Shown piece by piece: positions 1 to 64,000 of a stretch of DNA of 64,000 nucleotides; position 1 is the stretch's first letter, and every line of letters begins with the position of its first letter. The stretch covers positions 7,118,001 through 7,182,000 of the forward strand of contig NZ_CP017641.1 of the NCBI RefSeq assembly GCF_001983935.1. Reading direction: 5' to 3'. The translations under genes were made by a program, and so were the position numbers. The stretch is from Fuerstiella marisgermanici. Lineage in GTDB: Bacteria; Planctomycetota; Planctomycetia; Planctomycetales; Planctomycetaceae. The notes below the pieces were generated by a model, which searched no databases, was not told where the DNA came from, and saw only the letters and a list, made by a program, of their open reading frames with translations.

Positions 1-2133
1 GTTCAGACATTGCAGCAGCAGCGTGATCATGCGCAGAGACTAAAGCTGCAGTGGCGGGACGGTGAGGTCCCGGACGCTCGGGCGGCGATTGAGGAGATCG
101 GTGGCAGCACTGTTCATAAGTCTGTTGCCATCGAATTGGCCTACGAAGAATTTTGTCAGCGGAAGGCTGCGGGGGAAGACATTCAACCGTCCAGGTTCGC
201 GGAACGATTTCCCGCACTGCAACACTCACTGCAACGGCAGATCGGAATTCACCAATTCCTTTCGCAACGCGGGATATCCGAAGCAGAACCCCTTCCGGAC
301 TGGCCGGAAGCGGGGGATGAAGTCGCCGGGTTTTTGCTCAAAGAAGAACTCGGGCGTGGCGCATTTGGGCGAGTGTTTCTGGCGCACGAACTAAAGCTGC
401 GTGAACGCACAGTCGTCGTGAAGGTGGCTCGCCAGGGGTTGCGAGAAGCCCAACTACTGGCTCAGGTTTCGCACCCCGGCATCGTTCCGATTTACTCGGC
501 CGAAACTGATGCCGAGTGGGGGCTGACAACTATCTGCATGCCGTTCAACAGTCGAGCCACGCTGCTGGATGTGCTGGAGCTGACCAGCACTCTCGCGTCG
601 GGACAGCTTGACGGCCAGGTGATTCAGCGAGCTGTTGTTGAGCGAAACTGCAGCGACGATCCGCTCACGCTGCTGCCTCACGGGGCGGAAGTCGTCGACG
701 GTGAGACCTTTGCGCAAGCGGTGATTCACTTCGCACGGTTGCTTGCCGATTCGCTGGGTTTCGCTCATTCGAAAGGCGTGCAGCATCGCGACCTGAAGCC
801 GTCCAACATTCTGGTCAATTCGGCTGGCCAGCCACTGCTTATTGACTTCAATCTTTCGACAGAACCAGCGTCTGAAGACTGCGTCGGCGGCACGTTGCCA
901 TATATGTCGCCGGAACAGTTAATGGCAGTTCTGGCAACCGGAACGAACAGTGGTTTCGAATTCCCTTTGATCGATCCTCGTTCCGATATCTATTCTTTGG
1001 GAGTCTGTTTGTATGAGCTATGGAATGGCCACCATCCGCTCGGCGAGATTCCTCATGAACTGAACCAGATGGAACTGGCCGACTATCTCCTGGAACGTCA
1101 GGCGATTGGTCCTGCCATTGGTCGACAGCCAGCGGATGAACGTGAAGCCGCTCTGCAGGCACTAATTCATTGCTGTCTGTCGTGGTACGCTGATGAACGG
1201 CCGGAATCTGCTGACGAATTGTTAACGGCGTTGGAAGCAGTTGATCAAGTCGACGTCACCGTAGACCAGCCGGAGAGTGTCTGGTCGCGATCGTGGGTTG
1301 CCGCTCTGGCTGGCGTGCTTGTCGCCGTTGCCGCGGCCATGTTGTGGGTAGGATTGCGGCCGCGCGTCGATGTGCCAGCTGCGCGCGACTTCAAGGCGGA
1401 GGCGAGGCATTTGATTTCCAATGGTGAGTTCGCTCGAGCGGCGGACGTGCTGGACGAAGCGATTCGAATTCGAGGCGACGACGAATACCTGTTGACGCTT
1501 CGTGGCCGAACGAGTCTTGAGTTGGCTCGTTATTCAGCGGCATTTGATGATTTTCAGGAGGCCTATCGAATTTCGCCATCGACGAGTTCAGCAACCTTTG
1601 CAGCGTTCTGTGCTGCCAGTCAGGGGAAATTCGCGGGAGCTGTCGACTGGTACCTGATTGCCGTTGAGGACCGTCCCGGTTCGTTTTCGATCCGCAATAA
1701 TCTCGGTTACGCGCTACTAAAGACTTCCCGCTACACGGAAGCTGTCAAACAGCTGGATGCCGCCATCAAGCTTGACCCGGATCATCAGGCACCGCGGGTC
1801 AGTCGAGCGATCGCACACGACCGGATTTCCGAAATTACAAGGGCACCGATTAGTACGGACGTAGCGGAAGATCTGTCAGCTGTGCCGTATCTGTATGGAA
1901 ATGCTCCCGGCACTCAACTGACGCTCGCCCGCATTTGCGCGAAATTCGAACCGGCACACCATCGGCTTCGCGGATGCCTTGTCGAGGCTATGCTCCAGGG
2001 CGCAGATCCGAAAACGATTAAGCAGGATCCTGCGTTCAATCGTTTCCACGGCGCAGCGTGGTTTGAAAAAGTACTGTCATACAAGCTATCGACGGTAAAC
2101 TACGACGAACGACGGCTCGTAAACCCCTGGTGA
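1..2133 (+). CDS. Membrane Ser/Thr protein kinase with C-terminal TPR repeats (5' partial)
   Basis: Eukaryotic-type Ser/Thr kinase whose reading frame is open to the left window edge, so the true start may lie outside; the first in-window start is a TTG at 10. Numbered from there, the glycine loop GRGAFG is at about residues 115-120, followed by the VVVKVA lysine strand, the catalytic loop HRDLKPSN at 259-266, then DFN (279-281) where most kinases have DFG, and the APE-like GTLPYMSPEQ. A single membrane segment lies at about 429-449. The region after it has TPR-like helical repeats (about 460-600). Kinase inside and TPRs outside the membrane would fit a planctomycete signalling receptor. The next gene starts 4 bp after the stop, so the two are probably cotranscribed. 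The kinase assignment is firm; the ligand and substrates are unknown. Confidence 0.93.
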   Translation, partial: VQTLQQQRDHAQRLKLQWRDGEVPDARAAIEEIGGSTVHKSVAIELAYEEFCQRKAAGEDIQPSRFAERFPALQHSLQRQIGIHQFLSQRGISEAEPLPDWPEAGDEVAGFLLKEELGRGAFGRVFLAHELKLRERTVVVKVARQGLREAQLLAQVSHPGIVPIYSAETDAEWGLTTICMPFNSRATLLDVLELTSTLASGQLDGQVIQRAVVERNCSDDPLTLLPHGAEVVDGETFAQAVIHFARLLADSLGFAHSKGVQHRDLKPSNILVNSAGQPLLIDFNLSTEPASEDCVGGTLPYMSPEQLMAVLATGTNSGFEFPLIDPRSDIYSLGVCLYELWNGHHPLGEIPHELNQMELADYLLERQAIGPAIGRQPADEREAALQALIHCCLSWYADERPESADELLTALEAVDQVDVTVDQPESVWSRSWVAALAGVLVAVAAAMLWVGLRPRVDVPAARDFKAEARHLISNGEFARAADVLDEAIRIRGDDEYLLTLRGRTSLELARYSAAFDDFQEAYRISPSTSSATFAAFCAASQGKFAGAVDWYLIAVEDRPGSFSIRNNLGYALLKTSRYTEAVKQLDAAIKLDPDHQAPRVSRAIAHDRISEITRAPISTDVAEDLSAVPYLYGNAPGTQLTLARICAKFEPAHHRLRGCLVEAMLQGADPKTIKQDPAFNRFHGAAWFEKVLSYKLSTVNYDERRLVNPW

Positions 2134-2137
2134 AAAT

Positions 2138-3409
2138 ATGCTCGCACGAATGGAATTGAGAATGATGCTGGTGTGGGTCACGCTCTTTCTGAGTCGCGTC
2201 CATGCCGAAACTTTACCGATGGATGAACAGCTGTTGGCTGGCTGGGAAGAAGAGCGTTTGCAGGACTTCAGTTCGGCCTTGCGTGAGCTTTCATCGCATC
2301 CGGAGAACCAAAACTACGACACCCTGTGTTTAGAACGTAAAGTGGTTGGGAAGTTCTCAGGTACCAGGGAGGAACGTTACTATCGCATCTGTGTTCTGGT
2401 GCGGCATGCAGATGGTGTCACCTGGATCAGATATCTCAAGGAATTTAATCGGCTTAATGGTGGCCTAGTCAATGAGCAGAAAGAGTGGATCGTCGATGGC
2501 GACAAAATCCTCCAGGTTGGTCGCGCCGGCAGTACCACGACGGCGAGATTTCAAAGCAGGGTACAAGGGGACCTCAGAAATCAACTCGACTCACTGATGA
2601 GGCACACGATTCAGCCACACAAAATCCACGGTCTTCGTTGGTCGATGCAACGCCCCGACGTTCGTTACAAAGTTGACCACAATGGAGTGCCTCGCGTTCT
2701 AATCGGTATGAGGAGACGGCGGTTGCGGCCCGGTGAGACGTCTGAGATGCCTCCGACTCCTGGCGGAGATATTCGGGTGTTGTTTTCTAAGGAATCACCG
2801 CAACTGCCCACGTTTTTTAGGCGGTTTATTGTTCTCGGTGAAGACGACCCCTATGAAAACAGCCTTGGAGCCCAACTCTTCTACGACCGGTCACCGGGGA
2901 AGCCGATTTTTCTCAACCGAGTCGTCGAGCGTGCAGTGATCGAAGAAGGAAAATTTGGAACGATCAGTTCCGATACGCGCTTTGAACGAGTGAATTTCGA
3001 TTCGCAGATCCCTCGCATCAAGATCGCGGAAAAAATGCACACGTGGCAGCACGAAATAGATCGCAAGTGGACGAAGGTCGCTGTTGAAGACGTTCCCAGG
3101 GAGTTCATCGACCGGGTAGAAATTGTGAGCGACTATGAATCCGGTGTGAGATACGGTGAGTTTCCCGAGGAATTCAAACGCATTCGAGACCGCTTGGAAT
3201 CGCTTCCTGTTTCACCAGTGGAAGAACTACCGATTCCCGATGCTGATTTGGTTGAAGCTGAGCCGCTGCATCAGATGGCTATACAACCACGCAGGCAGGA
3301 TGGGGTGCACCAGCGGTTTCTGTTTCTGGCCTGCGGAATCGGCCTGCTTGTCGCAGGTGTCGCATTGTTGGTGGTATTCGCGACGACTCGGCTTACGCCA
3401 CAGTCGTGA
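2138..3409 (+). CDS. Secreted, C-terminally membrane-anchored protein of unknown function
   Basis: A 423-residue protein I do not recognise. It has an N-terminal hydrophobic signal (about residues 10-23, ending near HAE) and a C-terminal membrane segment (about 395-416) followed by a short polar tail. That predicts an exported domain of about 370 residues held in the membrane. The middle is rich in charged residues and beta-prone stretches, with no catalytic motif I can name. It starts 4 bp after the kinase stop, so the two genes form an operon and the protein may serve the same signalling pathway; that is inference from position only. Alternative ATG starts lie at 2150 and 2162; the first is favoured by its spacing to the kinase stop. 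Confidence 0.8.
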   Translation: MLARMELRMMLVWVTLFLSRVHAETLPMDEQLLAGWEEERLQDFSSALRELSSHPENQNYDTLCLERKVVGKFSGTREERYYRICVLVRHADGVTWIRYLKEFNRLNGGLVNEQKEWIVDGDKILQVGRAGSTTTARFQSRVQGDLRNQLDSLMRHTIQPHKIHGLRWSMQRPDVRYKVDHNGVPRVLIGMRRRRLRPGETSEMPPTPGGDIRVLFSKESPQLPTFFRRFIVLGEDDPYENSLGAQLFYDRSPGKPIFLNRVVERAVIEEGKFGTISSDTRFERVNFDSQIPRIKIAEKMHTWQHEIDRKWTKVAVEDVPREFIDRVEIVSDYESGVRYGEFPEEFKRIRDRLESLPVSPVEELPIPDADLVEAEPLHQMAIQPRRQDGVHQRFLFLACGIGLLVAGVALLVVFATTRLTPQS

Positions 3410-3608
3410 TCGGGCGCCACACACTCGGGATTCATTGCAGATGGCAACGGCCTGAAAATTGGCTTCCGGGCGGTGCCCGTTTACTGGGGGGCTTTGGTTT
3501 GCCAACCAAAATCAGAAACATCAAAGATTGTGTGTCCATATTTCAACCATCTTCGCCACAGGTGTAGATATCTACAATTAACGCCCACACGTTCACGCGG
3601 AGAAACCG

Positions 3609-4691
3609 ATGTCCTCAACCGCTTCCAAATGCTCATCATGCGGAGCTGAGCTCCGCGCTGGGATGCTCCGGTGCCGGGAATGTGGGCGGCCGCGAAACGG
3701 AGGAGGGCAATACGGAAGCCCGCGAAATGGGAGGTCGCAATCGGCAGATGACCAACAGCGGTCGACTTTGCTATCGACAACGTCGCAGTTGGCAAGCAAG
3801 TCTGGGGCAGCAGTTCAGCCAATGCCTGCGAAACCCAAGCCACACACTCGCCCAGCCAACGAGCGGCGGCGGCGTAAGGCAATGTCGAACGGTTCCAATG
3901 CGACGGCGTCAGTCGCAAAGTCCGCCCTCGTCTCTAAACCATCGGCCAAACCGGCCCCGCGTCGACCGGCCAGCCAGCCCCTGTATCGACGGAAGATGTT
4001 GGTGGCTTCATTGGTTCTCCTCACCATTGCAGCCGTCATTGTCATCGCGATGTCCTTCCGAAGTTCTGAAATCGCGCCGGTTGAGATCGCTGACGAAACA
4101 TTGCCGCTGACACCTGATCGAGCGGCTGCAATTTGGGTGGTCGAAAATTATGGCGTCGTCACGGTGGAGCTGGAATCCGGCGACACAGCAAAGTTTGTGG
4201 CGCGAGAGCACCTTCCGGACGAACCATTCTTCGTGACGAGTATCAATCTCTGGTATCAGCCCATCGACGGCGACGAACTGGGGTTTCTCGGCCACCTGTC
4301 TCGGCTTCGTCAGTTGGATCTGTCGAGAACCGGCGTCTCTGACAACCACATGCCACTGATCGCTCAAGCCCAAAATCTGGAAAAACTCAAGTTACGCGGC
4401 GGAGCGATCACCGCAGCCGGACTGCGGCATTTGCCCCTATACGAGCACATGAACAGCTTTACTGCATCCGCCAATAAGGCATTCGATGATGAGAGCCTGT
4501 TAGTGATCATCGAGAAGATGCCCAATCTTCGCACGCTGCTTTTTGCGGGGGCACCGGTAACCGACGAAGGTTTTCTGAAACTGGCCTCCATGACGTCTCT
4601 GCGTGATCTGAGAATTCAAAATACAAAAATCAGCGACGAAGCCGTTGCAGAATTACAGAAACAACTACCGAAGTGCAAAGTCCGGCAGTGA
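3609..4691 (+). CDS. Zinc-ribbon, membrane-spanning leucine-rich-repeat protein
   Basis: The N-terminus carries a double-CxxC zinc ribbon (CSSCGAE ... CRECGRP, about residues 7-27). A long Ser/Arg/Pro-rich, probably disordered linker follows, then one membrane helix (about 131-150). The C-terminal half has leucine-rich repeats of the planctomycete type, with units such as LRQLDLSRTGVSD, LEKLKLRGGAIT and LRDLRIQNTKISD. The start ATG has a GGAG ribosome-binding site 6 bp upstream. Zinc ribbon in the cytoplasm and LRR outside is the expected topology. The LRR probably binds protein; no enzyme domain is visible. The gene converges with the Hsp70 gene, which also carries a zinc ribbon. Confidence 0.85.
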   Translation: MSSTASKCSSCGAELRAGMLRCRECGRPRNGGGQYGSPRNGRSQSADDQQRSTLLSTTSQLASKSGAAVQPMPAKPKPHTRPANERRRRKAMSNGSNATASVAKSALVSKPSAKPAPRRPASQPLYRRKMLVASLVLLTIAAVIVIAMSFRSSEIAPVEIADETLPLTPDRAAAIWVVENYGVVTVELESGDTAKFVAREHLPDEPFFVTSINLWYQPIDGDELGFLGHLSRLRQLDLSRTGVSDNHMPLIAQAQNLEKLKLRGGAITAAGLRHLPLYEHMNSFTASANKAFDDESLLVIIEKMPNLRTLLFAGAPVTDEGFLKLASMTSLRDLRIQNTKISDEAVAELQKQLPKCKVRQ

Positions 4692-4763
4692 TCACAAGTC
4701 CGCCACAGGTGTGACCGAACTGATATCGCCAAAGTTAAAGTTGATGTCGGTTGTGCGGCGTGA

Positions 4764-6755
4764 CTACTCGACGATATCCCAAAATTCGTCGCCCGGTTTT
4801 TTCTCTTCACGACGCGGACGTTTCTTACTGGCTGTCTTTTGCGGTGATTTCTTCCGTGCGGTTGTGCTGCCGCCGTGTGTGGCTGGACGGCGTTTTCGCT
4901 TTTTGCGTTTGGCAGGCCGAGCGACCGCACCGCACGCTGAACAGCGTCCGGCAGAATTCATCGAGGAACCACACTTGTTGCAGAGTCGGATCGGCTGGTC
5001 GAAATCGTCTTCCGATGTGCGGCTGCTTAAGTCGGCCAGTTCCATCAGCTTTTCGCTGACAACAGCCCACTCTTCCGACAGCGAACGTTCGTCCGGATTC
5101 TTTGATGGTGCCGGTTGCATCCGCTTTGGTTGCGCTTTCGGTTGAGCCCGCGGCGTTTTCATTTTCGCTGGTGCCAGCTTCGGTGGAGCGGGTTCGGGGG
5201 GAAGAGCGATCTTGGCGTCGTCGACTTCCTGCTGCATCTGAGCACTCATGTTTTCGCGCCGGATGAATTCTACTTCTGCTGATTTACCGCTCTTCAATTC
5301 GCGTGCGGATACGTGAACGCGAGCCTGGCTGTCGTAGCTGATGGTGACTTCCACTTCGCTGCCTTCCGGTAGGTCTGGCGGTAAGTCGGAAATCAGGCAA
5401 TCGCCCAGGACCGTATGAGGCTTTCCGGGGCCGGCTCCGCTTTCCGCGATTCGCACATGCACTTTGGTTTGGCGATCAACCACCGTGCCGAACACGCGCG
5501 TACGTGAAGCAGGCAGAGTGGTGTTGGGCGGTATCAGATAGTGAGGCACTCGCTTGCCGGAATCGGTGTCGCGGATCAATATTCCAAGACCACGCGCGTT
5601 GACACTGTGCTGCTTCAGTTTTGCCAGACGCGTTGATGCTTCAGTGTTAAAAACCGTTCGCGTGTATTGCTGGTTGGAAAGCAGCATGCCGGCGTAGTAC
5701 GCGGCACCGTGAGCAATCGACTGATCCGGCGACAGTGACGAATTTAGAGTTCGGCCGCTTAGTTTTTTGAGGCTCTCACGGACCATTGGCATTCTTGACG
5801 AACCGCCGGTCAGGAGAACAACATCGATATGAGCCCATCCGAAGCCATTGTCGGCCAGGATGCGACGGGTGATGGCTTCGCTGCGCGTTACCAACCGTCG
5901 ACTGAACTGTACGAATTCATCCTGTTCAATCTGATAGGTGCGTCGCTGGCCGCCATCCTGCACCGTCACGGCGGCTCGGGGCCTCACGGAAAGGCTGCGT
6001 TTGGCTTGTTCAGCTTCCAGTGCCAGAAACTGGTGGCTGGTCGGGTCCTTGCGAGGATCTTCTTTGAAGTCGTCGAGGAATCGTTCGGCAGCGATGTCGA
6101 CGAGAACTTGAGTCCAGTCGAGGCCGCCGAGTTCCAGGTCGCCGTCGGATGCCACAACTCGCACTTCGTCGCTGGAGTACCTCACGATGGCCAGGTCCAG
6201 TGTGCCGCCGCCCAAATCGTAAACGAGTACCTCTTGATCGATTGCCAGTTCTGTAAACGCAAGACCTTCATTGCCCAGAACATGGCACAACGCTGCAGCG
6301 ACTGGTTCGTTGATGATCTCCACTTTTTCCAGACCCGCCGCATGTCCTGCTCGAATCGTGGCGTGTCGTTGAGCATCGCTAAACTGAGCGGGGACCGTGA
6401 CCACGGCTTCGTTAATTTCGCCGATCTGTTCCTGGGCGGCCGAGATCAGCTTTCGCAGAATTAATCCGGAAATGTGTTCGGGCGAATAATCCTGGCCCCC
6501 GATCGTCCAGAATTTCCCGGGGTTGCCCATGTGTCGCTTAGCGTTCTGGACGACTCGGTCCGGCTGAGCGATCGCGTTCCTCAGGGCTTCGGTGCCGACC
6601 ACCGCTTCGTCGCCGTCGAAGAAAACGGCGGACGGAGTAGACAGTTCGCCTTCCTGATTCGGTATAGTGACCGGATGCCCGTGTTCGTTCAGCCACGCAA
6701 TGCAGGAATAAGTTGTTCCAAGGTCGATGCCGACCGCCTGCGTTTGCTTCATCAC
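4764..6755 (-). CDS. Hsp70/DnaK-family ATPase with C-terminal zinc ribbon and basic tail
   Basis: Hsp70 chaperone-like protein of 663 residues. The ATPase domain is complete: phosphate-1 motif GIDLGTTYSCIA near the start, VTVPAQFSDAQR, the phosphate-2 motif VYDLGGGTLDLA and the adenosine motif LLTGGSSRMPMV. A shortened substrate-binding domain follows to about residue 500. The last 150 residues differ from DnaK: a Pro/Lys-rich linker, a zinc ribbon (CNKCGSSM ... CSACGA), then a Lys/Arg-rich stretch ending in an acidic DEFWDIVE peptide. The classical helical lid seems to be missing. This is therefore a specialised Hsp70 paralogue rather than the housekeeping DnaK. No grpE or dnaJ is adjacent. 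The gene is divergent from the STN-like gene, with 135 bp between the starts. MM at the start leaves two adjacent possible initiators. Confidence 0.92.
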   Translation of the reverse strand: MMKQTQAVGIDLGTTYSCIAWLNEHGHPVTIPNQEGELSTPSAVFFDGDEAVVGTEALRNAIAQPDRVVQNAKRHMGNPGKFWTIGGQDYSPEHISGLILRKLISAAQEQIGEINEAVVTVPAQFSDAQRHATIRAGHAAGLEKVEIINEPVAAALCHVLGNEGLAFTELAIDQEVLVYDLGGGTLDLAIVRYSSDEVRVVASDGDLELGGLDWTQVLVDIAAERFLDDFKEDPRKDPTSHQFLALEAEQAKRSLSVRPRAAVTVQDGGQRRTYQIEQDEFVQFSRRLVTRSEAITRRILADNGFGWAHIDVVLLTGGSSRMPMVRESLKKLSGRTLNSSLSPDQSIAHGAAYYAGMLLSNQQYTRTVFNTEASTRLAKLKQHSVNARGLGILIRDTDSGKRVPHYLIPPNTTLPASRTRVFGTVVDRQTKVHVRIAESGAGPGKPHTVLGDCLISDLPPDLPEGSEVEVTISYDSQARVHVSARELKSGKSAEVEFIRRENMSAQMQQEVDDAKIALPPEPAPPKLAPAKMKTPRAQPKAQPKRMQPAPSKNPDERSLSEEWAVVSEKLMELADLSSRTSEDDFDQPIRLCNKCGSSMNSAGRCSACGAVARPAKRKKRKRRPATHGGSTTARKKSPQKTASKKRPRREEKKPGDEFWDIVE

Positions 6756-6890
6756 TTGCTTTCACGGTTGCCGAGGTGGTGTACCACGACATGATATCAA
6801 CGGACGTATACAACAACTACGAGAAATCGGCTGACGTTTCCGCTGTAAAATGATTCCGGGTCCGTAAAGAGACCAACTTTTTGAGGGCAG

Positions 6891-8075
6891 ATGTGCATGC
6901 CGCGGCTGTTTTGGCTTCTTTTCATCGTTGGGGGACTCACCGTTCAATTGCAGGCGCAGTCTAGCAGCGTGCGTGCTAATGCCGATGACAGTCTGGATGC
7001 GCCCACACAAGCGGTCGCTGGTGAACCGCTACGGCAGGCTCTGGCGCAGCGTCGGGCGCTCTACGCTTCCGGCCAGACACTGCGTGCTGCTGTGACTGAA
7101 CTGCAATCGGCAACCGGCGTGGCCGTTGTGCTGGACCGAAGAATCGATCCCGGAACCGTGATTGAAGTGTCCACGGGGTTCGTGTCCGTGCGCGAAACAA
7201 TCGTGGCGATTTCCGAAAGTGTCCCGAAGGCGGCGGCATCGATTGGCGACCGCTACGTTTTCGTCGGTCCGCCCGTTGCAGCTCGTCGGCTACGGACACT
7301 GACCGAAATCAAACGTGAGGCTGTGGAGCAAGTTCGACGTTCGATGGACGCCGCGAAGTATCGGACACTGGTTGCGACGCGCGCTGCATCGTGGAGTGAT
7401 TTGGCTCAGCCCCGCCAGCTGATAATTGATGCGGCGTCAGACGCGGGTTTGCAGGTCGACAATCCTGACGTCGTTCCTCACGATCTGTGGGCGGCCGCTC
7501 AGCTGCCGGATCTCAACTTCGCCGACTTCGCCACACTGGTTCTCAATCAGTTTGACTTCACGTTTGAACTGAACAGCGACGGCATCGTAACCATCGTTCC
7601 GGTTCCCGATCAGGTTGTGGTCGAAAAACAGCATCGAGTCCGATCACGCGAAAAGCAGGACGTCGCAAAGCGATGGCGAGCCGCCTTTCCCGACCTGGAC
7701 GTGTCGTGGAAAGGAGCCATGGCAACTGTCACGGCACGCGTCGAAACTCATGAACGGCTGGAGCAATTGATTCGCGGCGACGCCCCCGTGATGGTTCAGG
7801 CGGCCGGTATTCGCGATCGCTCGTTCACAATGACTGTCCCGGATGGCACGCCTGTCGGAACTGTGATCAATTCTTTGCAAGGGCAGGGCATCGCGATTCG
7901 GATCGAAGGCCGATCTGGCGAAAAGCTGGCCTCGGTGCTTCAGCAAACGATGCAACTGAAGGTGGACCGAATGCCGGCCGCGGAATTCTTCAAACTGGCG
8001 TTCGGGGGCCTGGGCGCCACGGTAGACATTCGGCAGGACGAGGTCGTCCTGCGGTTTTCGGAAGACGGCCAATAG
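6891..8075 (+). CDS. Secreted protein with STN/secretin-like repeats, function unknown
   Basis: 394 residues beginning with a clear signal peptide (LFWLLFIVGGLTVQLQAQ). Near residues 60-115 the pattern LRAAVTELQSATGVAVVLDRRIDPG resembles the STN fold found in secretins and TonB-dependent receptors. A second similar unit lies near the C-terminus (GTPVGTVINSLQGQGIAIRIEG ... VVLRF). No secretin channel domain follows, so this is a stand-alone periplasmic protein rather than a pore. A GAGGG ribosome-binding site precedes ATG 6891; ATG 6897 is also possible. Its nearest neighbours are divergent, so no operon helps with function. The STN assignment rests on pattern only. Confidence 0.75.
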   Translation: MCMPRLFWLLFIVGGLTVQLQAQSSSVRANADDSLDAPTQAVAGEPLRQALAQRRALYASGQTLRAAVTELQSATGVAVVLDRRIDPGTVIEVSTGFVSVRETIVAISESVPKAAASIGDRYVFVGPPVAARRLRTLTEIKREAVEQVRRSMDAAKYRTLVATRAASWSDLAQPRQLIIDAASDAGLQVDNPDVVPHDLWAAAQLPDLNFADFATLVLNQFDFTFELNSDGIVTIVPVPDQVVVEKQHRVRSREKQDVAKRWRAAFPDLDVSWKGAMATVTARVETHERLEQLIRGDAPVMVQAAGIRDRSFTMTVPDGTPVGTVINSLQGQGIAIRIEGRSGEKLASVLQQTMQLKVDRMPAAEFFKLAFGGLGATVDIRQDEVVLRFSEDGQ

Positions 8076-8374
8076 ATAAGCGGCAATTTGGCGATCTGGG
8101 CAAGGCGATGCCGTCCTTGGGAGTACGTGTGCCGTCTGGTTTCTGAATTCGGGAATGCGGCCGCTCGTTCGGCCCATTTGCTGAGTCAAAACCTGCCATT
8201 GGCGTCGCGGAAACGGCCGTGGTCTGTTTGTTGAACGATCCGGCGGGAAGTTGCATGGGTGGTTTTGAAATCATCAGAGGGCGACCATAGGATGCGTGGT
8301 TGGAATGAAGCCGCCAGGCACCGTCGATACGGGGCAGCTGCGGCAACACATGAAAAGTTGACCAAGGACCAATA

Positions 8375-9451
8375 ATGCTCGACATCAAACCTGCCGGTAG
8401 TGGACTCGATTTTCTTTCTCTGGGAGCCATGGTAAATCGTCTGGATCCAGGCCGCGTACCGTTCCGGAAAGCGACTCAGCTTGCGATTCACGTTAGTGGC
8501 GGCGAGTTCAACTGTTCGGCCAACCTGTCCGATTGCTTCCAGCTGAATACTGGTGTTGTCACGGCGATGGTCGACAATCCGCTGGGCGATCTGATTAACG
8601 AACGCGTGCGAGCGATGGGCGTGACGCCATTTTACAAACGCTTCGAACACGACGGCGTTCGAGGCCCGAACATGGCCACCGTTTACAGCGACCAGGGCGC
8701 TGGTGTGCGAGCTCCCGTGGTGTTCTACAACCGCAGCAACGAAGCAGCCGGCATGCTGAAGGCAGGCGACTTCGATTGGGATAAGATCTTTGCCGGTGGA
8801 GTACGCTGGTTCCACAGTGGCGGCATCTTTGCGGCTCTGTCGCCGACAACTCCGGAAGTGATCGTCGAAGGCATGAAAGCGGCCAAGAAGGCCGGAGCCA
8901 TCACGTCGTTTGACCTGAACTATCGAGCCAAACTGTGGGCCATTAGCGGTGGTCTGGACAAGGCTCAGGAAACTCTGCGAGGCATCGTCGAGCACTGTGA
9001 CGTGCTGGTCGGCAACGAAGAAGACCTTCAGAAGGGACTTGGCCTGGAAGGTCAGGACGTTGAAAAATCCGGCAAGCTGGATCCGTCTGCCTTCTTCGGC
9101 ATGATGGAAGGCGTCGCCAAAGATCTGCCAAATGTGAAAGCCGTCGCGACAACTCTGCGAGAAGTCGTCAACACCAACCGCCACAACTGGAGCGCTGTGC
9201 TGTGGATGGACGGCAAGACTTACCAGGCACCGGAAACGGAACTGAATGTGGTCGACCGAGTTGGCGGTGGCGACGGTTTTGCTTCCGGTCTGATCTACGG
9301 ATTGCTGGGCGGCAAAGATCCTCAAACGGCATTGAATCTCGGTTGGGCTCACGGAGCTCTGCTGACGACTTATCCTGGCGACACCACGATGGCCAGCATT
9401 CCGGAAGTGGAAGCGTTCGCCAGTGGCGGCAGTGCTCGAATTCAACGCTGA
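8375..9451 (+). CDS. kdgK: 2-keto-3-deoxygluconate kinase (PfkB family)
   Basis: Ribokinase/PfkB-family sugar kinase of 358 residues. It should phosphorylate 2-dehydro-3-deoxy-D-gluconate with ATP to give KDPG, the entry to aldolase cleavage in uronate (for example pectin or alginate) breakdown. The N-terminus has the substrate-binding motif with HVSGGEFNCSANLS. The PfkB C-terminal signature is VVDRVGGGDGFASGL, with Asp300 as the expected catalytic base (GGGDGF replaces the commoner GAGD). AAGGA lies 7 bp before the ATG. The sugar-acid context with the 6-phosphogluconate dehydrogenase downstream agrees. PfkB membership is certain; the exact substrate is inferred from overall resemblance and context, and a related keto-sugar kinase is possible. 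Confidence 0.85.
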   Translation: MLDIKPAGSGLDFLSLGAMVNRLDPGRVPFRKATQLAIHVSGGEFNCSANLSDCFQLNTGVVTAMVDNPLGDLINERVRAMGVTPFYKRFEHDGVRGPNMATVYSDQGAGVRAPVVFYNRSNEAAGMLKAGDFDWDKIFAGGVRWFHSGGIFAALSPTTPEVIVEGMKAAKKAGAITSFDLNYRAKLWAISGGLDKAQETLRGIVEHCDVLVGNEEDLQKGLGLEGQDVEKSGKLDPSAFFGMMEGVAKDLPNVKAVATTLREVVNTNRHNWSAVLWMDGKTYQAPETELNVVDRVGGGDGFASGLIYGLLGGKDPQTALNLGWAHGALLTTYPGDTTMASIPEVEAFASGGSARIQR

Positions 9452-9587
9452 TCTGTATTCAGCGACCGGCACGAACGCGGGCTGTTCCGGCGATTGCAGA
9501 TTATCAGCCGGAGCAGCGTCGCTTCGCTTTTCGATCCCGCTTTCAAAAACTTAAAACACTCACAAACCGAACTTCGAAACGAACAAA

Positions 9588-11057
9588 ATGGCAAAGCACG
9601 ACATCGGCCTGATTGGCCTGGCTGTGATGGGACAGAACCTGGTCATGAACATGGCCAACAAGGGGTTTAATGTCTCCGTCTATAACCGCACCACAGAAAA
9701 GATGACGGACTTCGTCAACGGACTAGGCGACCGTCCTGAAGGCGTGGTTGAAGAAGGCACGGCAGACCGCATTCACGGCTATGAAAAGCTGGAAGACTTT
9801 GTCAACAGTCTGGAATCGCCACGCCGCATTATGATTATGGTGCAGGCCGGGCGAGGCACCGATGCCGTGATCGAATCACTTAAGCCGCTGCTGGACAAAG
9901 GCGACATCATCATCGATGGCGGCAACGCCGACTTTGTCGACACCAATCGTCGCGACAAGGAACTGCGAGAAGCAGGCCTGCGGTTTATTGGCACCGGTGT
10001 TTCCGGCGGCGAAGAGGGTGCCTTGAAAGGCCCCAGCATTATGCCGGGTGGTCATCCGGAAGCGTGGCCGTTTGTGAAAGACATTCTGCAGAAGATCAGC
10101 GCCAAGGTCGGTGAAAACAACGACATCCCCTGTTGCGACTGGGTGGGCGAAGCCGGCGCTGGCCACTATGTGAAGATGGTTCACAACGGCATCGAATACG
10201 GCGACATGCAGTTGATCTGCGAGGCCTATTACATTCTGAAGCACGGTCTGGGTCTGACAAACGACGAACTGTACAAGGTCTTCAAGGAATGGAACGAAGG
10301 CGATCTGGACAGCTACCTGATCGAAATCACGCGAGACATCTTTACGGTCAGTGACAAAGAAACCGACAACGACCTTGTCGACATGATTTTGGATACGGCT
10401 GGCCAAAAGGGCACGGGCCGCTGGATGTGTCAGCACGCTCTGGAACTTGGTGTGCCCACAACTCTGGTGACTGAAGCCGTCTATGCTCGCTGTTTGTCGG
10501 CGCAGAAGGACGAACGCGTCCGAGCCGAAGCTGTGCTGTCGGGGCCGGAAATCAAGTTTGAAGGCGACAAGCAGCAGTTTATTGACGACGTGCGACAGGC
10601 GTTGTACGCGTCCAAGTTGGTCAGCTACGCTCAGGGCTACGTGCAGTTGAACGCGGCCGCCAAAGAGTTTGGCTGGAAGCTAAACAACGGCCCGATTGCG
10701 TTGCTATGGCGTGGCGGCTGTATTATTCGCTCCGTCTTCCTGCAGGATATCAAGAACGCGTTCGACAAGAACCCGGATCTGGAAAATCTGCTTCTGGACG
10801 ACTTCTTCAAGGACGCCATCAACAACGCTCAGCCATCATGGCGTCGAGTTGTCTCGGCTGCCGTTCAGTTTGGTCTTCCAGTCCCCGCGTTCAGCGCTGC
10901 GTTGACCTACTTCGACGGATATCGTCGAGCCACTCTACCCGCCAACCTGCTGCAGGCTCAGCGAGACTATTTCGGAGCTCACACGTACGAGCGTACCGAC
11001 AAGCCGCGTGGCGAGAAGTTTCATACCGACTGGATTCGTGAGCGGAAACTGACGTGA
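9588..11057 (+). CDS. gnd: 6-phosphogluconate dehydrogenase, decarboxylating
   Basis: Oxidative pentose-phosphate enzyme converting 6-phosphogluconate and NADP+ to ribulose 5-phosphate, CO2 and NADPH in the cytoplasm. At 489 residues it matches the long (E. coli-type) family. The N-terminal Rossmann motif is IGLIGLAVMGQNLVMNMA. The family motifs IMPGGHPEAW and GAGHYVKMVHNGIEYGDMQ, which hold the catalytic Lys and substrate-binding residues, are intact. The C-terminal substrate motif RRATLPANLLQAQRDYFGAH is also present. It follows kdgK by 136 bp and its stop overlaps the next gene. No strong ribosome-binding site is visible before the ATG. This is one of the surest calls in the window. Confidence 0.97.
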   Translation: MAKHDIGLIGLAVMGQNLVMNMANKGFNVSVYNRTTEKMTDFVNGLGDRPEGVVEEGTADRIHGYEKLEDFVNSLESPRRIMIMVQAGRGTDAVIESLKPLLDKGDIIIDGGNADFVDTNRRDKELREAGLRFIGTGVSGGEEGALKGPSIMPGGHPEAWPFVKDILQKISAKVGENNDIPCCDWVGEAGAGHYVKMVHNGIEYGDMQLICEAYYILKHGLGLTNDELYKVFKEWNEGDLDSYLIEITRDIFTVSDKETDNDLVDMILDTAGQKGTGRWMCQHALELGVPTTLVTEAVYARCLSAQKDERVRAEAVLSGPEIKFEGDKQQFIDDVRQALYASKLVSYAQGYVQLNAAAKEFGWKLNNGPIALLWRGGCIIRSVFLQDIKNAFDKNPDLENLLLDDFFKDAINNAQPSWRRVVSAAVQFGLPVPAFSAALTYFDGYRRATLPANLLQAQRDYFGAHTYERTDKPRGEKFHTDWIRERKLT

Positions 11058-11947
11058 TTTCAATGGATGCGGAACGGCGTCAGCGCAATCGACTCGCTCG
11101 CCTAAGCCTCACCGGATTGTCAATCGGCGACGCTTTTGGTCAGCAGTTCTTTTCGCAGCCGGAGCTTCTGGCGACGCGGGAGTTGCCGCCGTATCCGTGG
11201 ACAATCACGGACGATACCGTGATGGGTGTCAGCGTTGTTGAGACCCTTGAGCTGCACGAGCGTATCGTGCCAGATGTGCTGGCAGAAAAGTTTGCAACTC
11301 GCTATCACGAATATCCGTGGCGAGGTTACGGCGGCACGGCTCACGGAATCTTGCGAAGGATCTACGAAGGTGTCGCGTGGGAAGTAGCCGCTGCTGAAGT
11401 CTTCGACGGGCAGGGTTCGATGGGAAACGGCGGTGCGATGCGCGCTGGTCCGATTGGTGCCTACTTTGTCGGCAACTTGGATGCCTGTGTCGAAAATGCC
11501 AGGCTGTCGGCTGCTGTAACCCACGCACATCCTGACGGACAGGCCGGAGCCATCGCGGTTGCTGTGGCTGCTTCAACGGCAGCCGATGAAGAGGCACGGA
11601 GCGCTCCACGATCAATCATTGAAGCAGCAGAAGCTCATTTGCCCGATGGGCCGACGCGTTGTGGAATTCAGGAAGCGCTGGAGACTCCGTTGGAATTCGA
11701 TGTTCGAACGGTCGCCCGCAAGCTGGGCAACGGAGGCCGGGTAATCTCATCGGATACAGTTCCGTTCTGCCTCTGGGCCGCAGCCAAGTGCCTGCATTCT
11801 TTTGAAGAGGCGATGTGGACGACGGTGTCTGCCATGGGTGACCGAGATACCACCTGCGCAATCGTTGGGTCAATAGTTGCTGTGGCACTTGGCTGGGATG
11901 GTGTTCCGTCGCTGTGGCTCGATCATCGGGAACCGTTGAACTGTTAG
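11054..11947 (+). CDS. ADP-ribosylglycohydrolase family protein
   Basis: Predicted to remove ADP-ribose from proteins or small molecules with two bound magnesium ions. Family landmarks are LTGLSIGDAFGQQF at the start, the first metal motif TITDDTVMG, the glycine-rich GSMGNGGAMRAGPIGA, and the distal metal motif in GDRDTTCAIVGSIVAVALG. The length of about 295 residues is normal. The first start is a GTG at 11054 that overlaps the gnd stop by four bases (GTGA), suggesting translational coupling; ATG 11063 is the alternative. Coupling to a pentose-phosphate gene is unusual, and a metabolic rather than protein substrate is possible but unproven. Confidence 0.9.
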   Translation: MISMDAERRQRNRLARLSLTGLSIGDAFGQQFFSQPELLATRELPPYPWTITDDTVMGVSVVETLELHERIVPDVLAEKFATRYHEYPWRGYGGTAHGILRRIYEGVAWEVAAAEVFDGQGSMGNGGAMRAGPIGAYFVGNLDACVENARLSAAVTHAHPDGQAGAIAVAVAASTAADEEARSAPRSIIEAAEAHLPDGPTRCGIQEALETPLEFDVRTVARKLGNGGRVISSDTVPFCLWAAAKCLHSFEEAMWTTVSAMGDRDTTCAIVGSIVAVALGWDGVPSLWLDHREPLNC

Positions 11948-11984
11948 CAATGCGATCAAACGGTTCAACGTGAAGACGACCACG

Positions 11985-12887
11985 CTACAAGGTCTGGCTG
12001 ATATCCGTGAAAACGTCGTTCACATGAATTGCCTCCAATGCCTGATCAATGTGGGCTTTAGTTCTTGCTCCGACCAGCACCGACGCAATATTTGGTTGAT
12101 GTAAAACCCAGGATAACGCGAGTTGTATGTGTGTTTGTCCGGTGCGTTCGGCCAGTTCGTCTAACTGCTCCAAAACCTGGTAGCCGTGGTCGGTGAAGTA
12201 AATATTCTGGTGTCCGGGGATGACGTCAAATCTTGTGCCGGGCGGGACTGGCTGATTGGGGCGATACTTGCCTGTCAGAAAGCCGGCAGCGAGCGGGCTG
12301 TAACTGATGACTCCGACATTCTCGGCCTCGCACAACGGCAGCAGGTCCGTTTCGATGTCTCGCTGGACCAAATTGTAAGGCGGTTGTACGGACGTCATGC
12401 GACTGAAATGTTTCTGGTCACTCATCGCTAACGCTGCCGTAAGCTGAGTCGCAGAATAGTTGCTGCACCCGACGTAGCGCACTTTGCCCTCGTCAACCAC
12501 TGACGTCAACGCTTCCAAAGTCTCTTCCAGTGGAGTCTCTTCGTCCCAAACGTGTAGCTGCAGCAAGTCGATCCGTTCTGTCTGTAAGCGTCTGAGGCTT
12601 TTGTCGACGGACGAGCGAACGTGCTCTCGGGTCAGCCGCCCGTTCACTTTTGTGGCCAGCACGACATTGCCTCGCATGCGGCGGCTGGTCAGCCAATCGC
12701 CGACGACAGTCTCTGACGCACCTCCGCCGTAGGCCTCGGCCGTGTCGAACAGGGTGATGCCGTTTTCAATAGCGTGGTCCATGATCAGCATTGCCTGTGC
12801 TGCGTCGATCTCACGACCAAACGTTACGCAGCCAAGTCCAAGCCGACTCACAACCAATTCCGAATGGCCCAGCTTTTGATATTCCAT
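11985..12887 (-). CDS. Aldo/keto reductase
   Basis: NADPH-dependent aldo/keto reductase with the (beta/alpha)8 fold, about 300 residues. The start at 12887 (MEYQKLGHSELVVSRLGLG) fits the family beginning. An upstream in-frame extension to 12986 exists but would overlap the neighbouring oxidoreductase gene and matches nothing. Visible motifs are the Asp/Tyr pair in LFDTAEAYGGGASE, the Lys strand VVLATKVNG, and RLQTERIDLLQLHVWD. The C-terminal cofactor motif is near VLVGARTKAHIDQAL. It begins 13 bp after the Gfo/Idh/MocA gene and is surely cotranscribed with it, which suggests joint handling of a sugar or polyol. The substrate is unknown. Confidence 0.93.
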   Translation of the reverse strand: MEYQKLGHSELVVSRLGLGCVTFGREIDAAQAMLIMDHAIENGITLFDTAEAYGGGASETVVGDWLTSRRMRGNVVLATKVNGRLTREHVRSSVDKSLRRLQTERIDLLQLHVWDEETPLEETLEALTSVVDEGKVRYVGCSNYSATQLTAALAMSDQKHFSRMTSVQPPYNLVQRDIETDLLPLCEAENVGVISYSPLAAGFLTGKYRPNQPVPPGTRFDVIPGHQNIYFTDHGYQVLEQLDELAERTGQTHIQLALSWVLHQPNIASVLVGARTKAHIDQALEAIHVNDVFTDISQTL

Positions 12888-12900
12888 TTCAGCGATAACC

Positions 12901-13959
12901 TTACAAGGGCACGGGAACGGCGTTTGTCTGCGTGGCTGTTCCGCTTTCGGCAGCCGCATATATCCCAAACACAACTCGCAACGCATTCAGTGAATCCTGA
13001 GTGGAAATCGGCGGAGTAGTTTCTTTTGCGATGGCAGAAATCGCTCGAGCAACAAACGGGGAATAGCCGCGTGGATCGGTCGGCTCATCAAACGTTTGCA
13101 CCTGCTTTGCCTTTGGGCCTTCGGTTTCGTACCACGTCATTTTGGGTGAGCCAATCGAGTCCAGATTGATCCACCCTTTGGAGCCCCAGATACGGATCTG
13201 TGTGTGATAGCTGGTGTCGCGGTAATAGCCCGAATTCAGCGTGCCCAGAGTTCCATTGCTGAACCGAAGAGTGGCGACTGCGGAATCTTCTGTGTTAATC
13301 GGCTGACCGCCCACGTTGCCGATCGCCCCGGTTGTTTGAGTGATCGCGGTGCCGGTGAGATGCATGGCAAGGTCCAGCCAATGGATGCCCAGCCAGATAA
13401 GGTGTCCGCCACCAGCTCGGGTTTTGTCGGCGTACCATGTCTTATGATAGGCGGGGCGGGTGAGTCGCGTTTGGTCGGCGACGATGTGCATGTCGATGCT
13501 CAGGATCTTCCCGATCCGGCCCTTCCGAATCATTCGCCGCGCGGCGATCGTTTCCGGGTTAGAACGATTCGCCAACGCCAGCATTAGATGCAGGTGCTTG
13601 GAATCGGCGATTTGAGCCAGGCGTTCGAATTGATTCAGCGACACGCAGGCGGGCTTTTCTGAAAACACATGTGCGCCGGATTCCAGGCAGGCTTCAATCA
13701 CCGGCGGAGCGTGTTTGGCTTCCATCGATACCATGCACAGTTTGGGGGTTTCCACTGCCAGCAGTTTCGCATGGTCTGTGTAGGTCTTCGTCAGTTTGTC
13801 GCCGAGCACCTTCTTTGCATCGTCGACCCAGCGGCCGCTCGGATCCGCCAACACCACTTCGTCGCAGTCTGAGGCGGCGGCGAGTGCGCCCAGATAGGCG
13901 CCCATGTGAGCACCTTCAGCGTGAGTCAGGAACGCCACTTTCATGGATTCGACTTTCAT
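12901..13959 (-). CDS. Gfo/Idh/MocA-family oxidoreductase (cytoplasmic)
   Basis: NAD(P)-dependent sugar or inositol dehydrogenase-like protein of 352 residues. After a short Rossmann strand it has the family motif HVFSEKPACVSLNQFERL, whose Lys is the usual catalytic or cofactor-contacting residue. The C-terminal domain has GGGHLIWLGIHWLDLAMHL, the family's substrate-side GGG-x5-H helix with conserved His. No export signal is present, unlike the Tat-exported relative at 31967-33349. ATG 13959 or ATG 13944 could be the start; no ribosome-binding site decides between them. It is the first gene of a two-gene unit with the aldo/keto reductase. The substrate is unknown. Confidence 0.9.
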   Translation of the reverse strand: MKVESMKVAFLTHAEGAHMGAYLGALAAASDCDEVVLADPSGRWVDDAKKVLGDKLTKTYTDHAKLLAVETPKLCMVSMEAKHAPPVIEACLESGAHVFSEKPACVSLNQFERLAQIADSKHLHLMLALANRSNPETIAARRMIRKGRIGKILSIDMHIVADQTRLTRPAYHKTWYADKTRAGGGHLIWLGIHWLDLAMHLTGTAITQTTGAIGNVGGQPINTEDSAVATLRFSNGTLGTLNSGYYRDTSYHTQIRIWGSKGWINLDSIGSPKMTWYETEGPKAKQVQTFDEPTDPRGYSPFVARAISAIAKETTPPISTQDSLNALRVVFGIYAAAESGTATQTNAVPVPL

Positions 13960-14270
13960 TGATTGTCAGGAAGTAACGGTTGTATCGGTTCATTCAATCA
14001 GTTTTCGACCTAAGCCACGCAGCCGTGTAAAGCGACGCATCGTGGCTTCCGCAGGCTTGTCCCGATCAGCCTGATCTTTCTGGAAGCGACGGACAGACGC
14101 ATTGTTCCGATTGTCCAACGGCAAATGGCCTTGTTGAATGCTGATTGCACGGGTGACGATAACCTATTCGAGCGGACTTTTGGATTGGTCTGCTGGTACC
14201 AACTGCAATGGATCGTGGATTGGTGCCATATCTTCGTGTAAATCTGTTGAAAAGCTGTGAAGGACCTGCG
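13960..14270. other. Intergenic region between divergent genes
   Basis: No coding sequence that I can support and no clear stem-loop. It must hold the promoters of the leftward oxidoreductase unit and the rightward lipoprotein gene, but I cannot point to convincing -35/-10 boxes. Confidence 0.5.
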
Positions 14271-15596
14271 ATGGATCGCTGCCTTGTAACGGGATTGCTG
14301 TTGTCAATGCTGACAATGACTGGCTGCAGTTCGCCCAGGACTTTTGTTGCGGACTGCCCGTATCAAAACGGCTCCTTCGCCGCGCACGCAAACTCCGATT
14401 CTTATCACCAGTACGCTGCGACGCAACGGCCCGGCACTGGTACGACGGCAGGTGATGTGCCAACTCTGCCGCCCGTCGAGCCGACGATAACGCTGGTCGC
14501 CAGCGAGGACTCGGCGAAGGAAACCTGCGAGCCGCTCATTAAGGCCGCACCGGTTCCTCCAGCTAACTTGCCGCCAAAGTCAGCGGATTGCACCAACAAC
14601 GCAGGCACCCCGCCGGCGTCTAAGGCTCCACGTTGTAAGGATCCCGGCTGCACGGATTCCGGCTGCACGGGCGAAGGCTGCGGCGGTTGCACGGGCGAAG
14701 CGGATTACCGACGGCGACGCAGCAATCTGGATGGCGGATTTGTTCGAGGTAAGAAGAACATTCTGCTGGACGGCGCGGGCTGGGTTGCCGGCATTCCTTC
14801 CAAGCTGCTGTTGTGGAACACCAAAGTCGACAGCCACAGCGTGTCGCCGGAAACGGAACAACAGCTGCGTCAATATCTGGCATCTCGCGGGCTGCACGAC
14901 GTGAAGGTTCGCGTCAATCAATATGACCCGGTGGGTGAATGGAAACGATTGATTGCGAACAAAGAAATCCACGCAGGCTGGCGGTACACGGTTGGCGCAT
15001 TCGCTGTATCGAAATACACACTGTTGCCGGGGCGTTTGTTTGGCAACGACGAATACAACCCGTTCACGAACAGTATCAGTCTGTTTTCCGATCAGCCGTC
15101 CATCGCACTCCGCGAGGGGGCTCACGCCAGCCAGGCCATCAACGCTCCGTATCGCGGACTGTATTCGGCTTCGATGTATCTCCCGGCAAGTCCTCTGTGG
15201 GTCGACACCACCGCAACTCGCGAAGTACTGGCGTATGCACGCGAGACGAATCAGCAACCGCTGGAACGAGAGACGTATCTCGTGCTGTTTCCGTCGTACG
15301 GCGCTCGAATTGGTCAGAGCATGACTTTGTTCATCGATGCAGGGCAGGGGGCGATGAGTCAAGCGGGATTCGCAATGGTTGGGCACGCGGTCGGCCGAAC
15401 CATGGCATACCGAGTTTCCGAAACGCCGATGCAGATGGTGAAGTCCGTCTACGGTATTGTGAAGCGACCGCAGGAAGACGACACCGCTCCTCAGGAAACC
15501 GCAGAAGTCCAGAACCCGCTTCCCGACGGCGACGACTATCACCTGTCGTTCGTTCCAATCGAAGTGGGGTACGGTTCGTCGGATGAGAAGATTTGA
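14271..15596 (+). CDS. Cys-rich lipoprotein, probably related to a planctomycete HEAGH metalloprotein family
   Basis: The start at 14271 is set by an AAGGA site 7 bp upstream; an upstream in-frame ATG at 14208 lacks one. The first 20 residues are a lipoprotein signal ending in MTGC, so the protein should be lipid-anchored. Residues about 123-145 form a Cys/Gly cluster (CKDPGCTDSGC ... GEGCGGC) with six cysteines that could bind metal. The C-terminal half is a folded domain containing DEYNPFTN and IALREGAHASQA. From memory, relatives in planctomycetes carry HEAGHA at this place; here it reads REGAH (Arg281-His285), so a zinc-peptidase-like site would be degenerate. That family link is inference. 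Function is unknown. Confidence 0.78.
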   Translation: MDRCLVTGLLLSMLTMTGCSSPRTFVADCPYQNGSFAAHANSDSYHQYAATQRPGTGTTAGDVPTLPPVEPTITLVASEDSAKETCEPLIKAAPVPPANLPPKSADCTNNAGTPPASKAPRCKDPGCTDSGCTGEGCGGCTGEADYRRRRSNLDGGFVRGKKNILLDGAGWVAGIPSKLLLWNTKVDSHSVSPETEQQLRQYLASRGLHDVKVRVNQYDPVGEWKRLIANKEIHAGWRYTVGAFAVSKYTLLPGRLFGNDEYNPFTNSISLFSDQPSIALREGAHASQAINAPYRGLYSASMYLPASPLWVDTTATREVLAYARETNQQPLERETYLVLFPSYGARIGQSMTLFIDAGQGAMSQAGFAMVGHAVGRTMAYRVSETPMQMVKSVYGIVKRPQEDDTAPQETAEVQNPLPDGDDYHLSFVPIEVGYGSSDEKI

Positions 15597-15779
15597 GGCA
15601 ACGCAACGATTGTCATGCCGCCGGCACTTCTTCATCGAGACACTGTTTCACCCGCGTTACAGCGTATTACGCTGACTTGTGGCCGCGGAACAAGCGTTTC
15701 GTACTATGAATGCTGTTTGCCACGAGCCCGAACCGTCCACGACAAAAGGTAAACTGCTCTAGTGATCCGAAACTGACGC

Positions 15780-18446
15780 TTACCGATCCGCCAGTTCCTG
15801 TCGCATGCGATGCAGTTCGTCGAGGGCTTGTTTCGGTGTCATGTCGTCGAAGTTGAGGTTGCGGATTTCGTCCAGCAACGGATCTTCCGGGAACGTGAAG
15901 AGGCTCAATTGCTTTTGCCGTTGCCTGCTGGATTCTCGTTGAGGTACTTTTGGCTTGCCGTCTTCGTTGACGTTTTGGGTCTCCAGCATGTCCAGAATTT
16001 TGGCCGCTCGTTCGGTCACGCTGCGCGGAACACCGGCCAGTTTTGCTACGTGAATTCCGTAACTGCGGCCAGCCGCCCCTTCGATCACTCGATGCAGAAA
16101 GATGACGTCGTCGTTGTTTTCCTGAACGGCCACATGCCAGTTGGATGCATGTTTGAGTGTTGCGGTGAGGTCGGTGAGTTCGTGGTAGTGAGTCGCAAAC
16201 ATCGTGCGGCACTGGATTTCATCGTGCAGGTTTTCGGTGATGCTCCATGCCAATGAAATCCCATCATAAGTACTGGTACCTCGGCCAATTTCATCCAGGA
16301 TGACGAGGCTGCGGTTGGAAGCGCTGTTCAGGATTCGAGCCGTCTCCGTCATTTCCACCATGAATGTACTTTGGCCTTTGCCGAGTTCGTCGCTGGCTCC
16401 CACGCGCGCGAAGACTCGATCTGCGATTCCGATTTTTGCGGCGGCAGCGGGGACAAACGAACCCATTTGAGCCATCACCGTCAGCAGAGCAGCCTGGCGG
16501 ATGTACGTGCTTTTGCCCGCCATGTTGGGGCCGGTGATGATTTGCACTCGGCCTGCGGCGTCCGGGGACGCGGGTTTCGGGTTTTGGGTTTCAGGTTTCA
16601 GGGAGTGAGCGCCATCCACGCCAAGCCGCACGTCGTTCGGCACGAACTCTCCCGCAGACATCAACCGATCCAACACCGGGTGTCGGCCTTCGCGGATATC
16701 CAGTACAGGGTCTTCCGTTACTTCCGGGCGACAATATCCCGCCGCCGCAGCCAGCGTGCCCAGTCCTACGAACACATCGATCTCAGCCAAAGTTTCTGCC
16801 GTCAACAGCAGGCGAGCCACATGCTCGGCGACGCCTTCTTTCAGCTTTGAAAAGATCTCCTGTTCCAGAGCTTTGCTTTGATCTTCAGCACGCAGAACTT
16901 TGTCTTCGTACTCTTTGAGTTCAGGCGTTATGTAGCGTTCCTGATTCTTCAACGTCTGTTTGCGAATGTAGTCATCCGGCACTTTGCTGAGGTGAACGGC
17001 GGTGACTTCCAGGTAATATCCGAAGACCTTGTTGAACCCAATTTTCAGGCTCGGGATGCCCGTGCGTTCGCTTTCCTTCGCCTGATACGATGCGATCCAT
17101 TGCTTGCCGCCTTTCGCAAGGTCGCGAAGTTCGTCCAGAGTTGCGTTATAGCCGGGCCGGACGACTCCACCATCCGCCGCCGTCACCGGAGGTTCGTCCA
17201 CCAGCACGTCACTAATTGCCTGCCGCACATCCGGACACAAATCAATGCGCTGTTCCAGTGTTTGTAATCGCTTCGCTTTCCGCGACGCCAACTTGGCTTT
17301 GACTCGAGGAAGCTGTTCCAGCGTCTGAGCCAGGCAGCTTAGATCGCGCGGGCTGCAGCGCCCCGTGGCGACTCGGGAGGTCAGTCGTTGAAGGTCGTAC
17401 ATGCCTTTCAGCAATTCGCGCAGGTCGTCTCGCAGCGAAAGATCCTGCACCATCTCTTCGACGGCGTCATGACGTTCGCTGATTTGCTGTGCATCCGTTA
17501 GCGGGCTGGACAACCAATCGGCCAGCAACCGAGCTCCCATTGGTGTCGATGTTTCGTCGATGACGCCCAGCAGGCTCTGTTCGCGTCGTCCGTCGCGCAT
17601 GGTGTGAGTGAGTTCGAGGCTGCGGCGAGTCGCTTCGTCGATGATCATGTGCCGATTGCGGCGATAGCTTTCCAGCCGAGTAATATGCCCCAACGCCGAC
17701 TTCTGCGTGTCGTTGATGTATTCCAGCAGGGCGCCGGCAGCTGTGACGGCAGGCGAATTTTCGTCGACATCAAATCCTTCGAGTGTTTTTGTGCCGAAGT
17801 GTTCGTGCAGCCGTCGTCGCGATTCGTCTTTGGAAAAGCAGTACCCCGGTCGACCAGTCAGGACGGGCCCGCCAAGATCTTTTCGCGCGACTGGCAGGTC
17901 ACCATCACCGGTGGAATCTTCAGGCACCAGACACTCAGCCGGCCGGATACGAGCTAATTCGTCCTGCAGTAGAGCCGGTTCAATATCTGACACCAGAAAG
18001 CGGCCGGTGGAAAGTTCGAGCCACGCCAGCCCGATACTGGTTTTGGACGGAGCAACGCACGCGATGAAGTTGCTTTCGCGCGGGTCCAGTAGTTGGTCGT
18101 CGGTGAGCGTACCCGGCGTGATCACGCGAGTCACTTCGCGGCGGACCAGTCCCTTCGCGGTCTTGGGGTCTTCGACCTGGTCGCAGATCGCCGCTCGAAA
18201 CCCGTTTTGAATCAGCTTCTGCAAGTAGTTGTCGAGCTGGTGATACGGGAACCCCGCCATGGGGACCGGGTTATCAGAATTCTTATCGCGACTGGTCAGT
18301 GTTAGCCCGAGAATGCGTGCGGCGTTTTGGGCGTCCTGATAAAACAGTTCGTAGAAATCGCCCATGCGAAATAACAAAATCGCGCCAGGGTTTTCGCCCT
18401 TCACCTCGTGATAGCGTTCCATCATCGGTGAAAGTTTGGCAGCCAT
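15780..18446 (-). CDS. mutS: DNA mismatch repair protein MutS
   Basis: Mismatch-recognition ATPase. The start is placed at 18446 ([16 protein letters not shown]), where homology begins; an ATG at 18497 adds 17 atypical residues. Phe31-Tyr-Glu33 (GDFYELF) is the mismatch-reading motif. The ATPase domain has Walker [10 protein letters not shown] near residue 640 and Walker B/signature [16 protein letters not shown]. The protein is about 888 residues, slightly longer than E. coli MutS (853). Part of the excess is a short insertion before Walker A, encoded by a G-rich simple repeat (see 16571-16603). No mutL is nearby. The copy appears intact and functional. Confidence 0.97.
16571..16603. repeat. 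Degenerate heptamer tract inside mutS
   Basis: The plus strand reads repeated units of the GGGTTTC/GGGTTTT/AGGTTTC type over 33 bp. On the coding strand this is CCTGAAACC-like and gives the insertion KPETQNPKP in MutS, just before the ATPase domain. The composition is unlike the surrounding gene, so it looks like an inserted repeat that kept the frame. Confidence 0.7.
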
Positions 18447-18497
18447 ATTACGATTCGGTCCGAGGTTGAGCAGAACGGGAAAAGGAATTTGAAGCAA

Positions 18498-18895
18498 CGA
18501 TCCCGCATACTAACGCAGCGAATATGACCGCGCACAACGTGGCGAATATTCTCCCGGATTTGTCGCGATTTTCCGCTTTCCAATGATTCCTTACCTCAGA
18601 GGCCCGCGTAACGAACGCCAGTAGCAAGCATGCGCCAGTTGCGAATGTACATTGCCAGCTTCACGTTCCCGTGCACCCATTGGGGTAAATGCCATCGTCA
18701 CGCGGTCGGGGTCGGCCACCGCGCCGCGCGTCACGAATCCGATCTGTTCCAGCATGAACGCCAATAGCGTAAGCAAAGACTTGTTCAGCTCATCGGCGGT
18801 CGCAGCCCTCCCCGAATCTCGCTGCGGAGGCCTATTCAGATTGTGTTATTGATCAGACTCGGATATGAAAAACCTTATGCGACGGCATTCTCCCG
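18498..18895. other. Intergenic region between mutS and the LRR gene
   Basis: About 400 bp with only short, unconvincing open frames (for example 61 codons on the minus strand at 18591-18776). It should carry the divergent promoters of mutS and the LRR gene. I see no RNA gene or repeat. Confidence 0.5.
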
Positions 18896-18922
18896 GTGTC
18901 AGGTTTTTCAGGCGTGACTGCG

Positions 18923-21100
18923 ATGGCACAACTTCTTGCTGCTGCGATTCGAGCCCTACCACTGCTTGCTGTGGCAGCGGTCGTTGGCATCGTGTTGTTT
19001 GGTAGTTCGACTGTCGATCGACGGGCCGAATCGATTGCCGAATTCCTCGATCGCGATGCGGACGGTCGTGTCATAGCCGCCGCTTTTGCAGACGTCTGCC
19101 CCGAGGCCGAAATTTTGCGCGGACTCCCCTCGTTGAAAAGGCTGCAGTTGCACGACATAGCACTGGAGGCTGACACGCTGCAACAGCTGGCGACGATGGA
19201 AGAACTTGCCTCAGTGTCGCTGGATGGTTGCACCTTTCAGGATGGTGAACTGCTGTTGCTGAATGAACTGTCCGGTCTCCAATACCTCAACCTGAGCCGC
19301 ACGTCGGTGCGTTCGGCCGATTTTCACAAGCTGAAGCTTCCCGGTTTGATGACATTCAAGCTGAATGACTGCGATTGGGTCGACAACAGTACGTTGCGAT
19401 CTCTGAAGGCGTTTTCCGCACTGCAGTCACTGGAACTCAATGGTGCAGCGATTACGGATGACGGGATAAAGCATCTTGTCGATCTGCGCGAACTGAATTG
19501 GTTAATGCTTCACGATTGTGAGCTGCTCACTGACCAGACGCTTGAACACCTTGCAGAGTTTGAGTCGCTGTGGAACGTCCGGCTGCCAGGCACCAATCTC
19601 AGCCTTGCGGCTGCACACCGTCTGCGCCAGCATAATCCGTCCGTCCAGTTGCTGGCCAGGCTTAGTGAGTTCAATGAGCTTCAACCGTTTTTCCGACGTA
19701 GCTCGCAATTGGGCGGTACGCCCGTTGATGCGACGTATTTCGAAGGCCTGTCTTCACTGTCGCTTCACGATGAGGAAGGGCTTAACTATGGCCCCCTCTT
19801 ACATGTTCCAGGGTTTGCCCGATTGCATCTTCTCGGAGCGGCCGTTGGTGATGACGCCATGCAGCGCGTGGCCGAAATCACTGCATTGACGTCGCTGGAT
19901 GTCGCTGAGTCGGGAGTCACCGACCGTGGTGTCGAATTTCTGGCGTCCCTGAAGAATCTGGAATCGCTGAATCTCGCCGGAACGAAAATCACAGACAAGA
20001 GTATCGAGAAGCTGGCGGCGTTCTCCAATCTGCGCCGGCTGGATATTTCTCGCACGGCAGTCTCTGACGATGGGCTCGAACTGCTGCATCAACTGCCGGC
20101 GTTGCAGATCCTCAGTGCGCTCGGGCTTGACATGGGCGATAAGGGGCTGGAGCAGATTGCTTCGCTGCAATGCATGATGCCCGGCACGCACGTATCCGGG
20201 TTCGGTATTGCGTTGGACCTCTCTGCCTCACATGTCACAGCCAAAGGTCTGGCATTTCTAAAGGATGCGCCCATCACCTGGGCGAAGCTGAATAACCTTG
20301 CGGTGACGGATGGCGATCTTGCCGTCGTCGGCACGTGGCCAAGGCTGCAACATCTCGATCTGTCCGGAACTCAGGTTACCGGGGCGGGGTTGAACTTCGA
20401 ATCCAATTCGGAACTCCGATCCCTTCTCTTGGCACAGACAAACGTGTCCGACGAAACGCTGCCCCTAATTCGCCTGCCGCCGTCGCTCAGCAATTTATCA
20501 TTGTCGGGAACCACCGTCACTGGCGCGACGCTGCCGGAACTGAGTGGGGCAGGGCTGTATTGGCTGGATGTGTCAGGCACACCGCTGAATGCAGACGGCA
20601 TCACCAATGCGTTTGAGCTGCGGACGTTAACTTTAATTCTGCCAGGCGTTCCGTTACACGCGAGGCAGTCATTAAACCTGAGCGGGCTCGCTGAAGGAGC
20701 TTCCATTTCGCTGGACGCAGACTCACCGATTCTCGACATCCTGACGGAAGAACCTTTGGCTCCAAAGCTGGGTTGGTTGACGCTGCATGAGGCGACGGCG
20801 AAACAGCTGGACGCGGTTCGCAAGATCTCAACCCTCACGTCGCTGCAGCTGATCGACGGTGCGTTTGGCAGTGACAGTTTTCTGAAGTTGTCAGGGCACC
20901 CGTCGCTCACCAACATTTCCTTACGCCACTGCCAACTCGCCCCGGAGGCCATACAAGAGCTTGGGATGGTCAGGAACCTGTCTTCGGTGACCATCGAGGC
21001 AGAATCGGACCAGGCTTTAACCGACGCATTCGACGAACTGCAAATCACCCGACCAGACATCCGAATAAACTTCGTGAACAACAGTTGGGCTGCTTGGTAG
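18923..21100 (+). CDS. Large membrane-anchored leucine-rich-repeat protein
   Basis: About 725 residues, begun here at ATG 18923 because it gives an immediate N-terminal membrane helix (LLAAAIRALPLLAVAAVVGIVLF); a GTG at 18896 would add nine residues. The rest is an almost continuous solenoid of leucine-rich repeats of about 23-25 residues with consensus LxxLxLxxTxVTDxGL, for example LESLNLAGTKITDKSI and LRRLDISRTAVSDDGL. This is the bacterial RNI-like type common in planctomycetes. The domain should lie outside the cytoplasmic membrane and act in protein binding. No catalytic domain is present. It resembles the LRR half of the 3609-4691 protein but lacks the zinc ribbon. The mobile island begins 74 bp after the stop. 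Confidence 0.88.
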   Translation: MAQLLAAAIRALPLLAVAAVVGIVLFGSSTVDRRAESIAEFLDRDADGRVIAAAFADVCPEAEILRGLPSLKRLQLHDIALEADTLQQLATMEELASVSLDGCTFQDGELLLLNELSGLQYLNLSRTSVRSADFHKLKLPGLMTFKLNDCDWVDNSTLRSLKAFSALQSLELNGAAITDDGIKHLVDLRELNWLMLHDCELLTDQTLEHLAEFESLWNVRLPGTNLSLAAAHRLRQHNPSVQLLARLSEFNELQPFFRRSSQLGGTPVDATYFEGLSSLSLHDEEGLNYGPLLHVPGFARLHLLGAAVGDDAMQRVAEITALTSLDVAESGVTDRGVEFLASLKNLESLNLAGTKITDKSIEKLAAFSNLRRLDISRTAVSDDGLELLHQLPALQILSALGLDMGDKGLEQIASLQCMMPGTHVSGFGIALDLSASHVTAKGLAFLKDAPITWAKLNNLAVTDGDLAVVGTWPRLQHLDLSGTQVTGAGLNFESNSELRSLLLAQTNVSDETLPLIRLPPSLSNLSLSGTTVTGATLPELSGAGLYWLDVSGTPLNADGITNAFELRTLTLILPGVPLHARQSLNLSGLAEGASISLDADSPILDILTEEPLAPKLGWLTLHEATAKQLDAVRKISTLTSLQLIDGAFGSDSFLKLSGHPSLTNISLRHCQLAPEAIQELGMVRNLSSVTIEAESDQALTDAFDELQITRPDIRINFVNNSWAAW

Positions 21101-21174
21101 CCAAAAGGCTGTTGCGGAATTGCTGGATCACGAATCGTTGACCAATCACCGTTGGTTGGGACTGTTTGACCAGA

Positions 21175-21188
21175 CTAAGAACCCCTAA
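21175..21188 (+). repeat. Left arm of 14-bp island-flanking inverted repeat
   Basis: CTAAGAACCCCTAA. Its exact reverse complement lies at 30324-30337. It ends precisely where the IS1634-like element begins, and its last four bases (CTAA) are the left flank of that element. Confidence 0.75.
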
Positions 21189-23236
21189 CCCAACTTCCCC
21201 AGCAGCGGCACAAAATGTGGTTGCAGAGAATTTATTTGGCGTGTTTTTGTTATCGATTTTCCGAAAGTCCAGCGTTTGAAATCTGAAACACGATGTAGTG
21301 ACGACCTCTGATCTGGCCGGTCAGAGATCGATCGGTAGCATTTGCGATCATGTTCATTCGCCAATGCCATCGAATCAAAAACGGTCGTCGCCACGCCTAC
21401 TGGGCGCTGGTCGAATCGTATCGCTCGGCCAGTGGGCCGCGGCAGCGGGTGGTCGCGTGGCTGGGGAAGCTTGACGAAGCCGGTCGACTGGGCGTCCATC
21501 AGGCGGCGGAAGTTTTGGCCGGTAGCGATGAGGTTGCACCCGGTGTCACCGCTGATCAGTCACAACCGCTCAGTCGACAGATGCGATTCGAGTTCGATGA
21601 TGATGCGTCTGCCGTGACTCCGCGATGGGTCGAAGTCAACGCCGCCGGAGTTCGTGTGGAAAACCTGCGACAGTTCGGCGGGCCGTGGATGGCTCTGCAC
21701 CTGATTCGCACGCTGCAACTGGATACGTTCCTGAGCAACGCGATCCCTGAAGGTCGTGAACTGGTCGGCTGGGATGTGAGTTCGCTGATTCTGATCATTG
21801 CGCGGCTGCTCGAACCTGCCAGCGAACTCTTCACCGCCGAACAATGGTATCCGAAAACGGCACTGCGGGATCTGCTCGGCGTGAGCGAAGAACGTGTGAA
21901 CGATAATCGGCTGTACCGCACACTCGATCAGCTGCTGCCGCACAAGGACGCATTGGAAACGCATCTGAAGAATCGCCTTGGCCATCTGTTCGATCTCGAA
22001 TACGACCTGCTGATGTATGACGTCACCAGCACTTACTTCGAAGGTCAGGCCGAACGCAATCCGCTGGCTCAGCGTGGCTATTCGCGCGATAACCGCAGCG
22101 ACTGCAAGCAGGTCTGCATCGGGCTGGTGGTGTCTCGATGCGGAATGCCGCTGGGATACAAGGTGTTTGCCGGCAATACGGCCGACGTTACTACCGTGGA
22201 ACACATCGTCGAAACGATGGAAGCACGCTACGGGAAAAGCGATCGCATCTGGGTGATGGATCGCGGCATGGTGTCGGAAGACAACATCGAATTCCTGCGC
22301 GAAGGCGGTCGACGCTACATCGTCGGCACTCCCAAATCGATGCTGAAGAAGTTTGAACACGAGCTGCTGAAGGAAGACTGGACCAGCATTCGCGATGGCC
22401 TGGAAGTCAAGGTCGTGCCGTGGCCCGGCAGCGACGATCCGGATGAATCGGAAGACTGCAACACATCGCCGGAGACATTCATCCTGTGTCGCAGTCGCGA
22501 TCGATCAATGAAGGAAGAAGCGATCACACAGCGCTTCGAAAAGAAGATCGAAGAGTCGCTCATCCGCATGACGGCGCGGTGCGATAAACAGAAACGCGAC
22601 CCGATGAAGGTCGAACGTGAGATCGGCCGGCTGCTCGGAAAGAACACTCGAGCGGCAAAGCTCTTCGACGTGAAAGTCACGAAGACAGATGACGGGGCCG
22701 CACGCATCGAATGGTCAAAGATCGAAGCTACGCGTGACTGGGCGACTCTGAGTTCCGGATGCTATCTGCTGCGAACCAATGTCAGCGACTGGTCCGACGA
22801 AGAACTTTGGAAGGCATACATCCAACTGACCGAAGCGGAAGCCGCGTTCCGAATTCACAAAAGCGATCTTTCGATCCGCCCGATCTGGCATCAGAAGGAG
22901 GAACGTGTTCTGGCACACATCTTCGTGTGTTTTCTGGCATACGTCCTGTGGAAGACGCTTGGTCAGTTGTGCAGCAAAGCAGGGCTGGGCGACGAACCGC
23001 GCCGTGTGCTTGCGGAGCTGTCGGAGATCCGTTCGATGGACGTCGTCCTGCCCACTCGCACCGGCCCGGAGATCCGCACCCGCTGCGTGTCAAAGCCCTC
23101 CGACCATCAGCAGATTCTTCTGGAAAAGCTGAGCCTCAAACTGCCCTCAAAAATAATCCAAAAGCAAATGTAGTGGAAACTTCTGGCCGCTCACCCCACA
23201 AAACACTGCCTTCGTGACTCGAGTTGGGGAAGTTGG
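21189..23236 (+). mobile_element. IS1634-like insertion sequence, copy 1
   Basis: A 2048-bp element bounded by the 13-bp inverted repeat CCCAACTTCCCCA, with one transposase gene. It is about 98-99% identical to the copy at 49476-51524. Flanking tetranucleotides are CTAA on the left and TTAA on the right, so any 4-bp target duplication is imperfect here, unlike copy 2. It lies just inside the left arm of the island-flanking repeat. Confidence 0.93.
21350..23173 (+). CDS. IS1634-family (IS4-superfamily) DDE transposase, copy 1
   Basis: 607-residue cut-and-paste transposase. The RNase H-like core shows the first Asp at 224 ([11 protein letters not shown]), then the family stretch [18 protein letters not shown], the second Asp at 304 (WVMDRGMVS), and the Glu in the late motif [14 protein letters not shown] (495 or 497). 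The N-terminal 80 residues ([16 protein letters not shown]) are typical of this family. It is uninterrupted and probably active. It differs from copy 2 by only two residues (SMKEE against SKKEE, and EERVLA against EDRVLA). Confidence 0.95.
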
Positions 23237-23408
23237 GTTAAGCCGTTCCTAGCCGCTGGGTGGCCCGACCGACCTGTTCGGTCGGGTCGCGTAGCGACAG
23301 GATGCCTGTTTGTGAGCATTCCATCGGACATGGAATTCGATACTGATTGGACGCCGAATGATGAGACATCTTGCGCCTGCGGCACCCAGCCGATCGGCCG
23401 GGCCACCC

Positions 23409-23590
23409 CGCGTTTGGGAGTGCCGCGTCGCCAGGCGATTCGTCACGCGAAAAATCGCAAGAGCTACTGGCACATGGCCAAGACCATCGCCAGCGGTGTC
23501 GGCTTTACGAACGCGATGCTCGCGGAGCTGGGTCTCCTGAGCCTGAAACATCTCTGGAACGAACTGGCTCCCCTTCGTCAAACCGCCTGA
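23409..23590 (+). pseudogene. C-terminal fragment of a group II intron reverse transcriptase/maturase
   Basis: The last 60 codons of an intron-encoded protein: RRQAIRHAKNRKSYWHMAK, then GFTNAMLAELGLLSLKHLWNEL. This matches the usual ending of group II intron RTs (arginine/lysine-rich helix, SRKGYWRM-like motif, GL-SLRDLW). The finger, palm and X domains are missing; sequence upstream toward the IS1634 element is unrelated. The TGA stop (23588-23590) lies inside the 5' strand of the predicted domain V hairpin. It is a dead remnant and cannot encode an active RT. Confidence 0.75.
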
Positions 23591-23651
23591 TGCGGTCCCG
23601 CATGTCAGGCGGTGTGGGGAGGGCCACCGGAAACGCTGGCCCTTACCCGAT
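23582..23651 (+). ncRNA. Group II intron 3' end (domains V and VI), remnant
   Basis: Domain V-like hairpin: ACCGCCTGA (23582-23590) pairs perfectly with TCAGGCGGT (23605-23613), enclosing a TGCG/CGCA upper stem and a 2-nt bulge. Domain VI-like hairpin: AGGGCCA (23620-23626) with TGGCCCT (23637-23643). It ends TTACCCGAT, the expected purine-pyrimidine (AY) intron end. The same architecture with compensating base changes occurs at 24878-24947. Placement directly after the RT stop is typical of group II introns. Confidence 0.7.
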
Positions 23652-24161
23652 TTATGCCTTTTTTGCTTGACCCTCAAGATGTGCCCGCAGTTCTGAAATG
23701 AGCTTTTCAAAAACAGGGAATGGAGGCTCTCCACTGTGCCCCAAATGCTTTAGTGCACGTTTTGCAAGCGCCACGCCTTGTATTTTGTCATTGCCATTGA
23801 AACAGTCAATAGCAGCGTGAGCCAATGCATTTGCGGATGCAGCGTTCCAATAGCGAATTTGTTCATCGGCATCATCACCAATTCTGGCATCCAGCTTGGA
23901 GGCCGCCTCAAATTGCTGTTTATCGCGATGAAAGTCTGCATACAAAGCAAGCGTTTGCTGCACATGCCAATCACCAACGGACGCTCTGGCGACGACCTCA
24001 GTCTTCTTGAGCAGAGCCTCCCATTCGTCAACGGTTGTGTCGCTCGAACTCATAATGTTCTTAATTGAAGCAGCCCAGTCGTCGTGTTGCATTGCAATTG
24101 CTGCTTTGTGATTCGAGGCATAACGCCGACCATCAGCCAGTTGTGGCGGTTGATGATCCAT
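23652..24161 (-). CDS. Hypothetical helical protein (operon partner of the 24871-25656 gene)
   Basis: About 169 residues starting at ATG 24161 (MDHQPPQLADGRRYAS). An in-frame upstream start at 24236 lies inside the group II intron and is not credible. The protein is alpha-helical, rich in Ala and acidic residues, with TPR-like spacing (for example DKIQGVALAKRALKHLGHSG), and has no signal or membrane segment. I do not recognise the family. Its stop codon abuts the 3' end of the intron remnant at 23651. If the 24201-24947 intron is removed, this gene overlaps the end of the upstream gene by 29 bp, a normal operon arrangement. It is probably a passenger of the island. Confidence 0.6.
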   Translation of the reverse strand: MDHQPPQLADGRRYASNHKAAIAMQHDDWAASIKNIMSSSDTTVDEWEALLKKTEVVARASVGDWHVQQTLALYADFHRDKQQFEAASKLDARIGDDADEQIRYWNAASANALAHAAIDCFNGNDKIQGVALAKRALKHLGHSGEPPFPVFEKLISELRAHLEGQAKKA

Positions 24162-24200
24162 GTGAAAACGCGCCGTTCGCAACTCGGCTGCATGCTGTTG

Positions 24201-24947
24201 GTACGCCTGGCATGGCGTGTGTTTTGTGGGGTGCAAGTCCCCTGTACGAGAATGGAGGTCTTGTGGATTAATGGTACATCCATTGAGCTGCAGGAATCAA
24301 GTACGAGACGAGGGCAACTGTGGGGAGGAAGCCTGCGAATGCGCCGTCAAGCTGACACTCAACAGTCGTCGTCAGCCGCATTCTCGTCAAAGCTGCGAGC
24401 CACCATTGGTGGTTGAAATTCTACGAACAGAAATCGGATACAAGGCCGGTGCGGACAGGTGAGTGAGCCAATCATCACGAAACCGTCTTCGTTCATCCGC
24501 ATTGGTAAATCCGGAGCTTGTGCAGCGAAAGTCACACGTCTTATCCAGGGAGATCCGTCGTTCGTATCTGTCAGAAGAGCTTGCTCAAAGGCAGAGCGAT
24601 TCGTGGTCAACACGTATGGTGATCGACGGAAGTCAGCAGAGGTCGTAGTACTGTTTCGTCATACGCCACTGACGACAAGAAGGACCGAACTTTGAAGAAC
24701 AAGGACGAGCACTCGCTGATCTCGAACCGAGGGGGAACGTCTGCTCAGCAGATGGTTCCCGTGCTCCGACCGGAGCGAACCGGTTTGGCTGTTAGTGTCC
24801 TGCCAGCCTTAAGGGCGTTTATTGTGACCGTCTTGTCTTCGGACAACTCTGACGCAGAGCTTGCGTCTCTTCAGGGAACCGTCTGGTGCGGTCCCGCATG
24901 CCAGGTGGTGTGGGGGCCGCGGTCAGAAATGGCCGCGGCTACCCGAT
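24201..24947 (+). ncRNA. ORF-deleted group II intron
   Basis: A 747-nt segment with both ends of a bacterial group II intron. The 5' end GTACGCCTGGCATGG resembles the usual GUGCGCCCGGCAUGG start (one base from GUGCG) and is followed by GGGTGCAAGTCCC. Internal landmarks are GGATACAAGGCCGGT (near 24437) and GACGGAAGTCAGCAGAGGTC (near 24625), which normally lies just upstream of the intron-encoded protein. Only the protein's first few dozen codons seem to remain (from 24692); the RT core is deleted. Domain V is ACCGTCTGG/CCAGGTGGT (24878-24909) and domain VI is GCCGCGGTC/GGCCGCGGC (24916-24939). It ends CTACCCGAT at 24947. It would depend on a maturase in trans. It lies antisense to its host operon. 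Confidence 0.72.
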
Positions 24948-25656
24948 TTATGCTGTGGCTCCAATACGAATGACGTTCAGCACTGTATCGAAAATCGCGG
25001 GTGGTAACGATGTCGTTGAACAGTCCCCCTGAATCGTAATGCACCGTAAACCTGAGACGCGACCTGTCTGGGATATCAGCGTCTTCGTCAATGAACGCCC
25101 ACCAGGTTGTTGCCCCACATCCGTATTCCATTGATGCATCGTGGAGTGTGGATTTAGTGTCAAGATTGGTTACGACCATCACGGGTATCTTGCCGGGGAG
25201 AAACGTCTGCGTAGTTTCATGCCAGTGCGGCAAGACCCGATACCGCATCCTTTTGGTAATATTGGACGTGAACCGCAGATCCCGGTCTGGAAAGCCGCGT
25301 GGGTCAATTTGCGGAATCGGAGCGTCGAGGAGTACGTTGATTTCTCGTAGCTGAGCGAACAGATCGGGGGACAACGCAAGAGAAAAAAGGAGTTGATCCT
25401 CGGGGTCGCGGAAGTCCATGTTCCAGCCTCGACCGCGAAATTGTTCAGCCGACAGTTTGATGGGCAGGTCGCTTATCGAACATTTCGTGCGAGGATTTCT
25501 ATCCGCCGGATAATGCCAGAAGACGATCTTTGTGTCGTTCGGCAACTTCGTGCTTAGAACGCCAGAGATGTGAACAATGAAACCGGGTTCATCGTCTGAG
25601 GCAAATGTGCCGCCAGCGAATGTGAATGCAGTCAAGATTACTAGCGTGCGTTGCAT
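24871..25656 (-). CDS. Secreted hypothetical protein, C-terminus replaced by intron sequence
   Basis: 261 codons with a clear signal peptide (LVILTAFTFAGGTFASDD). The mature part is beta-rich, with no enzymatic motif I can name. True gene sequence runs only to about 24948. The last 25 or so residues (NRVAAAISDRG onward) are translated from the antisense strand of the group II intron. Joining the exon flanks restores a frame that continues for about 25 codons to a TGA at 24133-24135, overlapping the following gene by 29 bp. The intron runs opposite to this gene, so splicing cannot repair its mRNA. The original function is unknown. Confidence 0.7.
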   Translation of the reverse strand: MQRTLVILTAFTFAGGTFASDDEPGFIVHISGVLSTKLPNDTKIVFWHYPADRNPRTKCSISDLPIKLSAEQFRGRGWNMDFRDPEDQLLFSLALSPDLFAQLREINVLLDAPIPQIDPRGFPDRDLRFTSNITKRMRYRVLPHWHETTQTFLPGKIPVMVVTNLDTKSTLHDASMEYGCGATTWWAFIDEDADIPDRSRLRFTVHYDSGGLFNDIVTTRDFRYSAERHSYWSHSINRVAAAISDRGPHTTWHAGPHQTVP

Positions 25657-25789
25657 AGCTGCATAAAGTTAGAGTTCACCGGATTGCGGTGTGTGAGCGT
25701 GGATTCAGATTGGTCGCGGCCCGCAATACCGGTGCAACGGTGTGGTTGAACAGGGCGGCTTTGCCGCTTCTATCGGGGGGGACCGCAGT

Positions 25790-25999
25790 TTACGGTGCTC
25801 GAGCGTGGACGACGGGTGGCTGATGCCTTGTAAAAACACGAGGCAACGGACGATAAACCAGTTGCGTCACCACGTTCGTATTACACCGTGGACAACGCTG
25901 AGGGTCAAGGCTTTTGCCCCCTGAGGCGGCCTGTTTCGACGCGGCACGGCCGTCTTCGGCAGACAACCGTTCGCACACACGCTTTCGCTGACCCTGGCA
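25790..25999 (-). pseudogene. IS91-like transposase, C-terminal remnant
   Basis: Minus-strand frame containing CPRCNTNVVTQLVYRPLP, which resembles the CPxC-type C-terminal tail of IS91-family Y2 transposases. It lies exactly on the other side of the IS3 insertion from the IS91 core fragment at 29983-30323 and in the same orientation. It is the separated 3' part of one transposase gene. The frame across the IS3 junction is not cleanly preserved, so an extra indel is likely. Confidence 0.55.
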
Positions 26000-26065
26000 T
26001 GCTCCCCTTGAACAGGTCCATCACTATGAGAGTCTACTGACGAATTCATTCTCAGGAGACTCAGG

Positions 26066-26350
26066 ATGTCGAAGAAACGTGAACGTCACACTCCGGAGCA
26101 GATTGTTCGGAAGCTTCGTGATGCGGATGCGATGCTGACGAGCGGCAAGTCGCTCGGTGAGGTTGTTCAATCGCTGGCTGTCAGTGAAGCGACGTATCAT
26201 CGCTGGCGTCAGCAGTACGGCGGGATGAAGGCCGAGGAAGCAAAGCGTCTGAAGGAACTGGAAGTTGAGAACGCTCGGCTTAAGAAGCTGCTTGCGGAAG
26301 CGGAACTCGACAAGGCAATGCTGAAGGAGATCGCGGAGGGAAACTTCTGA
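26066..26350 (+). CDS. IS3-family transposase OrfA
   Basis: 94-residue DNA-binding subunit with an N-terminal helix-turn-helix (YTPEQI-like HTPEQIVRKLRDADAML ... SEATYHRWRQQYGG). A leucine-zipper helix follows (LKELEVENARLKKLLAEAEL). It has an AGGAG-like site (CAGGAGACTCAGG) before the ATG. Its last codons contain the slippery sequence GGGAAAC, so ribosomes can shift to make the OrfAB transposase. OrfA itself is intact, but the fused product is now truncated because orfB is broken. Confidence 0.93.
   Translation: MSKKRERHTPEQIVRKLRDADAMLTSGKSLGEVVQSLAVSEATYHRWRQQYGGMKAEEAKRLKELEVENARLKKLLAEAELDKAMLKEIAEGNF
26338..26344 (+). promoter_or_regulatory. Programmed -1 frameshift site GGGAAAC
   Basis: In the orfA frame the codons are GGA AAC (26339-26344) preceded by G, the canonical X XXY YYZ heptamer. 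Two codons later orfA ends at TGA (26348-26350). After a -1 slip the frame reads AAA CTT CTG ACG and runs straight into orfB. Confidence 0.75.
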
Positions 26351-27111
26351 CGGTCTCCCGGAAACGCGAGGCCGTCAAACATGTGCAGGAGAAGTTCGAC
26401 GTTTCGGAACGTCACGCGTGCCGAACGGTTGGTCAGCATCGTTCGGTTCATCGTCGTGAACCCGTTGTTCGCGATGATGAGGCGGCGTTGGTGAAGCGAA
26501 TGCTGGAGCTGGTTCGTGAGCATCCGCGATTTGGTTATCGGCGTATCTGTCGTCTTCTTCGTCGCGAAGAATTCGTGGTGAACAGGAAGCGAATGTATCG
26601 CCTTTGGCGTCGTGAAGGCCTGAAGGTCTGTCGACGAACGAAGAAGCGGCGTGGCACTGGCGGCAGTAAAAACGCTTGTCATGTTCACCGATCGCGGGGA
26701 AAAAACGACGTATGGGCGTGGGATTTTGTGTTTGACTACACAACGAATGGAACTCAGTTGAAGTGGCTGACCGTTGTTGACGAATTCACTCGGGAGTGCG
26801 TTGCGTTGAAAGTTTCTCGCAGTATCAAAGCCGACGACGTAATCGACACGTTGTGTGAATTGATCGCTGCTCGCGGTGTGCCGAACCACATTCGCAGCGA
26901 CAACGGCCCAGAGTTTATCGCGAAGGCGATTGGCAAGTGGCTGAAACAAACAGGCGTCTCGGCGCTGTACGTCGAGCCGGGATCGCCGTGGCAGAACGGG
27001 TATTCCGAGAGTTTCAATTCGAAGCTTCGCGATGAATTTCTGAACGTGGAAGAGTTTGAAAGTGTTCGCGATGCCGTACAGATGACGAAGGAATTTCAAC
27101 GTCAGTACAAC
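26345..27111 (+). pseudogene. IS3-family OrfB (rve integrase core), 5' fragment
   Basis: Catalytic subunit of the IS3 transposase, entered by -1 frameshift or from a GTG at 26383. It has the HTH_21 region (REHPRFGYRRICRLLRRE) and the rve DDE core with Asp in VWAWDFVFDYT, the second Asp in HIRSDNGPEF and Glu in WQNGYSESFNSKLRDEFL. The frame is intact to FQRQYN at 27111, then runs into unrelated sequence. The missing end, beginning EVRPHSALDYQTP, lies 2.6 kb away at 29735-29857. All three acidic residues are on this fragment, but the C-terminal tail is lost. Confidence 0.9.
27105..27111 (+). repeat. Left junction repeat GTACAAC of the serine-recombinase element
   Basis: GTACAAC at the point where orfB stops matching. 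The same 7 bp recur at 29728-29734, where orfB resumes. It is probably the att core or overlap of the integration. Confidence 0.65.
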
Positions 27112-27144
27112 TGTGTTTCATTATGCACCTTTGTTCTATTTGAG

Positions 27145-29220
27145 TTAAAACTCAAGGGATTGCTGTTTGGGATCTGGTACCGCGGGGTTGCGGTTTCGAG
27201 TTTTTGCCTTCCGGACAACGGCCTTTGCCGCTGGCGTCTCCAGTTCGCTGCGATTGATGATCCACGGTCCGTCCGGAAGCGGGTGTTGACCTTTGATATC
27301 GGCTCGTTCAATCGCCAGTCTGAGTGTCCGCGTGCTGATGCCAAGATGTTTTGCGCTGTCGGTTAGGTTCATCCAGCCTTGATCAGATTGAGCCTGTGCA
27401 GTCCAGCGGGCAATCTTGTGGTAGTTCCGCATCGATGTGACCCGCTCTCGAGTCCACCGGTTTCCTCGTCCCGTTGGTAACCCGTTGCGGTTGAGCAGTC
27501 CGGCGATGAGATCGTCGGAACAGATTCGTGCGAGTGACCGGACAGCATCGACGGCCTCTGCTGACGTGGCTGTCGATTTTCCGCGACGACGGCGGGGAAG
27601 TCGCAGTTCGGTATGCACACCACCAACCCAGTGGATTGTAAGAATGACTTCGCTCACGTCGTTGTCGACATCCGCAACGATATCGCGGATCAGAGTCCGA
27701 ACGATGCGTTTCTTGATTCGAATGTCAGCATCAGGATTGTTCCAGACTGCGTCAAGGTCAGCCACGACTGCCATCAGACCCTGCAAATCAGGATCGTCGA
27801 TTGAAGATCTATCATTTCGTTGCTGATCCATGCGCTCTTCGATGTCACTGACGTGTTGCATCGACGCATTCCATCGTCGTTCCAGTTCCTCGGTGACAAG
27901 TCGATTTTCCGGGTCAGCTGCATCGAATTGACGTTGCGCACGCGATGCTTCGTAACGAGCAGACTTGAGTTCACCTTCCAGTGCCTTGAGAACTTCGTTG
28001 TCACGTTCGGTTGTTTGCTGGTGAGCGAGCATGGCGGCCTCTTGAGCGGCAGGAGCAACAACACGGAATATCTGTTCTGCTACGGCGATGTCAACGGAAG
28101 TAGCACCGAATGCGATGCACTTGGCTTCGCCGTTATCCAGATACCCTCGATGACAGCAGTATCGCGGCACTTTCGCTCCGACTCCGCTGTACGCGACGGC
28201 CAGCCGGCGTCCACATTGTTGACAGCCCAGCATTCCCGACAACAGTGCCGAACCTTTTCGAGCAGCGCCTCGCCCGGAACGCAGATTGTTTGACGAAATC
28301 AAATCCTGCAATCGTTCGAACTCCTCCCACGATACATAGCCTTCGTGATGTTCGGGAATCAATGCGATCCATTCTTCGCGACTGCGCCGCCGTGTTTTTG
28401 AATCGATAAATCCACCTTCATACGATGGCTGATGTTCGGTTCGGCCATACGCATACGCCCCACCGTACACCGGATGAGTCAGGATCTGGTACACCATCCC
28501 GTATGTCGGACGCTTCCACTTCAGGACTCCGGCTTTGTCTCGCGCCGGCATCTGGAGATCTTCTTCCAGAAGCCACATCAGAGCTTGCCTCGCACTCCCC
28601 AGTTCGAAGCACTTGCGAAACACCAGATTGATCATCTGCTGCACGCGAGTATTCGGGTCTTTCTCAATGCGCTGATCTTTGCCTCGAGTCGTTCCCGTTT
28701 TCAGATATCCGACCGGTGCCGAAATGATCAGTTCTCCTCGGCGCGCCTTTTCACGCCGAGCTTCTACGGATCGCTGACGAAGGAGGTCCAGCTCGTATTC
28801 GTTCAAACTTCCTTTCAGTCCCAGCAACAGTCGGTCATTGCTCCGGCGAGGAGCGTAGACCGTTTCCTGATCGATGAGTAACGTGTCGACGACTCGACAA
28901 ACTTCAACCAGTTGCTGCCATTCACGACTGTTGCGAGCAAACCGCGACACCTCTCGTGCAGCAACGGCCCCGATCTTCCCGAGGCACACATCGGCGACCA
29001 TGCGTTCAAATCCCGATCGAACAACGCTGCCGGACGCGCTGCGCCCCAGATCTTCATCGATGACTTCAATGTCTTTCCATCCCAGTGAACGCATCCGTTG
29101 CTGCATGGCATACTGCAGCCTGCGGCTTTCTTCGTTGTGAAGCACCTGAAACGGCGACGACTGACGAATGTAAAGAACGGCTTTCCGCTGAAGATGGATG
29201 GCTTCAATCTTTTCACTCAT
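27145..29220 (-). CDS. Large serine recombinase
   Basis: 691 residues from ATG 29220, chosen because AAAGGAG lies 8 bp upstream; the frame is open further but has no comparable site. Catalytic domain: YIRQSS places the nucleophile at Ser21, followed by the Arg-rich AAREVSRFARNSREWQQLVE and the E-helix LNEYELDLLRQRS. The Recombinase domain (PVGYLKTG ... ILTHPVYGGAYAYGR) follows, then a zinc ribbon (CQQCGRR ... YCCHRG ... CIAFG) and a coiled coil rich in Glu/Arg. The C-terminus adds an excisionase-like helix-turn-helix (MNLTDSAKHLGISTRTLRLAIERADI), an uncommon extra. It overlaps the preceding small gene by 8 bp (ATGAGTGA), indicating translational coupling. It should integrate and excise this element. 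Confidence 0.93.
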   Translation of the reverse strand: MSEKIEAIHLQRKAVLYIRQSSPFQVLHNEESRRLQYAMQQRMRSLGWKDIEVIDEDLGRSASGSVVRSGFERMVADVCLGKIGAVAAREVSRFARNSREWQQLVEVCRVVDTLLIDQETVYAPRRSNDRLLLGLKGSLNEYELDLLRQRSVEARREKARRGELIISAPVGYLKTGTTRGKDQRIEKDPNTRVQQMINLVFRKCFELGSARQALMWLLEEDLQMPARDKAGVLKWKRPTYGMVYQILTHPVYGGAYAYGRTEHQPSYEGGFIDSKTRRRSREEWIALIPEHHEGYVSWEEFERLQDLISSNNLRSGRGAARKGSALLSGMLGCQQCGRRLAVAYSGVGAKVPRYCCHRGYLDNGEAKCIAFGATSVDIAVAEQIFRVVAPAAQEAAMLAHQQTTERDNEVLKALEGELKSARYEASRAQRQFDAADPENRLVTEELERRWNASMQHVSDIEERMDQQRNDRSSIDDPDLQGLMAVVADLDAVWNNPDADIRIKKRIVRTLIRDIVADVDNDVSEVILTIHWVGGVHTELRLPRRRRGKSTATSAEAVDAVRSLARICSDDLIAGLLNRNGLPTGRGNRWTRERVTSMRNYHKIARWTAQAQSDQGWMNLTDSAKHLGISTRTLRLAIERADIKGQHPLPDGPWIINRSELETPAAKAVVRKAKTRNRNPAVPDPKQQSLEF

Positions 29221-29392
29221 CTTCGGACTCCTTTCCGCTGTTGAGATTTTCAGCATGATGACGAACGAGTTCCGCCAGATATCGGGTCGCTTCTTCCCGA
29301 GTCTCGCTGGGCAGATCACTCCATCGCGGCCGGGGCGGACTCACTTCAAACAGATCAAGCTGTGTTGTCGGTTTCGTTCTGGGTTGTGGCAT
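29213..29392 (-). CDS. Small protein of the serine-recombinase element
   Basis: 59 residues from ATG 29392 (MPQPRTKPTTQLDLFEVSPP); an upstream in-frame start at 29428 would overlap more of the first gene. It begins with a basic/Pro segment containing QLDLFE, reminiscent of clamp-binding peptides, followed by a helix (LPSETREEATRYLAELVRHHAE) and an acidic tail. The stop overlaps the recombinase start. I cannot name the family. Its fixed place between the other two genes suggests an accessory role in recombination. Confidence 0.75.
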   Translation of the reverse strand: MPQPRTKPTTQLDLFEVSPPRPRWSDLPSETREEATRYLAELVRHHAENLNSGKESEDE

Positions 29393-29771
29393 CAGCATCT
29401 CCCTGAGAAGATTGGAAATGCTGAACATCTATCAGAAACTCATCGCCCGCTGTGGCGTCCCGCAGCAGTGCTGAAAGATTCAATAGTGCTGATATTGAAA
29501 CGCAGGGTTCGTCGCGTAGCTGCATGACGCAGCATACAGACTGATTCAACATCCACTGCGGAACTTCACGAAACTTTCCGTCCGTCACGTCGGCAGGACG
29601 ACACAAATAGACAGCTCCGCGATCACGACGTACGATCGCTCGATCAATCGTGACGGGCTGATCAAACCAAGGGTGCCATCGATACCGAACTACTGCCTCG
29701 GTAACATGGGTATCGGTACGTGAGGTTGTACAACGAAGTTCGTCCGCACAGCGCGTTGGACTACCAGACAC
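29355..29771 (-). CDS. DUF5372-like protein of the serine-recombinase element
   Basis: The frame gives RYRWHPWFDQPVTIDRAIVRRDRGAVYLCRP, close to the HPFHPLxGxxF pattern I associate with DUF5372 proteins that accompany serine recombinases. The only credible start, GTG 29771, lies outside the element, in antisense IS3 orfB sequence, so about the first 13 codons come from the insertion site. Inside the element no ATG, GTG or TTG precedes the conserved part. Its end overlaps the following small gene. Function is unknown. The DUF name is from memory and needs a profile search. Confidence 0.65.
   Translation of the reverse strand: MSGSPTRCADELRCTTSRTDTHVTEAVVRYRWHPWFDQPVTIDRAIVRRDRGAVYLCRPADVTDGKFREVPQWMLNQSVCCVMQLRDEPCVSISALLNLSALLRDATAGDEFLIDVQHFQSSQGDADATTQNETDNTA
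29728..29734 (+). repeat. Right junction repeat GTACAAC of the serine-recombinase element
   Basis: Second copy of GTACAAC, immediately followed by the displaced end of IS3 orfB. It is in direct orientation to 27105-27111. Confidence 0.65.
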
Positions 29772-29857
29772 CGAATGAGTTCGCGGCGATGCAGCCTTCG
29801 GTTCGAGCTCGACAGACGGGAGCCGCCCCGACCACCTTCGCCATCACCTCGACCTGA
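29729..29857 (+). pseudogene. IS3-family OrfB, displaced 3' fragment
   Basis: Encodes LYNEVRPHSALDYQTPNEF and a short tail to TGA at 29857. This is the typical end of IS3 OrfB proteins and completes the fragment that stops at 27111, in the same strand and compatible frame. Confidence 0.9.
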
Positions 29858-29982
29858 GCTCCGCGTTGAAGGCCGAGGCGACAGCGAAGGCGGACGGGGC
29901 TCAGCACAACTTGTTTGGAAGATTATTCAATACCAATGTCAGCCCACAACTCTCATAACAACCGGACCTAATCTCGGGGGCA

Positions 29983-30323
29983 GCCCAACCCGCATTGCAA
30001 TTGGCATACAGGCCGCTGCGGCGAATCATCCGCTGCCCCTTCGGCGGCACGTGCTCAAACCAGCGCTTCAGAAATTCGTGCGGCGTGACTCGCATCAGCT
30101 TCTGCTGACCGTCGCGATGGTCGCGGTACCAGAACGCGATCTCATCGGAATCGACTCGTTCAATCCGCCTGCCCGAAATCGGACTGCCACAAACATACTT
30201 CGCAAGGTATCCCGCCACCGAACAACCATGACGGTACGTTTCCTGAATCCGCGTGTTCCAGTCCGAGCGAGAAAGGCGGTTGAACAATGAGATGCACTTC
30301 GCAACGCGGCCACACAGGTCTTT
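29983..30323 (-). pseudogene. IS91-like Y2 transposase, core fragment
   Basis: The minus strand encodes a fragment of an IS91-family transposase: VAKCISLFNRLSRSDWNT, then the block with the second catalytic region, SVAGYLAKYVCGSPISGRRI, then WYRDHRDGQQKLMRVTPHEF and HVPPKGQRMIRRSGLYANC. It is cut on the C-terminal side by the IS3 end (29982) and on the N-terminal side near 30323, next to the 14-bp flanking repeat, where the frame meets a stop. The Y2 tyrosines and zinc-binding N-terminus are absent. It is a dead remnant; its tail is at 25790-25999. Confidence 0.8.
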
Positions 30324-30337
30324 TTAGGGGTTCTTAG
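30324..30337 (-). repeat. Right arm of 14-bp island-flanking inverted repeat
   Basis: TTAGGGGTTCTTAG, the exact reverse complement of 21175-21188. It lies 9 bp from the sulfatase stop codon and at the truncated edge of the IS91 fragment. Confidence 0.75.
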
Positions 30338-30346
30338 ACGAATCAG

Positions 30347-31861
30347 CTACCGATAGTCTTTGCCCTCAAGACTTTGCACGACCGACTGTTGCCATTTTTT
30401 AAGTTGTTGCTTCATTGAAGTAACACGGTCCGGCATGTCGCTGGCGATGTCGTGTGATTCTGTCGTGTCTGCTTCGAGATCGTATAACTCGTAACGACTT
30501 TCGTTGGTCTTGCGATTCCAGATTTTGCGAAGCTTGTAGCGGTTGTCGATCCAGGCCGCCTCGCCCACCAGTCCCTGTTTGGCAAACACTTCCAATTGAT
30601 CAGCGATTCGCGTCTGCCGGTTTGCCGGATCGTTCAGCAGCGTGGCGTTTGTTGTTCCGGACGCCTGATCCTTTTCGAGTGTGGCAAGAAGTTCGGAACT
30701 GCGTACACCGCTACCGGCAGAGAAGCTCGACCAAAAACCCATCGGTTGAGAACGTTCGGCAGCCTTGCCATCAATCAAAGGCAGGATGCTGATGCCGTCA
30801 AGTGGCTTGGGCTGGTCGGCCACATCGACGCCCACGATATCCAGCAGCGTAGGATAGATGTCGACGGTGTTCGCAGCCACAGATGTCACTCGATGTTTTG
30901 CGATTCGCGCGGGCCATTCGATGATCGTGGGGACGCGAATTCCGCCTTCCCAAAGTGTACCTTTGCGATCCCGCAGTCCGCCCGATGATCCCGGTCGGTT
31001 TCGGTTGCGCGGCCCCTGAGGCCCGTTGTCGCTGGTGTACCAGAACAGAGTGTTGTCTTCGATCTCCAGTCGCTTGAGCTCATTCCGCAACATGCCGATG
31101 CTGCGGTCCATGGCGGTGATTTCGCCATAGTAGTGTTGCAGCGCTTTTGGCTGGTCGGCGTACAGTGCACGATCTTTGTCGAGTGCGGCGTGTGGGCTAT
31201 GTGGTGAGCCGAACCAGACGACCGCCAGAAACGGCTGCTTATCTTTGGCACACGAACGAATGAACTTATTCGCGGCCTCCGCCGTCACTTCTGAACCTTC
31301 ACCCTGCGTGCGAACGACACGCCCGTTGTGGCTCATCAAGGGATCAAGGTCAAAGAAGTTGGGACTGGAAACCCATTCGTCAAAACCGGATGCTCCGGGA
31401 CTGACGTCACTGTTCGCATTGACAGAACCGAGATGCCATTTCCCGAAGTGGCCGGTCACATAGCCAGCCTGCTTCAGAGCTTCAGCGATCGTGACTTCCT
31501 GAGGCCGCAGCGAATGTCCCCATTCGAAGCATCCAAATCGATTGGGATGCCGCCCCGTCATCACGCTGCCGCGCGTTGGAGAACAAACAGGGCAGGCGGC
31601 GTAGAAGCGATCGAATCGCAGCCCGGTCGCCGCCATTTCATCAAGGACGGGCGTTTTGGCAATCGACTTCCCGTAATAGCCTACATCGCCCCAGCCCTGA
31701 TCGTCGGCCATGCACAGAACAATATTCGGGCGGTTCGTTTCAGCAAGACCACGCGACGCCAGCCCCGTGAACGTCACGGCAGCGGTTGCCAGAAACAGCA
31801 GCGCGCGACATAGCGTTTGTGGCTGGCGAGTGTTGAGTTTTGATCTGGTCATTATGTTCAT
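30347..31861 (-). CDS. Exported sulfatase (formylglycine-dependent, type I)
   Basis: Hydrolyses sulfate esters, most likely on polysaccharides, outside the cytoplasm. A signal segment (LLFLATAAVTFTGLASRGLA, about residues 21-40) precedes the alkaline-phosphatase-like fold. Calcium ligands start with MADDQGWGD (Asp53/Asp54). The formylglycine site is CSPTR at 93-97 within PVCSPTRGSVMTGR; Cys93 must be oxidised by a formylglycine-generating enzyme, not encoded in this window. Further motifs are GHFGKWHLG and the YTSDNGPQG metal site. The length of 504 residues is normal. It lies 105 bp downstream of a Tat-exported Gfo/Idh/MocA gene on the same strand, so they may be cotranscribed. Confidence 0.95.
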   Translation of the reverse strand: MNIMTRSKLNTRQPQTLCRALLFLATAAVTFTGLASRGLAETNRPNIVLCMADDQGWGDVGYYGKSIAKTPVLDEMAATGLRFDRFYAACPVCSPTRGSVMTGRHPNRFGCFEWGHSLRPQEVTIAEALKQAGYVTGHFGKWHLGSVNANSDVSPGASGFDEWVSSPNFFDLDPLMSHNGRVVRTQGEGSEVTAEAANKFIRSCAKDKQPFLAVVWFGSPHSPHAALDKDRALYADQPKALQHYYGEITAMDRSIGMLRNELKRLEIEDNTLFWYTSDNGPQGPRNRNRPGSSGGLRDRKGTLWEGGIRVPTIIEWPARIAKHRVTSVAANTVDIYPTLLDIVGVDVADQPKPLDGISILPLIDGKAAERSQPMGFWSSFSAGSGVRSSELLATLEKDQASGTTNATLLNDPANRQTRIADQLEVFAKQGLVGEAAWIDNRYKLRKIWNRKTNESRYELYDLEADTTESHDIASDMPDRVTSMKQQLKKWQQSVVQSLEGKDYR

Positions 31862-31966
31862 TTCTCTTTGATCAACTTCGGGACGAATGATTCCGTCCCT
31901 GGCATAGCCTCATGATAAGTCAGGGCGAGTGGCCGATGAAGGCTCGCGCGGTGGCGTGTCCCACTT

Positions 31967-33349
31967 TCAGATCTGCCATGGCCCACGGTACGGACGTCGC
32001 AGCATTTGGTTGGCGTCTGCATCATTGACAAACACTTCCTGCTCCGGATCCCACTGCAGCTTGCGTTCAAGTCGCATGGCGATGTTGCCGAGGTGGCAGA
32101 TGCTGGCCGTGCGATGACCGGCTTCGACCGGTTCAATCGGATCTTTTCGCGACTTGATCGAATCCAGAAAGTTTCGATAGTGGTTGGTGCTGACCGGCAG
32201 GTGGATCTCGTCAGCGCCGATGACGGAGTTCTTAATCGCATCCGACGACGCTTCGACTTCCTTCATGTTGTTGACAGAAAACTGCACCCAACCTTCGGTG
32301 CCTTCAATGCGAGCTCCAAAACCGGGCTCCTGAGTGCGGCAGACGAACTCAACGCCGTCCGCGTAGCGAGCTCGGAAGTGAGACTTCATCGCGGTCGTGA
32401 AGAGGTGTCCGTCTGGTGGCCAGACGATGCCTGGCTGGTGTTCAAATTCCACCGGCCCGGTGTGATCCTTGCCTAACGCCCATTGCACGATGTCTGTGGC
32501 GTGCGCACCTGTATTGGTGACCTGACCGCCCGAATATTCCTGCAGGAAACGGAATCGATACAGGCAGCGGTAAATGTGATACGGAGCCTCCGGGGCAGGC
32601 CCCAGCCACATGTCGTAGTCGAATCCTTCCGGCACAGGCTGTTCCTTCCACCCCGGTCCCGGCCCGGCGCCACTGCCGTTGATGATCGAGATCGCTCGTT
32701 TGACTTCGCCAATGCGACCGTTGCGAACCAGCTCACACATGCGCCGCACAACGGCGTTGGAACGGTACTGACTGCCGGTCTGCAAAATGCGTCCGTGTTT
32801 GCGAACGGCTTTAATCATCTGCTGGCCATCATGAATGGTCAGCGACATCGGCTTCTGGCAATAGACATCCTTACCGGCTTCGCATGCTTTAACCGTGGCC
32901 AGTGCATGCCAGTGATCCGGCAGCACAATCATGACGGCATCCACATCGTCCCGAGCCAGCACGTCTCGGAAGTCGGCGTACGCGTCGCACCCTTTAAACT
33001 GGCCTGAACGAGTCTTTTCGGCGTAGTGATCGTTGACCTTTTTCTGAGCCGGTTCACGCCCGAGGAAATGTTCTGGCCGAGCGTAGCCGTCACTGCCTTT
33101 GTTGACGTCACAGACAGCGACGACCTGCGCATCGGGCTGTCGCAACATACTTGGCAGATCCACGCGACTCTGATTTCCACAACCAATCAACGCAACGTTG
33201 ATGCGGTTGCTCGGGGCGTTCGCGCCGACCACGGAACTCGGCACGATCGTCGGAGCCGCCACAACTGCTGTGGCGGCCGCGACGAATTTTCGGCGAGACA
33301 ACCGGACGTTTCCGGTGGGCGTGGTGTCACTGTTCAGCTGTTTCGACAT
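31967..33349 (-). CDS. Tat-exported Gfo/Idh/MocA-family oxidoreductase
   Basis: 460 residues with a twin-arginine signal (SRRKF at 18-22, then an Ala/Val-rich segment ending near VVGANA). The Rossmann motif NVALIGCGNQSRVDLP follows. The family Lys-Pro motif appears as CQKPMSLTIHDGQQM after PDHWHALATVKACEAGKDVY. The C-terminal domain has VTNTGAHATDIVQWALG, the substrate-side His helix. Tat export lets it fold and bind NAD(P) before transport, which fits this large planctomycete group of periplasmic or surface sugar oxidoreductases. It heads a unit with the sulfatase, suggesting action on the same sulfated sugar; that link is inferred. Confidence 0.93.
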   Translation of the reverse strand: MSKQLNSDTTPTGNVRLSRRKFVAAATAVVAAPTIVPSSVVGANAPSNRINVALIGCGNQSRVDLPSMLRQPDAQVVAVCDVNKGSDGYARPEHFLGREPAQKKVNDHYAEKTRSGQFKGCDAYADFRDVLARDDVDAVMIVLPDHWHALATVKACEAGKDVYCQKPMSLTIHDGQQMIKAVRKHGRILQTGSQYRSNAVVRRMCELVRNGRIGEVKRAISIINGSGAGPGPGWKEQPVPEGFDYDMWLGPAPEAPYHIYRCLYRFRFLQEYSGGQVTNTGAHATDIVQWALGKDHTGPVEFEHQPGIVWPPDGHLFTTAMKSHFRARYADGVEFVCRTQEPGFGARIEGTEGWVQFSVNNMKEVEASSDAIKNSVIGADEIHLPVSTNHYRNFLDSIKSRKDPIEPVEAGHRTASICHLGNIAMRLERKLQWDPEQEVFVNDADANQMLRRPYRGPWQI

Positions 33350-33599
33350 AACGTGGCTTACCTTTCAGGTGACGGTTGCAGGGCATCATTGCACAACAGG
33401 GTTTCAATAGCATACAGTCGTGCCTGCCGACGACCAGACGCTCGCAGCAGGCTGCCTGTATGGCGAGGTCTATCGAGCGTTCCCACCAGGTTGTCCCAAA
33501 GTTTCCGCAGCTGTCTGCCTCTGTGCGCCAAAAACGAACGATGAATTGGTGTCAGTGACCGACAATCAATACGCAGGCAATCTCATAACAGGACCAGGA

Positions 33600-35516
33600 A
33601 TGATAGATAAATTATCGCGGCCCGTGAACCTGGTGACCGCTCGACGCAGTACGACCGTCACCACGACTGTCGGTGCCTTCCTTCTGATCGCCATGAGCGC
33701 ACCGTTTGTTTGCGCGGCTGATTTTGTGGTCGAAAAAGACGTCATGGTGGCGATGCGTGACGGTGTCAGACTGGCGACCGACGTTTACCGACCGGCCGTC
33801 AACGGAAAAGCGGTAGACGAACGCCTGCCCGTCATCCTGTCTCGACTACCGTACAACAAAGATGGCCAGGCCAAAGCCGCACGCTACTACGCGACTCACG
33901 GTTACGTGTTCGTCGCGCAGGACACTCGAGGCCGCTACAAGTCCGAAGGTGTGTGGCACATGCTGACAGACGATGGGCCGGATGGAGTCGACTGCGCGGC
34001 GTGGATCGGCAAGCAACCGTGGTCGGACGGCAAGATCGGAATGATTGGCACGTCATACTTCGGCGGAACTCAGCACGCCATGGCTTTGGCAGGCGCGCCC
34101 GAACTGAAGACCGTCATTCCGGTTGATGCGATGGCCAACATGGGACGGCAGAGTGTCCGGCACGCTGGCGCGTTTGAACTGCGGTTCTGGAACTGGATTT
34201 TTCTGAATGCGGGTCGAGGCAGCAATGCGTCTAAAGATCAGGGCACGAAGGATGCTCTGACCGAAATGGCGAGCCAACGTTTCGCCTATCTGGACCAGCT
34301 TCCTACGCGGCGTGGCATGACGCCTCTGAGGTTGTCGCCGGAGTACGAAGACTGGTTGGTATCCGCGATGGAAGCCGGCCCGAACACGGAATTCTGGGCT
34401 CAAAATAACATTGTTGATGCGCCCGAGAAGTACAAAGACATTCCCGTGTACCTGGTTTCCGGTTGGTACGATTCCTGGGGCGGAAACAACACCGCCAACT
34501 TTATGGCGCTGACCCCGACCATTAAAGGGCCAGTGTACATGATCATGGGGCCGTGGATTCATGGCCAGCAGACCGGATCGGCTCACGGCCAGGTCAATTT
34601 CGGACCGTCAGCGGCAATCAGCGACCAGTGGGCCTGGCGACAGGAATGGTACGATCACTGGCTGAAGGGCATCGATAATTCGGTCGGAAAAGCGGATCCG
34701 TTTAAGACGCCCGTGCGAATCTTCGTGATGGGAACCGGCGACGGCAGCAAAGATGTGAAAGGTCGCCTCCAGCACGGTGGTTTCTGGCGCAACGAAAACG
34801 AATGGCCGCTGGCGAGAACTCAATATACGGATTTCTATCTTCAGCCGGATGGCGGTTTGTCGCAGGATAAAGCGGCGACGAAGAAATCCGTCACCCAGTT
34901 TCAGTTTGATCCGAAGAACCCTGTGCCCACGATCGGCGGCAATGTGTCGTCGGGCAATGACATCCTGTTGCAGGGTGCGTGGAATCAGAAAGGCGGCTCG
35001 CACGTCTGGAATTTCCAGGAGCCGATCCCAATCTCCGCTCGCAACGACGTGCTGGTGTTTCAGTCGGAACCGCTGGCCGAAGATCTGGAAGTGACGGGCG
35101 TGATCGAAGTGCGGCTGTTTGCGTCGAGTTCCGCTGTCGACACAGACTTCACGGCCAAGCTGATCGACGTTTATCCTCCATCCAGCGACTGGCCCGGCGG
35201 ATTCGACCTGAACATCGGCGACGGAATCATCCGCGGGCGGTTTCGTGAATCGCTGAAGAAGGAAGTGCTGATGACACCGGGCGAAGCTTATGAATTCACG
35301 ATCAAGCTGTACCCCACGTCAAACGTGTTCAAAAAGGGGCATCGCATTCGAGTCGATATCTCGAGTTCCAACTTTCCGCGTTTCGACGTGAACCCAAATA
35401 CGGGTGAGCCGCTGAACCGAAATCGGCTCACGAAGGTCGCGACGCAAACGATCTATCACGACGCCGACCACCCCAGCCGAATTGTCCTGCCCGTGATTCC
35501 AGCGTCGCAACCTTAG
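33600..35516 (+). CDS. Exported CocE/NonD-family hydrolase (X-Pro dipeptidyl-peptidase-like)
   Basis: Start set at ATG 33600, which has a GGA site 5 bp upstream and gives a signal peptide (VGAFLLIAMSAPFVCAAD); the longer frame from 33420 adds 60 unlikely residues. The mature protein is an alpha/beta hydrolase with the family opening VMVAMRDGVRLATDVYRP, the oxyanion region VAQDTRGRYKSEG and the nucleophile elbow GTSYFGG (Ser). Downstream are the catalytic Asp region (YLVSGWYDSWGG) and His (GPWIHGQQ). The last third is the beta jelly-roll of the X-Pro dipeptidyl-peptidase C-terminal type. Relatives are esterases, acylases or peptidases; the substrate here is unknown. It is divergent from the MocA gene. 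Confidence 0.93.
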   Translation: MIDKLSRPVNLVTARRSTTVTTTVGAFLLIAMSAPFVCAADFVVEKDVMVAMRDGVRLATDVYRPAVNGKAVDERLPVILSRLPYNKDGQAKAARYYATHGYVFVAQDTRGRYKSEGVWHMLTDDGPDGVDCAAWIGKQPWSDGKIGMIGTSYFGGTQHAMALAGAPELKTVIPVDAMANMGRQSVRHAGAFELRFWNWIFLNAGRGSNASKDQGTKDALTEMASQRFAYLDQLPTRRGMTPLRLSPEYEDWLVSAMEAGPNTEFWAQNNIVDAPEKYKDIPVYLVSGWYDSWGGNNTANFMALTPTIKGPVYMIMGPWIHGQQTGSAHGQVNFGPSAAISDQWAWRQEWYDHWLKGIDNSVGKADPFKTPVRIFVMGTGDGSKDVKGRLQHGGFWRNENEWPLARTQYTDFYLQPDGGLSQDKAATKKSVTQFQFDPKNPVPTIGGNVSSGNDILLQGAWNQKGGSHVWNFQEPIPISARNDVLVFQSEPLAEDLEVTGVIEVRLFASSSAVDTDFTAKLIDVYPPSSDWPGGFDLNIGDGIIRGRFRESLKKEVLMTPGEAYEFTIKLYPTSNVFKKGHRIRVDISSSNFPRFDVNPNTGEPLNRNRLTKVATQTIYHDADHPSRIVLPVIPASQP

Positions 35517-35555
35517 GTCGACAGATCACAGATAAGACAAGCGGCCAAAGCATTC

Positions 35556-37250
35556 TTACGCCCACGCCGTCTCAACACCCTGCTGACGGATGAACTTCTG
35601 GAAGTCGTTCAGCGCCAGTTCGCTCGCTTGGATCGCGTGCGGTGTCTGGTTATTCTTCAACGCGAAACTCGCAAGACAACCAACGGCCTCACCGATTCCC
35701 CATTCGACCGGGTGCAGACGATAACAGCCGCTGGTCAGATGCGTGGTGCCGATGTTCTTGCAGGCGGGTAGAAGATTTTGCATCCGGACGGGCAACAGTG
35801 ATCCCAGAGGCACCTGAAACGGAAACGTCTGGAAGTCGATGTAGTTGTCGCCGGCAGAACTGGGATGCAGGTCGATCGCATAGCTGCCAACGCCGACCGA
35901 ATCCGCAAACTGCGCGGCTCGAATTTCTGAGATCGGTTTGCCCGTCACCATGCTCCGATTTTCGCGGCCGACGTGTTCTTCCAGCACGGTGAACTGTGCC
36001 TTGATGCGCCGCGATTCACGGACGTACGGTGCCTTCGCGAGTCCATCCGTGGTTCCCATCAGATCAGCACGAAGCCTCAGCCCGGGGAAACCCGTGCCAC
36101 CGTCCGGACGCGGCGCTTCGGTCTGCAACCAGTACAACAGCGACAGACTCAGCTGCTTGGCTCGTGCCACATGACGCGTCGCTTCTTCATCGGACACACC
36201 GATCAGATTGCCGAGCACATAATCATTCTGTGGCCAGTTAATCAGGCTGACATCGCCCGCGTAGTGTCCCGGTTCGAACAGCGAACGGTCGATCATTCGT
36301 CGGTACGTCCATAGATTCAACGCACCGCCAACCGACTTTCCGCCGTTGGGATCGAAGCCCAGACGCTTGGGTTTCATCGATCGAGGATGCGTGTAAGTCA
36401 AATCCAGTAGTTTACCGGGCCATGGCGGCGTGAGTTGCGGAACGAAATCGCGCCAGAAGGCGTATTCCGCTGGTCGGTCGATAGTGTGATCTTCGCCGTT
36501 CAGGTGATCGACGGCGAAACACATCGTGAACGCCTGCTGGTTGTCCGGATTGGCTTTGTCACTCGCATGAAGTTCATTCGTCTCAGAACGCGCTTCCGCC
36601 CCGACCACGAATTCCGTTTGCGTCATTGGCAGCAGATCGCCCAGTTCGGTTGCGTCAACGAAATACTTGCCGCGCAACACGCGCGAGTCCCCGGATTTTG
36701 TCGAACGAACGTGCACCGCGCGAACGCGATCGCCGTCCACGTCCGCCGACGTCGCCACGTGTTCACGCAGCAGCACAAGCTGTCCGGATTCCTCATACGG
36801 CGCCAGCCATTGTTCGAGAACCACCAGTGAAACGCGTGGTTCTGCACACAGCCGCGAAACATTGCCGTTGCCCGGGTTTAGTCGCGGATTCTGACGAGCA
36901 GCGTCGGTCAGTGGATAGTTGTCGCGATAGTGTTTTCGGATGCGAGTTCGCAATTCACGGTACGACTGGTTCGCTCCGGCCGTTTCAATCTGGGCGTGTT
37001 CGTCCGGCGGAACGCCCTGGCTGGTCAGTTGGCCGCCGATCCAGTCGGTCGGCTCGGTCATGACAACCTTCAATCCATTTCGCAGCGCGGCAATTGCCGC
37101 TGCACAACCGCCCAGTCCACCGCCGACAATCACGACATCCGCCGCGTACTCATTTTCGAAACCAGCAAACGACCGCGATAGCGTCCCCGCCATCGCACTG
37201 AAGGCGAAGGTTGAACAAAATCTGCGGCGTGTTTGATGATGAGTATTCAT
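35556..37250 (-). CDS. Tat-exported FAD-dependent oxidoreductase
   Basis: Begins at ATG 37250 (MNTHHQTRRRFCS); a TTG at 37265 is less likely. A twin-arginine signal is followed by the FAD dinucleotide motif DVVIVGGGLGGCAAAIAALRNG and the planctomycete/Bacteroidetes FAD_oxidored pattern WIGGQLTSQGVPPDEH. The C-terminal part has the pattern NLLPACKNIGTTHLTSGCYRLHPVEWGIGEA (given here in pieces: LLPACKNIGTTHL, then LHPVEWGIGEA), which contacts FAD in this family. At about 564 residues it is a single-domain member without the carbohydrate-binding-like tail of the two larger FAD proteins in the window. The likely role is oxidation of a periplasmic substrate; which one is unknown. Confidence 0.9.
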   Translation of the reverse strand: MNTHHQTRRRFCSTFAFSAMAGTLSRSFAGFENEYAADVVIVGGGLGGCAAAIAALRNGLKVVMTEPTDWIGGQLTSQGVPPDEHAQIETAGANQSYRELRTRIRKHYRDNYPLTDAARQNPRLNPGNGNVSRLCAEPRVSLVVLEQWLAPYEESGQLVLLREHVATSADVDGDRVRAVHVRSTKSGDSRVLRGKYFVDATELGDLLPMTQTEFVVGAEARSETNELHASDKANPDNQQAFTMCFAVDHLNGEDHTIDRPAEYAFWRDFVPQLTPPWPGKLLDLTYTHPRSMKPKRLGFDPNGGKSVGGALNLWTYRRMIDRSLFEPGHYAGDVSLINWPQNDYVLGNLIGVSDEEATRHVARAKQLSLSLLYWLQTEAPRPDGGTGFPGLRLRADLMGTTDGLAKAPYVRESRRIKAQFTVLEEHVGRENRSMVTGKPISEIRAAQFADSVGVGSYAIDLHPSSAGDNYIDFQTFPFQVPLGSLLPVRMQNLLPACKNIGTTHLTSGCYRLHPVEWGIGEAVGCLASFALKNNQTPHAIQASELALNDFQKFIRQQGVETAWA

Positions 37251-37265
37251 GCCAACTTCTTTCAA

Positions 37266-37580
37266 TTTTCAATCTGTGCGAGCGTGCCATCAGTCACTAA
37301 TCGTGAGAGTCGCTCGGCAGGTTATTGCTTTGACTTGTCTTCCCATAGCTCACGTGCTGCGTAAGACATCGGGCTCGGAATTGTACATGCCGCATTCCGA
37401 TTGTGTCTTCTCACGACACGTCCTTTCCCGTGACTGACGTGATCTCGCGGTAGACGAAGCCCCACGTGAGCGTCGGTGGGATGCTGTGAGGGCAGAGCGG
37501 CGGGCTACATTTAATACCACACTTGATTCTGATAAATTCCGGTCCAATGCGATCCAACACGCCGACCGTGAGAGACCTCG
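37266..37580. other. Intergenic region between divergent genes
   Basis: About 315 bp with no supported gene. It must contain the promoters of the leftward FAD oxidoreductase and the rightward hydrolase. I see no strong hairpin or repeat. Confidence 0.5.
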
Positions 37581-39731
37581 ATGATCAACACCTTCTTAAT
37601 GCTTCTGCTACTGCCTGCCGTCCAGACTCAGGTAGTCGAGAATTTAACGGTTCTCGACAAAGGAAGCTCAAGCGGCCCACACTGGATCGATTGGAACGAT
37701 CCGGGGCTGATGCTCGTGCATCACCTGAACGACTTGACTCGTGCCTGCCTGCATTCGCGAGAAGTTGAGATTAGCAAACTGGAGAGCGCCGAGGCTTGGA
37801 AAAACCGGCAGGCCAAGGTCCGGCGCACTCTTGATCAGATTCTGGGCCCCTGGCCCGATCGAACACCGCTGAATGCGCGCGTGACCGGTGTCCTTCAGAA
37901 GGATGGCTATCGCGTGGAAAAGATTGTCTTCGAATCGATGGATAATTTTCATGTGACGGGGGCACTCTTTATTCCGGAGGGGCATTCCGGACGTGGGCCA
38001 GCAATTCTGAATGTCATCGGACATTCGACTCAGGCATTCCGCCGAGACATTTACCAAAACGTGATTCTGAATCTGGTTCACAAAGGGTTTGTCGTGTTCA
38101 CGATTGATCCGCTGGGACAAGGTGAGCGATTGCAGTACTTCGATCCTGAAAAACGGAAATCGATCGTGGGGTCATCCACGAAAGAGCACTCACACGCCGG
38201 GGTTCAGTGCTTTCTGACCGGACGATCTCTGGCTCGCTACTTTACGTGGGACTGTATGCGTGCCATTGATTACCTCGTCAGCCGCCCCGAGGTCGATCCC
38301 AATCGTATCGGCGCGACGGGGCTGTCCGGAGGCGGCACTCAAAGCAGCTACGTCGGTGCTGTCGATCCGCGAGTCGCTGCCGTAGCCCCCACCGGATTCA
38401 TCACCAGCATCAGTCGATTATTGGGTTCGATTGGACCGCAGGACGCTGAGCAGGTCTTTTACCACGGACCGCTGCTGGGCATCGACCATGCGGATCTTTT
38501 GGAAGTGCGAGCACCGAAACCCACACTGCAAGTGACCACCACGCGGGATTTCTTCAGTATCCAGGGAGCACGAGAAACGGCGGCTGAAGTGCGGCAGGCT
38601 TTTAAAATTCTCGGCCATCCCGAGCACTTCGATCAGGTGGAAGACGATTTCGAACACGGCTTCACGAAGAAGAATAACGAAGCCACTTACGCCTTCTTCC
38701 AAAAGTTTCTAAACCTGCCGGGCAGCGCACAGGAAACGACTTATCCGTATTTGACGGAACAGGAATTGACCATCACCAGGACCGGACAGGTTTCGACGTC
38801 GCTGCAGAGTGAGACCGTCTTCAGTATCAACCGCGTGGAAGCCCGGCCATTGCTGAAGAAGCTGCAGGACAATCGCCAGAAATTGACTCAGCATCTGCCT
38901 CAGGCTGTGCTTGAAGCGGAACGGTTGTCTGGTTTCCGCAAGCCGGAATCTGCGACGGCACCCGTCTTTCAGGGACAGTATCAGCGGGAAGGTTACTGCG
39001 TTGAAAAATGGGGACTGCCGGGAGAAGGAAAAACGGTCATTCCCACGCTGGTGTTTACTCCGGATGAACCAGCCGCACGACCGGCGATTATTTATGCATA
39101 CGGCGACGGCAAGACCACAGATGCCGAAGTCGGTGGAACGATCGAGGCGTTGGTGAGAAGCGGTTATGTCGTCGCGGCTCCGGACCTGCTGGGATATGGT
39201 GAAACCAAATATAAGTTCAAACAAGGCCACTCTCCCGTTCAACCTTTCTTCAATGCCTTGATGTCCGGTCGAAGTGTGGCGGGCATCAACGCGGGAGACG
39301 CCGTTCGCGTGTTGAAGTTTCTGCAGCAACGAGACGACGTGAAGCCTGATGAGATTGGAGCTGTCGCCTTCGGTGACGTCGGTCCTGCGATGTTGCATGC
39401 AACCGCTTTCGAACAGCAAATCCAATGGCTGGTCCTCGCGGAATCCCTGCTGGACTATCAAAGCATCGTGATGCACCCCCATTACGACGTAAACGCCAAC
39501 TCACTGGTGGCCGGAGCGTTGTTGGGATACGACCTGCCTGACCTATTGGCGAGCATCGCGCCGCGTCGTGTCGCCGTATTGCAACCGAAGACGCACCTGC
39601 GAACTGCGGCCACGCGGGATGAGATCACTTCGTCGCTTGACTTTGCTGAGCAACACGCGCGGGATAGATTGCGAGTCGAAACGCAGGAGATCGAACTCAA
39701 ACAGCTCATCGAATGGTGCACGCAGCAATAA
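37581..39731 (+). CDS. Exported double alpha/beta-hydrolase (acetyl xylan esterase-like), second site degenerate
   Basis: 716 residues with a short signal peptide (FLMLLLLPAVQTQ). Two alpha/beta-hydrolase domains are visible. The first (about 80-390) has ILNVIGHST for the oxyanion region, FVVFTIDPLGQGER, and the nucleophile elbow GLSGGG with Ser249; the later DDFEHGF supplies the expected His. The second (about 460-710) repeats the layout (PAIIYAYGDG, YVVAAPDLLGYGE), but the elbow reads GAVAFGDVG, with Phe597 where Ser is expected. The second domain is therefore probably non-catalytic. The first half resembles acetyl-xylan-esterase/dienelactone-hydrolase-type enzymes. Esterase activity on plant or algal polysaccharide is likely but unproven. 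Confidence 0.85.
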   Translation: MINTFLMLLLLPAVQTQVVENLTVLDKGSSSGPHWIDWNDPGLMLVHHLNDLTRACLHSREVEISKLESAEAWKNRQAKVRRTLDQILGPWPDRTPLNARVTGVLQKDGYRVEKIVFESMDNFHVTGALFIPEGHSGRGPAILNVIGHSTQAFRRDIYQNVILNLVHKGFVVFTIDPLGQGERLQYFDPEKRKSIVGSSTKEHSHAGVQCFLTGRSLARYFTWDCMRAIDYLVSRPEVDPNRIGATGLSGGGTQSSYVGAVDPRVAAVAPTGFITSISRLLGSIGPQDAEQVFYHGPLLGIDHADLLEVRAPKPTLQVTTTRDFFSIQGARETAAEVRQAFKILGHPEHFDQVEDDFEHGFTKKNNEATYAFFQKFLNLPGSAQETTYPYLTEQELTITRTGQVSTSLQSETVFSINRVEARPLLKKLQDNRQKLTQHLPQAVLEAERLSGFRKPESATAPVFQGQYQREGYCVEKWGLPGEGKTVIPTLVFTPDEPAARPAIIYAYGDGKTTDAEVGGTIEALVRSGYVVAAPDLLGYGETKYKFKQGHSPVQPFFNALMSGRSVAGINAGDAVRVLKFLQQRDDVKPDEIGAVAFGDVGPAMLHATAFEQQIQWLVLAESLLDYQSIVMHPHYDVNANSLVAGALLGYDLPDLLASIAPRRVAVLQPKTHLRTAATRDEITSSLDFAEQHARDRLRVETQEIELKQLIEWCTQQ

Positions 39732-39879
39732 TTTCTTAGAGCGAGCCTGGTGCGTCAGCCCCATTGTGCTGTGCTGTTACAAAACTGGTGTTGCATGAAG
39801 TTTTGGTTCGCGCAAGTTTTGTTCCTTCAGGTGCGGATCCTGCTGCGGTTGTTAGTCCCGGAGGGACGACATATTGTAG

Positions 39880-39899
39880 CCTCGGGCGTGAGCCCGAGG
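39880..39899. repeat. Palindromic repeat/possible terminator
   Basis: CCTCGGGC GTGA GCCCGAGG: an 8-bp perfect stem with a 4-nt loop, preceded at 39856-39867 by a second small palindrome (GTCCCGGAGGGAC). It lies between two same-strand genes. There is no U-tract, so a dispersed intergenic repeat is as likely as a terminator. Confidence 0.7.
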
Positions 39900-39974
39900 T
39901 TGAGATCTGAAGTTTCTACACACCACTGGGTATCCCAACCAAAACGCAATTGAACCACAACGATTTCCGTTTGA

Positions 39975-41978
39975 ATGAACCTTGAGAAAACAACATACGC
40001 CATGTTTCGATCACCATTGCTTCTCTGCCTTGTCGCTTCGATCACCGCTGGCGTCTGCCAGCCCTCGCTGGCGGGCTCAACGAATATCCAGGACCAGGAA
40101 TCGCAACAACACGTTCGCATTCTGACCGTGGGCAACAGTTTTACCCATAACGCAACTCGCTACCTGGACGAAATCGTCGAGGCTGCCGGCCACAAACTCA
40201 CGCACAAGATGTTGTCGATTGGCGGTTCATCGCTGGAACAACATGCAGGGAAAGCGACAGCATTTGAAAAGGATCGCAACGACAAGTCCGCCCTGTATTC
40301 CAGGGGCGAAAGCCTGCAACAGGCATTGCAAAGCGAACCTTGGGACATTGTGACGATCCAACAAGTCAGCTTCAAAAGCCACGATGTGACGACCTATCGC
40401 CCGCACGCACAGCAACTGGCGGACATCATTCATCGATACGCGCCTCAGGCCAGATTACTCGTACATCAGACGTGGGCGTATCGAAGCGACGACCCACGAT
40501 TTCGGAAGGCCAAACCCAGAGCCGGAGAACCCGCCACGCAGAAAGAAATGTATGACGGCCTGAGCGAAGCATACCGCACAATCACGGCTGAACTGTCAGC
40601 AGGTCGAATTCCCGTTGGGGACGCATTCTGGAAAGCTGACAACGACCCGAAATGGGGATACCGCGTCTCGGATAAGTTGAACCTGAAAGAATTCCAGCAC
40701 CCGCAACTGCCCGATCAAAAGCATTCGCTACACGTTGGCTACCGCTGGAACAACCGCGACGGCAAGCAGCAATTAGGAATGGACGGCCACCATGCGAACC
40801 TGGCAGGCGAATACCTGGGAGCCTGCGTATGGTTCGAATGTTTGTTCGGCGAAAGTCCTGTGGGAAACACGTTTGTTCCGGAAAAACTGGACGCGGAATT
40901 CGCGGCCCATCTGCAAACGGTCGCTCATCAGGCGGCAGTGCAGGGCGGCGATGTGATTCACGGTGTCGTCGCGGATCAGTCACCCGCATTCGACGATCCC
41001 GAACCGCAGCGCTATCAATTGCGAGCCCGCGCCAGTGAAATCGATTCCCGCGCGAAAGAGTACCCTGAGATCGGTTTTGTGTTCGGCAGTGACAAGAAAC
41101 CCGCCGACATGGAGTACGCGGCGGTCGATACGCGAGTCGCTCCGCAGGGAAAGTTGGCAATCTGGCTGATGGGGCATAACGCCGGCTTGTTTGAACGATT
41201 AAACGGCTACGGCATTCATGCGATCGGTGTCAGCTACGCGCGAGGTTGGTTCGGCAAACTGGCTCAGCCGCAGCCCGCGGATGCGTACGCTCGAGGGCGC
41301 ATTCGTCTGGAGGCCGCCACAGGTCTGGACTTCAGTGACGAACTGGATCTGCTTCCGCCCGATGGCGCTGCCGAACGGGCGCGTCAGTTGCTGATTTGGC
41401 TCTGCAAGGAGAATCCGCAAGGCAAGTGGGATCAATTTCTGACGGACAACCAATCGCGGTTACGTTGGGACAAAATCATCGTCACGGGAGCGTCTCACGG
41501 CAGCACAACAGCGGCAAGGTTTGCGAAACATCAGCGAGTTGATCGCGTCGTAATGCTGTGCGGCCCGAGAGATCAGGACCAGGACTGGCAGGGTCTACCT
41601 TCGGCAACGCCTGCCAATCGATTCTTCGGCTTCACGCATGTACTGGATGGCGGTTGGACGGGCGATCACTATTGCCGCTCGTGGGAGTTGTTGGGACTGC
41701 ACGCGTTTGGCCCCATCGTGAACGTCGACGATACTCAGCCGCCCTACCAGAACTCGCGCCGGCTGATCACCGCGGCCGACGTCGATGGCGATGCCCGCCG
41801 CGCGCATTCCTCGGTAACGCCGGGCGGCTCGTCACCGAAGAACGGTGATGGCGAAATGCTGTTTGATCCCGTCTGGGAATACCTATACACCCACGACGTC
41901 GCTGCAGTCGGTGAACCGACGGAAGAGGACTCCGATTGCCAACGAGTTCACGTTCGCTACGACACCGCCGCTCCATAA
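39975..41978 (+). CDS. Exported fusion of a DUF4886/SGNH-like domain and an alpha/beta hydrolase
   Basis: 667 residues with a signal peptide (LLLCLVASITAGVCQPSLAG); ATG 39975 or ATG 40002 may be the start. The first domain opens with RILTVGNSFTHNATRYL, the GNSFT block of DUF4886, an SGNH-type esterase fold, and continues with WDIVTIQQVS and DGHHANLAGEYLGACVW (the His/Asn block). The second domain (from about residue 355) has LMGHNAGLFERLNGYG and the nucleophile elbow GASHGST, typical of alpha/beta hydrolases, with later Asp and His candidates. Two esterase folds in one exported chain suggest sequential deacylation of one substrate. Domain names come from motif recognition. Confidence 0.82.
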   Translation: MNLEKTTYAMFRSPLLLCLVASITAGVCQPSLAGSTNIQDQESQQHVRILTVGNSFTHNATRYLDEIVEAAGHKLTHKMLSIGGSSLEQHAGKATAFEKDRNDKSALYSRGESLQQALQSEPWDIVTIQQVSFKSHDVTTYRPHAQQLADIIHRYAPQARLLVHQTWAYRSDDPRFRKAKPRAGEPATQKEMYDGLSEAYRTITAELSAGRIPVGDAFWKADNDPKWGYRVSDKLNLKEFQHPQLPDQKHSLHVGYRWNNRDGKQQLGMDGHHANLAGEYLGACVWFECLFGESPVGNTFVPEKLDAEFAAHLQTVAHQAAVQGGDVIHGVVADQSPAFDDPEPQRYQLRARASEIDSRAKEYPEIGFVFGSDKKPADMEYAAVDTRVAPQGKLAIWLMGHNAGLFERLNGYGIHAIGVSYARGWFGKLAQPQPADAYARGRIRLEAATGLDFSDELDLLPPDGAAERARQLLIWLCKENPQGKWDQFLTDNQSRLRWDKIIVTGASHGSTTAARFAKHQRVDRVVMLCGPRDQDQDWQGLPSATPANRFFGFTHVLDGGWTGDHYCRSWELLGLHAFGPIVNVDDTQPPYQNSRRLITAADVDGDARRAHSSVTPGGSSPKNGDGEMLFDPVWEYLYTHDVAAVGEPTEEDSDCQRVHVRYDTAAP

Positions 41979-42002
41979 CCGGCTTTTGCTAATGAGTAAT
42001 TT

Positions 42003-42155
42003 ATGAACCGATCGTGGATGTCCCACTGCGTCATTCTGGGTTTGTTGTGTTTCGTCGGTTCGTCCAGTCAGGGTGACGACGATTCGAACGGAACGAGTGC
42101 GCAGCAAGGCAAGACGTCGCTGCCAAGCGACGCACTTTCTCACCGCCGTCCACAA
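42003..42155 (+). pseudogene. Orphan signal-peptide gene start
   Basis: ATG 42003, 22 bp after the preceding stop, opens with a good signal peptide (MSHCVILGLLCFVGSSSQ) and a low-complexity mature start. The frame then runs antisense through the convergent FAD oxidoreductase gene, giving a 164-codon ORF whose second half is a shadow. The likely explanation is an exported gene whose body has been lost, leaving only its start in the operon. Confidence 0.45.
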
Positions 42156-44300
42156 TTATTGCTGCTGCAACAGTTGCACGCCATCGATGACGACAAAGCC
42201 GTCTGTATCGCGATTCGATACGGCCACAGTCACAGAATCAGTCAAGCGAAATTTGCCCAGCGACGATCCACCTGCGGAGGCTTTGCGTTGGTCAATGATG
42301 ATCTGCTTTTCTTCGTCCCCCAAAGCGACTGTCACGGGAGTCTTTGTGGATCGATTGCCCGACGGAACGTACAGCAACCGAACCTCATAGGTGCCGGGCT
42401 TCGGAACACTGATTTTGAAGGTGGCGGACTTACCGCCTTTGCCGTCGTTGCCATCGTGCAGGTAAGTCAGGCCGACGACGGCAGACAACGCGCCTGATGT
42501 CCACGAACCGGTTGTTTGTGCGGCCGTATCGTCCGTCACCAAACCGGGAAGCGGCTTCGCTGGTGTTCCGACAGTCTTAGCTTCCCACGTCAAACGCTGC
42601 CCGTCACGTTCCAGCGTTGTCTTCAATTCTTTGTAGTCCACGTCCTGCACAGCAATACTTTTATCGATTGCTATGACCGCCGCACTTCCGGCGCTTTGGC
42701 CGAGAATCATGAACACCGGTTCCATCCGAATGGAACCATAAGCGACGTGCGAAGAAGAAAGGCAGACCGGCACCAACAGGTTTTCACATTCACTCTGCCG
42801 GGGAACGATGGAACGGTACGAAACGGGGTAGGGCTGTCGAAACCCGTGTCCGAAACCGCCCTCGTTTCGCACCGTTTGAACTCCGTCCTCTTCCACGACG
42901 ACACGCTGACAGAAGTGTGAATCCATCGGGTACGATGCCAGCCCGACAGAATCACCGACAACTCGGCGCGATTCGCAGTCCGCTTGAGTGACGACGTAGT
43001 CTGACACCATGCGCCGGCCTTCGCGCACATACAGTTGGTGCGGCCAGTAACCGGTTTCCTGGAACTCCTGCGGATCCAGTCCCCACGCGTTAACTCGCGC
43101 ACGCAACGGTTCGGGAACTCGCGGGTCGTTCGCGAGGAAGTACATCAGTCCCTGTTGATAGCGGACGTGATCCTGAAAGATCTGTTCACGCAGTTCGTAC
43201 AATTCGCCAAAGGGCATCGTAAGTCCTCGACGCGGTGGCGGAAGTTCCGTGAACGAACCTGGCACATACGTGCCGTCGGGCCAGCGATAGTTGCCGCCAA
43301 CATAGTCTGAAGAAAAGCTTCCCGCATTGTTGCTGTCGCCCTGTCGCATCTGAATCGGCCCGTCGGTCAGAGGAGCCGTCGTGTAGTTCAGCCGCCACTC
43401 GATCCGTTCATCCAGATTCAAGAACCGAGCCAGTAGCGTGTAGCGATTCGGATCATATTCGGGAGGCCTGGGGAACTTGATTCTGTCTTCGCCCTGTGAA
43501 AGCTGCATTCGGAAATTATAAGACTGCACTTTGTAATCGCCTTCGCCAGGTTTTCCCGGAGCTTCAGCAGATATCTCCGGAAGCAGGCCCGATGTCGGAT
43601 CATCGGGAACGACATAAGGGCTCAACGGCAGTCGACAAAACTGATACACGTTCTTCCACGAGACCGTTTGCCACTGTCCGCCCAAAGATTCGTCGTAAGC
43701 GGCCGCCGGTTCGCGTCCTACGCGATAGGAAACATTCGCGGCAGCCAGCAGATCACCTTCGTAGGTGCTGTCCACAAACATTGCCGCTCGAACCGTTTCG
43801 CCCGTTTCCATCTTGACCGAAACAATCCGGTTTTGCTGCATCTGAACAGACTCTAGCGCGCGAGTCAGCAGAACTTTCACTCCTGCTTCGTCAAGCATTC
43901 GACGGTACAGCGCTTCCGCGTCCGACGGACGATAGTCACGAGCCTTGCCGATGCGTTGATAGAATTCGAGCGCCAGCCCGCCGATAGAATCCTTTCTGCC
44001 GAGATCCGTGGCAGTCAACCCACCAGACGTCATTCCGCCAACGTGCCGGTTGAAAGACAGAAGGACTGCCGTCTTGCCTTCTTTTGCTGCCTGAATCGCG
44101 GCCGTCACACCGGCCGGAGTTCCACCATAGACCGCGACGTCACACGTGATCTCTTTTGCTTCGCAAGCCTTCACCTGTTCGTAGTAATGTGGCTCACCGG
44201 CAACAGCCACATTGTGGCCAAACGCCAGCCCGAAAGCTGCGATCACAGTAGCGGCCATCAGCCGTGCGACGTACTTTGAAAGTCGTACTCGGTTACACAT
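42156..44300 (-). CDS. Exported FAD-dependent oxidoreductase with golvesin-like C-terminal domain
   Basis: 714 residues with a signal segment (LMAATVIAAFGLAFGHNVAVAG). The FAD_oxidored domain begins CDVAVYGGTPAGVTAAIQAAKEG, where GGTPAG replaces the usual GGGxxG, followed by NRHVGGMTSGGLTATDLG. The middle has VRREGRRM-type and YPMDSHFCQR motifs and FMILGQSAGSAAVIA near the end of the FAD fold. Residues about 570-714 form a separate beta-sandwich (TTGSWTSGALSAVVG ... GTYEVRLLYVPSGNRSTKTPV) resembling golvesin/xanthan-lyase carbohydrate-binding domains. The combination suggests an oxidoreductase held on a polysaccharide. It converges with the SGNH fusion gene. Confidence 0.88.
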   Translation of the reverse strand: MCNRVRLSKYVARLMAATVIAAFGLAFGHNVAVAGEPHYYEQVKACEAKEITCDVAVYGGTPAGVTAAIQAAKEGKTAVLLSFNRHVGGMTSGGLTATDLGRKDSIGGLALEFYQRIGKARDYRPSDAEALYRRMLDEAGVKVLLTRALESVQMQQNRIVSVKMETGETVRAAMFVDSTYEGDLLAAANVSYRVGREPAAAYDESLGGQWQTVSWKNVYQFCRLPLSPYVVPDDPTSGLLPEISAEAPGKPGEGDYKVQSYNFRMQLSQGEDRIKFPRPPEYDPNRYTLLARFLNLDERIEWRLNYTTAPLTDGPIQMRQGDSNNAGSFSSDYVGGNYRWPDGTYVPGSFTELPPPRRGLTMPFGELYELREQIFQDHVRYQQGLMYFLANDPRVPEPLRARVNAWGLDPQEFQETGYWPHQLYVREGRRMVSDYVVTQADCESRRVVGDSVGLASYPMDSHFCQRVVVEEDGVQTVRNEGGFGHGFRQPYPVSYRSIVPRQSECENLLVPVCLSSSHVAYGSIRMEPVFMILGQSAGSAAVIAIDKSIAVQDVDYKELKTTLERDGQRLTWEAKTVGTPAKPLPGLVTDDTAAQTTGSWTSGALSAVVGLTYLHDGNDGKGGKSATFKISVPKPGTYEVRLLYVPSGNRSTKTPVTVALGDEEKQIIIDQRKASAGGSSLGKFRLTDSVTVAVSNRDTDGFVVIDGVQLLQQQ

Positions 44301-44690
44301 GAATTTTCTTTTCTCCGGTCAGGCCTTCGGATTGCCGATAATGCCTTCATTGCTGTCGCGTTCCACGCTTGTCACCGTATCGCCCGGTTGCTGATTTTCA
44401 CGGTTCGAATACCCTCGTTCAGGATTCAAATCGCTTTGAAGAAGCACTTCACAGGCGACATTTTCACCACCAGCAAGACTCTATGCAAAAACACGTCTGC
44501 GCAACAGCAACATGACTACTCGGCGCTGCGTTGCGATGTGTCTCTTAAGTTTGTTAGCTTTGTTTTGACGCTGTGAAAAGGTCGCGGTATGCTGCACTGT
44601 GGAAACCGCAGCGCGAAGGTTTCCACGTTCTGGCGAATGCGCTAAGTCAGATTTGCTACCGTTGGGCGAAGCCCGTATCCGCCGCAGAGG
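44301..44690. other. Intergenic region between divergent genes
   Basis: About 390 bp with no supported gene. The frames here have no ribosome-binding site or recognisable product. Promoters of the FAD oxidoreductase (left) and the PSCyt/DUF1549 gene (right) are expected. Confidence 0.5.
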
Positions 44691-47600
44691 ATGAATCCGT
44701 TGACAGTATCACGATTCCGTCAAAAAAAACGCGAACGGTTTGCCGAAGGTCGTTGCCGTGTACCTGCGTGGACTTCGCTGGCTTCAGGCGGAAGTTTCTT
44801 TCTCTCCTTTGCAGTTCTGCTGTTTTCGGCCGCTGCAACGATAGCGGCGGACGATGTCCGCAACCGGGACGCTTCAGAAAAACCTGCGGACCTGATCGCG
44901 TACGATTCGTTTGACTACTCGCGCGGGCTGTTTCGAGGCCAGGACCTTGGGCTCGGCTGGAAGAATCCATGGAAAGTCTCACGGTCAGCGGTTCCTGAAA
45001 TCACCGACGACGTCTCGCCGACAGTGACAGCCGCAAACAAAACTGCCGCTCGAGTCCTCAAACTTCGCGGCACGGGAGCTCGCAACAATCCGCTGCGACG
45101 AGAGCTCAAACAGCCACAAAGCGACGATGATTTGTTTGTCCGGTTTGATCTTCGGTATCTCGGTGAGGACGCACCATCGGAAGTGGTCGATCCGGAATTC
45201 TTCGTGCTGTGGCTGGATCGACTTGATGGCGGTGATCATTCAACGCATGCGGCCAATGTTCCAAACATCGGACTTCATACTGCCGACCGAGGTCCGAAGA
45301 AAGGGCGGAACGTCTTCATGATTCGGATCGGTCCGGCCAACACGTCGTGGACGAAAATCGAAGTTCAGCCGAACAGAACGTACCGTGTCGTCGCCAAACT
45401 GTCGAAGTCCAGGCCGGGCGACAGAGCTGACTATGACCGGCTGGACATGTGGATCGATCCAACGCCTGACAAACTGTCGTCGCCCGACGCCACCGTTTCC
45501 GGTGCGCAAAGCACCGGTCTGATTCGATGGATTGGCTTTTCCACCGGAGTGAAAACTGAAGCCTCTGATCGCATTCATATCGACGACCTGCTGCTGACAA
45601 ATTCCTGGAAAAGTGTGCTCGACGATTCCGTGAACAGTGTTGCGGAGCCGGAGCCTGCCGGGCATAACGGAGTGGTTTGGGATAAGCCAGTTGACTTTAA
45701 ACGCGACGTTTACCCCGTGCTGAAGTCGCGTTGCTTTGATTGTCATGCGGGCGACAAGCCAGATTCCGGTTATCGACTGGATGTATACCGCGAACTGCTT
45801 GGTTACAGCACGGGCGAGGTCCTGGCGGAACCGGGCGGCAGTCGACATAGTCGGTTGCTGGAAGTGGTGGCAGCAGATTCTGAAGAAGACCGGATGCCGC
45901 CGGACGGCGACGATCCGCTCACCGATCAGCAGATTGCGATGCTCAAGGCGTGGATCGATCAGGGCATGAAGTGGGATGACAAGCTTCTACCACCTCCTTC
46001 ACGCAAATCTGACCATTGGGCGTTTCAATCGGTCGGTCGGCCCGATGTTCCACACGTCGACGATCGCAGCTGGATTCGTACTCCGGTCGATGCCTTTATT
46101 CGGCGTCGCCATGCTGACGCTGGAGTGACGCACGCAGCGGAGGCAACGAAGCAGACTTTGGTGCGTCGTTTGTATCTGGACATCATCGGTCTGCCCCCGA
46201 CCCCGGAACAGGTCGACGAGTTCCTGTTTGATGAATCTCCGAAGGCTTACGAAGATCTGGTCGAACAGCTTCTGCATTCGCCTCACTACGGCGAACGGTG
46301 GGGGCGATACTGGCTGGACCTGGCTCGCTGGGCCGAAAGCCAGGGATACCAACATGACATCGTGCGGCCCTATGCCTGGCGTTATCGCGATTATGTCATC
46401 GACAGTTTCAACGCAGACAAGCCGTACGATCGCTTTCTGCGAGAACAGCTTGCGGGCGACGAACTGGAGCCGTATTCAGACGAAAACGTGATTGCCACCG
46501 GATTTCTGGCCGCCGCAAGAATCAGTGGAAATCAGGAAGATACGAACATCCAACGCAACGACGTGATGGTCGACATCGTCAACGCAACTGGCAGCGCGGT
46601 ATTGGGGCTGACGCTTGAATGTGCTCAGTGCCACAACCACAAATTCGATCCTGTCAGCCAGCGAGACTACTATCGGCTGCAGGCTTTCTTTGTGAAGGGC
46701 CAGTTAGGAAACCTCTCACTTCGCGATTCCGATGCAAATAATCCGACAGACCTTGAAAAGTGGATCCCGAAGCCTGCATTCAACTTCTACTCAAAAGAAG
46801 CAAAGGCACTGGTTCGTCAAAAACTGTTTCAGCCAATCAAGGAACCTCACACATGGGGCTACCTTTCTGCCGAAACCGGCCGTCCGAATATCGAACGCTT
46901 TCCCGTCGTCAATCGGCGCCCCATTCGATGGCAGCCAGCTTCGTTAAAGCAAATGGAAGCTCGAATGCTGATTCGCGGGGACGCTGGAAATCAGGGGCCG
47001 GTCGTGAACAGCGGCTGGCCGGAAGTGTTGGGAGCGACTCCGAGTTCTCTCGGCGATAAGCCGCGGTCCGCCCTGGTCGACTGGATGGCCGACCCCCAAA
47101 ATCCGTTGGTGTCCCGAGTTTGGGTGAATCGGCTGTGGCAATACCATTTTGGTCGTGGCATCGTGGCGACGCCAAGTGACTTCGGTGTCGAAGGCGCGAA
47201 GCCGACTCACCCTGAACTTCTCGACTGGCTTGCCACGGAGCTCATGACCAACGGATGGAGCACGCGGCACATCCATCGACAAATTCTTCTTTCCAGCACG
47301 TATCGACAGGAACGACGCCACAACAAAGCCAACGCGGCCATCGACATCGATAACAAGCTGCTGTGGCAGTGGCCTCGCCGCCGGCTGGAGGCTGAAGCGA
47401 TCCGTGATTCTGTATTGGTGGCGACCGGAGAACTCGATCGTCGCGTGGGAGGTGTCAGCGTGCCACCGGAACGCGAAGAAGACAATCTTCGCCGGACGAT
47501 CTATCTGTTCCAGCAACGCAGTGCGATGCCCTCAGTCATGGAAATGTTTGACGCTCCGGAAGGCATCGCCAGCTGTTCTCGCCGATCCGTTTCCACCGTC

Positions 47601-47861
47601 GCATTGCAGCCCCTGTTCATGTTGAACAGTCAGTTCATGGCTCGCCGAGCAACCGCACTGGCTGAAGCTGTTACGAATTTGGCCAGTGAGCCTGATCAGC
47701 AGATTGATTTTGCGTTTCAGAGAACTCTATCGCGATCACCCGACGCCGACGAACGGCAACTCGCTCGTGAGATTCTGTCATCGCGTTCCAACGACCAGTC
47801 GTCACTGATGCAGCTGTGCCATGCGTTACTGAATTTAAATGAGTTCGTGTACATCCCCTGA
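44691..47861 (+). CDS. PSCyt1-DUF1549-DUF1553 protein (planctomycete cytochrome-like) with N-terminal jelly-roll domain
   Basis: 1056 residues, exported (signal about 33-53, ending TIAADD). Residues about 65-300 are a beta-sandwich of the lectin/LamG-like kind ([12 protein letters not shown] ... [12 protein letters not shown]), an extra domain relative to the standard architecture. PSCyt1 follows, with the haem motif CFDCH at 348-352 and [17 protein letters not shown]1549 comes next ([25 protein letters not shown], quoted only by its end: [17 protein letters not shown]; also [11 protein letters not shown]), then DUF1553 ([33 protein letters not shown]). This is a hallmark planctomycete protein group paired with DUF1501, as here 32 bp downstream. 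Function is unresolved; an electron-transfer or sugar-processing surface complex is the usual suggestion. Confidence 0.95.
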
Positions 47862-47893
47862 ATCCGGTCAATCGCTCAAGAACCCAGAAGACC

Positions 47894-49300
47894 ATGAACA
47901 TCAATCGCAGAACAATGCTGCACGAAAGTGCGCTCGGATTCGGTTCTCTGGCATTGACGTCAATGATGCTGGAAGACAGTGAGGCGGCTGACCACGCGCA
48001 GGTCCTGAACGCCGCAGCTCATCATGCGCCCACGGCAAAGAGCGTCATCTTTTTGTTTATGTCGGGCGGCCCGGGGCAGACAGATTCGTTCGACCCCAAG
48101 CCGGTGCTTGATCAACTGGATGGCCAGCGAGTCCCCGATTCCATCGTGGCCACTATTCCGAACATCCCGCGTTCCGGAGCCGACTCAAAGCTCTTCGCAT
48201 CGCCGTTCTCGTTTAGGCAGTACGGCGAGAGCGGCATTCCGGTTTCAAGCTTGTTTCCTCACACGGCTCAGATGGTCGACGAACTGTGCGTGGTGCGTTC
48301 GATGAATCATCGCGTTCCCGTCCACGGTCCCGGCGAATGCATCGCTCTTACCGGAACGGGCGTTGGCGATCGGCCAAGCATCGGAGCGTGGACCAGCTAT
48401 GGACTCGGCAGCCAAACTCGCAATCTGCCCGGCTTTGTGGTCTTTCTGTCGAACACCAACGGACCGGCCCCACAGCTTCCTGGCTGGGGAGCAGGATTTC
48501 TTCCGGCCCGTTATCAGGGAACTCTCGTCGATGGCAACAGAGGTGTTCCGTACACCGACATGCCCGGCGGCTACACAGAAGCCAATCGACGACAACAGCT
48601 CGACTTCATCAACAAGATGAATCGCCGTCACATCGAACGCATCGGGCCGGATTCCGAACTGGAAGCTCGCATCGCGTCGTATGAACTGGGTTACCGAATG
48701 CAGGCATCGGCACCTGAGGTCTTCGATCTGGCTGTCGAATCTGATCACACTCGCGCGATGTACGGCCTGGATGAAAAAATAACAACGGAATTCGGAACGC
48801 ACTGCCTGCTGGCGCGTCGTCTGGTCGAACGAGGCGTCCGGTGCATTCAGCTTCGCAACGGCGGCTGGGATGCTCACAGTGGCCTGCAAACCAATCACAT
48901 TCGATGCAGCGCTCGAACAGACAAGCCGATCGCCGGTTTGTTACGAGACCTGAAACAACGAGGCCTGCTCGAAACGACACTCGTCGTTTGGGGCGGAGAA
49001 TTTGGCCGCACCCCAACAATTGAAGGGGCGAGAACAGGGAGGAGTCGCGGACGAGACCACTCGCCAGCAGGCTACACCATGTGGCTCGCTGGCGGCGGGA
49101 TCAAAGGCGGACAGATAATCGGCGCGACAGATGAACTGGGCTTCGTCCCCACAGAACGTCCATTGGCTCCGGCCGATATGCATGCCACTTTGCTGCACGC
49201 CATGGGAATCGATCAACACAAGCTGATGTGGAATCACAACAACCGAGACGAAATCCCAACAGTCTTCGGCGGAGAAGTGATTCAGGAAGCATTCGCGTAG
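47894..49300 (+). CDS. DUF1501 family protein
   Basis: 468 residues with a Tat-like signal ([18 protein letters not shown]). It belongs to the DUF1501 group, which has a sulfatase/alkaline-phosphatase-like fold: [20 protein letters not shown] at the start, [16 protein letters not shown], and [16 protein letters not shown] and [17 protein letters not shown] at the end. It starts 32 bp after the PSCyt/DUF1549/DUF1553 gene; the two are nearly always neighbours in planctomycetes and probably act together outside the cytoplasmic membrane. The enzymatic reaction is not known. Confidence 0.95.
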
Positions 49301-49337
49301 TTGAATTTCCCAAATGACCTTCCATCGAAATCGTCGT

Positions 49338-49419
49338 GTGTGTGGCCGAGGCTGGAGCGAGGAACGAGCGAAACCCCGGGGCTTCCTTCGCTTCGCTCAG
49401 GCCAACCCCGGCCACACAC
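49338..49419. terminator. Long imperfect hairpin after the DUF1501 gene
   Basis: GTGTGTGGCCG (49338-49348) is the reverse complement of CGGCCACACAC (49409-49419). Between them are further short complementary patches (GAGCGAGG / CTTCGCTC-like). It lies 38 bp after the stop codon. It may be a terminator or a dispersed palindromic repeat; there is no U-tract. Confidence 0.5.
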
Positions 49420-49475
49420 ATCGCTTCTAATTCCACTTGGATCTACTCAGGCCCGACGACGAATCGTCATCGTAA

Positions 49476-51524
49476 CCCAACTTCCCCAGCAGCGGCACAA
49501 AATGTGGTTGCAGAGAATTTATTCGGCGTGTTTTTGTTATCGAAGTTTCAAAAGTCCAGCGTTTGAAATCTGAAACACGATGTAGTGACGACCTCTGATC
49601 TGGCCGGTCAGAGATCGATCGGTAGCATTTGCGATCATGTTCATTCGCCAATGCCATCGGATCAAAAACGGTCGTCGCCACGCCTACTGGGCGCTGGTCG
49701 AATCGTATCGCTCGGCCAGTGGGCCGCGGCAGCGGGTGGTCGCGTGGCTGGGGAAGCTTGACGAAGCCGGTCGACTGGGCGTGCATCAGGCGGCGGAAGT
49801 TTTGGCCGGTAGCGATGAGGTTGCACCCGGTGTCACCGCTGATCAGTCACAACCGCTCAGTCGACAGATGCGATTCGAGTTCGATGATGATGCGTCTGCC
49901 GTGACTCCGCGATGGGTCGAAGTCAACGCCGCCGGAGTTCGTGTGGAAAACCTGCGACAGTTCGGCGGGCCGTGGATGGCTCTGCACCTGATTCGCACGC
50001 TGCAACTGGATACGTTCCTGAGCAACGCGATCCCTGAAGGTCGTGAACTGGTCGGCTGGGATGTGAGTTCGCTGATTCTGATCATTGCGCGGCTGCTCGA
50101 ACCTGCCAGCGAACTCTTCACCGCCGAACAATGGTATCCGAAAACGGCACTGCGGGATCTGCTCGGCGTGAGCGAAGAACGTGTGAACGATAATCGGCTG
50201 TACCGCACACTCGATCAGCTGCTGCCGCACAAGGACGCATTGGAAACGCATCTGAAGAATCGCCTTGGCCATCTGTTCGATCTCGAATACGACCTGCTGA
50301 TGTATGACGTCACCAGCACTTACTTCGAAGGTCAGGCCGAACGCAATCCGCTGGCTCAGCGTGGCTATTCGCGCGATAACCGCAGCGACTGCAAGCAGGT
50401 CTGCATCGGGCTGGTGGTGTCTCGATGCGGAATGCCGCTGGGATACAAGGTGTTTGCCGGCAATACGGCCGACGTTACTACCGTGGAACACATCGTCGAA
50501 ACGATGGAAGCACGCTACGGGAAAAGCGATCGCATCTGGGTCATGGATCGCGGCATGGTGTCGGAAGACAACATCGAATTCCTGCGCGAAGGCGGTCGAC
50601 GCTACATCGTCGGCACTCCCAAATCGATGCTGAAGAAGTTTGAACACGAGCTGCTGAAGGAAGACTGGACCAGCATTCGCGATGGCCTGGAAGTCAAGGT
50701 CGTGCCGTGGCCCGGCAGCGACGATCCGGATGAATCGGAAGACTGCAACACATCGCCGGAGACATTCATCCTGTGTCGCAGTCGCGATCGATCAAAGAAG
50801 GAAGAAGCGATCACACAGCGCTTCGAAAAGAAGATCGAAGAGTCGCTCATCCGCATGACGGCGCGGTGCGATAAACAGAAACGCGACCCGATGAAGGTCG
50901 AACGTGAGATCGGCCGGCTGCTCGGAAAGAACACTCGAGCGGCAAAGCTCTTCGACGTGAAAGTCACGAAGACAGATGACGGGGCCGCACGCATCGAATG
51001 GTCAAAGATCGAAGCTACGCGTGACTGGGCGACTCTGAGTTCCGGATGCTATCTGCTGCGAACGAATGTCAGCGACTGGTCCGACGAAGAACTTTGGAAG
51101 GCGTACATCCAACTGACCGAAGCGGAAGCCGCGTTCCGAATCCACAAAAGCGATCTTTCGATCCGCCCGATCTGGCATCAGAAGGAGGACCGTGTTCTGG
51201 CACACATCTTCGTGTGTTTTCTGGCGTATGTGTTGTGGAAGACGCTCGGCCAGCTGTGCAGCAAAGCAGGGCTGGGCGACGAACCGCGCCGTGTGCTTGC
51301 GGAGCTGTCGGAGATCCGTTCGATGGACGTCGTCCTGCCCACTCGCACCGGCCCGGAGATCCGTACTCGCTGCGTCTCAAAGCCGTCCGACCATCAGCAG
51401 ATTCTTCTGGAAAAGCTGAGCCTCAAACTGCCCTCAAAAATAATCCAAAAGCAAATGTAGTGGAAACTTCTGGCCGCTCACCCCACAAAACACTGCCTTC
51501 GTGACTCGAGTTGGGGAAGTTGGG
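49476..51524 (+). mobile_element. IS1634-like insertion sequence, copy 2
   Basis: A 2049-bp element with the same 13-bp ends (CCCAACTTCCCCA) as copy 1 and the same orientation. It is flanked on both sides by GTAA (49472-49475 and 51525-51528), a clean 4-bp target duplication. Removing one copy of GTAA restores CATCGTAACGATG, a palindrome centred on A. Differences from copy 1 are concentrated in the left untranslated region and in the last 350 bp of the gene. Confidence 0.95.
49637..51460 (+). CDS. IS1634-family (IS4-superfamily) DDE transposase, copy 2
   Basis: 607 residues, intact, with the same catalytic residues as copy 1 (Asp224 in [10 protein letters not shown], Asp304 in VMDRGMVS, Glu in [10 protein letters not shown]). 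It has only two amino-acid changes from that copy. Given the clean target duplication this is the more recent or better-preserved insertion. Confidence 0.95.
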
Positions 51525-51529
51525 GTAAC

Positions 51530-51819
51530 GATGCCGTCTCCGCCGCAACGGCAGCGGCCAGTGGTCGCGTTGCCGGTTCCGGCGAACGTATTCGACTCGG
51601 CTTCATCGGTGTTGCCAATCGAGGTAGCCAGTTGATGAAAGCGTTTGCAGATCACGACAAACGTGAAACGATCACACTTTGCGACGTCGATTCCAACGCA
51701 CTTGCGAAAGCCGCCGCGAAGGTGAAAGGCAAGACGTTTCGAACGGGCGACTTTTGAGAACTGATCACCGTGGAAGCTGTCTTCATAATGGCAGCCTCAA
51801 GCCGCCTGCCGATGTTGCG
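51530..51819 (+). pseudogene. Decayed Gfo/Idh/MocA oxidoreductase, N-terminal fragment
   Basis: Directly after the IS the plus strand encodes DAVSAATAAASGRVAGSGER, then IRLGFIGVANRGSQLMKAFA and ITLCDVDSNALAKAAAKVKG, ending TGDF. This is the Tat-signal tail and Rossmann start of an exported Gfo/Idh/MocA protein. At 51755-51757 a TGA stands where relatives have an Arg codon (GDFREL); the next codons still read ELIT. Homology ends near 51820, where the convergent gene ends. The 5' end, including the twin arginines, is missing on the other side of the IS. It was probably a third gene of the PSCyt-DUF1501 operon. Confidence 0.8.
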
Positions 51820-54654
51820 TTATTCTTTTTCCACGCGTACATGAAGTCGCGTGGTCGCGGTGACACCATCTTTCCGACTGCGTTGGACGCTGACAATGTA
51901 GTCGCCCGGCTTCTCGTAGGTGTGTTGAGTGATGGCATAGCCGTCCGCAGCCTGTTGGACGGCGTTCCCGTCTGATTTCACTGCCACGGCAGGGCTGCCG
52001 TCACCGAAATCCCAAACTTCGTTCCCATGCTGATTCTGGAACGACCGCACCTTAAACGTAATCGGTTGATTCACCTTGTTGTCAAAGGTCGGCCAGTATG
52101 CCGCGTGAATTCTGGGAACGTATTCGTCCGGCTTTTGCGGGTCGAGCACGTGCACGTAAGCAAAATCGTAGTCGACGTTTCCGGCCTCGTCTGTGACCTT
52201 TAGGATCTCACTAAAAACACCAGGCTTGCTGAACGTGCGCGTCACGCGTGGCCCGGTCGCCGTTGTGCCATCGGAAAATGTCCATTCATATTTCTGAATG
52301 CTGTCAGTAGCACTCCACGACGCAGAACCGTCCAGCACCGCGTCGTTGCCAGCGATCAGGAAACTCTTCCGGCGAGCGTTCGCGACCAGCTTTGGCTGAT
52401 ACTGACGACGGTACGCTTCCCACAAGAATGCATAACCCGCCTGAGTGCCCCACTTGCCGGACGGCTGGCGGCTCTTGATTTCGAAGTGCAAATGCGACCA
52501 GCCACCACTGGACCCCTTTTTGCCCAACAGACCAATCTCAGTTCCCTGATCGATGGTCCGTCCGGGCTTGATTGTGTCGTTGATCTTGTGCAGATGACTG
52601 TAACGATAGTACCAACCACGTTCGTCCCGCAAATAAACCACGTCGGCTCTTGGCGCGACCGGCGTTTTACCTTCGCCATAACGTGACTTGCCGCCCCCTT
52701 CCAGCAGGTATTCGGGCAACACATCGTCGCCGGCAGAAACGACAACGGCGTCGGTCGCAGCAATGACTTTGACCAGTTCTTCCGTGCCGCCGATATCCAT
52801 TCCGCTGTGGTAGTAGATTTTGGGAAGAACCTTCGTTCCGCCATCGACCGGTTCGTTGTCAAACCACGTTCGAGTCGCAAACCAGCGCTGGTCGACGGGA
52901 TACATCAGCGCTCCAGGTTTCATTAGCGGAGAATCCTTCGGCCACAAACGCAGCCTTGCGTCTTTGTCCAGTCCCCAAAACGTCGGCGTGCCGTTGCTGT
53001 TGTATCCCTTTGTGACCGAGCAATCGATCTGCACTCCGGCGACCTGTTGAGGCAGGTTATACATCCCCGATTCGAGTATGATGTTCTCACCGTCGACCTG
53101 CACGGTGACCATCGCACTGCGAACGGCCTGACGAATGGGATCGCGAGTTTCCTGCAGGTCTACCAGTTTGACGTCGACTTTCTCGCCGCTACAAAGTTCG
53201 ACCGTTGTCGATTCACCGATGGACAGATCAACGACTCGCACAAGCGGGTTGACGGTGGAAGCATCTGCTGCGTCCGCCGGCTTCAGCAGTTTTCGGACAG
53301 CATCGGTAAGAACCCGTTCGACACCCGGTGCCACAGAACTCGCGCGGGGACTTGCTTCGTAGCCACCTTCGCTGTACGCCACTTCGGTGCCAATGTAACC
53401 CGGACCGTAGTCGCCATAGGCCGCCATGGCGACGTTCAAATCTGGTCGCATCGCTTTTGCGGCCAGTTGATATTCGACGAATAATTCGCCCGGCATGTGC
53501 AGGATTCGTGCTGTTCCGACGCGCAGACAGGATATGTCGATGGCGTGGCCCGCCTGACAACGCCGCAGCCACGACAGCTTTCTGGCGGCACCCACTGCAA
53601 CCTTTCCTGCATCGTCAGCGGTTAGCGATTCGAGCAGTTCCTTTTCGTTCAGATGTTCGGCCACCGGCAGCCTGGCGGGAACGGTCTGCCAGCCAAGGTC
53701 ATCAACGGCCAGCGGATGCTTTTTTGTCGATTCCCATGCTCGCTTCATGCCATCGGCCACGCGATTTGCAAGAACCATCCGATTCGGTTTGGATCCATCG
53801 TTGTACTTGCCCGCGCCGATGTTTCCGCCTGCACCGTTAAAGTGAACATGCAGCGCTGTCGGCACGGCTTGCCCGCGAATGAAACGGGCAATGCCCGGAA
53901 AATCGGGGCTGGGAATGCCCGTGCGATAATAGCTTTGAGGATGGCAGGCGTAATAGCTGAGGGCCGCGATCGGCTGGTCCTTGTTCCAGAACGAAAGCAG
54001 GTTGAGATTGGGATCGATTGCGCCTTCCGGTGCCGCCCGCAAAGCGGGATTCTTCGTGGCTGTATAGCGAGTTGCCGATACTTTTCCGTCGTCTCCCAGT
54101 ATCCGACGATTGGAAGCGACTTTCTGCACTTCACCGACGCCCCAGCCATAGTGAGTAGCAGGCTGAGCCGTCGCCAGCGACTTTTTGACAGCATCGCTCG
54201 CACGCTGAAGAACCTGCCGCGGAAACGCGCCTTCGTAGCGACCGAGATCCTTAACACCAAGGTCCCGCAGAATCTGTTCGGCCTCAAAATCGCAGCCGGG
54301 CGCGTCGTGCTGATGCAGCGTGTGCACGGCCACTCGATCGGGAGTTGTCCCAGCAGCATTCGCCAGTGCTTCGCGGAAGGCATCGTTGCCGCCGTTGCCG
54401 ATGCCGATCCAGTCCACGGCGCACAACACGATCGGCTTTTCGTTACTCAGCAACACAATGCCGCGACAACGAAGCGTCAGTTCATCAACACGCTTCACGG
54501 GATCGTAAGCCATCACGAATCCCACCGGTGGCGTTGCATCCACATCGAACGTCGCAACCTGGACGGCTTCCGCACGTGCCGCTGCCGCCGGCCGGACAAT
54601 CAGGAAAATATTAAGCGCGGCCAAAAGAACAATCGAACGTCGTCGCGATTTCAT
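51820..54654 (-). CDS. Exported multidomain protein: neutral ceramidase-like domain, M23 peptidase, two PKD domains
   Basis: 944 residues from ATG 54654, preceded by AGGAAG at 5 bp. The signal peptide is [22 protein letters not shown]. Domain 1 (to about 460) resembles neutral/alkaline non-lysosomal ceramidase-type proteins: [50 protein letters not shown], and [15 protein letters not shown]. Domain 2 is an M23 (LytM-type) metallopeptidase with HSGMD (His616, Asp620) and SHLHFE (His721, His723), a complete zinc site. The C-terminal 200 residues hold two PKD-like beta-sandwiches ([28 protein letters not shown]). Ceramidase-like enzymes cut amide bonds; M23 enzymes cut peptidoglycan cross-bridges or glycine-rich peptides. 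The combination is unusual and its substrate is unknown. Confidence 0.88.
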
Positions 54655-54702
54655 CTCGTCTTCCTGTCTCGACAAATAAGCAGACAGGGACGCTAAAAAC
54701 GA

Positions 54703-55167
54703 TCATTCGCGCATCAACGCCATGATTTCGGCTCCGAGCTTCAGATCTTCACAAGATCCGAACTGCTGCTTTCGAAGGTAGCCGTTGCGGTCGATGAGTA
54801 TCTGCGTAGGCGTGCCCTGCATTTTGTAAGCGGCCATTGTAATCGGTAATAGCTGTGTGGAAACCCTGTCGATGCCAACCGGAAACGTGATGCCGTATTC
54901 GTGCAGGAACGCAGCGAGGGCGTCTCGACCGCCCTGAGCCGCGTGATGTTCAAACACCGTGTGCAGCCCGATGACGGCAACGTCCTGATCATCAAATGTA
55001 CTCGCAACTCGTTTGGCCTGAGGCAACGCTTCGCCGACACAGCCTGGACACAACATTTGAAACGCTTCGACCAGGACGACTCGCCCCCGCAGTTCCTGTA
55101 GCGTCAATGGGGCAGGGGTATTTAGCCATTCAGAAACGTCCCAGTCCGGGGCGAGCTTGAAGCTCAT
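54703..55167 (-). CDS. Thioredoxin-fold redoxin (AhpC/TSA or TlpA-like)
   Basis: 154 residues with no signal peptide. The order is typical of redoxins: LTLQELRGRVVLVEAFQMLCPGC with the CPGC active site, VAVIGLHTVFEHH, then the cis-Pro region GTPTQILIDRNGYLRK. It is expected to reduce disulfides or peroxides in the cytoplasm. It lies upstream of the ceramidase/M23 gene on the same strand (49 bp) and is probably cotranscribed with it. The redox partner is unknown. Confidence 0.9.
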   Translation of the reverse strand: MSFKLAPDWDVSEWLNTPAPLTLQELRGRVVLVEAFQMLCPGCVGEALPQAKRVASTFDDQDVAVIGLHTVFEHHAAQGGRDALAAFLHEYGITFPVGIDRVSTQLLPITMAAYKMQGTPTQILIDRNGYLRKQQFGSCEDLKLGAEIMALMRE

Positions 55168-55506
55168 CGTGTTTCCCTTTCATCAACCCGACGATCAGCA
55201 ACGACGCCAGCAGATAAAGTCCCCGCCATTGACGCGGACGAAACTTCTCCATGATTCATATGGAACGCAGCCCCTTAACCGCGAGAGCCGGAACCGACTT
55301 TATTTCTGCGGATTACGCGTCGCCCAGTCGCCCGCCATCTTTATCCGAATAAAACGATCTCGACATCGTATCTCGCGCGAAGCGACTACGCTTCCTTCCT
55401 ATGCCTCCGGCTCTACAATCCGGCCTGCAGAACCTGTCAGGGCTACCCCGGCACCTCGATTCCACACGCAGCACCGGCGGCATGCTATTACCCGGAACTC
55501 AAATTC
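55168..55506. other. Intergenic region between divergent genes
   Basis: About 340 bp without a supported gene. Open frames here are short and lack ribosome-binding sites. It should contain the promoters of the redoxin unit and of the large gene to the right. Confidence 0.5.
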
Positions 55507-58200
55507 ATGAGACACACTTTTTCATTGATGTATTTCGTCCTCTGCGTTGCAGCAACTACGGCAACCGGTGCCGATCAGGCTTCAGGCGCGGACATCACGT
55601 TCCGCGAATTGCGACGGTTCAGCATACCAGAAGCACACCAGGCGGTGGCGGTTGATGCAACATCCTTCTACGGCATCGCGAATCACAGCATCGCCAGGTA
55701 CGAAAAGAAGACCGGTAATGTACTCGAAAAATGGTCAGCCCCCGAAAACTCAGACATCAAACACCTTAACAGCGGACTGGTGCATGAAGGGCGTCTGTAC
55801 TGCGCCAATTCGAACTGGCCTGAAAAGCCATTGAAGAATACGGTGGAAATCTTCAACGCAGAAACACTTCAACACAGCCAGTCGAAACCCTTCGCAGAAA
55901 CGGCCGGCGCTATCAACTGGATCGAACGACACCATGACGCATGGTGGATTGTATTTGCTTACTACGGAGAAGAAGACGTCCATCACACCAGACTCGTTCG
56001 CTACGATGACGACTGGAACGAAACCGGCCGCTGGACCTTCCCCGACGCTGTTCTGAACCGGTTTCTTCCAAACAGCAATTCCGGTGGAGCGTTCGGGCCG
56101 AACGGACGGCTCTTCGTGACCGGACACGATCATGCTGAACTGTATGTTCTAAACGTTCCCGCAGATGGCGGAACACTGCAGCATCTCACAACGGTTCCAG
56201 CCCCGATTGCCGGCCAGGGTATCGCGTGGGACCGCAGTGATATCGGCACGCTATTCGGGATTGTTCGAAAGACTCACGAGGTCGTCGTCATGCGGCAGTC
56301 ACATCGAAATGAGTACTCCGCGCTGAAACAGCCGGTGGAGTGGGTTCGAGACGAACACAACCCCGTTCTCCCTCCGCGCAAGGGAGAATTCGATGCGACT
56401 CGCTGCATGAATCCGTGGGTCGTGCGAGACGGCGATAACTACCGTCTGTTTTATTCCGGTGGTGGCGCCGATGGCAAGCAACGCCTCGGTGTTGCGACAG
56501 CAGCCGTCCGCGACGTGGTCAAGTGGGACAGAACAGGACCGTTGTTTGAGACCGGCAACGCGGGTGCGTTTGATGCCGCATGGTGCGTGTTGCCGCACGC
56601 TATAAAAATGAATGATGACCGCTGGCATCTGTACTACACCGGCAACGCCGGGCGAGGATCCGGATTGAGTGCGTTTCCCGGAATGGGGCTGGCCACCAGT
56701 ACCGATGGCACGAACTGGGCTCGGCACAGTGAAGAACCAATACTGGAACCCAGCGGCGAACACGGAACCCCCGATGCGATTGGTGTTGCAGGCGGTTCTG
56801 TTGTGCGAATCTCTCAGCCCGATGGTTCGTCGCAGTGGCGCTTCTACTACACCGGTTGCCCCACGGTCGGCAAGGCTCATGAACTCAACCAGCAAAAGAC
56901 AATCTGCCTCGCCACATCAGACGACGGAATCCACTGGACGAAGCTCGGCGCCGTAATGCTTCGCGATCCTGAGCGCAACTACGAAGACATTGGAGTCGCG
57001 GGACCGGTTGTCCATCAGGAACCGGATGGATCGTTTCGCATGTGGTATTCAGCCATTGGCACGCGGCACGGCTATTATTCGATTTGCTATGCCGAATCCG
57101 ACGACGGCATTCACTGGAGACGCGGCGTGAAAAGTGGTGACAATCTTCAACTGCTACCGAACGGCGATGGCTGGGAAAAGCAGATGGTCGAATATCCGTC
57201 TGTCATTCAAGAGGGTGACCACCTGCGTTTGTTCTATTGCGGAAACGGGTACGGCCGCACGGGAATCGGCACGGCTGTGTCGAAGGTACCAGCTCAGGAA
57301 AATCAAGCTGCCAAAGTCCCGGAACGTTTTCAGCAAGCGAAGGATCGAACGTTTAAAGCATTCGATTCACAGCAGGAACAGAAATGGCAGGGCCCGTACT
57401 TTTTTCTGCAAATGGCGGATACTCAATACGGCATGTTCAGTGGAAACAAAGGGTTTGAAAAAGAAGCCGCGCTGGCTCAACAGGCCGTTGAACACATCAA
57501 TCGCCTGAGGCCAAAGTTTGCCATCGTTTGCGGCGATTTAACGAATGCGACGCCTGAACAAGCTCGCTATCAGGCTCAGGTGGCTCAGTACCACCACGAC
57601 TTTTCAAAGGTTTCCGCTGACATACCTCTGGTCTGCGTGTGTGGAAACCATGATATCGGCAACCGTCCGACTCCGCAATCGATCGCTCAATACCAGCAAC
57701 ACTTTGGCGACGACTATTTCGCCTTCTGGACCGGCGGCGTGCGCAACATTGTTCTGAATTCCAGCGTCCTGAAAGACCCGACTGGCGCACCGGGGGTTCT
57801 GGCTGCACAGGAAGAATGGCTCAAGCAGCAACTTCATGACGCTCAAAATGCGAAGGCGCGACACACCTTGATCTTTCAGCACCACCCCTTGTTCCTGGAA
57901 AAAGAAGATGAGCCGGACCAGTACTTCAACATTCCGTTGGAGCGGAGAACGCCGTTGGTCAATCAGCTGAAGGAGGCGAATGTTCGAGCCGTCTTTGCCG
58001 GCCACTATCACCGCAATGCTTACGGCAAAGCAGGTGAGATGGAGATGATCACAACGGGACCGGTTGGCAAACCGTTTGCCAAAACGGTGTCCGGCTTTCG
58101 CATCGTGACGGTCCAGGAATCCGGCATTCAACATCAGTACTACGGGATGGATGAAGTACCGGAGAAAGTCACATTACCTGACGCGCCCGCCGTTCCGTAG
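55507..58200 (+). CDS. Exported fusion: beta-propeller domains (GH43/GH130-like) plus calcineurin-like metallophosphatase
   Basis: 897 residues with a signal peptide (FVLCVAATTATGADQASG). The first 270 residues look like an irregular beta-propeller (HNSIARYEKKTGNVLEKW-like blades). Residues about 270-600 form a five-bladed glycosidase-like propeller, with NPWVVRDGDNYRLFYSGGG and repeated RWHLYYTGNAG, SQWRFYYTGCP, FRMWYSAIGTRHG and LRLFYCGNGYG motifs as in GH43/GH130/GH32 proteins. The C-terminal 280 residues are a metallophosphatase with MADTQYG, VCGDLTN, CGNHDIG, FQHHPLF and AGHYHRN, a complete two-metal site of CPPED1 type. The result is a putative sugar-binding or -cleaving enzyme fused to a phosphoesterase. 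Glycosidase activity is inference. Confidence 0.87.
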   Translation: MRHTFSLMYFVLCVAATTATGADQASGADITFRELRRFSIPEAHQAVAVDATSFYGIANHSIARYEKKTGNVLEKWSAPENSDIKHLNSGLVHEGRLYCANSNWPEKPLKNTVEIFNAETLQHSQSKPFAETAGAINWIERHHDAWWIVFAYYGEEDVHHTRLVRYDDDWNETGRWTFPDAVLNRFLPNSNSGGAFGPNGRLFVTGHDHAELYVLNVPADGGTLQHLTTVPAPIAGQGIAWDRSDIGTLFGIVRKTHEVVVMRQSHRNEYSALKQPVEWVRDEHNPVLPPRKGEFDATRCMNPWVVRDGDNYRLFYSGGGADGKQRLGVATAAVRDVVKWDRTGPLFETGNAGAFDAAWCVLPHAIKMNDDRWHLYYTGNAGRGSGLSAFPGMGLATSTDGTNWARHSEEPILEPSGEHGTPDAIGVAGGSVVRISQPDGSSQWRFYYTGCPTVGKAHELNQQKTICLATSDDGIHWTKLGAVMLRDPERNYEDIGVAGPVVHQEPDGSFRMWYSAIGTRHGYYSICYAESDDGIHWRRGVKSGDNLQLLPNGDGWEKQMVEYPSVIQEGDHLRLFYCGNGYGRTGIGTAVSKVPAQENQAAKVPERFQQAKDRTFKAFDSQQEQKWQGPYFFLQMADTQYGMFSGNKGFEKEAALAQQAVEHINRLRPKFAIVCGDLTNATPEQARYQAQVAQYHHDFSKVSADIPLVCVCGNHDIGNRPTPQSIAQYQQHFGDDYFAFWTGGVRNIVLNSSVLKDPTGAPGVLAAQEEWLKQQLHDAQNAKARHTLIFQHHPLFLEKEDEPDQYFNIPLERRTPLVNQLKEANVRAVFAGHYHRNAYGKAGEMEMITTGPVGKPFAKTVSGFRIVTVQESGIQHQYYGMDEVPEKVTLPDAPAVP

Positions 58201-58589
58201 TTTGTGATGGCTGTCCGAACGTTCATCGCGTAGGGCGTCAGCGGCACGCACGCTGCACCGACCGCCGTCGGTATTCATGCACTCATACGACAAGGGCAGG
58301 GCACACTGCGCCCCGAAAACGTGCACATTTCTGCAGTTTTCGGCGGATTTTCACCAACAAATTGGTTGGAAATGCGGTGCCCAAACGTCACTCGGCACGT
58401 ACTATCCCGTGATGGGATGAAGTGGCGAACACGCACCTGTCGCGAAGGTTCCTGGCCTCCGGTCTTCAACAACTCTGTCACCAAAGATTTCGCGACGATA
58501 GGATGCTGGCGTCTAAGAAGGACCATGGCCCGTTGCTTCACCGGCAACCAACCGAATAAGAATCGGACCGACTGTTAGGACCTACAACT
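58201..58589. other. Intergenic region, nothing recognised
   Basis: About 390 bp between two same-strand genes. The longest open frame (58321-58578, plus strand) has no ribosome-binding site or recognisable product. The downstream gene's AGGA site (58575-58580 area) is at its right end. Confidence 0.5.
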
Positions 58590-60524
58590 ATGCCCGTGAT
58601 CGCAGAATGCTTCGATTGTGGACGTCAGTACCGGCTGGCGGACGACAAAGCTGGACGAAAGATTCGGTGTAAGCAATGTGGGTCTGTTGTCGACGTTCCA
58701 AAACCTACCGCTCGCCCGGCCCGGAAACGCCGCCAGGCCGCTTCTCGACCAGCACCGCCTGCTCGACGGCGAGCCCCGCAACGGTCGTCGAAGAACGACA
58801 AAGCCTTGCTGTACGGTGGAATCGCGGCAGGAGCAGTCGTGTGCCTGGGGCTTGGCGTATTCTTCGGGGCAAAGATGATGTCAGGCGGCTCCTCAAGCAA
58901 TGTGCCCGCCGGTACCGTTGCTGAAGCGGGCCTCACCGAAAACGGCGTCGCGGCGGCCGATCTGACGGAAGACCAGAAGGCCGCCAAAGAAGCTGAGTAC
59001 CAGGCATCGCTGGAACAGCAACGCCGGGACAAGGGTGAGCAAGAGCGTGCTTCGATGGCCCAGCGATTTGGGGCAGACAAGGTCGTGACGATTGTGATCG
59101 ATGGAGTCGTGGGCGAAACCGACGCGGCACACAAGTATCTCAACCGCAAAGTTTTCCGCGCGGCGTACTTCGAATATGAAAAAAGCCGAAAACAGGCGGC
59201 CAATCAAACGGAACAGAACCGCAAGAACGCCGAACAGAAAGCGATTCAGGACCACAAAGACACGTGGGGAGAATTCGGCCCCGGCTTTGTTCGATACAAT
59301 TATCAACTGGTCGATTCGGACACACCGTATCCGAAAATCGCAAACGGCGGTCGCATCGACAACACATTTACCTACTACGCTGCCCCCGCCAGCAATGTTC
59401 AGGAATTTGCGAACCGAATTGGCGTCGGCAACGTGATCAGCGCGAGCGGCGGGCAAATTAAAATCCAGGCTTCGTTGCCAACACCGATACCTGACCCCGA
59501 CATCGAAGAACTGGTGCTGCAGTATGGCGCTGAAAAAGTCGTCCATGTGAAAGTCAGCGGCGCGAATGGCGATCCTCGCCTGGTGCAGATGTTCATCGAA
59601 AACGAATCCGCAAAGCTGGCTGATGATCGAGGGCGATTGCAGATGGTCGCCATGAAACCGCTCGGCGATGGTCAGTTCGAATTCACGGCCGCCCCGGTTT
59701 CCAACCCGCAGGTCTTCGGCGAAAGCATTCCGTGGGGAAGTCTGCAGAATGTCGACTGCAGCGAGCGAATCGTTTCGATCGCTGCCACGCTGCCGGAACA
59801 CCTTCCCACAGAATCGGAGCTGAAAGCAGCTCAGGCGGCCGAGCGGGCGAAAGAAAAGGCGATCCGCGATGCCGACTGGGCTCACAAACCGCGGCCCGAT
59901 GAATCAGAACTGGATTGGGCCGTGCGAGTCATCAAGGACGTCGATGTTTGGGGCATTGAGAAGGCGCTGAAAGCTCTGACGTACATGGACGTCGTGGAAG
60001 AACGCCGCGAAGAAATTTCCCGTCTGCTAATTCAGAATCTCGGAGCGACCCACTTCGGCTTAAAGGCAATTCTGCCCGCGATGATGCATTGGAGAACGGA
60101 AGACACCGAAACCGCGATCCTGCGTCTGGGTGGTGGCCACATGGCTTCGTGGGATCGCCCCGTGGTGATGGAAGCGCTTGTCGAACTGAACACACCGAAG
60201 ACCGCCGAAGCACTGGCGAGCGCTTTACCGGACTTCCATTCCGCCGATGCGTCTGTGAAATACCTGATCGAAATGGGGCCGATCGCCGAAGAACCCGTCC
60301 TGCGATTCCTGAAGCATGAAAATGCGAAAGTGCGTGGCCGAGTCTACACGATCCTGATGGAGATCGGCGGCAGCGAAACGATGAAGAAGATCCGCACCAA
60401 CATCAAGCTGGAAAACGACGCCGGCATGAAAGCCGCCGCCGAAGCCTGCATGGAAGAAGTGCGGACGCGAGTGATGGAAGCAAGAGAAGCCGAGAAGAAA
60501 ACGTCTGAAGGCGACGTGAAGTAG
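58590..60524 (+). CDS. Zinc-ribbon membrane protein with C-terminal HEAT-like repeats
   Basis: 644 residues. The N-terminus is an MJ0042-type zinc ribbon (CFDCGRQYRLADDKAGRKIRC, given here as CFDCG and CKQCG pairs), common in planctomycetes. An Arg/Pro-rich linker and one membrane helix follow (about 74-95). A charged coiled-coil (QRRDKGEQERASMAQR) leads into two related beta-alpha modules, FGADKVVTIVIDGV and YGAEKVVHVKVSGA, which look like an internal duplication. The C-terminal 170 residues read like HEAT or armadillo repeats (MEALVELNTPKTAEALASAL; PVLRFLKHENAKVRGR). The large domain lies outside the cytoplasm. Function is unknown; a scaffold role is likely. Confidence 0.83.
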   Translation: MPVIAECFDCGRQYRLADDKAGRKIRCKQCGSVVDVPKPTARPARKRRQAASRPAPPARRRAPQRSSKNDKALLYGGIAAGAVVCLGLGVFFGAKMMSGGSSSNVPAGTVAEAGLTENGVAAADLTEDQKAAKEAEYQASLEQQRRDKGEQERASMAQRFGADKVVTIVIDGVVGETDAAHKYLNRKVFRAAYFEYEKSRKQAANQTEQNRKNAEQKAIQDHKDTWGEFGPGFVRYNYQLVDSDTPYPKIANGGRIDNTFTYYAAPASNVQEFANRIGVGNVISASGGQIKIQASLPTPIPDPDIEELVLQYGAEKVVHVKVSGANGDPRLVQMFIENESAKLADDRGRLQMVAMKPLGDGQFEFTAAPVSNPQVFGESIPWGSLQNVDCSERIVSIAATLPEHLPTESELKAAQAAERAKEKAIRDADWAHKPRPDESELDWAVRVIKDVDVWGIEKALKALTYMDVVEERREEISRLLIQNLGATHFGLKAILPAMMHWRTEDTETAILRLGGGHMASWDRPVVMEALVELNTPKTAEALASALPDFHSADASVKYLIEMGPIAEEPVLRFLKHENAKVRGRVYTILMEIGGSETMKKIRTNIKLENDAGMKAAAEACMEEVRTRVMEAREAEKKTSEGDVK

Positions 60525-60557
60525 GTGCTGGCGGCTGGATGGCACCCACGAATGGCC

Positions 60558-62831
<2,274 letters not shown>

Positions 62832-62888
62832 GACTGAATTCGCCTGTCAAAGGAAATGAGCAATTAGTGTAATAATGACGCCACGGTC

Positions 62889-64000
62889 TTATTCGCGGGT
62901 GATGAATTCATCCAGATTCATCAGCAGCCGGGCCACGGCCGTCCACGTCTGTTCTTCGTCTGTGAAGCGTTGCCGCGATTGTTCCAGATACTGTGTCAAC
63001 ATCATCAGTTCATCCGGTTGCGGCGGCCGCGCGAAACTGGTTCGAAACGCGTACTGCAGACGAGCCGCGTCGGTATCATCGTCCGTCGCAATAATGCGGC
63101 GAGCGAAGGCCTGTGCCAGTTCAAACATTGCCGTGGAATTCGCGATAGTCAAGGACTGCAGTGGTGTATTCGAGCGGTCTCGCGCAGTACACGTGGCGTT
63201 GAACTTTGGCACGTCAAACGTTGACAGCATTGGGTACGGTGCACTGCGATAAAAGTACGTGTACATGCCTCGGCGATAGCGGTTGCTGTCTTTGTTGGTG
63301 CGCCATGATTTCTTCGTCTGCGTAAACGCGTACACGCCTTCTTCCTGAGGCGGGTAGACGCTGGGACCACCGATGCGTTCGGTCAACTGACCGCTGACAG
63401 CCAAAGCAATGTCTCGCACGATTTCAGCTTCGACGCGGATACGACTCTGGCGAGCCAGCAACAGGTTCAGCGCGTCTGCCGTTTCGAGATCCGGGCGAGC
63501 GGCGGAACTCTGCCGATACGTTGCGGAGTTCATGATCAACCGAATCAGTTGCTTCTGCGACCAGTTGTTGCGGCGAAACTGGTCCGCCAGCCAGTCCAGA
63601 AGTTCAGGATGCGACGGCAGCGAGCCCTGAATTCCGAAGTCGTTTTCCGTCTCAACCAGCCCGCGTCCAAACAGACGCATCCAAATGCGGTTCACGCGCA
63701 CGCGAGCCGTCAGGGGATGTTCGGGCGACGTCAGCCAGCGAGCGAACTCCAGCCGCGCCGTGCCGGATTTGACGCCGTCGAGTTGTGGTAAGACGGCGGG
63801 AACGGCGGGCGTGACTTCATCGCTGGTCCGCAAAAAATCACCTCGCACCTGCAGATACGTGGGCCTCGGTTCCGGAAGCTCCTGCATCACCATCGTGGTC
63901 GGAATGGATTTCTTCACGGCCGCCAGTTCGTTCGTGACTTTCGTGAGCGACGCTTGCAGTGGTGCGAGCTCTGCGTCCTGCTGAATGAACGCTTGCGTCA
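62889..64000 (-). CDS. PSCyt/DUF1553-family protein, C-terminal part (runs off window)
   Basis: The frame is open to the right window edge, so only the last 370 residues are visible. It contains a helical stretch (DAELAPLQASLTKVTNELAA) and then DUF1553: RLEFARWLTSPEHPLTARVRV, cited as [42 protein letters not shown] and YTYFYRSAPYPMLSTFD. These match the end of the 44691-47861 protein. A full-length PSCyt1-DUF1549-DUF1553 protein beyond the window is expected. Its gene leads into the FAD oxidoreductase gene on the same strand; a DUF1501 partner is not seen here and may lie upstream. Confidence 0.92.
   Translation of the reverse strand, partial: TQAFIQQDAELAPLQASLTKVTNELAAVKKSIPTTMVMQELPEPRPTYLQVRGDFLRTSDEVTPAVPAVLPQLDGVKSGTARLEFARWLTSPEHPLTARVRVNRIWMRLFGRGLVETENDFGIQGSLPSHPELLDWLADQFRRNNWSQKQLIRLIMNSATYRQSSAARPDLETADALNLLLARQSRIRVEAEIVRDIALAVSGQLTERIGGPSVYPPQEEGVYAFTQTKKSWRTNKDSNRYRRGMYTYFYRSAPYPMLSTFDVPKFNATCTARDRSNTPLQSLTIANSTAMFELAQAFARRIIATDDDTDAARLQYAFRTSFARPPQPDELMMLTQYLEQSRQRFTDEEQTWTAVARLLMNLDEFITRE

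Follow-up and report, generated by a model that had tools for sequence, protein, structure and literature searches.

Most described large serine recombinases (LSRs) are integrases of phages or ICEs. Transposition by an LSR, with insertion without a long target duplication, is known from Tn4451/Tn4453 (TnpX) and Tn5397 (TndX), and the crossover core of TnpX and TndX is GA. In Tn4451 the excised form is a circle, and the circle junction reportedly, in work by Lyras and Rood from 2000, provides the tnpX promoter. XisF, the recombinase of the fdxN element of heterocystous cyanobacteria, acts together with two additional proteins, XisH and XisI. Furthermore, some group II introns home into insertion sequences (IS), and IS607-family serine transposases move elements of IS size. 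DUF4368 is found in 63% of the members of the TndX-like clade of LSRs (PMC10083194). In mycobacteriophage BPs, attP lies inside the repressor gene and integration alters the gene product (PMC4557955).

We analysed a 64,000-nucleotide stretch of the chromosome of Fuerstiella marisgermanici (hereafter the window), in which an IS3-family transposase gene is interrupted by a small element (Table 1). The best reading of the whole, which we consider quite probable, is that of an autonomous, cargo-free transposon of ~2.62 kb with the gene order orf1 - orf2 - large serine recombinase, which would parasitize insertion sequences and complete its first gene only in the excised circle. The element shares LSR transposition without a long target duplication with Tn4451/Tn4453 and Tn5397. 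It differs from them in the absence of cargo and mobilisation genes, in its target (a codon motif of a transposase), in its TA core, in an att site that splits the coding sequence of the first gene, and in the lack of a DUF4368 match. With the group II introns it has IS genes as landing sites in common, but enzyme and chemistry are unrelated.

Table 1. Features of the element and its host insertion sequence, in positions of the window.
Feature	Position	Strand	Remarks
Host IS3-family orfA	26066..26350	+	Pfam HTH_Tnp_1, 6.1e-15
Host IS3 orfB, 5' part (rve transposase)	26383..27107	+	broken after TA of Tyr codon
GTACAAC, left direct repeat	27105..27111	+	direct reading
Window copy of the element	27106-29730		one of seven chromosomal copies
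Crossover dinucleotide TA, left copy (attL)	27106..27107		common to seven copies and 24 distinct attB
orf1, first 16 nt (ATGAAACACAGTTGTA)	27106..27121	-	far end of element; start codon 27121-27119
RBS-like AAAGG upstream of orf1 ATG	27128..27132	-	from sequence
Large serine recombinase, 691 aa	27145..29220	-	Resolvase - Recombinase - zinc ribbon - C-terminal extension
9-bp unit (CGTGGCTGT) in recombinase gene	27556..27573	-	approximate site; gap placed at 27564
orf2, 59 aa	29213..29392	-	overlaps recombinase start and orf1 end; conserved in relatives
orf1 body without start codon	29355..29728	-	direct reading; codons under purifying selection in relatives
GTACAAC, right direct repeat	29728..29734	+	direct reading
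Crossover dinucleotide TA, right copy (attR)	29729..29730		seven copies and attB comparison
Host IS3 orfB, 3' part (..NEVRPHSALDYQTPNEF..)	29731..29857	+	joined to 26383-27107 in intact copies

The 5' part of orfB matched Pfam rve (5.6e-20) and NCBIfam transpos_IS3 (6.4e-64). Five uninterrupted copies of this IS, 100% identical, are present on the same chromosome, and each contains GTACAAC only once. Hence, the element was inserted and its ends are exact; the first-pass annotation had fixed them to within a few bases from the interrupted orfB. In total, the chromosome contains seven copies of the element; the six outside the window are 97.6-100% identical, occupy other sites and have the same ends as the window copy. 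The closest relatives (clade A) measured 2,624-2,648 bp in all distinct copies, both TA cores counted, with the sole exception of L050, which has an internal deletion. Both orf1 and orf2 accompanied the recombinase in all clade A copies where they were readable, although orf2 of L039 looks frame-broken. The earlier proposal of a minimal, cargo-free three-gene LSR transposon was thus supported by size and gene content, and direct reading confirmed the overlapping order of the recombinase, orf2 and the orf1 body. The edges recurred in all copies, and no homologue lacking the two small genes appeared wherever these could be read.

The same annotation had taken the GTACAAC repeat as a candidate crossover core and suggested that aligned edges might reveal either this repeat or a fixed dinucleotide. 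The alignment revealed the dinucleotide. TA was the only one that the seven copies and the 24 distinct attB sites all have in common; neighbouring bases are excluded from the core by L003 (TA followed by TAAC), by L005 (TA followed by CGTT) and by the varying base before TA. Beyond TA, GTACAAC is homology between the target and the element ends and not a duplication; a target-site duplication was ruled out, since flanks and element have only TA in common. A 2-bp core without a longer target duplication is what is expected of an LSR. The attP of the element reads GTTG-TA-CAAC and lies within codons 5-6 of orf1. Matching the zinc-domain motifs of attP and attB with the 5-bp shift of the LI integrase (PMC3783163) gave an ambiguous outcome.

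The recombinase has the domains of an LSR, with matches to PF00239 (3.6e-18), PF07508 (1.5e-18) and the zinc ribbon PF13408 (4.7e-05, 1 bit under the cut-off), and with the serine motif YIRQSS. Its C-terminal extension looks like a helix-turn-helix in sequence and has no family match. The best named match was XisF (NF041201, E 1.6e-25, residues 96-453 of a 724-aa ORF), but membership was rejected, since the score was 90 bits and the equivalog cut-off is 375. Moreover, orf1 and orf2 had no match to XisH or XisI, and the element is a transposon whereas the XisF system serves developmental excision. DUF4368, by which the recombinase might have been placed in the TndX-like clade, was not found at E 0.001. 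IS607 membership was also rejected: in that family the DNA-binding domain is N-terminal to the catalytic domain, whereas the Resolvase domain of the 691-aa recombinase is itself N-terminal.

For the two small proteins of the window, no family was found in Pfam or NCBIfam. The label 'DUF5372-like' given earlier to orf1 finds no direct support in the window protein itself, which did not match PF17342 up to E 10, and a profile comparison with a true DUF5372 protein was collinear at a low probability of 11%. The label is nevertheless reasonable by extension, because L014, a distant relative, has in the equivalent position an orf1 that matched PF17342 with 69 bits (3.5e-19; gathering cut-off 25 bits); that of L031 reached 18.9 bits (0.0016). 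The orf1 body contains the motif Y.WHPW....P.WM and is predicted to form a small beta-barrel. The predicted model resembles SH3/KOW/chromo-like small barrels (best Z 5.7, 2.4 Å over 52 residues), a match that indicates a common arrangement only, with a Foldseek E of 0.64 at best.

Although orf1 had been counted among the genes of the element, only its body is where it was expected; the integrated window copy has no start codon ahead of the conserved domain. The RBS-like stretch and the ATG lie at the opposite end of the element, and the distance between ATG and crossover is exactly 16 nt in all copies scored. Integration thus separates RBS and ATG from the orf1 body, so that the complete protein is encoded by the circle alone. 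Joined in sequence, the element ends would restore an orf1 that begins MKHSCTT..., and in 26 of the 26 clade A loci scored the circle frame gave an ORF1 of 119-198 aa, always with a 16-nt prefix. The same layout also fits clade B elements in IstB, IS66 TnpC and IS5. This arrangement resembles the integration-dependent immunity of BPs, where attP likewise lies inside a protein gene; in BPs the C-terminus is trimmed, whereas here start codon and RBS are removed, in the operon of a transposon.

Alternatively, the far-end ATG may be unrelated to orf1, with the element ends kept only as binding arms of the recombinase and orf1 expressed after integration from flanking or internal starts. We regard this as unlikely, but it fares best among the alternatives. 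Arms of attP are conserved, and in some integrated copies, including that of the window, a GTG or ATG in the antisense frame of the flank could start a fused orf1; several relatives have a TTG inside the element at codon 14. However, in the flank of sister copy L002, which is 100% identical to the window copy, a stop is met before any start. The prefix, moreover, has the same length and frame throughout the clade A loci scored, and clade B keeps them as well. RBS-like stretches also precede the far-end ATG, as G-rich equivalents (GGTG, GGGG, GATGGG) in relatives. Furthermore, the integrated clade A loci scored have no in-frame ATG before codon 57-58 after the core, except L079 with one at codon 14. 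Purifying selection on the 5' codons that precede the first internal ATG was seen in the circle frame only: codons 7-60 of the circle ORF1 had a pN/pS of 0.38 and a median dN/dS of 0.20, whereas pN/pS was 1.25 and 1.32 when the other two frames were read.

The choice of target was equally uniform. All 24 distinct target sites of clade A, in hosts from Planctomycetes, Acidobacteria, alpha-proteobacteria and beta-proteobacteria, interrupt a transposase of the IS3/IS481 type, each time at one particular Tyr codon. Insertion occurred at the first two bases (TA) of this TAC codon, in the Y of the conserved YN..RPHS motif, and was antisense to the transposase at 24 of the 24 sites. The target also has a candidate half-site, CG.CC.CA. 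The empty site translates as transposase in each clade A locus scored, except on the tail side of L058. Relatives at 30-45% identity had different targets. According to Pfam and NCBIfam matches of the flanking genes, most of these are conserved motifs in genes of mobile elements (IstB, IstA, IS66 TnpB, IS66 TnpC, IS5, IS701, ISNCY, REP transposase and group II intron RT). Some distant relatives lie outside such genes, for example L106 in an FGE-sulfatase.

An ordinary multi-targeting LSR transposon of relaxed specificity, found in IS genes because these are abundant and disposable and because other copies were lost by selection, is improbable. A multi-targeting clade does exist (TndX-like; PMC10083194), and plasmids bearing relatives also bear many annotated transposases. 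Yet relaxed targeting would scatter insertions within IS genes, whereas clade A keeps to one codon, motif and orientation across several phyla, and clade B sites also fall on conserved motifs (the Walker A of IstB and ERALRPI|GIGRKN of TnpC). Finally, an origin as the leftover integrase module of a prophage or of some larger integrative element, as might be supposed from the usual origin of described LSRs, is very improbable given the uniform 2.62-2.65 kb in diverse hosts, several near-identical copies per replicon, no match at E 1e-30 among 50,697 phage records and no confirmed relative in viral contigs.

According to the rule from Bxb1 and phiC31, which does not strictly define LSRs, insertion orientation is set by the asymmetry of the central dinucleotide (PMC3783163). 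The TA core is palindromic, yet a single orientation was found at the 24 distinct sites; selection against wrong-way insertions may be an alternative cause. Rather tentatively, we suggest a recombinase superfamily of mobile-element parasites, in which each lineage reads the DNA of one IS family's invariant protein motif, orf1 is made only in the circle, and orf1 and orf2 act as orientation or targeting factors that enable one-way insertion despite the palindromic TA.

In the life cycle that we propose for the IS-parasitic transposon, the element would excise as a circle, likened here to that of Tn4451 with its junction-made promoter. Transcription from the tail would then cross attP and yield full orf1, orf2 and recombinase, which overlap and are probably translationally coupled; possibly the whole operon, besides orf1, is complete only in the free circle. 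The recombinase, perhaps aided by orf1 and orf2, would integrate this circle into a further copy of the IS, and integration would remove the orf1 start and turn the operon down. The first-pass annotation had proposed directionality or targeting as possible roles of the two small proteins; if orf1 is completed in the circle, it would more likely act in integration than in excision. Expected junctions are ...ATGAAACACAGTTG-TA-CAACCTC... for the window type and ATGAAACAGGATTG-TA-CAACACG for the Sinorhizobium type; Sinorhizobium medicae ml49 has several copies of the element. No intact attP, in an excised or tandem circle, was found in plasmid records by junction probe or in viral contigs by pattern scan; the probe gave partial matches at 157 places in 92 plasmid records, none covering 80% of the probe. 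Promoter and terminator scans were uninformative: no promoter was placed with confidence, and the one weak sigma-70-like match at the end bearing the orf1 start overlaps the ATG.

If true, bacteria would here offer a clear example of transposons that target the catalytic genes of other transposons. Such elements occur in several phyla and on hundreds of plasmids and are apparently undescribed; no earlier description was found in the freely accessible main texts on LSRs targeting IS genes, DUF5372, or serine recombinases with IS66. They would offer natural att pairs for a compact LSR family with motif-level specificity, and a simple off-switch, by which integration deprives the recombinase operon of the start codon of its first gene. 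They would also put to the test whether LSR integration takes its orientation from the central dinucleotide alone, as the rule has it.

Insertion sequences as targets would provide many dispensable landing sites, and a transposing host IS may carry the element as a passenger. L005 and L006 are one and the same IS, alike over its whole length between the terminal repeats, which carries the element at two chromosomal places. An alignment of the seven chromosomal copies showed that they differ in the copy number of the 9-bp unit in the recombinase gene.

Seven copies of the element (orf1, orf2 and a large serine recombinase, LSR) were found by searching the whole chromosome, a single contig of 8.92 Mb in which the window occupies 7,118,001-7,182,000. 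The copies are 97.6-100% identical. Most of their differences are substitutions; in addition, the 9-bp repeat CGTGGCTGT in the recombinase gene (window about 27556-27573) has no, one or two additional units (+0, +9, +18 bp), in frame every time. The same search returned five uninterrupted copies of the window IS flanks, 100% identical and with GTACAAC once in each. These copies bear out the first-pass annotation, which had taken the interrupted orfB to fix both element ends, and the edges recur as well: all seven copies stop at identical bases despite differing contexts. Immediately adjoining the IS3 copy, an ORF on the minus strand (29901-30287; ..GYLAKYVCGSPISGRR..) looks like an IS91-type transposase fragment.

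Features of the window copy (window coordinates)
Feature	Position	Strand	Remark
IS3-family insertion sequence	26066-29857		Host of the element; orfB broken after 27107, resumed at 29731
Recombinase	27145-29220	minus	Inside the insert
orf2 (59 aa)	29213-29392	minus	Inside the insert
orf1		minus	Inside the insert, with recombinase and orf2

The same annotation had proposed GTACAAC as crossover core, which does not hold. We mapped the core by comparing left and right junctions across all seven copies. The base preceding TA differs by target (G, C or T) and the base following it may be T (L003, another copy in this genome), while the element itself contributes G-TA-C in every copy. TA is the sole sequence common to all junctions compared, and the 7-bp repeat, on this comparison, consists of TA and of bases which the target (TAC AAC codons) and the element ends happen to have in common. 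The circle junction (attP), reconstructed in silico, is a palindromic GTTG-TA-CAAC with conserved arms on both sides.

Homologous elements were gathered from genomes and from plasmids (485 plasmid records, 997 places) and read with their flanks. Those with recombinase identity above about 50%, from Planctomycetes, Acidobacteria, alpha- and beta-proteobacteria, are referred to as clade A. Empty sites were rebuilt by in silico joining of both flanks for 25 clade A elements, yielding 24 distinct sites. Each of the 24 gives a transposase reading frame that continues through Y(N/H/V/K)..R; TA supplies bases 1-2 of the Tyr codon, and the element runs antisense to the interrupted gene. By a published rule, the two alignments of LSR sites can both synapse, and efficient exchange requires parallel central dinucleotides (PMC3783163). 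A palindromic TA would then be expected to allow both insertion orientations, whereas only one was observed. This bias may mean that the arms are read, by the enzyme or by its partners, or that insertions in the other orientation are lost. At L003 (G000:C1 2047032-2049892), the left IS half is like the window's IS and the right half is not; this resemblance to different IS relatives suggests recombination during or after insertion. At a further locus, L058, transposase lies on the head side only, and the tail, beyond the stop codon of the recombinase (about 6070-6125), adjoins sequence resembling the head of another element, reading TA + 18 nt + CCCAC. This locus may thus belong to a degenerate tandem in which an attP-like junction survives.

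The attachment site also splits orf1. Of the 26 clade A loci scored, 25 have the first in-frame ATG of integrated orf1 only at codon 57-58 after the core, past the conserved Y.WHPW domain; in L079, the exception, it stands at codon 14. The earliest in-frame GTG/TTG in others is at codon 14-53. An RBS-like stretch and an ATG lie instead at the opposite end of the element, directly after the recombinase stop codon, and the distance from this ATG to the end of the core is exactly 16 nt in all 26 loci. Joining the ends gives a single ORF, both in the window version (MKHSCTTSRTDTHVTEAVVRYRWHPW..., 129 aa) and in the Sinorhizobium version (MKQDCTTRRQNTHGTEVRELLYPWHPW..., 182 aa). When the 16-nt spacing was applied to the distant clade B elements tested, the empty site made sense as transposase and orf1 came out complete (161-169 aa), the core position being chosen by empty-site reading from several frame-compatible options. 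Across ten alphaproteobacterial copies, codons 7-60 of the circle ORF had a pN/pS of 0.38 (median dN/dS 0.20), against 1.25 and 1.32 in the two other frames; constraint was weak from codon 61 to the end (0.87). Hence, selection appears to act on an orf1 protein that begins across the attachment site. AlphaFold2 on six orf1 sequences predicts a small beta-barrel (residues 7-61, pLDDT mostly 84-91) and a helix (residues 77-90). The model resembles SH3/KOW/chromo-like barrels (Z 5 to 5.7), and Foldseek gave no significant match; such a predicted barrel is a widespread arrangement that says nothing on function.

Anatomy, core, target, orientation and split gene are established at the sequence level. 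We propose that the element would be excised as a circle expressing the complete operon, and that the circle would integrate into the next IS, stripping orf1 of its start. Parts of this mechanism have precedents in the circle promoter of tnpX in Tn4451 (cited in PMC13023037) and in BPs, where attP lies within the repressor gene (PMC4557955). Because the circle, unlike the integrated copy, would provide full orf1, this protein would more likely act as a partner in integration than as an excision factor. Our literature search, which did not reach subscription journals and supplements, found no report of LSRs targeting IS genes and none mentioning DUF5372, and passages of a large survey of LSR targets (PMC10083194) highlight other genes; the element is provisionally regarded as undescribed.

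Movement with the host IS is indicated by two further copies in this genome, L005 (G000:C1 8630590) and L006 (1475713). They share one and the same complete 1,277-bp IS3-type IS plus element at two chromosomal places, with terminal repeats TGAGGTGGTACAGGTTTCAGGGACA, and the common block stops precisely at the IS ends. L005 is flanked by GGA at both ends, consistent with a 3-bp duplication; the flanks of L006 match imperfectly. Unless duplication of exactly this block produced the two loci, the element has thus been carried along by its host IS on at least one occasion.

Relatives with 30-45% identity share this type of end and occupy different targets. For most of these distant elements the target gene was named from the tail-end flank only, and both flanks were joined for the tested clade B cases.

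Targets of distant relatives, with example E-values (assigned loci; L015, L017, L031, L042, L067 and L104 left out)
Target	Loci	E-value
IS21 IstB, Walker A motif	L040, L041, L071; by position also L085, L013	2.1e-32
IS66 TnpC, between ERALRPI and GIGRKN	L066, L086, L093, L098, L102	4.6e-27
IS66 TnpB	L068, L095, L099, L103	3.7e-32
IS5	L087, L094 (close relatives of L098); also L069	5.6e-48
IstA	L070, L100, L109	
ISNCY	L043, L045	5e-38
IS701	L072	3e-61
Y1/REP transposases	L018, L105	
Group II intron reverse transcriptase	L014	4.5e-20
Another serine recombinase gene	L012	

An exception to mobile-element targets is L106, which interrupts a gene of the FGE-sulfatase family (formylglycine-generating enzyme; 1.7e-17). 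Phylogenetic analysis of 43 recombinases separates clade A from the IstB and TnpC groups, each on a well-supported branch; target gene thus largely tracks the lineage of the recombinase, although switches occur (TnpC for L098, IS5 for L087). L012 adjoins or interrupts another serine recombinase gene, its tail flank matching Pfam Resolvase (1.2e-10).
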